From contig CAJCCX010000061.1 of assembly GCA_903961015.1 (NCBI GenBank), positions 70,105-108,181 on the forward strand: 38,077 nucleotides of DNA, written 5' to 3'. This document shows, in pieces, positions 1 through 38,077 of this stretch. The notes below the pieces were generated by a model, which saw only the letters and a list, made by a program, of their open reading frames with translations, did no database searches and was not told the DNA's origin. How positions within the stretch are numbered: the stretch's first letter is position 1; every line of letters begins with the position of its first letter. A program made the position numbers and the translations under genes. Source of the DNA: an uncultured bacterium. GTDB taxonomy: Bacteria; Planctomycetota; Phycisphaerae; Phycisphaerales; SM1A02.

Positions 1-296
1 ACGATACTGGTGACATCCGCATCGCGAATGCGTTCGCGCACATCTCGCTTGTCCAAGAGAATCGTCGGAGGTCGAGAAGAAAAATCCACATCCAAAGTCG
101 CACGATCCATGGCAACAGCGAGTGCGGATTCATGATGCGGGTCAATTTTCTGTTCCACCGCAAGCAAGGCAACTGCGCGATACATCGCTCCAGTATCCAA
201 CATGTCAAATCCAAGCCGATCTGCCAACTGAGATGCGGCAGAAGACTTTCCAGTACCGGCTGGACCATCGATTGTGACGATGATCGGCACCATCAT
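1..296 (-). CDS. cmk: Cytidylate kinase, C-terminus cut off by the window edge
   Basis: Phosphorylates CMP and dCMP to the diphosphates in the cytoplasm, as part of nucleotide supply. The visible N-terminal part starts MMVPIIVTIDGPAGTG, with a P-loop (GPAGTGKSS) right after the first beta strand. The next motif, LDTGAMYRAVAL, is the CMP-kinase signature after the P-loop. About 98 residues are visible; the usual length is near 220, so the rest lies to the left of base 1. The start ATG at 296-294 overlaps the stop of the upstream TIM-barrel gene in an ATGA arrangement, which indicates translational coupling. The family assignment rests on motif recognition and is strong. Confidence 0.9.
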   Translation of the reverse strand, partial: MMVPIIVTIDGPAGTGKSSAASQLADRLGFDMLDTGAMYRAVALLAVEQKIDPHHESALAVAMDRATLDVDFSSRPPTILLDKRDVRERIRDADVTSI

Positions 297-1084
297 GCGA
301 CAGGATCCTCTCGTCCTATCAATTCCATCAGGCGCTCACGAGACTTTTGAATTCCTTGAACCCAATTGGTTGTGCCACACCAGTGAATCGAAAGTTTGTT
401 GACATATCCCAAAGTCAAGAGAGATTCGATGTACTCGTCAAGGTTGTATCCCAGATGCCCGCCATCCTTGTTGAATCCTGCGATCGTCACTTCGATCGCA
501 GCAGAATATGGCGCAAGTTTTCGCAATGTTTCGGTGCCGTTTCCGGTTGCGTGAGCATTCGCAAAGCTTGGCATTGCGCTGATATGAAATCCGCCAATAC
601 GTTTCACTAATTCCATCAGGACTTCGGGAGAATCGACAGGCTTGACTGACGGACGAATCAACAAATTCACTTCAAATTGCTGGAGTACCGCGACGGCACT
701 TTTCATTGCAGCGGAGACGGACAGAATGCTCTCGCTTGGGCAATTGACTCGGACAGCTAATTCACCGCACCCAAGCATTTTTGCTGCACGACCGAGATTC
801 TTGAGTGTCGCAGTCGCACCTTCTGGATTGCCGTGAAAATCTAAGGGCTCGTCTTGATACAGAATTAAGCATGGACAGTGAACGCGATCCGCCTGATCAC
901 GGACTTTTTCCAGCATTGCCGCATTTTGGCCCCGAATCAACTCCACAGGAAGATTTAAACCGCGAAGCTCCAATTCTTCCGCAACAAATTGTGGCATATC
1001 GAGCAAGTTCAACTTTGTTCCCTTTCGAGGGATGGGCTGAAGCAGGCACGAGCCTGAAAGTGATAGAAGAATTTGGTTACTCAT
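293..1084 (-). CDS. TIM-barrel sugar phosphate isomerase/epimerase-like protein
   Basis: A 263-residue soluble protein with no signal peptide. Alternating strand-helix segments and the central EVTIAGFNKDGGHLGYN and LSIHWCGTTNW stretches suggest a xylose-isomerase-like (AP endonuclease 2 type) TIM barrel, a family that includes sugar isomerases and epimerases. I cannot name a substrate, and I do not see a complete metal-binding Glu/His set that would prove catalysis. The start ATG lies 78 bp from the divergent gcvH start, so the gap 1085-1161 should hold promoters for both directions. The stop overlaps the start of cmk by 4 bp, so the two are probably co-transcribed. The gene is clear; the function is uncertain. 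Confidence 0.6.
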   Translation of the reverse strand: MSNQILLSLSGSCLLQPIPRKGTKLNLLDMPQFVAEELELRGLNLPVELIRGQNAAMLEKVRDQADRVHCPCLILYQDEPLDFHGNPEGATATLKNLGRAAKMLGCGELAVRVNCPSESILSVSAAMKSAVAVLQQFEVNLLIRPSVKPVDSPEVLMELVKRIGGFHISAMPSFANAHATGNGTETLRKLAPYSAAIEVTIAGFNKDGGHLGYNLDEYIESLLTLGYVNKLSIHWCGTTNWVQGIQKSRERLMELIGREDPVA

Positions 1085-1161
1085 ATTGAACTCTCGACCA
1101 AACCGATACGCAGAGGATAACAGGTGGCTATGATCCGCATCCCCATCTTAAGGAGAAACAC

Positions 1162-1545
1162 ATGGCAAGTCCTGCAAATTGCAAATTCACCGAATCGCAC
1201 GAATGGTTCCGAGTCGAAGGAGAGACCGTTGTGGTCGGAATCACCCAATTCGCAGCGAATGAGCTGACTGACGTCACCTATGTCCAGATGAAACCAAGTG
1301 GAACAGCGATCGAATCTGGCGCGAGCCTTGGGGAAGTCGAAAGTGTTAAGACCACGAGCGATATCTATAGCGTGCTTGCTGGTTCTATCGTTGAAGTGAA
1401 TACAGAAGTGGTCAAAGACCCTTCGCTCGTCAATAGCGATCCATTTGGCAAGGGATGGTTGGTGAAAATGCGTGCAGCGGATGTTGGAAAATTGGGCGGT
1501 TTGATGGACGCATCTACTTATGACGCCAAGCATCCAGTCGGTTGA
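1162..1545 (+). CDS. gcvH: Glycine cleavage system H protein
   Basis: Lipoyl-bearing shuttle protein of the glycine cleavage complex; it carries the aminomethyl group from the P protein to the T protein. It has 127 residues, the normal family size. The opening ESHEWFRVEGETVVVGIT and the lipoylation segment GEVESVKTTSDIYS are diagnostic; the lipoyl lysine is Lys63. The start is supported by AAGGAG at 1150-1155, six bases before the ATG. No gcvT or gcvP is visible here, so the partners must be elsewhere. The gene leads a plus-strand run and its 3' end overlaps the ABC ATPase gene by 26 bp. This pairing has no obvious functional logic. Confidence 0.95.
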   Translation: MASPANCKFTESHEWFRVEGETVVVGITQFAANELTDVTYVQMKPSGTAIESGASLGEVESVKTTSDIYSVLAGSIVEVNTEVVKDPSLVNSDPFGKGWLVKMRAADVGKLGGLMDASTYDAKHPVG

Positions 1546-2323
1546 CGCAACGATTTTCATTCGCGGAGTTCGAAAGACCTACTCACTTGCGGGTTCTGTA
1601 TCGTCAAGTAAAACCGGCAAGAAAACAGGAGTGCGTGACGTCGAAGCGCTGCGAGGGGTTGATTTAGAAATTCGCGAACCCGGCTTTTATGCTGTGATGG
1701 GTCGCTCTGGAAGTGGCAAGAGCACGCTGCTTCATTTGTTGGCAGGACTTGATCGCCCAGATACTGGAGACATAATTGTCGGCGGTTGTGCTGTTCATTC
1801 AATGCAAGAAAATGAGCTTGTGAAATATCGCCGTCGAGAGATCGGCGTGATTTTCCAACAATTCAATTTACTGCCGACACTCGATGCGCTTGCAAACACA
1901 GTATTGCCTGGAGTTCTCGACGGACGACCAACAAAGGAGTTGGAAACTCGAGGACGAGAAATTCTTGGTGAGCTTGGATTGAGCGATCGGCTGCATCACC
2001 GGCCCGAGGCGCTTTCCGGCGGTGAACAACAGCGGGTTGCGATCGCCAGAGCATTGTTGTTTTCACCCCCTGTCATTCTTGCGGATGAACCCACAGGAAA
2101 TTTGGATTCAACAAGCAGCGCAGCACTCTGGCGATTGCTGGAAGAGACAGCTTCAAAGCGGAAAATGATTGTGTTGATGGTGACTCACGAGGCGATCGCC
2201 GCCTCACATTGTCAGCGGACATTCATTCTGAAAGATGGCCGCGTCGCAGGAGAATTTGAAAGTCATGGACTCGATCCCTCCCAGTTGGCACATCGCTCGT
2301 CTGAGCTTGCTCGGACGGCCTAG
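1520..2323 (+). CDS. ABC transporter ATP-binding protein, LolD/MacB type
   Basis: The ATPase of an FtsX-type ABC system. The 267 residues contain Walker A GRSGSGKST at 61-69, a Q-loop IFQQFNLLPT at 111-120, the signature LSGGEQQR near 165-172, Walker B ILADEP at 186-191 and an H-loop in the VLMVTHEA segment. The order and wording match the LolD/MacB/FtsE branch. A short polar insertion (about residues 23-40, rich in Ser and Lys) separates the first strand from the next; it is longer than in typical LolD. It overlaps gcvH upstream, and the permease gene starts inside its 3' end, so the two transporter genes are surely made together. The cargo is unknown: lipoprotein release, peptide export or mechanotransmission are all possible. 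Confidence 0.9.
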   Translation: MTPSIQSVDATIFIRGVRKTYSLAGSVSSSKTGKKTGVRDVEALRGVDLEIREPGFYAVMGRSGSGKSTLLHLLAGLDRPDTGDIIVGGCAVHSMQENELVKYRRREIGVIFQQFNLLPTLDALANTVLPGVLDGRPTKELETRGREILGELGLSDRLHHRPEALSGGEQQRVAIARALLFSPPVILADEPTGNLDSTSSAALWRLLEETASKRKMIVLMVTHEAIAASHCQRTFILKDGRVAGEFESHGLDPSQLAHRSSELARTA

Positions 2324-4865
2324 CCGCACGATTCTTGTCGGAGTGTCTGTCGCTCTTGCATCGACGCTTGTGGTCACGATCAGTTGCGCATTCACCACGG
2401 CGCTGACAAATATTGAAGCGCGCATGGGCACATTGATCGGCGAGGCCGATGCGAGAGTCGTTCACCAACATGGAGCAGAGTTTGATGCGAGCGAACTTGA
2501 ACTTATTCGCACCCTTCCAAACATCGTCGCTGCAGCTGGAAGATTGAATGGATCGATTTCGGTTCGTCGCGCGGATGGTGCCGTTGATTCGCAAGGACGG
2601 GAATTGCACGCAACTCTGCAATGCAAAGGGACCGATCTCGCAGAAGACCGCGCATTCGATCAAGTGAAGTACACCGTGGGGCGTGCACCGGAATCTGAAA
2701 ACGAAATCGGTATCGATCCCCTTGCGGCTGGCTTATTGAATGCCCAGCCTGGGACAGTCTTGTCTGTCATTCACTTTGGAGATCCTGTCCAATTGACAGT
2801 GACTGGAGTGCTTGAACGACCCACGCTTGGTGCGCTTCAACGACCGAAGGGTCATCTTTCTCGTCGGGTACTCGCCGCCGTCAATGATCGAGATGGCGAT
2901 GTATCGATCATTTCGATTGTGCTTCAGAAAGGTGTGGACACAAATGAGTGGGTAAAAGCGAATGCTGCAAAGATCGCATTGCCCTTGCAATTAGAAAATA
3001 TCGAACTTGCTAAGAGTGGGCTCGATCGACCCACACGCGGAAGTGAGATCGCTCTTGCAGTTGCGACCATGCTTGGTTTTCTTTGTTGCTCGTTCATCGT
3101 TGCGACTGCGATGACCACTGCAATCGGCGAGCAACAGCGAATGTTTGCGATGGCGCGTTGCATTGGCGCGTCCCGTTCACAACTCTTTTGCGGACAGTTA
3201 TTCGCAGGTGCTGCACTGTGTCTGATTGCTGGCACTGCTGGAATACCGCTGGGAATTGCAACGATTTGGATTGCAGCTGAGTATTACCGCGAAATGTTGC
3301 CTGCTGGACTTTCGGTGTCGTGGACTGGGATCGTTCTGGCGATTATCGGTTCGACTGCTGCAGGAATCATTGGCGCAATGTGGCCAGCATGGAAGGCTTC
3401 GCGCGTTTCTGTACTTCGTGCGCTTGGAACACAAGTAAGTGCTGCATCCGTCAGAGGTATTTGGATTGCGGGTGTATGTGGTTTGGCATGCATTGCAATT
3501 CAACTTTCGCTGCTCATGATCTCAGATCAAGAGTCGCGTTTCTGGGGATATGTCTTGGGAGGGCTTCCGTTATTGCACATTGCGTTTTTCGTGCTCTCGG
3601 TTCCAACTCTGTGGATCGTCGGTCGAATACTTTCTCCATGGTTGGAAAGTTTTCTACGCATTCCCAAAGGACTCTTATCAGGGTCACTTGCCGCAAATCC
3701 TTGGAGATTTGGACTTGTCGCTGGTGCATTGATGGTTGGCGTCTCGGTGCTCGTAAGTACTTGGACAAATGGCAATGCGATACTGAGTGACATTAGCGAA
3801 CGCATTCGATTTGGCGACGCGTTTGTTTTTAAGTCAACTGGATTTTCTTCAGCGGAAACGAATCGATTGCGAACGCTTCCAGGAGTGACTTCCGCTGCTG
3901 CCGTTGGATATCTCCCGCTCAAAATCATTGGTCAGCAAGTTCTTGGATTGGATGGACTCTCTACACCGAACGTGGTTTGTATCGGATTTGACTCGGAGCC
4001 GTTCCTTCAAATGAATCGATTGGAATGGATCAAAGGAGATCCAATCTATGCAGCAAAGCGACTACGTGACGGCAATGCAATTCTCGTCGCAGAAGAATTT
4101 TTGACTGCACGCGGTATTGGACCAGGAACGTCAATCGAACTCGGAAGCGAATCAGATCATCATCCATTTGAAGTCGTTGGAGTCGTTGGCGCAGCGGGTT
4201 TAGATGTCGCAACACAATTCTTCGGAATTCAAAGCATGTATATGGAGCACGCAGTCAGTTGCGTCTTTATGGATTTCAGCGGAGTCTCGAAAAACTTTGG
4301 CACGCGCGAAGCATTCCTCGTACAGATGGGGATCACAGAAGAAGCAACGACAGCTGACGAAGAAAAACTTGCAACTGCAGTCGAAAGCGCCACACCAGGC
4401 GCAATCTTTGCCAGCGGTCGAGCGATACGAAAGGAGATTCTTCGTATCGGCGCAATCATGCTGACTGTCAGCACATTCGTTGCACTCGGTGCGATGGCGC
4501 TGGCATCATTGGCTGCCGGCGGAGTGATTGCGGCAGGAATTGCCACGCGATCCTTCGAATTGGGAGTGCTGGAAGCTGTCGGCGCAAGTCGCGGCTTGGT
4601 CAGCAGACTGATCTTGACTGAATCATTGCTCATCGGAATGACTGCGGGAATAACTGGCAGTGCCTTTGGGATTTACTTGGCGTGGATGGGTACTCGTTGC
4701 TACCGAGATATGGCTGGTCTTGAACTATCGTTCAAAATCCCTGTCGGCGTTGTTGTTGGAGGGTTTATCGCTGCTTCAGTTGCTGCCATTCTGGCTGCGG
4801 CTCCAGCAGTTCGCAGTTTGACACGAAGATCTCCGCGAGAACTTCTTGGCGGACCAAAGGGCTAG
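2265..4865 (+). CDS. FtsX-like ABC permease with ten predicted helices
   Basis: Inner-membrane partner of the preceding ATPase. I chose ATG 2265 (866 residues; starts MDSIPPSWHIARLSLLG), with AGGAG about ten bases upstream; an ATG at 2235 would only lengthen the overlap. The first helix (near VGVSVALASTLVVTI) is followed by a large extracytoplasmic domain, then three helices of the first FtsX module. Further helices, a second large soluble domain and a final three-helix FtsX module (near residues 720-850) complete a duplicated architecture. This resembles the ten-helix permeases of the YbbP type rather than four-helix MacB or LolC. The substrate is not deducible. The gene ends 33 bp before uvrB. 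Confidence 0.85.
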   Translation: MDSIPPSWHIARLSLLGRPSRTILVGVSVALASTLVVTISCAFTTALTNIEARMGTLIGEADARVVHQHGAEFDASELELIRTLPNIVAAAGRLNGSISVRRADGAVDSQGRELHATLQCKGTDLAEDRAFDQVKYTVGRAPESENEIGIDPLAAGLLNAQPGTVLSVIHFGDPVQLTVTGVLERPTLGALQRPKGHLSRRVLAAVNDRDGDVSIISIVLQKGVDTNEWVKANAAKIALPLQLENIELAKSGLDRPTRGSEIALAVATMLGFLCCSFIVATAMTTAIGEQQRMFAMARCIGASRSQLFCGQLFAGAALCLIAGTAGIPLGIATIWIAAEYYREMLPAGLSVSWTGIVLAIIGSTAAGIIGAMWPAWKASRVSVLRALGTQVSAASVRGIWIAGVCGLACIAIQLSLLMISDQESRFWGYVLGGLPLLHIAFFVLSVPTLWIVGRILSPWLESFLRIPKGLLSGSLAANPWRFGLVAGALMVGVSVLVSTWTNGNAILSDISERIRFGDAFVFKSTGFSSAETNRLRTLPGVTSAAAVGYLPLKIIGQQVLGLDGLSTPNVVCIGFDSEPFLQMNRLEWIKGDPIYAAKRLRDGNAILVAEEFLTARGIGPGTSIELGSESDHHPFEVVGVVGAAGLDVATQFFGIQSMYMEHAVSCVFMDFSGVSKNFGTREAFLVQMGITEEATTADEEKLATAVESATPGAIFASGRAIRKEILRIGAIMLTVSTFVALGAMALASLAAGGVIAAGIATRSFELGVLEAVGASRGLVSRLILTESLLIGMTAGITGSAFGIYLAWMGTRCYRDMAGLELSFKIPVGVVVGGFIAASVAAILAAAPAVRSLTRRSPRELLGGPKG

Positions 4866-4898
4866 GCTTTCACTGCGAGGACAACGCGAAGATTTTCT

Positions 4899-6989
4899 AT
4901 GCACATTCCCTTCCGATTGCAATCTCCATACAAACCTGCCGGTGATCAACCGCGGGCGATCGCGCAACTCTGCGAAGGGCTGCGTGATGGACGACGATTT
5001 CAAACTCTGATGGGTGCGACAGGAACTGGAAAGACTTTTACGATGGCGAATGTCATCTCACAAACTCAGCGACCTGCGTTAATCATGAGTCATAACAAGA
5101 CACTTGCGGCTCAGCTGTATGAAGAAATCAAAGCACTCTTTCCCGATAATGCTGTCTCGTATTTCGTCTCGTATTATGACTATTACCAACCCGAGGCATA
5201 TATCCCTCAGCGGGATATTTTTATCGAGAAAGATGCTTCGCGAAATGCCGATCTTGACCGTCTACGATTAGCTGCAACGAGTCAGTTGCTGCATCGATCC
5301 GACACGATTGTCATTGCAAGTGTTTCCTGTATTTATGGATTAGGTTCTCCAGAGGAATACGCCAATAAGACCACGCTCGTCACACGCGGAGAGCCGACGG
5401 ATCGCCGCGGATTTCTGATGTCTTTGTATGCGATGCAATATCGTCGCAACGATGTCGCGCCAGAGCGAGGTTGCTATCGCGTGCGAGGTGAATGTATTGA
5501 AGTCTGGCCTGCGTATGAAAAGTATGCAATTCGATTTGAATTCTTTGGAGATGTTGTTGAGAGGATTGAACGCTTTGATTCCCTCACTGGGGAAATTCTT
5601 GGCACGGATGATCGCGTTTTCGTCTTTCCGGCTGTGCACTACATGATGCCAGAAGATCAGATGGTTCGAGCCGTTGCTTCTATTCGCGCCGAAATGAACG
5701 AGCAAGTCTTGGCACTGCAATCAGCGGGGAAATTGCTCGAGGCGCAGCGACTGCTTGGTCGAACACGGTGGGATCTTGAGATGCTTACCGAAACTGGAGT
5801 CTGCCCTGGGATTGAAAATTATTCTCGGCACATGGAAGGTCGTGCTGCAGGATCACGAAGTTTCTGCTTACTGGACTATTTCAGACGGATCCCTGGCCGC
5901 ACGCCTGATGATTGGTTGATCTTCGTCGACGAAAGTCATGTTGCAGTCCCGCAGATTCGCGGGATGTACTTCGGCGACAGACGGCGCAAAGAAACATTAA
6001 TTGAACATGGTTTTCGATTGCCAAGCGCACTAGATAATCGACCGCTGACATTTGCAGAATGGGAAGGGATTATTCCTCAGTGCATCTTCGTCAGCGCGAC
6101 TCCAGCACCATTTGAATTGGAGAAGTCTGCCGGAATCATTGCAGAACAGATCATTCGCCCGACGGGGCTAGTCGATCCGCCAGTTGAAGTTCGCAGCGCA
6201 CGTGGTCAGATCCCAGATCTTCTAGAGCAAATCCGCCCGATTGCGCTGAACAAACAACGAGTACTCGTGACAGCGTTGACCAAGCGCCTCTGCGAAGAAT
6301 TGACCAACTTCATGCATGAACAAGGAGTTCGTGTTCGATATTTGCACAGTGATATCGAGACGCTTGAACGGCTCGAAATCTTGCGTGATCTGCGCGAAGG
6401 ACTCTTTGACGTATTGGTTGGTGTCAATCTTCTGAGAGAAGGACTCGATCTTCCTGAAGTTGCGCTCGTTGCAATCTTGGATGCAGATCGCCAAGGTTTT
6501 CTGCGCAGTGAATCGAGTCTCATTCAGACGATGGGCCGAGCTGCGCGAAATGCAGATTCTCGTTGCATTCTTTATGCGGACAAGATGACACCTGAAATGC
6601 AACGAGCAATCGATGAGGTGAATCGCCGGCGTGAGAAGCAATTGGCGCACAATGCAGCAAACGCTATTACACCGCGCACGATCATCAAGGAGAATCGTCG
6701 CGCGCTCGAAGATCAAGTTGCATCCGATCGCCGCAGCCATTCCAAACGATCTCCGCCACGAGAAATTCCGCGCGAACAGCTTGCCGATGAACTCGAAACG
6801 GAAATGCTCGAAGCCGCCACTGAATTGCAATTTGAGCGTGCGGCAAAGTTGCGTGACGAACTTGTACGTGTTCGTGCGTTGACTCAGAATTTGATCGAGG
6901 TGAGCGATGATTCCCCAGACGAAGCGCCAAAAAGATCAGTTCCGCCTGGATCACCAGGATCGAAAGCGCGACGGGGAAAACGGAAGTGA
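4899..6989 (+). CDS. uvrB: UvrABC excinuclease subunit B
   Basis: DNA damage verification helicase of nucleotide excision repair; it is loaded by UvrA and recruits UvrC. The 696 residues fit the family. Visible landmarks are Walker A GATGTGKT at 39-46, the beta-hairpin segment YYDYYQPEAYIP at 92-103, VSCIYGLGSPE, the NYSRHMEGR segment, the DESH box (IFVDESHVAVPQIRGMY), helicase motif V/VI regions (VNLLREGLDLPEV and QTMGRAARN) and a C-terminal UVR domain (about 625-668) that contacts UvrC. The extreme C-terminus is a basic, low-complexity tail (KARRGKRK). It lies 33 bp after the permease gene, probably by read-through. No LexA box was recognised upstream. Confidence 0.97.
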   Translation: MHIPFRLQSPYKPAGDQPRAIAQLCEGLRDGRRFQTLMGATGTGKTFTMANVISQTQRPALIMSHNKTLAAQLYEEIKALFPDNAVSYFVSYYDYYQPEAYIPQRDIFIEKDASRNADLDRLRLAATSQLLHRSDTIVIASVSCIYGLGSPEEYANKTTLVTRGEPTDRRGFLMSLYAMQYRRNDVAPERGCYRVRGECIEVWPAYEKYAIRFEFFGDVVERIERFDSLTGEILGTDDRVFVFPAVHYMMPEDQMVRAVASIRAEMNEQVLALQSAGKLLEAQRLLGRTRWDLEMLTETGVCPGIENYSRHMEGRAAGSRSFCLLDYFRRIPGRTPDDWLIFVDESHVAVPQIRGMYFGDRRRKETLIEHGFRLPSALDNRPLTFAEWEGIIPQCIFVSATPAPFELEKSAGIIAEQIIRPTGLVDPPVEVRSARGQIPDLLEQIRPIALNKQRVLVTALTKRLCEELTNFMHEQGVRVRYLHSDIETLERLEILRDLREGLFDVLVGVNLLREGLDLPEVALVAILDADRQGFLRSESSLIQTMGRAARNADSRCILYADKMTPEMQRAIDEVNRRREKQLAHNAANAITPRTIIKENRRALEDQVASDRRSHSKRSPPREIPREQLADELETEMLEAATELQFERAAKLRDELVRVRALTQNLIEVSDDSPDEAPKRSVPPGSPGSKARRGKRK

Positions 6990-7050
6990 TGTCGTTTTTG
7001 AGTTTGGGGCGACAGTAATTCTTGACACAGCGCTGAAGAATGCTGCCCTT

Positions 7051-7082
7051 GCCTAAAGCGGACTCTGTGTCTGCGGCCTTTT
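7051..7082 (+). terminator. Possible weak hairpin terminator after uvrB
   Basis: GCGGAC (7058-7063) can pair with GTCTGC (7069-7074) over a five-base loop, with one G-T pair. GCC (7051-7053) and GGC (7075-7077) extend the stem across a TAAA bulge. A short T-run (7079-7082) follows. It is 60 bp after the uvrB stop. The stem is short and the T-run weak, so this is only a candidate. Confidence 0.25.
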
Positions 7083-7271
7083 CCGTGGTTCGATTTCTGT
7101 CGTGCTTGCGCTTGCGTGCCCAGCCTTTGGAAAGTTCTCTCGGGCGAGTTCCGCAGGCGGCCGACTGAATTTGCGATCGAGCATCAAACAACCGGATCGT
7201 GTCGGTCGCCGAGGACTGTCTGAGCCCCGAGAGGACTTTTCACGGCTGCCCCACTTATGCAAATCCGTGAC

Positions 7272-7343
7272 TGTTTCCGTGGCTGTATCCGTGGCTGTAT
7301 CCGTGGCTGCATTCGTAGATGCATCCATGGCTGCATCCGTGGC
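7272..7343. repeat. Six tandem copies of a 12-bp minisatellite unit
   Basis: Six units starting at 7272, 7284, 7296, 7308, 7320 and 7332. The second and third are identical (TGTATCCGTGGC); the others differ at one to four positions. A degenerate seventh unit precedes them (7260-7271). The array lies between the 3' ends of convergent genes and ends nine bases before the stop of the minus-strand gene. Twelve is a multiple of three, so both strands stay open across it, which creates the spurious open frames here. Confidence 0.9.
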
Positions 7344-7351
7344 TCGATGAC

Positions 7352-9172
7352 TTACTTCACCGCTTCAACGGCTTTCAGCCACACAGCGCGCATCTGCAAG
7401 CCTTTCGCTTGACTGCGAATATCCCATACCAATGGACCGAAAAATCGGTTGAGCATTGCCAAATCAATTTTCTCAAGCGCTGGTTTCATCGCTTCATTCA
7501 CAAATGGCGTCGGAACCAATATATCCATGGAATCACCCTCTTCATCAGCGTCAGCGTCATCCGCGTCATTTTCGAATCGCTCATCAAGCGCCAAGACTGC
7601 CTTGCGATTTTGATCAAGAAGTATTGGTACATCGGCATATCCCCAGCCGACAATTTCACCAGGTGCCAGCGAGCCAAGACATTTTCGATACAAAGGGTTT
7701 TCTCCGAGAGATTTCACAGCAGGGTCGCTCGCAGATCGAAGCGCTTGTTCGACGGGTGCCTCTGCGCCCATCACCAATGCACCACCGCCAAGTCCAATTT
7801 CCGATCCAAGCCCTTCACCACCATAAACAATTTGACCTTGAAAATCTCTTGGCATCATCCCCATCGATGGCAACATCGTCGCCAATAATGCATTTGTTGA
7901 TTTCTCATCACTGCAACGAATTGCGGTGAAACTTTGGATGCCTTCAACTCCTTCGGGAGCCTTGCGTCCAATCGTGAAGACCTCTGGACCAATACTTGTG
8001 AAGGCTTTGGTCATTCCAGGTCCATACTGTTGAAGCATCGGTGCGATTGCGTCGGCTTCATTCTCTGGCAGTGATGCGACAACATCTTCAATCATTGCCA
8101 TTATTCCGCCGAATCGGACATTCATTCGCTGATAGATCACGGCATCATCACCCAAGAGTGTGGGCGGTGGCATGATTGGCGATGCATCAGAAAGAAGATC
8201 CATCAAACCAACCTTGGCTCCGGGGATGTATGCAGAGACTGCAATATCCAAGATGGCTTGTTCATTCTTCCCATTCATCGTGATCGCCCAACCACGAATA
8301 TCACCGAACATTTCCTTGAGCACAACCTGTGTAGAAGCCATCGGCCCTGCGAAAACTGGCGTGAGAAGTGCCTGAATCGGAGCGGTTAGGAAAATAATCG
8401 AGACATCTTGATCTCCAGTCAGATTTGACATCCCGCGCCAATCCTCTGTGTCGGCGACGCATGGGATTGGCTTACCACTTGCAGAAGCGATCGCTTCTTC
8501 AAGAGTTGCGACACTGCTTGCCGCAAAAAACTGCGTACCAACGCGAAAATAAAACATCGCCTCTGGTAAAGATGAGATTTGACCGAGTGCGTCCATCCCG
8601 CGCGGACGGCGGCGGCTTGGCGGTTGCGGATCTTGAGGATCTGCACCTTCATCGTCGTTTGGGAGCACAATGCGCATGGCTTTGCCTCCACCTGCAATTT
8701 CAACCTGCTCGAATGATTTGCCAGATTCCTTTTCCATATTTCGAATGACTGCGTCAAAAATCTTGCCGGCAACATCAGCACGTGGACCATAGTCCGCCCA
8801 GACCAACAACCCGAGTTCGAGAGCATCAAGTTCTTCATTGCGCTCAACAAAAATTGCGGCGCCTATCGGTCCTGGCCAAGGGACTTCCTCTGCATCGACT
8901 CCAAGTTCCTGAAGTGATTCTGAACGTTTGAGTGCAGTCTCTTTGTTTGCTTCAACCATAAGAGATGCAATTTCAGGAGCCTTCATGATCTGACCAATGG
9001 GAGATTCAGCGAAGCGCATCATTGATGCGTTGGCATCTTTGGCAGAAATGATTAATGCACTGCCCTTCGGTGCCATGGATTCAAACTTGACTCCTTGTGC
9101 AACACAGAAACACACTGGAGCACAGAGAATTGCGAATGCGAAAAATGATTTTTGAATTGAACTTAGTTTCAT
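7352..9172 (-). CDS. Secreted protein of unknown function
   Basis: I do not recognise a named family. The start is placed at ATG 9172 (606 residues) because it gives a classic signal peptide: MKLSSIQKSFFAFAILCAPVC, with cleavage likely after CFCVAQG. A more upstream start only adds a charged stretch. The mature protein is a large soluble, acidic alpha/beta protein opening with SMAPKGSALIISAKDA, reminiscent of planctomycete secreted proteins that compute pairwise beta-rich repeats (DUF3352-like). That likeness is only an impression. Two low-complexity insertions are visible: a Pro/Arg-rich loop (QPPSRRRPRG) and an acidic loop (DDADADEEGD). It starts 34 bp after the stop of the S1C protease gene on the same strand, so they probably form an operon and act in the same compartment. 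Confidence 0.75.
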   Translation of the reverse strand: MKLSSIQKSFFAFAILCAPVCFCVAQGVKFESMAPKGSALIISAKDANASMMRFAESPIGQIMKAPEIASLMVEANKETALKRSESLQELGVDAEEVPWPGPIGAAIFVERNEELDALELGLLVWADYGPRADVAGKIFDAVIRNMEKESGKSFEQVEIAGGGKAMRIVLPNDDEGADPQDPQPPSRRRPRGMDALGQISSLPEAMFYFRVGTQFFAASSVATLEEAIASASGKPIPCVADTEDWRGMSNLTGDQDVSIIFLTAPIQALLTPVFAGPMASTQVVLKEMFGDIRGWAITMNGKNEQAILDIAVSAYIPGAKVGLMDLLSDASPIMPPPTLLGDDAVIYQRMNVRFGGIMAMIEDVVASLPENEADAIAPMLQQYGPGMTKAFTSIGPEVFTIGRKAPEGVEGIQSFTAIRCSDEKSTNALLATMLPSMGMMPRDFQGQIVYGGEGLGSEIGLGGGALVMGAEAPVEQALRSASDPAVKSLGENPLYRKCLGSLAPGEIVGWGYADVPILLDQNRKAVLALDERFENDADDADADEEGDSMDILVPTPFVNEAMKPALEKIDLAMLNRFFGPLVWDIRSQAKGLQMRAVWLKAVEAVK

Positions 9173-9206
9173 AATGAAGACTCCGTCAGTTTTTACAGAA
9201 CAAGAA

Positions 9207-10193
9207 TCAACCACCGCTAGCGTCCTTCACCTGTGGAGGTGCTTCGAAATCCTTGCGTGGAGGAGGCTTCAAATAGTTGTTTCCAGAATTCGGGTTGTTT
9301 CGATCGAAAGCAAATGCCTCGCGATTGCGAACAAAGTCCTTGACATATCGAGCTGGAATTGCGAATCCCAAAGATTCGCCTCCGCGGATTCCCATATTTG
9401 TGATTCCGACAACTTCACCGCGAGTATTGAACAGCGGACCACCAGAATTGCCAGGATTGATAGCCGTATCTGTCTGGATATATGTCAGCCCGTCAAAGTT
9501 GCGCGATGTCGTGGAGACAACGCCTTGGGTCATAGATCGTTCAAGCCCAAGGGGATTGCCGATTGCGAACACTGGCTGCCCGATTTCCAATCCATCTTGC
9601 AAGATGACTGGAGCGAAGCTGAAAGCTTTTCCTTCGGGGTGCTTAATCTTGATTAACGCAAGATCGATCTGATTGTTGACCGCGATCAGTTCCACATCTT
9701 CGATCTCCATTCGCTTGAGAGTTCCATCAGTCTGCGGCAACCAAATAGTTGTTCGCAAATTTGTTTCGCCCTGCACAACGTGTGCATTCGTGATGGCATA
9801 TCCCTCTGGACTGATAATGACTCCCGAACCGAGTCCTGCGGGAGTCGAAACTTTGATGACAGCGGCGCCGATGATCTTGGCGTGTTCCCGAGGCGAAAGC
9901 TCTGGAAGATTTTCGGCGGTCGAAAAAAGTGAATCCTCAGTCCGCTTGATCTGCGAGACGCCCTCTGCGTTCTGTACTTCAGCGACATCTGTCATTTCGA
10001 AAACGAGGACATCTGGTCCAACATCCAGCCAAACGCGGCGGTCGCTTCGCTTGACGACTTCGCCTTCAATGCGTCGACCACTCTTAAGAATGACAACATC
10101 CGCAGGCTTTTGCGATTTGACATCGTCGGCAACAAAGGCGAAAGCAGAACAGAACACAAGAGCGGAAAGGGTGATCGAAATTGGCTTGGACAT
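9207..10193 (-). CDS. Secreted S1C (HtrA/DegP-like) serine protease without PDZ domain
   Basis: Trypsin-like protease expected in the periplasm. The 328 residues start with a signal peptide (MSKPISITLSALVFCSAFAF). Residues 31-75 form a small beta-rich module (VVILKSGRRIEGEVV) resembling SH3-like or DUF-type leader domains of planctomycete proteins. The protease domain follows, with catalytic His138 in TNAHVV, Asp177 in QIDLALIKI and Ser250 in NPGNSGGP. The chain ends soon after the protease domain with a Pro-rich tail, so the PDZ domains of DegP and DegS are missing. An AGGAG motif lies about nine bases before the ATG. Its start is 59 bp from the divergent FG-GAP gene, so this gap carries both promoters. 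Confidence 0.9.
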   Translation of the reverse strand: MSKPISITLSALVFCSAFAFVADDVKSQKPADVVILKSGRRIEGEVVKRSDRRVWLDVGPDVLVFEMTDVAEVQNAEGVSQIKRTEDSLFSTAENLPELSPREHAKIIGAAVIKVSTPAGLGSGVIISPEGYAITNAHVVQGETNLRTTIWLPQTDGTLKRMEIEDVELIAVNNQIDLALIKIKHPEGKAFSFAPVILQDGLEIGQPVFAIGNPLGLERSMTQGVVSTTSRNFDGLTYIQTDTAINPGNSGGPLFNTRGEVVGITNMGIRGGESLGFAIPARYVKDFVRNREAFAFDRNNPNSGNNYLKPPPRKDFEAPPQVKDASGG

Positions 10194-10252
10194 CGTCTAG
10201 GTCTCCTTTGGTAGAGGCGTTACTATAACTTGCTTAACTTCAAAGAACATCT

Positions 10253-12649
10253 ATGCAAATTACTTTTTCATATTGTGCGAGCCTGCTTTTAGGATCCGCG
10301 CTCCTCTCGGCCACAAACATTGTCTATTCGCAATCGCCAGCACCAAGTGGCAACCGAATCTCGGATCATTTTGGATTCGATGGCGTTGATGCAATCAAGG
10401 TGGACAAGGGTGGCGGCCCCCTTACCACAGCCGATCTAGACGGAGACGGCAAGAGCGATCTCATTGCGATCAATAATCGCAACAGCCGAATCGATTTGCT
10501 CTATCAGAAGGTTGGCGCAAAGCCAACTGATGAAGTTCCACCGACATCGAGCATCAACGAGATTCCACAACATTGGCGCTTTCGTCGTGTCGAAGTTCCC
10601 GTCTCAGATGCAGTCGGAACAGTTCTGCCATTCGACTTTGATGGGGACAAGCGTATGGATTTGATCTACTCCGCGGGCAGCGGAAAGATTGTCTTTATGC
10701 GTCAGTCGTCCCCAGGTGTTTTTGAAGTCGTCCGAAAGCACACGATTAAGAATCTCAATCCAAATCGAGACGCACTAATGATTATGGATCTCCTCGGTGA
10801 CGAAAAACCAGAACTTGTCGGAATTGCAAATGGACGAATTCAAGTCTGGCCATTTACGGGTTCGAATTTAGGCACTCCTATTGAACTCGCTGCTGGAAAT
10901 GGAAATGTCGTCGCCACGCTCGCAGGCGATCTTGATGGAGATGGTGCGGATGATCTTGTGGGGATTATGCCCGACGATGCAGCACCGCTTCGTGTTTGGT
11001 TCGGGTCGAAAAAGAATGGAGTTTCCGCCCTTGGTGCGCAAACTCGCTTTGAAATGCCTCCACTTCGAGATGCAGAAATTGTGCCACTTCCAGGAGAAAA
11101 AGGCGCTGCGCTCGCTGTGGTTGAAAAACCATCTCGTCGCGTCGTTCTGTTGAAGGTTGCCAATGAACCAATCACTGAAGGCGGTGACAGAGAAGCGAGT
11201 CTTCAGACGTGGGCATTCACTGATTCCGGCAATCGCAAACGAGATACTGCGATTGCAGATATCAACGGAGATGGACTTCCCGATCTCATGGCGACGAATA
11301 CCGAAGCCAATGCTGTTTCTATTTTTCAGCAGGTTCCTGGCCGTGGATTTGTCGGCATGCAAAATTCGCCCGCGTATAGCGATCTTGATTTCATAGTTGC
11401 TGGGGATATTGACGGTAACGGCAAGGCTGAAGTTTTCCTCAGCAGCGAAAAGGAAGGCGTCGTTGGACGAACTTCGTTCAATAACGACGGACTTGATTTC
11501 CCCCAGACGATGCCTCTCACGGGCGGAAATGTTCCGGCTGCTCTTGGGCTGGTCAATATCGATGGACGCAATTGGGTGGCGATCATTGGCAAAGATGGTC
11601 GCAACTATTCGATCGAATTGCAGCCAGCGGATGGCTCAACGACAGGCAAAGTGACGATTCCGCTTGGAGCGCTCAGCCGTGCACCCGACACAATTCTTGC
11701 GCTCGATGCAGACCAAGATTCGTTGACAGACCTTCTGCTTTTCACTCCAGACAAGCCGATGACCATGCTTCGGCACGAAACGCCAAAGGAAGGCGATGCG
11801 AAAGACGCTCCGCCGACATTCAAGATTTTCGAAAGTAAAGATATGGCGCAATTTGGTTTGGCACAGGCAGCGAATGCGCAGAACACCACGACAACTGATA
11901 TCGACGGTGACGGTCGTCCAGAATTGCTCGTTGCCGATCGAAACTTTATTCGCGCACTTCGCTTTGATCCCAAAGTCGGATGGCAAGTGGTCGAGCAAAT
12001 CAATGCCCCGCGCGGTGATACAAAGTTCGGATCGATCACTCGACAAGGCGACCGAATCGCAGCAGGAGATAGTGAAAATGGGAAAGTGATTATCTTCACT
12101 CGCGATGCAATGGCGAAGAAGTGGAAGCAGGCTGATGAATTCGACGTGAAAGGATTCAAGTTCAACTCGATCGCCGCTGGTCCTTTCACCGGTGGAAAAG
12201 ATCAAGGATTGCTGCTGGTTGGGAATGATGGCTTCGGCGTGCTGCGATTCAGTGGAACGCGCGAGAAGCTTGACGAACTCTCCTCGTGGCGCACCGATGA
12301 TCTGGGTCGCGTTCCTCACGAACTTGGCGTTGGTGATTTGAATCAAGACGGGATGACAGACTTGGTCGTGCTTGATGCAGGCAAGCAGATGCTCGATGTA
12401 CTTGGAATCAGTCAATCTCACACCTTGATTCCCGCGCTCAGTTTCCGTGTCTTCGAAAGCCGCCTCTTTTCTGGTGGAGAACCGCGAGAGTTTGAACCAA
12501 GTCAAGCGATCATCGAAGATGTCAGCGCTGACGGTTCAAACGATCTGATCTTGATGTGTCACGATCGCATTTTGCTCTATCCTCAGATGACAAAGGCCTC
12601 CGCGGCGGCGGCAGCAGCTCCCCCTGCGACATCAACGGAAAAGAAATAA
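10253..12649 (+). CDS. Secreted FG-GAP/VCBS repeat protein
   Basis: A 798-residue exported protein, predicted to fold as an integrin-like beta-propeller. It begins with a signal peptide (MQITFSYCASLLLGSALLSA; cleavage probably after VYS). Calcium-binding repeats recur through the whole chain: DLDGDGKSDL, DFDGDKRMDL, DLDGDGADDL, DINGDGLPDL, DIDGNGKAEV, DIDGDGRPEL and DLNQDGMTDL, plus a degenerate DVSADGSNDL near the end. Such proteins usually act in surface adhesion or extracellular binding. The C-terminus is a short Ala/Pro low-complexity tail encoded by a GCG/GCA run. The stop is six bases before the next gene, so the two are probably co-transcribed. Confidence 0.9.
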   Translation: MQITFSYCASLLLGSALLSATNIVYSQSPAPSGNRISDHFGFDGVDAIKVDKGGGPLTTADLDGDGKSDLIAINNRNSRIDLLYQKVGAKPTDEVPPTSSINEIPQHWRFRRVEVPVSDAVGTVLPFDFDGDKRMDLIYSAGSGKIVFMRQSSPGVFEVVRKHTIKNLNPNRDALMIMDLLGDEKPELVGIANGRIQVWPFTGSNLGTPIELAAGNGNVVATLAGDLDGDGADDLVGIMPDDAAPLRVWFGSKKNGVSALGAQTRFEMPPLRDAEIVPLPGEKGAALAVVEKPSRRVVLLKVANEPITEGGDREASLQTWAFTDSGNRKRDTAIADINGDGLPDLMATNTEANAVSIFQQVPGRGFVGMQNSPAYSDLDFIVAGDIDGNGKAEVFLSSEKEGVVGRTSFNNDGLDFPQTMPLTGGNVPAALGLVNIDGRNWVAIIGKDGRNYSIELQPADGSTTGKVTIPLGALSRAPDTILALDADQDSLTDLLLFTPDKPMTMLRHETPKEGDAKDAPPTFKIFESKDMAQFGLAQAANAQNTTTTDIDGDGRPELLVADRNFIRALRFDPKVGWQVVEQINAPRGDTKFGSITRQGDRIAAGDSENGKVIIFTRDAMAKKWKQADEFDVKGFKFNSIAAGPFTGGKDQGLLLVGNDGFGVLRFSGTREKLDELSSWRTDDLGRVPHELGVGDLNQDGMTDLVVLDAGKQMLDVLGISQSHTLIPALSFRVFESRLFSGGEPREFEPSQAIIEDVSADGSNDLILMCHDRILLYPQMTKASAAAAAAPPATSTEKK

Positions 12650-12655
12650 ACGAGA

Positions 12656-13984
12656 TTGTCAGTGCCCCACAACCCAGAAAAAACTACTGCAAAGGGTCAT
12701 CATGATGGCGCGCTCGAGAAATTGCTTGAAATCTCCAAGCGGCTTGGAGAATCTTCTGATTTACCTGTTGTTCTGGGAGTGATCATCGATGCGTTGAGAG
12801 ATCTTCTCGAGGCCGATCGCGCAACTGTTTTCACATATGACAGGAATACAAATGAGCTTGTGATTCACGTCGCACATGGAGTCGCAGGATCGAGCAACGC
12901 TGAGATTCGTTTCCCTGCAACAGCGGGGATTGCAGGCGCATGCGCGACAAGTCGAGAGATCATCAACATTCCAGACGCGTACATCGACGATCGATTCAAC
13001 CGCGAGGTAGACAAGCGAACTGGATATCGAACGAAATCGATCTTGGCGATTCCACTCGTCGACCATAGCGGCGATCTTGTCGGTGTTGCGCAAGTGCTCA
13101 ATACCCGCAAGGGTGTTTTCGATTCTGCGGATGAACAACTTGGCGCTGGCATCGCATCGCAAGCTGGAATTGCGCTGCGGCGAGCCCATCTGATTCAGGA
13201 CCATCTTGACAAAGTAAAATTGCAGCAGGAAATGTCGGTCGCAAAGGAGATTCAAGAAAGTTGTTTTCCTAAGTTTCTACCAGCCCATCCTGCGTTTGAC
13301 ATCGCTGCCTTCAGTACTCCCGCCGAAGAATGCGGAGGAGATGCCTTCGATGTCTTTGGAATGCGAGATGGAACCATTGCAAATAGTGATGAAGCAGCTG
13401 ACAAAGTCTTCTTTTTTCTTGGAGACGCAACTGGCCATGGTGTTGGCCCCGCACTCTCTTCGATGCAGGCCCGAGGAATGCTTCGCATCTCAGCTCGACT
13501 TGGACAAAAATTGGGTCCGATCGCCCGTGAAATGAATACTCAATTGAACGAAGATCTTCCATCAGGACGCTTTGTGACTGGATGGCTTGGGATTCTGGAT
13601 CTTGCTACAGCGAGCATCGAATGTTTCAGCGCAGGACAGGGTCCCGTCTATGTCTACCGACGCGAGAAGGATCACTTCGAAGAGATCGATAGCGATGCCC
13701 CGCCGTTTGGAATCTTGATGCCAGGATTTTCTTATGAGGAAACACGGATCGTCGAACTGGGCGCTGGTGACATGTTGATCTTGATCACCGATGGGTATTA
13801 CGAAGCAATGTCGCCTGCCCAAACTTTATGGAGCGAGCACGGAGTTTTCGAAGTAATCCGAAGACTGAAAGATGAATCCGCAGATGCGATTCGCCAAGAA
13901 CTCGATCGCTGTTCGCTCGAATTTGCGCAAGCGAAGGCAACAGACGATGACCGCACTGCGATCATTGTGAAGAGACTCTTCTAG
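12656..13984 (+). CDS. GAF domain - SpoIIE/RsbU-type PP2C serine phosphatase
   Basis: A cytoplasmic signalling phosphatase of 442 residues. A GAF domain (about 20-180) has the VAHGVAGSSN and FPATAGIAGACATS segments typical of GAF sensors. A short helical linker (VKLQQEMSVAKEIQESCFP) leads into the SpoIIE/RsbU phosphatase domain, with its metal aspartates in ECGGDAFDVF, FLGDATGHGVG, ITDGYYEA and TDDDRTAIIVKR. Such proteins usually dephosphorylate an anti-sigma-factor antagonist (partner switching). No antagonist or RsbW-like kinase is adjacent. No ATG exists near the beginning: the start is TTG 12656, or GTG 12662 two codons later. It runs convergently into the cyclase gene, three bases away. 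Confidence 0.9.
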   Translation: MSVPHNPEKTTAKGHHDGALEKLLEISKRLGESSDLPVVLGVIIDALRDLLEADRATVFTYDRNTNELVIHVAHGVAGSSNAEIRFPATAGIAGACATSREIINIPDAYIDDRFNREVDKRTGYRTKSILAIPLVDHSGDLVGVAQVLNTRKGVFDSADEQLGAGIASQAGIALRRAHLIQDHLDKVKLQQEMSVAKEIQESCFPKFLPAHPAFDIAAFSTPAEECGGDAFDVFGMRDGTIANSDEAADKVFFFLGDATGHGVGPALSSMQARGMLRISARLGQKLGPIAREMNTQLNEDLPSGRFVTGWLGILDLATASIECFSAGQGPVYVYRREKDHFEEIDSDAPPFGILMPGFSYEETRIVELGAGDMLILITDGYYEAMSPAQTLWSEHGVFEVIRRLKDESADAIRQELDRCSLEFAQAKATDDDRTAIIVKRLF

Positions 13985-13987
13985 CAT

Positions 13988-16717
13988 TTACTTTGCTCGA
14001 AGACGCAAGACTCCGTCCGATACTTCTTCTCCCTCTCGAATCAATTCAATCGCCTCCAAGTACATCTTGGAAACTTTCGATTCGCCAAATCGCGTCTCGA
14101 ATTCTTTCCATGCTGCGGCGGACTCATCAATTTTTTGTGCCCGAAACAGTGCTGCGGCATGTTCCGTTGCTGCGATCCACAAATCATCTGCATCGAGTCC
14201 AACGACTTCGAAGATTTCAATTGGCTTCGACTGACCAACAACAATGATTGCCCCAAGTGCTCGAATCTTGATAGAAGAATTCCCCCCCTGCGCAATAATT
14301 CCCCGATGCGTTGCACCGTCGATCAGGACGCCTGTACCAAACTGTTTGTTCGCACTTTCTAAGCGTGCCGAAAGATTCACGACATCGCCGATCGCGGTGT
14401 AATCGTTCAGTTTCGGTGGCGCACCGCAGTCTCCGACGACTGCCATTCCCGTTGCGATTCCAAGTCGTACAGAAATCTTCGGCGAACCGAATTCTGAATT
14501 CTTTGCCAGTTCCCTCATCGCTGCTTGGCATGCGACTGCGCTCTCTGCTGCAAGTGATTCCTGCCGTGGTTCATCGCCGAATGCTGACCAAAATGCCATA
14601 AAACCGTCGCCTAAGAATTTATTGACATAGGCGTCTCGTGCAACTAACTCATCCGACAAACGACCGAGATACAAATTGAGAGTTCGCACCACACCAGGAC
14701 CGCCGAGTTGTTCTGCGATCGTGGTAAATCCCGCGAGATCTCCAAAGATCACTGTAATCTCGCGCTCCTGTCCACTCATGGTGAGGGCGTCAGGATTATT
14801 CGCTAAACGCTGGACTAATTGCGGTGACACACGGGCTGAAAATTGCCGCGTAATTCGAGCGCGATCGCGCGAAGTCAAGACTGCCATTGCAGCGGTTCCT
14901 GTCACCCACGAAGCAACTGGCGCGACCGCTGGTCCAACAAGCGGCATAATGAGATGCAAGTCATTGAAAGCAAATCGGCCCGCCGACCAGAGCCAAATTG
15001 TCACAAGAATTGCTGAGGCAACTGCACTCCAACCAGTGGCGAGTCGACATGCACAAAGCGAAGCCATTCCGCCGAACAAGAAGATGGCGAACAGCTGTAT
15101 CCAATCTGGCGCTTCATCACGCGAATGATTGCTCAGCACCATGTCTGCGACGACGGCATGTACAAAGACCCCAGGCGTTTTGGGGTTATATGGAGTCGGA
15201 ATGAAATCCGCCAATGCGCCTGTTGCTGTCCAACCAAGGAACACCAGTTTGTCGTTCAACTTTTTTCGAAGTTCGCCCGAACGATTCGCAAGATCGACTG
15301 AACCTCGATCTACTTCCTCGAAGATTTTCTGAAAGTCGTCGACCGCATCAGCAGCATTCGCAGGGATCGCATCATTCATCCTTGCGTCGTCCAGAATCTC
15401 AGCGAATTCTTTCGAAGACTTCGCTGCAATTGCAGGCGTATTCCACTCCGCAACGAATCCAAGAACTTTTCCGCGCATCTCATCAAGGCGTCTTTCGTTT
15501 TTCCTTTGTTGCTGACGATCATCGCTGAGACCAATCAAAGTCCCAATCGAAACTGCGTGACGTTCTTGGCCTTCCATTTCACTCTGTGACCACTTTTCAA
15601 ATCCACCATCAAAGGTTGAAGTCGGCCAGTCCAACTCCATAATTCCATTCTGCAATGGAATGGTTGTCTGTCCTACTTGGAGCGAGTCCTTGCTTGCAAC
15701 AATGTCGCTCAACTTCATGCCCATGTGTGTTGCAGAAGACACCAGCCCAAGTTGATAGGTCTGCCCACTTGGAATCTGCCAGGTTGTTCCGGTGCGACGC
15801 TTTGCGCCATCAAAATCTATTTCACTTTTCTCGTTCGTCAGTACACCAAGACCAGAGGCTTTTTCGGCCAAGACTGAGATAGGAGGTTCATGCTCATGTC
15901 CACCGAGCAATGCTTGGTGTTCTGCATCGTGCACCATTTCCTCTTGAAACGCGCGCCAACTCCGCGCCCGATCCCACAATTTCTCGATCAGGTTGCGCTC
16001 AGCAAAATTCCCAGAATTGTTTCCACCTTTCAATTTGAAAATCAAATCCTCTAGTGGCGGAATTCGGCCTTGTGCTGCGCTCTGCCAAATGACTTTCCAT
16101 GCTGCCAACCCCTTAAACCAAAGTGGATTTTGGAGGAAAGAATCTCTGCGAGCACTCGTCAGTTTGGCACTGTCTGCAACCTGTACAGAATCCCCGTCAA
16201 TGTGTGATGACAAGACATCGATGACCGCTGCGAGTTCGATTTTCCCTTCTGGAGTTTCCCACTCCACTCCCGGCGTGAACTTTCGACTGACATCCATTCC
16301 TAAAACAGTTCGCAGACCTGCCATCGCAGTCGCGAGAGAATCGTCGCCACCAACTTCAGCATCCGGCTCGCTCAATTGAAGATCGAGCGCCACCGTACGG
16401 GCTCCAGCAAGAGCAATTTCATCGATTGCAGAAGCGAGTATTCGACGAGGCCATGGCCAACGTCCGAAGGTGTTGAGCGAACTGTCATCGATGACGACAA
16501 GCGCGATCTGATCAGACAATGGCTCTGGGGTAGATCGTGCGTGTTGGTAACGCCAATCAACAGAATCAAATTCCCAGTTGTTCAGCACACCAAGCCATGC
16601 GAGTAGTGCGACTATGACCGTCGCGCTGAATCCAACTGTAAATGCAATCCATGAAAAACGCTTCACAGGTGCATTATGGAGCGAGTTTGAAAAACACGCT
16701 CGACGAGTGGCTTTCAA
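13988..16717 (-). CDS. CHASE2-domain adenylate cyclase, class III (IIIb pattern)
   Basis: Membrane-bound sensor that makes cAMP. Of 909 residues, an N-terminal helix (about 22-43) leads into a very long extracytoplasmic CHASE2 domain (IALVVIDDSSLNTFGRWPWP near 71-90, to about 530), with an inserted region near 170-290. Three helices follow (about 540-610), then the cytoplasmic cyclase domain from about 650. Metal aspartates are Asp660 (FGDLAGF) and Asp704 (KFLGDGF). Lys700 and Thr774 fit the purine-binding pair of class IIIb adenylate cyclases; Asn781 and Arg785 complete the transition-state set, so the enzyme looks intact. The start is TTG 16717, three bases after the FecR-gene stop; GTG 16666 is an alternative. 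It is the last gene of the four-gene envelope set. Confidence 0.9.
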   Translation of the reverse strand: MKATRRACFSNSLHNAPVKRFSWIAFTVGFSATVIVALLAWLGVLNNWEFDSVDWRYQHARSTPEPLSDQIALVVIDDSSLNTFGRWPWPRRILASAIDEIALAGARTVALDLQLSEPDAEVGGDDSLATAMAGLRTVLGMDVSRKFTPGVEWETPEGKIELAAVIDVLSSHIDGDSVQVADSAKLTSARRDSFLQNPLWFKGLAAWKVIWQSAAQGRIPPLEDLIFKLKGGNNSGNFAERNLIEKLWDRARSWRAFQEEMVHDAEHQALLGGHEHEPPISVLAEKASGLGVLTNEKSEIDFDGAKRRTGTTWQIPSGQTYQLGLVSSATHMGMKLSDIVASKDSLQVGQTTIPLQNGIMELDWPTSTFDGGFEKWSQSEMEGQERHAVSIGTLIGLSDDRQQQRKNERRLDEMRGKVLGFVAEWNTPAIAAKSSKEFAEILDDARMNDAIPANAADAVDDFQKIFEEVDRGSVDLANRSGELRKKLNDKLVFLGWTATGALADFIPTPYNPKTPGVFVHAVVADMVLSNHSRDEAPDWIQLFAIFLFGGMASLCACRLATGWSAVASAILVTIWLWSAGRFAFNDLHLIMPLVGPAVAPVASWVTGTAAMAVLTSRDRARITRQFSARVSPQLVQRLANNPDALTMSGQEREITVIFGDLAGFTTIAEQLGGPGVVRTLNLYLGRLSDELVARDAYVNKFLGDGFMAFWSAFGDEPRQESLAAESAVACQAAMRELAKNSEFGSPKISVRLGIATGMAVVGDCGAPPKLNDYTAIGDVVNLSARLESANKQFGTGVLIDGATHRGIIAQGGNSSIKIRALGAIIVVGQSKPIEIFEVVGLDADDLWIAATEHAAALFRAQKIDESAAAWKEFETRFGESKVSKMYLEAIELIREGEEVSDGVLRLRAK

Positions 16718-16720
16718 TCT

Positions 16721-19700
16721 TTAATTCGACGGCAGGCTAGTTTGACGTGAGCCACCGTTTGCCACGACCATTGCACTGGCGGCATCGATTCGGGCATTGG
16801 TGGCAGCTTGTATCGCTTGATCGGCAAAGATTCGAGCTTGATCCGCACGAGAGACCGTATCAGCGGCAATTTCCGCCGTTCGAGTGAAGAAAACTCGGTC
16901 TCCCATACTGCGCGCAGCATCCGCGGCAGCAAGCGCAGCATCTCTGGATGCAGCAGCTCCTGCGCGCTGAACGATCGCTTGGTCACGTGCGGCAAGGGCA
17001 AAATCTCTTGCACTATTCGCTTGAGCAGACCCAATCACAACTGCGAAATTGTTTGCCGCTTGAGAAAATGCCAATGCTTGGTCGGCGGAATTGGATGCAC
17101 CGGACGTCGCCGTTCCTGCGACATCCGCAAATATTTTTGCTTGAGCCAATGCAACCGAGTAATCTTTGCCTGCTTGCTGCGAGATCGCAGCCTGTTCCAA
17201 AGCCATATTCGCATATCCCCGCGTTTCGATGGCCGAAGAGTCCGACGCACCCGCCGAGAACTCGCTCTGGGTTGCACTCGCATCCGCACTGAACGCGCTC
17301 TCAAAATCCTGATAGGTCGTCGTAAGGAAAAAACCATTGGCTTCTATTGCGTACCCAACTGCGAAGTTCATTTGACTTTGCGCTTCGGCCAGCGAAACTC
17401 CTGCGGATGCGAAGAGCGATGACACAGTTGTGAGAGCCTCGTTATGAACACCAATAGCTTGCGATGCAGAATCGCGAGCAAAGACCGTATTGCCAAGGGC
17501 AATATCCGCATCAACTCGAAATGCAAACGCATCAGCGCTTGCCAAGAATGCACCAGCAGAGCTTTGCGCAAGATTTGCATAGTTGTTTGCGTTGTTGGCA
17601 AATGATTGGGCATCGTTCGCAGCGATACTTGCATTCAATGCAAACTGCTTCGCTTCTCCAGCAAGGCTGGCCGACTGTTGGAAAGATGCTTGCTCGATCG
17701 CCGAACTTCCCATCGCAACTTGCTCGAGCGCAGTATCGCGTGCCACAATTGCTGCAGAAGCACGTTCGAGAGCCATCACACTCAACGCGAGTGCACGATC
17801 AGCGATCGCCTGAGCGAGTTCAGATCCTGCAAGAGTCGCAGCGTCTTGCGAGAATCCTGCGGAGACTTGGCTATCCGCGGCTCGCTGTTGGGCAAGCGCG
17901 GAGTTCGCATCGATACTTGGGGACAGTGCTGTTGCCGCACCGAGCGCATCTTGTGCAAGAATTTCTTGAGCGTGCGAGGTTGCTGCGAATCCAGCGGCAT
18001 CGTCATCGAAAGCAAACGCAGAACTCTGAGCAATCAGTGCAGCATCGGCAGCATCATTTGCAGAAACAGCTTGCTCACCAGCAGTCTGAGAAAATGACAT
18101 CGCCAAATTCGCATCACCTGAGCTCATCGCAAGAAGCATCTGACCAAATGAATCAAACACATTTGTATCTTGCAATTCAGATTCATCTCGTGCGGCAATC
18201 GCAGAGTCTAAATTTTGGGAAGCACCATCTCTTGCACCTTGCAAACTTTCGAATGCCACTTCATGAACTGAAATCGCACTGTCAATCTGAGCGGCATAGG
18301 CTGCAACTGAAACTCCTTGGAACTCGACATTCGTAGCGGCAGAATCCGCTTCAATCTTGTTGACAAGAGTTTGGATCGCTTCGCTGGCGGAGTTGGATTC
18401 GGCTGATCCAATATCAAAAGTTCCCTGCACGGATTCCAAAGCCGCTAGCGCTCTTTGCGCATTTGCGAGTGCAACCTGTTGCGCGCTCGAAACTGCCTCA
18501 AAGTTTGTGACAGAAATGCGAGCTGCGAGTGTCTCTGAAAGATCATTCGCTGAAAGCGAAAGGTCGCTCGCGCCTTGAGCAGCAGTTCCTGCAAGCGCGG
18601 CAAGATTCGAAGCTGCATCAGCGATAGCGCCAACCATCAGCGGTTGATTTGAACCACCGGAAACTGCTGCGGCAGCAAACTGGTGAGAGAGGTCAGCCAT
18701 TGCTGCAGCGTCATTTGCACTTGATGCACCTGCCTCAGCAGCAGTTGCCACTTGTTGGCTTGCGTCATTCGCCGCGAAGGCATCATTTTCGATTCCGACT
18801 TGAAGGCTTTGCGTTGCTTCAATTGCGTATTCCCATCCGTAGTAGGTCGCTGTTGAAGTTGCGGACGAACTTGCGTCAGTCGCACTGACAAGGAGATTCT
18901 TTGCTTGACCGCCAAGCGCCGCCCAGCCGTTGGTGATCGCATTTGCTCCATTGAGGTCTTGATCGTCCAGCGCAACAAGAAGCGCCCCCAAATTTTCATG
19001 AAACTCACCGAGTAATCCACCGATATTGCTGACCGCATCTTCTGCAGCAACTGCGTCGCTTTCTGTTGTCACGACTCTCGCCGCAGCGTCGTCTGAGAAG
19101 TTCTGCACGGTGTCCAACATTCCATTTGCATCGGCGACAATAATCGACAGATTCAAGGAAACATTATGACTCGTCGCCAATGCAACTTGCGCTCCGACAA
19201 GTCCATCCAAAGCCCCCACTGCCGTCTCCGCTGTCGCCGCCTCAGCATCCGCAACTGCGGCGAGCCGCGCAGCTTCGATCGCTGCATCATCGGCCGCTCC
19301 TGCTTGGGCACCAGCAAGTTCTGCGGACGCCATTGTTGCGCTGAAGTCAAGCTGATCTCCAGATTCATTCGTGACTGCCGCGAGCGCCGCAACAGCATCG
19401 TCGCGTGCATTTGCAGCATTCTGTGCATAGCCATTCGCATCCGCTGCCAAAGTCAGGGCACGTTCAACAGCATCGAGTGCCGCTTGCGAAGCGTCAGAGC
19501 CAGTGAATTGTAAAGCGAATGCGTTGCCGTAAGTTTGCGCGGTTCCCGCTGATGCACTTGAAGCAACTGCAGCGCTTGCACTTTCTGCAGCCTTTGCAAC
19601 CGCATCTGTGAGTGCGGCTCGAATCTCCGCGAGACGATCGGTATAGGACGAAAGTGCATCTGCAGAGAGTGAAGTCTGACTTTCTGCAACACCAGCTGCA

Positions 19701-21844
19701 AGGCTCGCAGTATCTGCTGAGCCTCGAGCAACATCGGCACTCACTTGGGTTGCATCAGCAAATCCGCGCGCTGCGATGGCAGCCGATGTCGCCGCACCCT
19801 GATTTTGTTCGTTCAGCGCCGCGAGGCAGGCTGCGACGGAGTCTGTTGTAAATCCACTATTTTCAATCGCACTGTCGAGATGTCCAAGCGCTTCCACCAG
19901 CGCCTGAGCTGCATCCAGCTGAGCGTTATTCGCAACGTTGGCTGCATCACTATGAATCCCAATTTGCGCCTGCGCTTCTGCACCGCGAGCCTGAGCAATA
20001 TCACGGAAGGCTTGGGCGGCATCCTGCGTTGCACTCGCCGCACTTGCATCATCTTGGGCTGCAAGCATTGCATTGATCGCAAGATCCAACTTGCCCATTC
20101 CATTTTGTGCGTCGGTCGCAGCAGCAACTGAGGCTGTCGATGCCACAAACGCCGCGAGTGCGTCTTGCGCCGCAGCAAGTGCAGCTGCCTGTGCCGCTGC
20201 AAGCACCGTGTCCTGAGCATCCGCTTGCGCAGAAAGTGCTGCAGTCAATGCATCGTCGCGAGCACTTTCAGCGAAGAGCACTGCCTGCGATGACAATTCC
20301 AAACGTACTAGTGCAGCGCTGAGACTTTCTGCGATACCCGCGAGCGGACGACGAGCATAAATGGTGGCAATCTCGTCTCGTGCAATCTTGACCAAGGCGA
20401 GATATTCACGCGCGGAAGCCGCAGCAGACGAACCTTCCAAAGCTGCTGAAACTACTTGATTCGCTGCACTCTGAGCATTGCTCTGCGAATCAAATGCTTC
20501 TGACAATCGACCGAGGGCAGTCTCGCTGAAATCAACAACAAGAGCAGATCCCGACAACGCATCATCGGCGGTCTCTCTCGAAAGATTGGCATCATTGATA
20601 GCGTCGTTGGCAAGTCCACGGACATCTCCTTCACCAGAAACAGCAAAGATCGCCAGCGCCTGTCGTGCATTTTCAAGCGCCGCCGAGCGAGCCTCTCCAG
20701 ACTCTGCGAGTGCGTCATTCACCAACGCGAGTTGTTCTGCAACCGACACTGCTGCCTCTTCAACATCATCACGAGCATCACGAGCCGCTTGAGCATGAAA
20801 CTGTGCGTTCGAAAGTGCAGCCTGCGCATTCGAAAGCGCATTAATTGCAAGTTGAAGTTGAGCACCAGCGCCTTGAGTTGCGAGAGTTGAGTGATTCAAG
20901 AAATCCTCAACGGCTTTCACATCTGCAAACACTGCCGCAGTGCTGTCACCAGTTTCAGGCTCAGTTGAACCTCCCGTCGCTTCTGTCACCGCTGCAGCAA
21001 CTGTTGCGACCGTGCTGCTGATCTGTGTTTGTGCCGTTGTTTGTGTGGTTCCCATCGATGCAGATGCTTCATGCTCGGCTGCGCTCGTGGCAGTTCCAGC
21101 CATCGGAAGAGCACCAATCGAACTCATCAACGCGCTTGCGGCAGGCTCTGGAGATGCTGAGGAACTTTTAGAATCTCCGCCACCAGACATTTGTACAACC
21201 TGATTCGTTGCTGCATATTTCAATTGAATCGCAGCGATCGCGTTGGTTCGAGCGCCAGTGACTTCGGTTCCAGTCATAGCGCCAGTTGTCACACTGAATC
21301 CGGTACCTCGGACAGCGAGCGTCGAACTGGGTGTCACGACTTTAAAGTCATTCTTTGCGCCAACTTTATCGACTTGGAAATCCGCTCGCCCAGATTTCAT
21401 CTGTGCAACAGTGCGATAGACATCGCCATCGCTTTCTTTGACAAGTTCCGAAGTCGGCATCGCAAAATTCGAATTACTGTCGATCAAAATCGTGGCGTTT
21501 TCAAACTTCAAAGTCATTCGTGATCGCAGTCCAGTGCGAACTTCAGCACCAGCAGAAAGCAAGTCGTTGACCGCAGCATCTTTTGCATCTTTCCATGCGA
21601 TGTCTGCGCCGACTCGCCATTTCACCTTGCCAACGCAGTCAATCACTTTCGCTTGCAGTGGCGCTGATGCGACGGTTGCAACTGCTGGAACAACTGCCGC
21701 ATTGATTGGGGAAGCTTTGGATTCTTGGAGTGGCGCATGTGTGCTGACCAACGGTGTTTCTGCACTCGCTACTTCCGCAACAATTGTGGTGAGAGACAAC
21801 AAGACACCAGATGCTGTAGAGATGAAAGAATATTTTGAATTCAT
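16721..21844 (-). CDS. Giant secreted FecR-domain protein with about 1,400-residue Ala-rich helical repeat region
   Basis: I do not recognise the long part. ATG 21844 gives 1,707 residues and a compact signal peptide (MNSKYSFISTASGVLLSL, cleavage after VASA). A coupled GTG at 21886, overlapping the lipoprotein stop as GTGA, is the alternative start. Residues about 66-185 form a FecR domain (GKVKWRVGADIAW to STLAVRGTGFSV). A Ser/Thr/Ala linker runs to about 305. The remaining 1,400 residues are Ala, Ser, Asp, Gln and Asn rich; I count nine Lys, four Pro, two Trp and one Cys. Variants of ARDxAxxAA recur (ARDDALTAAL, ARDDAVAALAA, ARDQAIVQRA, SRDAALAAADAA). This predicts a very long Ala-coil or trimeric/filamentous helix. 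FecR without a transmembrane anti-sigma part suggests a periplasmic or surface structural role. Confidence 0.85.
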   Translation of the reverse strand: MNSKYSFISTASGVLLSLTTIVAEVASAETPLVSTHAPLQESKASPINAAVVPAVATVASAPLQAKVIDCVGKVKWRVGADIAWKDAKDAAVNDLLSAGAEVRTGLRSRMTLKFENATILIDSNSNFAMPTSELVKESDGDVYRTVAQMKSGRADFQVDKVGAKNDFKVVTPSSTLAVRGTGFSVTTGAMTGTEVTGARTNAIAAIQLKYAATNQVVQMSGGGDSKSSSASPEPAASALMSSIGALPMAGTATSAAEHEASASMGTTQTTAQTQISSTVATVAAAVTEATGGSTEPETGDSTAAVFADVKAVEDFLNHSTLATQGAGAQLQLAINALSNAQAALSNAQFHAQAARDARDDVEEAAVSVAEQLALVNDALAESGEARSAALENARQALAIFAVSGEGDVRGLANDAINDANLSRETADDALSGSALVVDFSETALGRLSEAFDSQSNAQSAANQVVSAALEGSSAAASAREYLALVKIARDEIATIYARRPLAGIAESLSAALVRLELSSQAVLFAESARDDALTAALSAQADAQDTVLAAAQAAALAAAQDALAAFVASTASVAAATDAQNGMGKLDLAINAMLAAQDDASAASATQDAAQAFRDIAQARGAEAQAQIGIHSDAANVANNAQLDAAQALVEALGHLDSAIENSGFTTDSVAACLAALNEQNQGAATSAAIAARGFADATQVSADVARGSADTASLAAGVAESQTSLSADALSSYTDRLAEIRAALTDAVAKAAESASAAVASSASAGTAQTYGNAFALQFTGSDASQAALDAVERALTLAADANGYAQNAANARDDAVAALAAVTNESGDQLDFSATMASAELAGAQAGAADDAAIEAARLAAVADAEAATAETAVGALDGLVGAQVALATSHNVSLNLSIIVADANGMLDTVQNFSDDAAARVVTTESDAVAAEDAVSNIGGLLGEFHENLGALLVALDDQDLNGANAITNGWAALGGQAKNLLVSATDASSSATSTATYYGWEYAIEATQSLQVGIENDAFAANDASQQVATAAEAGASSANDAAAMADLSHQFAAAAVSGGSNQPLMVGAIADAASNLAALAGTAAQGASDLSLSANDLSETLAARISVTNFEAVSSAQQVALANAQRALAALESVQGTFDIGSAESNSASEAIQTLVNKIEADSAATNVEFQGVSVAAYAAQIDSAISVHEVAFESLQGARDGASQNLDSAIAARDESELQDTNVFDSFGQMLLAMSSGDANLAMSFSQTAGEQAVSANDAADAALIAQSSAFAFDDDAAGFAATSHAQEILAQDALGAATALSPSIDANSALAQQRAADSQVSAGFSQDAATLAGSELAQAIADRALALSVMALERASAAIVARDTALEQVAMGSSAIEQASFQQSASLAGEAKQFALNASIAANDAQSFANNANNYANLAQSSAGAFLASADAFAFRVDADIALGNTVFARDSASQAIGVHNEALTTVSSLFASAGVSLAEAQSQMNFAVGYAIEANGFFLTTTYQDFESAFSADASATQSEFSAGASDSSAIETRGYANMALEQAAISQQAGKDYSVALAQAKIFADVAGTATSGASNSADQALAFSQAANNFAVVIGSAQANSARDFALAARDQAIVQRAGAAASRDAALAAADAARSMGDRVFFTRTAEIAADTVSRADQARIFADQAIQAATNARIDAASAMVVANGGSRQTSLPSN

Positions 21845-21882
21845 TTGGTTGGCTTTCGTACGTTCCAATCGATCCTCGATGT

Positions 21883-22500
21883 TCACTCGAACCGCCCTGT
21901 TGGGGGCAGCGGCTTTCTTGTCGGTTCTTGACTAGTTGCCTGTTTAGGCAGTTTCTCAAGAACAGAACCGCTACTTAAATTTGTCATTCTGGCGAACCGA
22001 GTCAAATAATCAACAAACTCTAAGCCTGAAAAACTCTGCGTTTCCTTCTTTCCCACCAAAATTTGCATATGTGTGAGCTCGCGGACTGCATATCTTGGCA
22101 TCGGTCCTATAACCATCATCGATAGACCACCCCTTATTTTGGCGATCCTGCACGAAGCAGATGCCACCCAACCAACCTCCGCACTTTCGTTTGCAGGTTC
22201 ATCAAATGAAGCTGACAACCATTTTCGGCGCTTCGCTTCCGCCACTCTCTCGTCATATGTGGTCCATCCATCATCCTTATCTGTAAGCAGGAAAAATGAA
22301 TGCAGAGCATCGTTATTGCTAACCACTTGGTTTTTTTCAAGATCTTCAAAGAATTCAATTTCCGAATTTGGGGACTCAAACTTTTCAACAGATGACGTCG
22401 TCGTTGTCGCACGCTCGCAACCGACGATTGCAAATGCAAGTGCGAGCAATGCCCCGCGCTGAGAAACTTTTGCTTTCAAAATAAAAAGATTAGAAAGCAT
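21883..22500 (-). CDS. Predicted lipoprotein, function unknown
   Basis: A 205-residue protein with a lipobox: LALAFAIVGC, the acylated cysteine being Cys28, followed by Glu and Arg, so outer-membrane sorting is plausible. The mature part starts with a Thr/Ser linker (TTTTSSVEKFESP) and continues as a charged soluble domain, with SCRIAKIRGGLSMMVIGPMPRYAV near the middle and a Pro-rich end. No family recognised. Its ATG lies inside the end of the barrel gene (11-bp overlap), and its stop overlaps the alternative GTG start of the giant gene. It is therefore surely translated with them, and probably works with them in the envelope. Confidence 0.75.
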   Translation of the reverse strand: MLSNLFILKAKVSQRGALLALAFAIVGCERATTTTSSVEKFESPNSEIEFFEDLEKNQVVSNNDALHSFFLLTDKDDGWTTYDERVAEAKRRKWLSASFDEPANESAEVGWVASASCRIAKIRGGLSMMVIGPMPRYAVRELTHMQILVGKKETQSFSGLEFVDYLTRFARMTNLSSGSVLEKLPKQATSQEPTRKPLPPTGRFE

Positions 22501-24004
22501 AGGTCATGCCTGCATAAACAAAATCTCGTGCGCCACCTTGATTGTTTGGAAAGACCTCTGTGTTTGGCATAAAGACTCCATAGCGAATACTCAGGTCCAG
22601 ATCGCTCATCAAGCGCCATTCCAAGCTGAAATCCACTTCGCTCCCGACAAAGTTTGATCCACCATTCACTGTTTGAAATGAAAGCGGCGCATCATTCTCA
22701 ATTCGAGCGAATGCGAAGGCCGTTGCACCCAAACGCATACCGCCGAAGAATCCGTTTCCTGGAAGCGGAGTCGTGCTGAATCCAATTGAAGGGCAAAGAA
22801 GGTTTGCGAAGTCTGGAGCAAGCACGAGTCCAGTATTGACATATCCCATCGAATTGAACGACGTGTCCACTGCGCGAGGTGCAATCCCTCCAAATGTATT
22901 ACCTGGATCAAATCGTTGATTCGATCCAGAACCAGCGACGATCTGAAAATCGACGCGAGAGTCTTCTGTGTTTCGAGCGAGCCAAGTCAATCCACCTACT
23001 CCCGCCATCGCCGAGATCCGAGTGTCCTGCTGAGCAACTGGTGCGATTCCTCCTTCATGAGAAAGAGGATCAGAGAGTGTCGTTCCATACTCGTATATAA
23101 ATTCCGCGCGATAGACCAAATCCGCACCAATTGCACCGTTGCTGCCGAATCCAACATAGGTCGAGTTGTAATCAAATGTGGTGGGAATCGTTGGAGCCGA
23201 GGCTGGCAAAACTGCAACTTGACCATTATTCAGATCATTTTGCGCAAGGATATAGGCATAGGGTCGATGACCAGGAATGCCGCTGTACTCAAACTTTGCA
23301 CCGTAGTAAAGCCGACTTGTGTTTGTATCAAATCCAGGGCGTGAGAGATCCCAATCTGTAGTGTCCTCTCCAGCGGTCTGACCAACCATCGTGGTCAGTT
23401 TGTACTCGTGCCATGAAAAATCAAAGATGCCGGCGTACATGTAATTACTCAGTGCAGCGCCCGATCCCCAAATCACATACTGGCGGCCCATCTTTGCTAC
23501 GAAGTTGTAATCCGGCTTCGCCCCTGTCTGTGTTTGAATCATTCCCGCGAGATTGAATTCATACCAATACAACTCGCCGATTGGATTCTGCCAACCTTCG
23601 TCGTTGTATTCAGGACCAACGGCACGCGTGTCATTGAAATCCCATTGGTTGTAAAGAAAACGAAGACGGCCATAGAAACGGTGAGCACCATCAAGTTCGA
23701 TGGAAGTGAAGAGACGAAGATCATACACCTGCTCGTACGTTTCCTTGCTTTGTGCTGTGTCGATAATGTTGAATGCGTACCGAAATGTGCCTCCATAGTC
23801 GATGGTTAATCGCTCGGCGATGGGAGAATTGGAAAAATACGCTTTGCGCATCGATGCGTCATCGTTGTTCAGTTGACGCTGTAGATTTTCTGCTGATTGC
23901 GCAGAGGAATCCCTCTGTGGTGCGGAAAATGCAGACTTTGCATTCAAGCAGAATGCAAACGCACAGAGGCACAAAAACAGATTTCTTAAAAGTGCATTGG
24001 TCAC
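22490..24004 (-). CDS. Outer-membrane beta-barrel protein, porin or alginate-export-like
   Basis: Exported protein of 504 residues. I chose GTG 24004 because GAGG lies six bases upstream and the signal peptide (VTNALLRNLFLCLCAFAFCL, cleavage after SAFSA) then starts at once; an ATG at 24046 is the longer option. After a short helical lead come many alternating aromatic/polar strands (RFYGRLRFLYNQWDFND, NFVAKMGRQYVIWGS, LYYGAKFEYSG, VYRAEFIYEYG), ending in FVYAGMTYAF with the terminal aromatic expected of a BAM substrate. The pattern recalls the alginate-export (AlgE) barrel family, without proof. It is first of the four-gene set and diverges from the MBL gene, 74 bp away. Confidence 0.8.
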   Translation of the reverse strand: MTNALLRNLFLCLCAFAFCLNAKSAFSAPQRDSSAQSAENLQRQLNNDDASMRKAYFSNSPIAERLTIDYGGTFRYAFNIIDTAQSKETYEQVYDLRLFTSIELDGAHRFYGRLRFLYNQWDFNDTRAVGPEYNDEGWQNPIGELYWYEFNLAGMIQTQTGAKPDYNFVAKMGRQYVIWGSGAALSNYMYAGIFDFSWHEYKLTTMVGQTAGEDTTDWDLSRPGFDTNTSRLYYGAKFEYSGIPGHRPYAYILAQNDLNNGQVAVLPASAPTIPTTFDYNSTYVGFGSNGAIGADLVYRAEFIYEYGTTLSDPLSHEGGIAPVAQQDTRISAMAGVGGLTWLARNTEDSRVDFQIVAGSGSNQRFDPGNTFGGIAPRAVDTSFNSMGYVNTGLVLAPDFANLLCPSIGFSTTPLPGNGFFGGMRLGATAFAFARIENDAPLSFQTVNGGSNFVGSEVDFSLEWRLMSDLDLSIRYGVFMPNTEVFPNNQGGARDFVYAGMTYAF

Positions 24005-24078
24005 GTAATCCTCAAAAGTTTTACCACTTGATCCCATTTGTTGCACTCATAAACAAGAGTGACACTATTCTATCAGCG

Positions 24079-24828
24079 ATGTCGATTCGCGCAGTTATCA
24101 CAGGGACTGGAAGTGCTATCTCGGACCGCAATTATGGGTCGAGCGCTGCAGTCATCACCAAAAATGGTTTGGTACTAATCGATTGCCCAGATTCCATTCT
24201 GCGTGCAATGAAAGATGCGTCAAAGAAGAGCGGAATCGATCTCGACCCGATGAGAATCACGGACATTTTGATCACTCATCTTCATGGGGATCATGTGAAT
24301 GGCCTGGAAACTCTCGGTTGGAAAAGATGGATCGCACGACAAAGTGGCAACGGCATCCAACCAAGAATTCATACGATCGAGTCTGTCGCAAGCAGACTCT
24401 GGGAGCGGCTGGCCCCAGCCATGGACCAAAACGGAAACGCAAAACTTTCTGATTACTTCTCTCTGAACATTCTTGTTCCTGGAGTTCAGGCTTCGATTAC
24501 AGAACTTCGCGTGGAAGCTCGATCATCAGAGCATCTCATTCCTTCTTGTGGATTTCGCATTTCAAGCGGTGGCGCAACACTTGGTTGGAGTGGCGACACA
24601 CGCTTCGATCCATCTCATATCGATTGGCTTGCAGCCGCAGATGTGGTCATTCATGAGACATCTGAGTCCAGAGTTCATACTCCCATCGCGTGCCTGAACG
24701 CACTCGCCCCAGAATTACGCCGCAAGATGCGGCTGATTCATATGGAAGACAACTTTGATCAGGCAGTGACCGACATCGTGCCTTTGACCGAAGGCGAAGT
24801 GCTCGAAGTCGTTGGCTTGGGTCGTTGA
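24079..24828 (+). CDS. Metallo-beta-lactamase-fold hydrolase, RNase Z-like
   Basis: A cytoplasmic metal hydrolase of 249 residues; the open frame extends far upstream, but that part overlaps the barrel gene and is not coding. ATG 24079 starts MSIRAVITGTGSAISD. The zinc motif THLHGDHVNG gives His67, His69, Asp71 and His72; further ligands are likely in WSGDTRFDP and the IHMEDN segment. The GTGSA start and the order of motifs resemble RNase Z/ElaC-like members, but the chain is short and the exosite arm of tRNase Z is not evident, so the substrate is open. The last 70 bases overlap the 3' end of citrate synthase on the other strand. Confidence 0.8.
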   Translation: MSIRAVITGTGSAISDRNYGSSAAVITKNGLVLIDCPDSILRAMKDASKKSGIDLDPMRITDILITHLHGDHVNGLETLGWKRWIARQSGNGIQPRIHTIESVASRLWERLAPAMDQNGNAKLSDYFSLNILVPGVQASITELRVEARSSEHLIPSCGFRISSGGATLGWSGDTRFDPSHIDWLAAADVVIHETSESRVHTPIACLNALAPELRRKMRLIHMEDNFDQAVTDIVPLTEGEVLEVVGLGR

Positions 24829-25958
24829 TCAACCGGTAGGTAAGCCAATCCGTGAGGACCGGTGTAATCCGCATGCGGCCGAACCAATTTATTCGCTGCC
24901 AATTGTTCGATGCAGTGTCCAGTCCAACCTGACATTCGACTGGCTGCAAACATGCATGTGAAGAGATCCAGATCGAGCCCGAGGGAGTAATACGTTGTCG
25001 CAGAATAGAAATCGACATTAGGGAAGATCCCCTTCTCGATGATATTGGGCTGCGCAAGCACGATTTCCTCGATGCGCCGCGTCATTTCATACAGCGGCAA
25101 ATTACCTGTATCTGATGCGACTTGCTTGGCGAATGTCTTGAGATATGTCGCACGAGGGTCATAGGCTTTATAGACACGATGGCCGAATCCCATGATTCGC
25201 TCTTTGCGCGCAAGCTTGCTCTTGATGTACTCATCGACTTTTTCCAACTGACCGATTTCCAAGAGCATTTCCATCACTTCTTGATTTGCCCCACCATGCA
25301 GCGGACCCTTGAGCGTTCCAACAGCACTCGTTGCTGCGGAATACATATCGCTCTGGGTCGCGATCGTGACGCGTGCAGCAAATGTCGAAGCGTTCAAGCC
25401 ATGATCTGCGTGCAGAACCAAACAGACATCGAGTGCGCGACTCATGGCGGCGGTTGGCCGAGCTCCAGTCAGCATCCAGAGGAAATTTTGCGCGAGTGAC
25501 AAAGTTGAATCTGGAGACACAATCGGCTTACCCTTGCGATAGCGATTGAAATTCGCAATCAATGTTGGGGTCTTGGCGACGAGACGAAGCGCTTTGCGTT
25601 GATTCGCCGCTGGCGATGGATCATCCGCCTCGACATCAAAGTGCGCAAGCGCCGAGACGAGTGTTCGCAGCGCATCCATCGGAGCGGCAGTGCGCGGAAG
25701 CGAGCGAATGACATCTATCATCCGAGGATCGACGCTGTACTCGGCCTGCAGTTGCTTAGAGAAATCCGCAAGTTCGTACGCAAGTGGAAGTCGTCCATTC
25801 CAAAGTAACCACGTCGTCTCTTCGAATGTCGAATTGCGCGCAAGGGAATCGATGTCGAAGCCGACATATTCCAGAACGCCTTTCGCTCCGTCAATAAATG
25901 ACAACTGGGTGTCCGCCGCTATCGTATTTCCGAGACCTTTGTCAACATTGAGTGTCAT
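24759..25958 (-). CDS. gltA: Citrate synthase
   Basis: Condenses acetyl-CoA and oxaloacetate, the entry step of the TCA cycle. The 399 residues are near the usual length of the shorter bacterial form. Active-site residues are all present: His186 in HADHGLNAS, His221 in PLHGGANQEV, His260 in GFGHRVYKAYDPR and Asp316 in NVDFYSA. A basic/Ser/Thr tail (RPKPTTSSTSPSVKG) follows the end of the conserved fold (GLAYLPVDQ) and is encoded by DNA that overlaps the MBL gene; the tail may be a recent extension. The divergent rhomboid gene starts 24 bp from its start codon, so both promoters must overlap the coding ends. A 2-methylcitrate synthase role cannot be excluded by sequence alone. Confidence 0.95.
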   Translation of the reverse strand: MTLNVDKGLGNTIAADTQLSFIDGAKGVLEYVGFDIDSLARNSTFEETTWLLWNGRLPLAYELADFSKQLQAEYSVDPRMIDVIRSLPRTAAPMDALRTLVSALAHFDVEADDPSPAANQRKALRLVAKTPTLIANFNRYRKGKPIVSPDSTLSLAQNFLWMLTGARPTAAMSRALDVCLVLHADHGLNASTFAARVTIATQSDMYSAATSAVGTLKGPLHGGANQEVMEMLLEIGQLEKVDEYIKSKLARKERIMGFGHRVYKAYDPRATYLKTFAKQVASDTGNLPLYEMTRRIEEIVLAQPNIIEKGIFPNVDFYSATTYYSLGLDLDLFTCMFAASRMSGWTGHCIEQLAANKLVRPHADYTGPHGLAYLPVDQRPKPTTSSTSPSVKGTMSVTA

Positions 25959-25982
25959 AGAGTTCCTATCCTAGGGTCGAAT

Positions 25983-27110
25983 ATGATACCCCTTGGCACC
26001 GATCGAATCACGCGAAAAACCCCGACAACGATCACAATTGTTGTCTTGAATATCGTGATTTTCCTACTGATCTCATTGGGATTGAACGCTCAATCAACCG
26101 CAACCGCGTCGAAAGCGGCCGAAATCGAGCAGTTTGGGGTGTTTTATCCGGGTTTACAAATGGTTCTGACACACCCATGGACATTGGTCACTTATGCATT
26201 TCTGCATGACCCAAGTGGGCTCAGCCATGTGGCATTCAACATGCTCTTTTTATGGATCTTCGGGCGCGCGGTCGAGGATCGGCTCGGATCGGTTTGGTTT
26301 GCAATCTTTTATATTTCTGGCGCAATCGTCGCAGCACTCGGCGAATGGTTCATCTCTCCAGCTCCAATGATCGGCGCAAGTGGAGCAGTTGCTGCCGCAA
26401 CCGGAGCATTCGCAGCACTCTGTCCACGATCGCGAGTTCGAGTGCTTTTTTTCTTCACGATCATCGAGATTCCTGGAATCGTCCTGGTACTGATCTTTGT
26501 TGGACTCGACTTGTTTGGGCAACTTGGACAGTCTGTATCGAGTACATCCCGTGGCGGCATTGCATATTCCGCACATCTTTTTGGATATGCATTTGGGATG
26601 CTGACCATGCTTGCGCTTCTTGGATCTGGAATTCTCAAGCGAACAGAATTCGATCTCTTCTTCATCATGAAGCAAATGAAGAGACGACGCGAGATGCGCG
26701 CAGCGGTCAATCAGAGCAGAAGTCCGTGGGTGAATGACATTTCGACACTTTCTGTTGCGACTCCCCAAGCAACACCTGAGGCCCTTCGAGCAGGGATTCC
26801 GATGCGCAGACAACTGAGTGATTCAGATGCCAAGCGTGAATTGCATGATGCAGGAACGCGCTGGAGTCGTGGCGAATTCTCGGCTGCAGCAAATGCGTGG
26901 GAGCGATTTGCACAGAGATTCCCTAGTCATCCAGACTCCGATGGAGCGCTTTTGCTTGCTGCTGTGACCTATGCAAGGAAATTGAATGATCCGACACGAG
27001 CACGCGAACTTGCACAGCGACTTGTAGACCGAGTGCCTGCGGCGACGATCGAAACGCTAGCTCAAACGAAGGATCTCTTGAAAGAAATCGAAGGAATGAA
27101 ATCGCAATGA
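25983..27110 (+). CDS. Rhomboid-family intramembrane serine protease with C-terminal soluble extension
   Basis: Membrane protease of 375 residues. The N-terminal helix (ITIVVLNIVIFLLISLGL) starts the rhomboid fold. The HVAFN motif is at 82-86; catalytic Ser133 lies in GASGAV and His198 in YSAHLFGYAFG, so both dyad residues are present. After the last helix (about 205-218) comes a basic patch (KQMKRRREMR) and a 150-residue cytoplasmic extension rich in short helices (RWSRGEFSAAANAWERFAQ), resembling TPR-type repeats and probably used for binding partners. Its stop overlaps the trpF start as ATGA. It diverges from citrate synthase. Confidence 0.92.
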   Translation: MIPLGTDRITRKTPTTITIVVLNIVIFLLISLGLNAQSTATASKAAEIEQFGVFYPGLQMVLTHPWTLVTYAFLHDPSGLSHVAFNMLFLWIFGRAVEDRLGSVWFAIFYISGAIVAALGEWFISPAPMIGASGAVAAATGAFAALCPRSRVRVLFFFTIIEIPGIVLVLIFVGLDLFGQLGQSVSSTSRGGIAYSAHLFGYAFGMLTMLALLGSGILKRTEFDLFFIMKQMKRRREMRAAVNQSRSPWVNDISTLSVATPQATPEALRAGIPMRRQLSDSDAKRELHDAGTRWSRGEFSAAANAWERFAQRFPSHPDSDGALLLAAVTYARKLNDPTRARELAQRLVDRVPAATIETLAQTKDLLKEIEGMKSQ

Positions 27111-27781
27111 TGAATCGTGATTCGCAGTTTGTTGCGAAGCCATTCCAGAAGTTTGAACAAAGGTTTTTTGTGAAGATTTGTGGCATCCGCGATATGCAAA
27201 TCGCTCAGGTGTGCGTCGATGCCGGCGCAGATGCAATCGGATTCGTATTTGCAGATGGAAGTCCACGAAACATTTCGCTTGAGAGCGCTATCGAGATTCA
27301 ATCAGACTTGCCGCGAACCATGTCGAGCTTTGCTGTCGTTCGAAATCCTTCGCCTGAAGACTTGGCGCTGGAAATGTGGAGTGGTGGAATTCAATTTCAT
27401 GGAGATGAATCAATTGATTTCGTTCAGCGTGCACGGGGATCATCACGGATGATTATCAAAGCAATCAACGCAGGCGTCGAGGATATTTTGAAATGGGATT
27501 CAACATCTGCAATCGATGCGCTCTTGGTTGATGGCTCCGCAGCTGGGAGTGGTCAAACCCACGACGATGCGTGGTTGAAACAATTGGCTGCGCTGCGACC
27601 AACGCTGAAAAAACCGCTCATTTTGGCGGGCGGATTGACGCCCGAAAATGTTGGCGTCGCCATCAAACTCGTGAAACCAGCAGGAGTCGATGTTTCAAGT
27701 GGCGTCGAAATCGCACGAGGCGTGAAAGATGCTGGACTCATTCGAGCATTTATTGCTGCAGCACGGGAAGCGCACGATTCT

Positions 27782-27796
<15 letters not shown>
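27107..27796 (+). CDS. trpF: Phosphoribosylanthranilate isomerase
   Basis: Catalyses the Amadori rearrangement of PRA to CdRP in tryptophan synthesis. The 229-residue chain has the family's opening FVKICGIRD, with the catalytic cysteine at Cys25, the substrate loop near ADAIGFVFADGSPRNIS, QFHGDES, the general acid Asp in LLVDGSAAGSGQTHDD, LAGGLTPENV and the final VDVSSGVE phosphate site. About twenty residues precede the core (MMNRDSQFVAKPFQKFEQRF), more than usual. Translation is coupled to the rhomboid gene. No other trp gene is nearby, so the pathway is dispersed. The 3' end overlaps the convergent RdgC-like gene by 15 bp. Confidence 0.95.
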
Positions 27797-30560
<2,764 letters not shown>

Positions 30561-30576
30561 GACCACAAACGATGTC

Positions 30577-31416
30577 TTACGCCTGACTCTTTGGCGTGTG
30601 TGACGACAAAGAAGTCTTCAAAGCAAACGTCCGCCTTTCCCGTTCAACTTGCAAGAGGCGATCCCAGTTGGCGCCTCCATCAGACCGACTCCGCTCGCGG
30701 TGCCAGAGATGTAGCACGCACGTTGCCGAGCGTGCGCGCCGGACACGAAGTCCAAATGAAATGGCTCGAATCGCCAGATCGCTGTCCTCGTGAGCCCACC
30801 CTACCGATGACTCGTCAAAGCCTCCAAGTGCCAAGAGATCCTCTCGCCACAAAGCACAGTTGCAACTCCGCACCGATCTCCAATGACTCGGATGAGAATC
30901 ACGACCAATCGCAGGGCCCGGCATCAACATTGGAAACACACGGTTCACTTGGTTCAGAAGACGTCGACGAATATTTCCAATCATGTTCCACCGATGAATC
31001 GGATTCTGCTCCGCCAAACTCGTTTCTGTGATGATCTTCGACAACAACACACGACTGCCGCGCACCAGGGTCTTGGGCGCTGCATCGCGAAGATGGCCTT
31101 CGACGAAACCTTGGCGTGGCACGCAGTCTCCATCTAAGAAAATCGCATAGGCACTCCTCATCTGAGCGATCCCAAGGTTCCGTGCTGCTGCGACGCGACA
31201 TCCGTCGTCCGCTTGCCACGCATGGACGAGGCGGTCGCCGAAGAAGGCGCGTGACTCTTCCACGGCTTCCTTGGTGGGGATGCCAGATCCATCATCAACC
31301 ACAATCACCTCGAAGTCCGTGCGCGTCTGATTCGCAAGCCCAGCGAGTACCGCACGCAATGCGTCGGGACGTTCGTAGGTACTCACGATGACGCTGGCTT
31401 TATAGATCTCGGTCAT
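30577..31416 (-). CDS. Family 2 glycosyltransferase, first copy of the polysaccharide locus
   Basis: Transfers a sugar from a nucleotide donor, most likely onto a surface polysaccharide. ATG 31416 (MTEIYKASVIVSTYERPDAL; 279 residues) is preferred over TTG 31428 because GAGAG lies just upstream. The GT-A fold shows the start VSTYERPDALRAVLAGL, DFEVIVVDDGS, the metal motif FLDGDCVP (DxD-like) and the C-terminal acceptor block (GGFDESSVGWAHEDSDLAIRA) shared with the galactosyl/GalNAc-transferase C-domain. No membrane segment, so it is cytosolic or peripheral. It is transcribed away from the rfbF cluster, and the 134-bp gap has the palindrome at 31432-31447. Confidence 0.9.
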   Translation of the reverse strand: MTEIYKASVIVSTYERPDALRAVLAGLANQTRTDFEVIVVDDGSGIPTKEAVEESRAFFGDRLVHAWQADDGCRVAAARNLGIAQMRSAYAIFLDGDCVPRQGFVEGHLRDAAPKTLVRGSRVLLSKIITETSLAEQNPIHRWNMIGNIRRRLLNQVNRVFPMLMPGPAIGRDSHPSHWRSVRSCNCALWREDLLALGGFDESSVGWAHEDSDLAIRAISFGLRVRRARSATCVLHLWHRERSRSDGGANWDRLLQVERERRTFALKTSLSSHTPKSQA

Positions 31417-31431
31417 AGAGTCTCTCAAGTT

Positions 31432-31447
31432 CTCGACACACGTCGAG
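31432..31447. promoter_or_regulatory. Perfect 6-bp inverted repeat in the divergent GT2/rfbF gap
   Basis: CTCGAC and GTCGAG are exact inverted copies separated by ACAC. The site lies 15-31 bases upstream of the GT2 ATG, so it could be an operator or part of its leader. Nothing else supports a binding protein, and a 6-bp repeat can arise by chance. Confidence 0.25.
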
Positions 31448-31550
31448 GATGCAAAGTATCACACCCAGCAAGCGCTGAACGAAGTTCGAGATTTGTTACC
31501 ATCAAAGGGGACGAGACCATGTCAAGAATTCCCTGCGGAAAGCATTCAAA

Positions 31551-32324
31551 ATGAAAGCCGTCATACTCGCTGGTGGACTCGGAACGCGAATTTCCGAAGA
31601 AACACATCTCAAGCCAAAGCCCATGATCGAAATCGGCGGCCGCCCGATTCTTTGGCACATTATGAAAATGTATTCCGCACACGGCGTGAACGACTTCATC
31701 ATCTGCTGCGGCTATCGCGGTTACATCATCAAGGAATACTTTGCCAATTATTTCCTACACATGTCGGATGTGACCTTCGACATGGCTCACAACAAGATGG
31801 AAGTACACCACCAGAAGTCCGAGCCTTGGAGAGTCACGCTCGTCGATACTGGCGAAGACACTATGACCGGTGGCCGACTGAAACGAGTGGCGGACTACAT
31901 CAAGGATGAAGATGCTTTCTTTTTCACCTATGGCGATGGCGTCGCTGACGTGGATATCACCAAGGAACTCGCATTTCACAAAGCGCACGGGAAAATGGCG
32001 ACCGTTCTCGCAGTTCAGCCACCGGGGCGATACGGTGCGCTCCAACTTGATGGCACGGTCGTTCGCGGTTTTACCGAGAAGCCGCGTGGCGATGGCGGTT
32101 TAATCAATGGCGGATTTTTCGTGCTCTCTCCAAAGTGCATTGACTTGATCAAGAATGACCAATCAAGTTGGGAGGGGCACCCACTCATCAAACTTGCAAA
32201 CGATGGTCAATTGCAAGCATTCGAACACACTGGATTTTGGCAACCCATGGATACCTTGCGCGACAAGACGCAACTTGAGGATCTGTGGGCTTCAGGCAAA
32301 GCCCCTTGGAAAACGTGGCAGTGA
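31551..32324 (+). CDS. rfbF: Glucose-1-phosphate cytidylyltransferase
   Basis: Makes CDP-glucose from CTP and glucose-1-phosphate, the first step of CDP-6-deoxyhexose synthesis. The 257 residues match the family exactly in size. The nucleotide-binding opening [39 protein letters not shown], the [12 protein letters not shown] metal region and [19 protein letters not shown] are all diagnostic of the cytidylyl, not thymidylyl, enzymes. A GGAAAG sequence lies about ten bases before the ATG. It is the first plus-strand gene of the cluster, and its stop overlaps the GTG start of rfbG as GTGA. Confidence 0.97.
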
Positions 32325-33397
32325 AATCCGAATTCTGGAAGGGAAAGCATGTCTTCGTTACTGGGCACACGGGGTTCAAAGGTGGATGGCTTTCGCTTTG
32401 GCTTACAGAACTTGGTGCGCAGGTTCACGGTTACGCACTCCAACCAAACACAACTCCAAATTTTTTTAATGAGTGCAAGTTGCGCCCACGATTAGCGAGC
32501 AGCACCATTGCCGACATTCGCGACACGCAAACTTTACTTGTCGCACTGCAATCTGCGAAACCAGAAATCGTGTTTCACTTGGCCGCGCAACCATTGGTTC
32601 GCTACTCATATGACCAGCCTGTTGAAACATATGCCGTGAATGTGATGGGCACTGTGAACCTGCTGGAAGCTGTGCGATACACGCCAAGCGTGCGCGCGTT
32701 GGTGAATGTGACCACTGACAAGTGCTACGAAAATCACGAACGTCCGGAGGCCTACCGAGAGGGCGAGGCAATGGGAGGTCACGATCCATATTCCAGTAGC
32801 AAGGGTTGCTCGGAACTCGTGACCGCTGCGTACCGCCGCTCTTTCTTGGCGCCAAATGGGACTCATGTTGCCACTGCGCGCGCTGGGAATGTCATCGGCG
32901 GAGGAGACTGGGCAATGGATCGATTGATTCCCGACATTCTTCGTGCGCTTGACGCCAAAGAATCGATTTCGATTCGCTCACCACACGCAACTCGCCCCTG
33001 GCAGCATGTGCTTGAGCCTCTTTCTGGATACTTGTCACTTGCAGAACATCTCTTTTCTGAAGGCAGCGCATTTGCACAGGCGTGGAACTTTGGGCCACGG
33101 CTCGATGACAGCAAATCAGTTCAGTGGATTGTCGAACATCTCTGCGCAGCTATTCCTGGCGCAACTTGGCGCGCCGAAACGACGCAGCAACCTCACGAAG
33201 CGAACACGCTCACACTTGATAGCACGAAGGCTCGAGAACAACTTGGATGGCAACCTCGCTGGACGCTGACCGATGCGCTGCGACACACACTTGAATGGCA
33301 TGCAGCATGGAAGAATGGCAAAGACCTCCAGTCAATGAGCGTGCAACAGATCTGCGACTATTCCAAAGCAATGCAAATGATGGCGAGCGCGAGATGA
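32321..33397 (+). CDS. rfbG: CDP-glucose 4,6-dehydratase
   Basis: Converts CDP-glucose to CDP-4-keto-6-deoxyglucose, with tightly bound NAD. GTG 32321 gives 358 residues starting [15 protein letters not shown]; the longer open frame upstream is inside rfbF. The Rossmann motif is [11 protein letters not shown]. The [10 protein letters not shown] segment carries the dehydratase acids, and the [12 protein letters not shown] block holds the Tyr-Lys pair of extended SDRs. [12 protein letters not shown] and [15 protein letters not shown] are specific to this enzyme. It is coupled to rfbF upstream and to the epimerase downstream by 4-bp overlaps. Confidence 0.96.
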
Positions 33398-33957
33398 CGA
33401 CTCGCTTTGACATGTTGCCAACGCCACTCGATGGTTTGAAGGCAGTGCGCCGAAAGCCTGTTGGCGACGCGCGCGGCTTTCTAGAACGCATGTTCTGCGC
33501 TCAAGAATTTGAACAATTCCTGTACGGCAAGTCGATCACACAAATCAATCGCACGCTCACAAAAAAGTGCGGAACCGTCCGCGGAATGCACTTCCAATAT
33601 GTGCCACACACTGAAATGAAGTTCGTCACTTGCCTTCGCGGCGAGGTGTTTGATGTCGCTGTGGACGTCCGAAAAAACTCCCCCACTTTTCTACGCTGGC
33701 ACGGCGAGATGCTCACACAAGACAATCATATGATGCTGCTGATTCCCGAAGGCTTTGCCCATGGGTTTCAAACATTGTCGAACGACTGCGAGATGCTCTA
33801 CTTCCATACCGCTGTGTATTGCGCAGAGTCCGAGGGCGCACTGCATGCGCAAGATCCGCGACTGGCCATCAAATGGCCACTGGCAATTTCCGAGCAATCG
33901 GATCGCGACACGGCACACCCATTCCTTACGCTCGATTTTCAGGGAGTCGCACCGTGA
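33394..33957 (+). CDS. dTDP-4-dehydrorhamnose 3,5-epimerase-like protein (RmlC family)
   Basis: A cupin epimerase of 187 residues, probably acting on the 4-keto-6-deoxy sugar at C3 and/or C5. ATG 33394 is coupled to rfbG (ATGA). The RmlC features are DARGFLERMFCAQEF, the core QINRTLTKKCGTVRGMHFQ with the catalytic histidine, VFDVAVDVRKNSPTF and IPEGFAHGFQTLS. Since the neighbours make a CDP sugar, the substrate should be CDP-linked rather than dTDP-linked; this is inferred from position. Its stop overlaps the methyltransferase start as GTGA. Confidence 0.9.
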   Translation: MTTRFDMLPTPLDGLKAVRRKPVGDARGFLERMFCAQEFEQFLYGKSITQINRTLTKKCGTVRGMHFQYVPHTEMKFVTCLRGEVFDVAVDVRKNSPTFLRWHGEMLTQDNHMMLLIPEGFAHGFQTLSNDCEMLYFHTAVYCAESEGALHAQDPRLAIKWPLAISEQSDRDTAHPFLTLDFQGVAP

Positions 33958-35180
33958 AGTGTAGGCACTGCAACGCACTTTTAACGCTGCCGATGATTGA
34001 CCTTGGATCTGCTCCGCCCTCAAATGCGTATCGAAGCAAGCAACAACTTCAACAGCCTGAAATGAAATATCCGCTTCGAGTTCTTGTCTGCCAAACATGT
34101 TGGCTGGCTCAGACCGAGGACTTTGCACAAGCGAACGAATTGTTTGACGCCGACTACGCCTACTTCAGCAGTTTCTCAACCACGTGGCTGGAACATGCGA
34201 AGCAGTATGCGCATGAGATGTCGGTGCGATTCCATGTGGGGCCATCGAGCCATGTGGTTGAAATTGCCGCAAATGATGGCTATTTGCTTCAGTATTTCAA
34301 GGCGGCCAACATTCCATGCACTGGCGTCGAACCCACCGCCAGCACTGCGGCAGCGGCGCGCGCCAAAGGCATCGACATAGTGCAAGAGTTCTTCGGCGTG
34401 GCTCTTGCCCGTACGTTGGTCGCGCAAGGCAAGCAAGCCGATCTCACTGCCGCCAACAATGTCCTCGCGCATGTGCCTGACATCAATGACTTTGCCGCAG
34501 GCTTCACTGTCTTATTAAAACCAAACGGCGTCGCCACTTTCGAGTTCCCCCACCTCATGCAGTTGATGGCTGAAAATCAGTTTGACACGATTTATCACGA
34601 GCACTTTTCGTATTTGTCTCTGACAGCGGTCCAGCGCATTTTTGCAGCGAACGGATTGACGGTCTTCGATGTCGAGGAACATCCCACGCATGGAGGCAGC
34701 CTCCGAGTGTTCGCACAGCGAACCGACGCGGGGAATCAACCCATCACTGATCGAGTCACACAACTTCTTCGACAAGAGGAAACAGTCGGCGTACGCACAG
34801 AGAAGTATTATTCGGCATTCCAACTGCGTGCCGAAAAAATGAAAGATGACTTCATCGCATTCCTCATCGATGCAAAGCGACAAGGGAAAAGTGTGGCTGC
34901 ATACGGTGCGGCAGCGAAAGGCAATACGCTGATGAACTTTGCGGCAATCGGTGCTGATTTAATCCAGTACGTCGTTGATAAAAATCCAGCGAAACAAGGC
35001 AAATACATGCCTGGGAGCCAGATTCCCATTGTCGATCCAATCACCCTTCAGGAACACCGACCTGACTATCTCATTATCCTCCCTTGGAACATCGCCAAAG
35101 AGGTCAAGGAGCAAAATGCTCCACTTGCCAAACTTGGAACAAGATTTGTAACTGCCGTGCCGAAGTTGGAGATTGGATGA
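33954..35180 (+). CDS. Class I SAM-dependent sugar C-methyltransferase (TylCIII/CloU type)
   Basis: Adds a methyl group to a carbon of a nucleotide-linked 4-keto sugar. The 408 residues begin at GTG 33954: MKCRHCNALLTLPMIDLG. Cys3, Cys6 and the later CQTC pair form the N-terminal zinc-binding module (Methyltransf_13). The central SAM fold has VVEIAANDGYLLQYF and CTGVEPTASTA, then NNVLAHVPDINDF and the YHEHFSYLSLTAV block typical of sugar C3-methyltransferases. A C-terminal Rossmann-like module (VAAYGAAAKGNTLMNF, then YVVDKNPAKQGKYMPG) completes the three-domain layout. Length and order fit the family. Coupled to genes on both sides by 4-bp overlaps. Confidence 0.93.
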   Translation: MKCRHCNALLTLPMIDLGSAPPSNAYRSKQQLQQPEMKYPLRVLVCQTCWLAQTEDFAQANELFDADYAYFSSFSTTWLEHAKQYAHEMSVRFHVGPSSHVVEIAANDGYLLQYFKAANIPCTGVEPTASTAAAARAKGIDIVQEFFGVALARTLVAQGKQADLTAANNVLAHVPDINDFAAGFTVLLKPNGVATFEFPHLMQLMAENQFDTIYHEHFSYLSLTAVQRIFAANGLTVFDVEEHPTHGGSLRVFAQRTDAGNQPITDRVTQLLRQEETVGVRTEKYYSAFQLRAEKMKDDFIAFLIDAKRQGKSVAAYGAAAKGNTLMNFAAIGADLIQYVVDKNPAKQGKYMPGSQIPIVDPITLQEHRPDYLIILPWNIAKEVKEQNAPLAKLGTRFVTAVPKLEIG

Positions 35181-36019
35181 GCCCCACTGTTCTCTTGACG
35201 GGAGCCACGGGCTTTGTGGGGCGTCAAGTATTGAAATCCTTAGGCGACCACGGACTGCCCATTCGCGCCATCGTTCGTGAAGGCAAAGAAGCGCTCGTGA
35301 TGGGCTCCCGAAATCTGGAGCGGGTCATCGCCACGAAAGATCTCTTCGCCGAAAAATCGGAATGGTGGGCAGAGGCGTGCGCAGGGATTGACACCATAAT
35401 CCATGTCGCTTGGTACGCAGAAAGCGGCAAGTATCTCCAGTCGGCAAAAAACTTTGATTGCCTAGCCGGGACACTCGAGATGGCTCAAGGCGCAGTCGAC
35501 GCTTGCGTTCGGCGAGTTGTCGGCATCGGAACGTGCTTTGAATACGATTTAACAGCTGGCGATTTATCGATTGAAACTTCGCTCCGACCAACGACCCCCT
35601 ATGCCGAGGCGAAATCGAAGGCGTTCAGGGCGCTGTCGACAATATTTTCGCAGCACGAAATTGAGTTCGCTTGGTGTCGATTGTTCTACCTGCACGGTGA
35701 AGGCGAAGATTTGCGCCGATTGGTTCCTTACATTCGCTCCAAACTTTCCGCAGGCGAATTCGCTGAACTCACGAGTGGAAATCAGATTCGCGACTTCCTT
35801 GATGTCCGAGTGGCGTCGGAGATGATCGTCAATACTGCGATCGGTTCCAAACAAGGTGCGATCAACACCTGTTCAGGAGTCCCAATATCGGTGCGTGCAC
35901 TTGCCGAGCAGATCGCCGACGAATATGGGCGCCGAGATCTTCTGAAATTTGGCGCGCGGCCAGACAACCTTGTTGATCCGCCCCGCGTGGTTGGGATTCT
36001 CGATCAGAAACCAATATGA
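35177..36019 (+). CDS. NAD-dependent epimerase/dehydratase, probable CDP-4-keto sugar reductase
   Basis: An extended SDR of 280 residues starting at ATG 35177 (MSPTVLLTGATGFVGRQVL), overlapping the methyltransferase stop. The dinucleotide motif is GATGFVG, with VAWYAESGKYL, YAEAKSKAF (Tyr-Lys pair), WCRLFYLHGEGEDLRRLVPYI and QIRDFLDVRVASE. The last three resemble CDP-abequose/CDP-yersiniose-type reductases. The likely role is to reduce the C4 keto group after C-methylation. The end (FGARPDNLVDPPRVVGILDQ) stops soon after the motif where relatives usually have some twenty more residues; see the findings. A 4-epimerase is the alternative. Confidence 0.85.
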   Translation: MSPTVLLTGATGFVGRQVLKSLGDHGLPIRAIVREGKEALVMGSRNLERVIATKDLFAEKSEWWAEACAGIDTIIHVAWYAESGKYLQSAKNFDCLAGTLEMAQGAVDACVRRVVGIGTCFEYDLTAGDLSIETSLRPTTPYAEAKSKAFRALSTIFSQHEIEFAWCRLFYLHGEGEDLRRLVPYIRSKLSAGEFAELTSGNQIRDFLDVRVASEMIVNTAIGSKQGAINTCSGVPISVRALAEQIADEYGRRDLLKFGARPDNLVDPPRVVGILDQKPI

Positions 36020-36118
36020 CTCAATGGCAGTTGGCAAAAATACTTCGCAAACAAGTTGAGGCGATTCTCTCATACCACCGTAAGAGTCACATCATCCAGA
36101 ATGCCGCATGAGAGCGAA

Positions 36119-36145
36119 TTGTATGATCATCCAATACTCTATAGA
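36119..36145 (+). promoter_or_regulatory. Possible sigma-70-like promoter upstream of the CmcI-like gene
   Basis: TTGTAT at 36119-36124 and TATAGA at 36140-36145 are 15 bases apart, one to two short of the ideal. This is in the only long gap (243 bases) of the plus-strand sugar cluster, 118 bases before the next ATG. The rest of the gap has no gene except a doubtful 31-codon frame at 36016-36111. Weak evidence. Confidence 0.2.
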
Positions 36146-36262
36146 AACTGCCAACCTCACCATGACTCGCCATAATCAATCCTTTTCAATGGCAATATCT
36201 GCTACGCATAAAGATCACCGCCTCGCTTCTCAATCCGCTCGCACGTTTTTTCGGCAGAACAA

Positions 36263-37033
36263 ATGAATAATTTTCAAACAGAAGTCACAGAAAGAATCAG
36301 GACATTTGCTGGTGATTCGCAGCTATGCCGAACGGCAGCCGCGTTTATGAGCGCTTCAACATCCCCGAAGTATTCCTACAACTTTTCTTGGCAAGGTCGC
36401 CCCATCATTCAGTATCCGCAAGACATGGCTGCAATGCAAGAGCTCATCTGGGATGTCAAGCCTGACTTGATTGTCGAGACTGGCATTGCCCACGGTGGCT
36501 CGTTGATTTTCAGCGCATCCATGCTGGCGTTGCTAGATATGTGCGATGCGATAAAGTCTGGCGAATCCATAAACCCTAATGTTTCCAGCCGAAAAGTGCT
36601 CGGCATTGATATTGACATCCGCGCCCACAACCGCGCCGCCATCGAGGCTCATCCAATGGCCTCGCGCATTCAGATGATTCAAGGCTCGAGCATTACGGCG
36701 GACATAATCGCACAAGTGAAGGCGGTGGCGTCAAAGTATTCGCGCGTTCTTGTGTGTCTAGACAGCAACCACACGCACGACCATGTGCTTGCGGAACTCA
36801 ACGCTTACGCCCCACTCACAAGCGTTGGCAGTTACTGCGTTGTATTTGACACGATCGTCGAGGACTTGCCAAAGGAAATGTTCCCCGACCGTCCTTGGGG
36901 GCCTGGCAACAATCCAAAAACTGCTGTGTGGGAATACCTGAAGACGCACCCAGAATTCCAAATTGACAAAAGTATTCAAGACAAATTGCTCATCACCGTC
37001 GCGCCAGATGGGTATTTGAAGCGCACTTCATAA
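36263..37033 (+). CDS. Cephalosporin hydroxylase (CmcI)-family methyltransferase
   Basis: A 256-residue soluble protein. Despite the family name, members of this fold are SAM- and metal-dependent O-methyltransferases, often found in O-antigen loci. The features are SYNFSWQGRPIIQYPQDM, the SAM motif IVETGIAHGGSLIFSAS, VLGIDIDIRAHN, IQMIQGSS and the metal site VLVCLDSNHTHDHVLAEL. The DNPKTAVW-like segment appears here as NNPKTAVWEYL. The most likely role is to methylate a hydroxyl of the cluster's deoxy sugar or its glycan; the position is not deducible. ATG 36263 lacks a strong ribosome-binding site. It is followed by the GT2 gene after 18 bases. Confidence 0.88.
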   Translation: MNNFQTEVTERIRTFAGDSQLCRTAAAFMSASTSPKYSYNFSWQGRPIIQYPQDMAAMQELIWDVKPDLIVETGIAHGGSLIFSASMLALLDMCDAIKSGESINPNVSSRKVLGIDIDIRAHNRAAIEAHPMASRIQMIQGSSITADIIAQVKAVASKYSRVLVCLDSNHTHDHVLAELNAYAPLTSVGSYCVVFDTIVEDLPKEMFPDRPWGPGNNPKTAVWEYLKTHPEFQIDKSIQDKLLITVAPDGYLKRTS

Positions 37034-37051
37034 TTCTGCAAGTTCACATCC

Positions 37052-37990
37052 GTGTCACAGTTCGTCACTCATCCCACTGTCGTCCTCGGCGTCCCCGCAT
37101 TGAACGAAGCAAAATTCATTTGGAAGACCCTCGATTCAATCCAACGACAGACACACGCAGACTTTGCCGTTTTGATTTCAGATAACGGTTCGACCGATGA
37201 CACAGCAGCCATTTGTGAGCGTTTCGCCGCTGAAGATCCCCGCTTTCACTTTTTCCGCCAACCAAACAACATTGGATCATCCAATAATTTCAACTTTCTC
37301 CGCAAATCCACCGACAGTCCTTTCTTTGCATGGGTCGGCGGTCACGACATGCTGCACCCCGATTACTTGCGCAACCATCTTGCTGCATTAAACGCCGCCC
37401 CTCAGATCGGGGCTTCATTTACATTTTGGGATTTCATCGACGAGACGGACGCATTGCTTCGCAGAGGTTGCGACGTTGGAACTGCAACGCCACAATGGGG
37501 TCCATTCCTGAGGTATCTGTGGTCAGCGGCACTTGCCATTGACCTTGGGCCGATGCATGGGGTGTATCGTCGGTCGTGCATCTGTGACCTTCCGATGCGC
37601 AATTGTCCTGCGTGCGATCACATTTTGCTTTCGAACTGTTTTTATTTAGCGCCGTTCAAGTGCATTCCGGGCCATCTCTACAAACTTCGAGAATTTGACG
37701 AATCAAAACGCTCTCAGAATGTGATGCAGCGCATCACTGGAAAATCCAGCGCGGTACTTGACATGCAGTCTGCAATCGACGGTTACTTAGAGGATTTCGA
37801 CAAGATCGTTCCGCCAGAATCTTGGCACCGCCACATGAAACCTCTTGTGAAATGGGCATTGCAAGATCGATTTGTTCGCCAACGATTCCAGGCGACCAAA
37901 CTGATTCGAAGCACATTAAAACGCTCCCATGAATTTAAGCGACTCTGTATGAATCTGAACTTTGCGGCGCGCAATCAACCCGATTCATAA
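37052..37990 (+). CDS. Family 2 glycosyltransferase, second copy
   Basis: Cytosolic sugar transferase of 312 residues, starting at GTG 37052 (MSQFVTHPTVVLGVPALNE). The GT-A fold shows VVLGVPALNEAKFIWKTLDSI, FAVLISDNGSTDDTAAI and the WVGGHDMLHPDYL segment (HD in place of the common DxD; family members of this type use it as D-x-D-like). The C-terminal part has a helical region with YLEDFDKIVPPESW and a basic end. Probably transfers the methylated deoxy sugar, or a neighbouring residue, into the surface polysaccharide. The remaining 87 bases of the window show no start I can support. Confidence 0.88.
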   Translation: MSQFVTHPTVVLGVPALNEAKFIWKTLDSIQRQTHADFAVLISDNGSTDDTAAICERFAAEDPRFHFFRQPNNIGSSNNFNFLRKSTDSPFFAWVGGHDMLHPDYLRNHLAALNAAPQIGASFTFWDFIDETDALLRRGCDVGTATPQWGPFLRYLWSAALAIDLGPMHGVYRRSCICDLPMRNCPACDHILLSNCFYLAPFKCIPGHLYKLREFDESKRSQNVMQRITGKSSAVLDMQSAIDGYLEDFDKIVPPESWHRHMKPLVKWALQDRFVRQRFQATKLIRSTLKRSHEFKRLCMNLNFAARNQPDS

Positions 37991-38077
37991 TCTTCGTCAC
38001 CGCGGAATCGACCCGCACTGGCGCAACTGAACTGGGTTCGAGACTTTGACTCTTCCACTTACTCCACACAAGGTCCA

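Follow-up and report, generated by a model that had tools for sequence, protein, structure and literature searches.

Planctomycetes have an unusual cell plan, and four adjacent genes in the 38,077-nucleotide stretch of planctomycete DNA analysed here (the window) raise the question whether an outer-membrane β-barrel, a lipoprotein, an exported FecR protein with a giant alanine-rich coil (Ala-coil) and a CHASE2 cyclase work as one signaling device. With moderate confidence, we lean towards the reading that the block encodes an envelope-spanning receptor-cyclase, for which we infer complex formation, a ligand and cAMP output. In the relay that we propose, the AlgE-like barrel and the lipoprotein would make up a receptor module in the outer membrane, whose state the exported FecR protein would relay through the periplasm to the CHASE2 domain, the inner-membrane cyclase would respond by producing cAMP, and an Apyc1-like neighbour would probably break down the messenger.

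All four genes are on the minus strand and positioned as in a preliminary description of this DNA. The barrel gene (22490..24046) encodes 518 amino acids from a GTG at 24046, an ATG at 24037 being an alternative start; the limit of 24004 given previously is an internal GTG at codon 15 and had to be extended. An 11-bp overlap joins the barrel gene to the lipoprotein gene (21883..22500; 205 amino acids), and a 3-bp gap separates the FecR/Ala-coil gene (16721..21886; 1721 amino acids from a GTG) from the gene of the CHASE2 class III nucleotidyl cyclase (13988..16717; 909 amino acids), both in agreement with the earlier account. At the lipoprotein/FecR junction the described GTGA overlap stands; a start at the codon-15 ATG, which, judged by eye, suits a signal peptide better than the GTG, leaves an alternative gap of 38 bp instead of 39 bp. 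The cyclase start, a TTG, is uncertain. Pfam detects Alginate_exp (2.4e-7) in the barrel, FecR (1.2e-8; residues 115-207, 21266..21544) in the exported protein, and CHASE2 (5.2e-33) and Guanylate_cyc (3e-13) in the cyclase; the Pfam scan of the lipoprotein gave no match. The placement suggested before, with barrel, lipoprotein, exported FecR protein and inner-membrane cyclase distributed across the envelope, fits this gene layout. Promoter and terminator scans yielded candidate sites not above those in shuffled sequence; the promoter result counts against the relay.

The four genes are a conserved unit, as had been proposed, and their company is not accidental, because 27 of the 30 barrel loci whose surroundings are complete preserve their order and they are absent together at three sites. 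The 30 loci remain from 35 barrel-bearing loci after five interrupted by contig ends are set aside, and the order comprises barrel, lipoprotein, FecR (one to three copies) and cyclase on the same strand; the 27 intact loci represent 25 genomes, many of them close kin. Among the exceptions, the cyclase gene is inverted in L122 and no cyclase gene adjoins the others in L112 and L128, while in one further genome (G193) the lipoprotein and cyclase genes enclose no FecR gene; these cases count against the relay. Neighbours regularly separated from the giant gene, a possibility raised earlier, were not seen: all 12 full-context loci that bear a coil retain every neighbour. Within the same genus, two genomes (G001, G014) harbour an empty site with intact flanks, and a third (G018) retains only a C-terminal remnant of the cyclase gene between intact flanks; barrel, FecR and lipoprotein matches were not found elsewhere in these three genomes. 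Across a phylum sample, the lipoprotein is present in 35 of 324 genomes, with a barrel within 3 kb at 38 of 39 places and a CHASE2 gene within 10 kb at 25 or more of the 39 (counted from 41 places, two being second fragments of one gene; weak barrel matches were not used). Synteny and the empty sites rule out a chance neighbourhood.

At the outer membrane, Alginate_exp is matched at E<=0.1 in 25 of 27 barrel family members (alignment A2, from 35 open reading frames with L104, L106, L109, L111, L130, L133, L134 and L136 excluded). A survey of 41 barrel reading frames, one of them cut at its 3' end, found a terminal Phe-stop in all 40 complete ones, and in 27 of these the lipoprotein ATG lies at -11. 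Searches of the barrel against PDB sequences and against plasmids gave no match. The lipobox cysteine of the lipoprotein (Cys28) is invariant in all 30 aligned sequences (alignment A1, from 33 reading frames without L121, L130 and L136), and an AlphaFold2 model (mean pLDDT 85.9) predicts an SLH-like fold. The 13 best VIA-align rows are all SLH structures (Z 9.8-11.7 over 115-127 residues, rmsd 2.7-3.6 A), headed by SpaA-SLH at Z 11.7 and followed by Z 7.0 for an S-layer cytochrome and then 4.1, although helical models may score up to Z 13 through a common arrangement. On the predicted model the lipoprotein thus counts as an SLH fold, yet the best Foldseek E-value is 0.018. None of the 30 lipoproteins carries the TRxE signature or a Pfam SLH match at E<=1, and the lipoprotein profile found no match among PDB sequences.

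The other end of the putative relay is the cyclase, with CHASE2 over residues 33-550 and the cyclase domain over residues 651-805 (Pfam). The three class III catalytic motifs hold across 36 aligned cyclases, two of them rhizobial, except that GN replaces GD in the third motif of L111 and L116. We take the motif residues to be the metal-binding Asp, the adenine-selecting Lys and the transition-state Asn/Arg, and the sequence predicts an inner-membrane cyclase with cAMP as its product. Among the 30 genomes whose cyclase homologue is strong (E<1e-50), 19 have a domain that binds cyclic nucleotides (cNMP), vs 11 of the 31 others, a weak difference confounded by kinship. At E 1e-3, no such domain was detected in the remaining 11 of the 30, and the only one in the source genome sits on an MscS-type channel; both observations count against the relay. 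A dedicated CRP-type receptor was not found, and the cNMP-domain difference is no usable guide to one.

Constraint within the giant protein is strongest in the FecR head and the C-terminal hairpin. Their dN/dS values are 0.03 (residues 75-232, two pairs) and 0.09-0.12 (residues 1621-1710), respectively; that of the coil is 0.26-0.27 in three pairs, and dS is saturated in a fourth (G015). The coil itself (residues 331-1620, 17027..20896) appears to be a degenerate tandem repeat with a unit length of about 281 residues. It matches itself at shifts near 281 residues, and in a related genome (G005) 281 residues are missing, 96 in one alignment gap and 185 in another, the counterpart of residues 892-1173 of the window protein (18368..19213), with an offset jump from -10 to 272. 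Offsets also step by about 280 in the coils of L147, which seems one unit longer, and L108_8225; the pattern is absent in L107 and G342. L103, which has the deletion, was for that reason excluded from the repeat-search profile. On the smaller scale, alanine autocorrelation pooled over ten coils peaks at 3, 4, 7, 14 and 21, the window coil alone passes only at periods 21 and 51 (hydrophobic set) and 7, 14 and 25 (Asp/Glu), and global Fourier analysis of the coil detects no single period. Predicted coil helices reach 121 residues, with a pTM of 0.37, so that the model does not fix their packing. A fold search of the coil gave no hit at E<=0.001; the Umb1 umbrella particle (8w20) came closest, with E 6.7e-3 and a TM of 0.15 relative to query length, a resemblance that we take as no more than the common appearance of long coils.

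The hairpin (residues 1621-1709, 16760..17026), with the motif MGxRV[FV]F at its turn, has profile matches at the C termini of L108_5984 (9.9e-9), L147 (2.8e-8) and L108_8225 (4.7e-5, with internal rival matches from 9.2e-5); the profile has no significant match in L107, L109 and G342. The Ala-coil appears from the sequences to be an elaboration of this lineage, because 22 of 36 related FecR proteins are only 253-595 amino acids long and not Ala-rich (alignment A4, 37 reading frames minus L130, truncated by a contig end, and L137, which lies outside a block, plus L159). The original description of the giant coil as a core part is therefore not supported. LysM domains in 5 of the 36 relatives indicate the periplasm, and TPR domains were detected neither in the window FecR protein (P0002) nor in the 36 at E<=0.01. 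A FecIRA-type anti-sigma system was considered and rejected: a scan of the four block proteins and of three neighbouring ones detected neither a sigma factor nor a TonB plug or STN domain.

Beside the barrel gene, a divergent gene outside the block (24079..24828, plus strand), overlooked in the preliminary description, encodes an Apyc1-like phosphodiesterase of metallo-β-lactamase fold (P0013). Its product matches Apyc1 in the PDB (7u2r, E 9.1e-17) and contains the HxHxDH motif as THLHGDHV, with scores below the curated cut-offs of Pfam Apyc1 (47.5 bits vs 50) and of the NCBIfam cyclic nucleotide-degrading phosphodiesterase (45.5 vs 400). The gene occurs at 20 of 41 barrel loci, in all 20 on the opposite strand; it has no match at the other 21 and persists in the three genomes devoid of the block, which both count against the relay. 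The enzyme is probably a circuit partner and not a block member. The GAF-SpoIIE gene, previously suggested for the same circuit, is not a necessary part, because it is kept at the three sites where the block was lost and has no match at 1e-6 near many complete blocks, e.g., L107, L109 and L110.

Placed between two constrained ends, the coil units of about 281 residues would most likely serve as a spacer in the periplasm, determining how far the partners can reach to each other. A bolder form of this idea, which we consider distinctly unlikely, is a ruler: species would lengthen or shorten the coil in whole steps of roughly 281 residues (40 heptads), the FecR head would rest on CHASE2 and the hairpin on the barrel or lipoprotein, and cAMP would report envelope spacing or tension instead of a ligand. 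Somewhat less improbable, though still unlikely, is a surface filament or adhesin, where barrel and lipoprotein hold the FecR head at the outer membrane, the coil lies outside and the cyclase reports contact. The great length and acidity of the coil (the 1491-residue tail has a net charge of -120 and 10 Lys), its long predicted helices and its middle, which evolves fast and bears signs of interspecies exchange, would suit a filament; however, the strongest constraint is at both ends, the C-terminal tip included, LysM in the FecR relatives points to the periplasm, and P0002 has no surface-anchor domain by Pfam.

A nearly neutral low-complexity expansion, with no function for coil length, is a very unlikely account of the same protein. 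Tails of 444-1771 residues that differ between genera, identity that, in comparison with the remotest members of the genus, drops to 16-55% per 100 residues, and the coils without a super-repeat pattern speak for it. The coil dN/dS, an alignment with six full-length relatives from the genus that needs no more than 50 gap columns in about 1,390, a 281-residue loss equal to the repeat shift and the conserved hairpin argue against it. Least probable in our view is that barrel and lipoprotein form a polysaccharide export pore comparable to AlgE for alginate, with the FecR-cyclase pair only as its regulator. The Alginate_exp matches and sugar-modifying genes elsewhere within the window are in line with export, but the conserved block lacks a polymerase or synthase, and the constant partners of the barrel are the lipoprotein, FecR and the CHASE2 cyclase. 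The receptor-cyclase with a periplasmic spacer remains the reading that we prefer.

The available text of PMC5192318 describes the signals sensed by CHASE2 domains as mostly unknown. With its separate components, its spread across the phylum and a defined module at the outer membrane, the system would provide concrete, testable parts for CHASE2 signaling, and block-wise change in coil length would open to test the idea that bacteria use a modular protein to set or gauge envelope reach. In the literature searched, with subscription papers largely outside it, no paper treats a CHASE2 adenylate cyclase or an SLH-domain outer-membrane lipoprotein in Planctomycetes, and none joins FecR domain, coiled coil, outer membrane and adenylate cyclase. 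New here are the coil units of about 281 residues, the lineage-specific coil, the divergent Apyc1-like gene and a GAF-SpoIIE gene that outlasts the block.

FecR genes adjoining CHASE2 genes in other phyla, mentioned in the preliminary description, are indeed in print (PMC9239204, PMC5192318). A Campylobacterota cluster likewise combines a CHASE2 adenylate cyclase, a FecR-domain protein and a phosphodiesterase, but includes a TPR protein, and the FecR protein itself is termed an outer membrane protein; the available text mentions no separate barrel or lipoprotein (PMC9239204). The Burkholderia BiofilmReg operon places a LysM-FecR protein next to a CHASE2 receptor, whereas it signals through a histidine kinase and a response regulator, and the source does not mention the outer membrane (PMC5192318). 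In magnetotactic bacteria the conserved gene mtxA precedes a CHASE2 cyclase gene, and the source does not mention FecR (PMC4439547). With RcsF-IgaA (PMC5736177), the block would share a signal that crosses the envelope and a reach set by protein length, but the proteins and output are different, and the case is a mere analogy for the spacer idea.

The earlier view that the arrangement has no nameable relative is not supported, since NsrA-CyaK of Sinorhizobium is a working precedent (PMC7529298, PMC13001267) and the mechanism closest to the planctomycete block. In the available texts, perception via the outer-membrane protein NsrA of S. meliloti requires CyaK, with a cAMP-dependent reporter as readout (PMC7529298), and CyaK is a CHASE2 cyclase (PMC13001267); in this NsrA-CyaK / CyaD1-D2 system, an outer-membrane barrel protein is needed for the cAMP response via the CHASE2 cyclase. 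On an S. meliloti megaplasmid, we take for NsrA a 1209-residue protein adjoining a CHASE2 cyclase, with Pfam FecR (8.7e-15) and TPR domains; its barrel half reaches only 0.021 in Pfam and is assigned from the papers. The barrels have no detectable relation (hhalign probability 0.17%, against a single sequence), which counts against the relay, and the planctomycete block has an extra lipoprotein and an Ala-coil without TPR. FecR, TPR and barrel apparently form one polypeptide in the putative NsrA, whereas barrel and FecR are encoded by separate genes in the planctomycete block; common to both is a CHASE2 class III cyclase gene beside barrel and FecR-domain genes.

The barrel, lipoprotein, FecR/Ala-coil and CHASE2-cyclase genes form a four-gene block that is real, conserved and partly precedented. 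All lie on the minus strand, and their order and spacing were borne out as given in the preliminary description, except that the barrel gene (22490-24046) may start at 24046 or 24037 and that the alternative gap ahead of the FecR gene (16721-21886) measures 38 bp, not 39. The ATG of the lipoprotein gene (21883-22500) sits within the last codons of the barrel gene (22490-22500). An ATG occupies the same spot in 27 of 40 barrel ends, and thus most of the lipoproteins begin with MRS or MHS. Signal peptides of the barrel and the FecR protein were assigned by eye, with no predictor behind them. The host genome comprises 2.9 Mb on 308 contigs (completeness 93%) and contains a single CHASE2 match. 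Elsewhere in the window, genes for a sugar-nucleotide dehydratase and a C-methyltransferase (32285-35180) perhaps constitute a surface-glycan cluster.

The conservation of the block is apparent from 61 genomes, the window's own and 60 relatives, where the barrel is found in 30, the lipoprotein in 28, the FecR N-terminal part in 27 and the cyclase, weaker cyclase-domain matches counted, in 36. The fetched stretches hold 35 barrel-bearing loci, five of them truncated at contig ends; in 27 of the 30 with full context, barrel, lipoprotein and cyclase keep the same order on one strand, with one to three FecR genes between the last two, although these loci, drawn from 25 genomes, do not count as independent of one another. 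A sample of 324 genomes from the phylum yielded the lipoprotein in 35, the barrel in 43 (8 weak), CHASE2 in 127 and FecR in 238; at the 39 lipoprotein places used, a barrel lies within 3 kb in 38 and CHASE2 within 10 kb in at least 25. The block is therefore phylum-wide but patchy. Among 18 named records matched by the cyclase, 14 bear planctomycete labels (four Phycisphaerales), one reads “uncultured bacterium”, and three belong to other phyla and match in the cyclase domain only. Two or three FecR genes stand in tandem between lipoprotein and cyclase at loci L118, L120 and L108. In genome G193 (L161:3600-6900) a CHASE2 cyclase directly follows the lipoprotein, with no space for a FecR gene.

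The cyclase (13988-16717) retains the class III motifs. A gene on the plus strand (24079-24828) is oriented divergently to the barrel gene, 32 bp off the latter's first possible start. It encodes a 249-aa metallo-beta-lactamase-fold protein, which scores under the curated Pfam and NCBIfam cut-offs and whose nearest PDB relative is Apyc1. Close Bacillus relatives of Apyc1 are described as preferring cAMP/cGMP (PMC9117128). This phosphodiesterase gene accompanies 20 of 41 barrel loci, always in divergent orientation, and occurs in 29 of the 61 genomes. Two members of the window's genus, G001 and G014, lack the block and carry FG-GAP, SpoIIE, phosphodiesterase and citrate synthase genes consecutively, with SpoIIE and phosphodiesterase matches 61 and 70 bp apart. 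A third genome, G018, preserves between these two genes a leftover matching cyclase residues 829-909; this remnant shows that the cyclase was lost there rather than never present, and we infer that barrel, lipoprotein and FecR gene went with it. None of these three gave a match in G001, G014 or G018 (completeness 92, 85 and 93%). SpoIIE and the phosphodiesterase gene are kept in all three genomes, and the latter's persistence without the block counts against a dedicated role in its circuit. In genome G048 (L172, C44) an Apyc1-like gene lies directly 3' of a gene for a phosphatase/cNMP-binding protein, judged PP2C-type by eye. The sole cNMP-binding match in the window's genome is an MscS-type channel (L158:958-2529, G000:C22), a possible cAMP target; cyclic-nucleotide-gated channels of this type are known from other organisms.

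The lipoprotein matched no Pfam family. Its model (mean pLDDT 85.9) retrieved SLH structures in all 13 top rows (Z 9.8-11.7; next 7.0 and 4.1), and Foldseek likewise ranked SLH structures first, though at an E value of 0.018. Helical models can reach Z 13 from common arrangement alone, yet the uniform match list and the gap beneath it lead us to favour a real likeness for the predicted fold. The SLH signature was not found in the lipoprotein, and we therefore speak of an SLH-like fold, not of an SLH protein. In other bacteria SLH domains bind cell-wall glycans.

The FecR proteins examined range from 253 to 2001 aa. An Ala-rich coil is present in the window's genus, G019, G033, G035 and L147 and, by eye, in G342; G022, G025 and G026, genomes of the same family, have coil-less FecR proteins of 342-595 aa. 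Full-length coils contain 25-34% Ala; net charges run from -14 to -143, and tails hold 1-12 Lys, apart from the two G033 copies with 15 and 19. Pooled over ten coils, Ala recurs at 3, 4, 7, 14 and 21 residues, a spacing like that of Ala-based coiled coils. For residues 530-1721, AlphaFold2 (11 sequences, five models) predicted helices of up to 121 residues (best mean pLDDT 83, others 64-75; pTM 0.37); we consider the modelled helices credible, but not the way they pack. Against G016 and G008, dN/dS is 0.03 for the FecR region, 0.26 for the coil and 0.09 for the C-terminal hairpin (residues 1621-1709); against G015 the hairpin, the sole unsaturated part, gives 0.12, and against G012 the coil gives 0.27. 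MG[DEA]RV marks the turn of the last hairpin in all 11 genus sequences reaching the C terminus. The coil middle (about 20250-18250) is 84-90% identical to G008 (L101) DNA in most 200-bp bins, versus about 62-82% in most bins for the rest of the block, rising again to 88-94% at the cyclase 3' end; judged by sequence, the coil middle looks like an exchange between species.

The coil (residues 331-1620) appears to be modular. The best of 171 coil-window pairs is offset by 282 residues (hhalign E 1.5e-5, uncorrected for 171), and, ranked without a shuffled null, shifts of 273-296 hold 8 of the 20 best among 940 diagonal shifts, although whole-diagonal sums do not single out this shift. Independently of the repeat search, G005 lacks 96+185=281 of residues 892-1173 of the window protein, where the alignment offset jumps by 282. 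Local offsets in L147 step by about 265-284 to a net length about one unit greater, at modest z (3-5), and those in L108_8225 are similar; the same comparison revealed no such steps in the L107 or G342 coils. We read the window coil as five degenerate units, against four for G005 and roughly six for L147.

New here are the arrangement as four genes in planctomycetes, the lipoprotein with its SLH-like fold, the modular build of the coil and the presence of a phosphodiesterase gene alongside. In a stretch of a 1.8-Mb S. meliloti plasmid, Pfam finds FecR and TPR domains in a 1209-aa protein, and the ORF encoding it runs into that of a CHASE2 cyclase; owing to size and neighbour, we take the pair to be NsrA and CyaK. 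The barrel half of this protein was taken from the published description of NsrA, which places it at residues 600-1200 (PMC7529298). Perception via NsrA is described as requiring CyaK and using cAMP (PMC7529298, PMC13001267). In Campylobacterota, CHASE2 cyclase, phosphodiesterase, FecR and TPR genes are reported as clustered (PMC9239204), and in Burkholderia LysM-FecR is paired with a CHASE2 kinase (PMC5192318). The planctomycete system would work like these cases; judged by its members, it is a split variant whose barrel is a different one.
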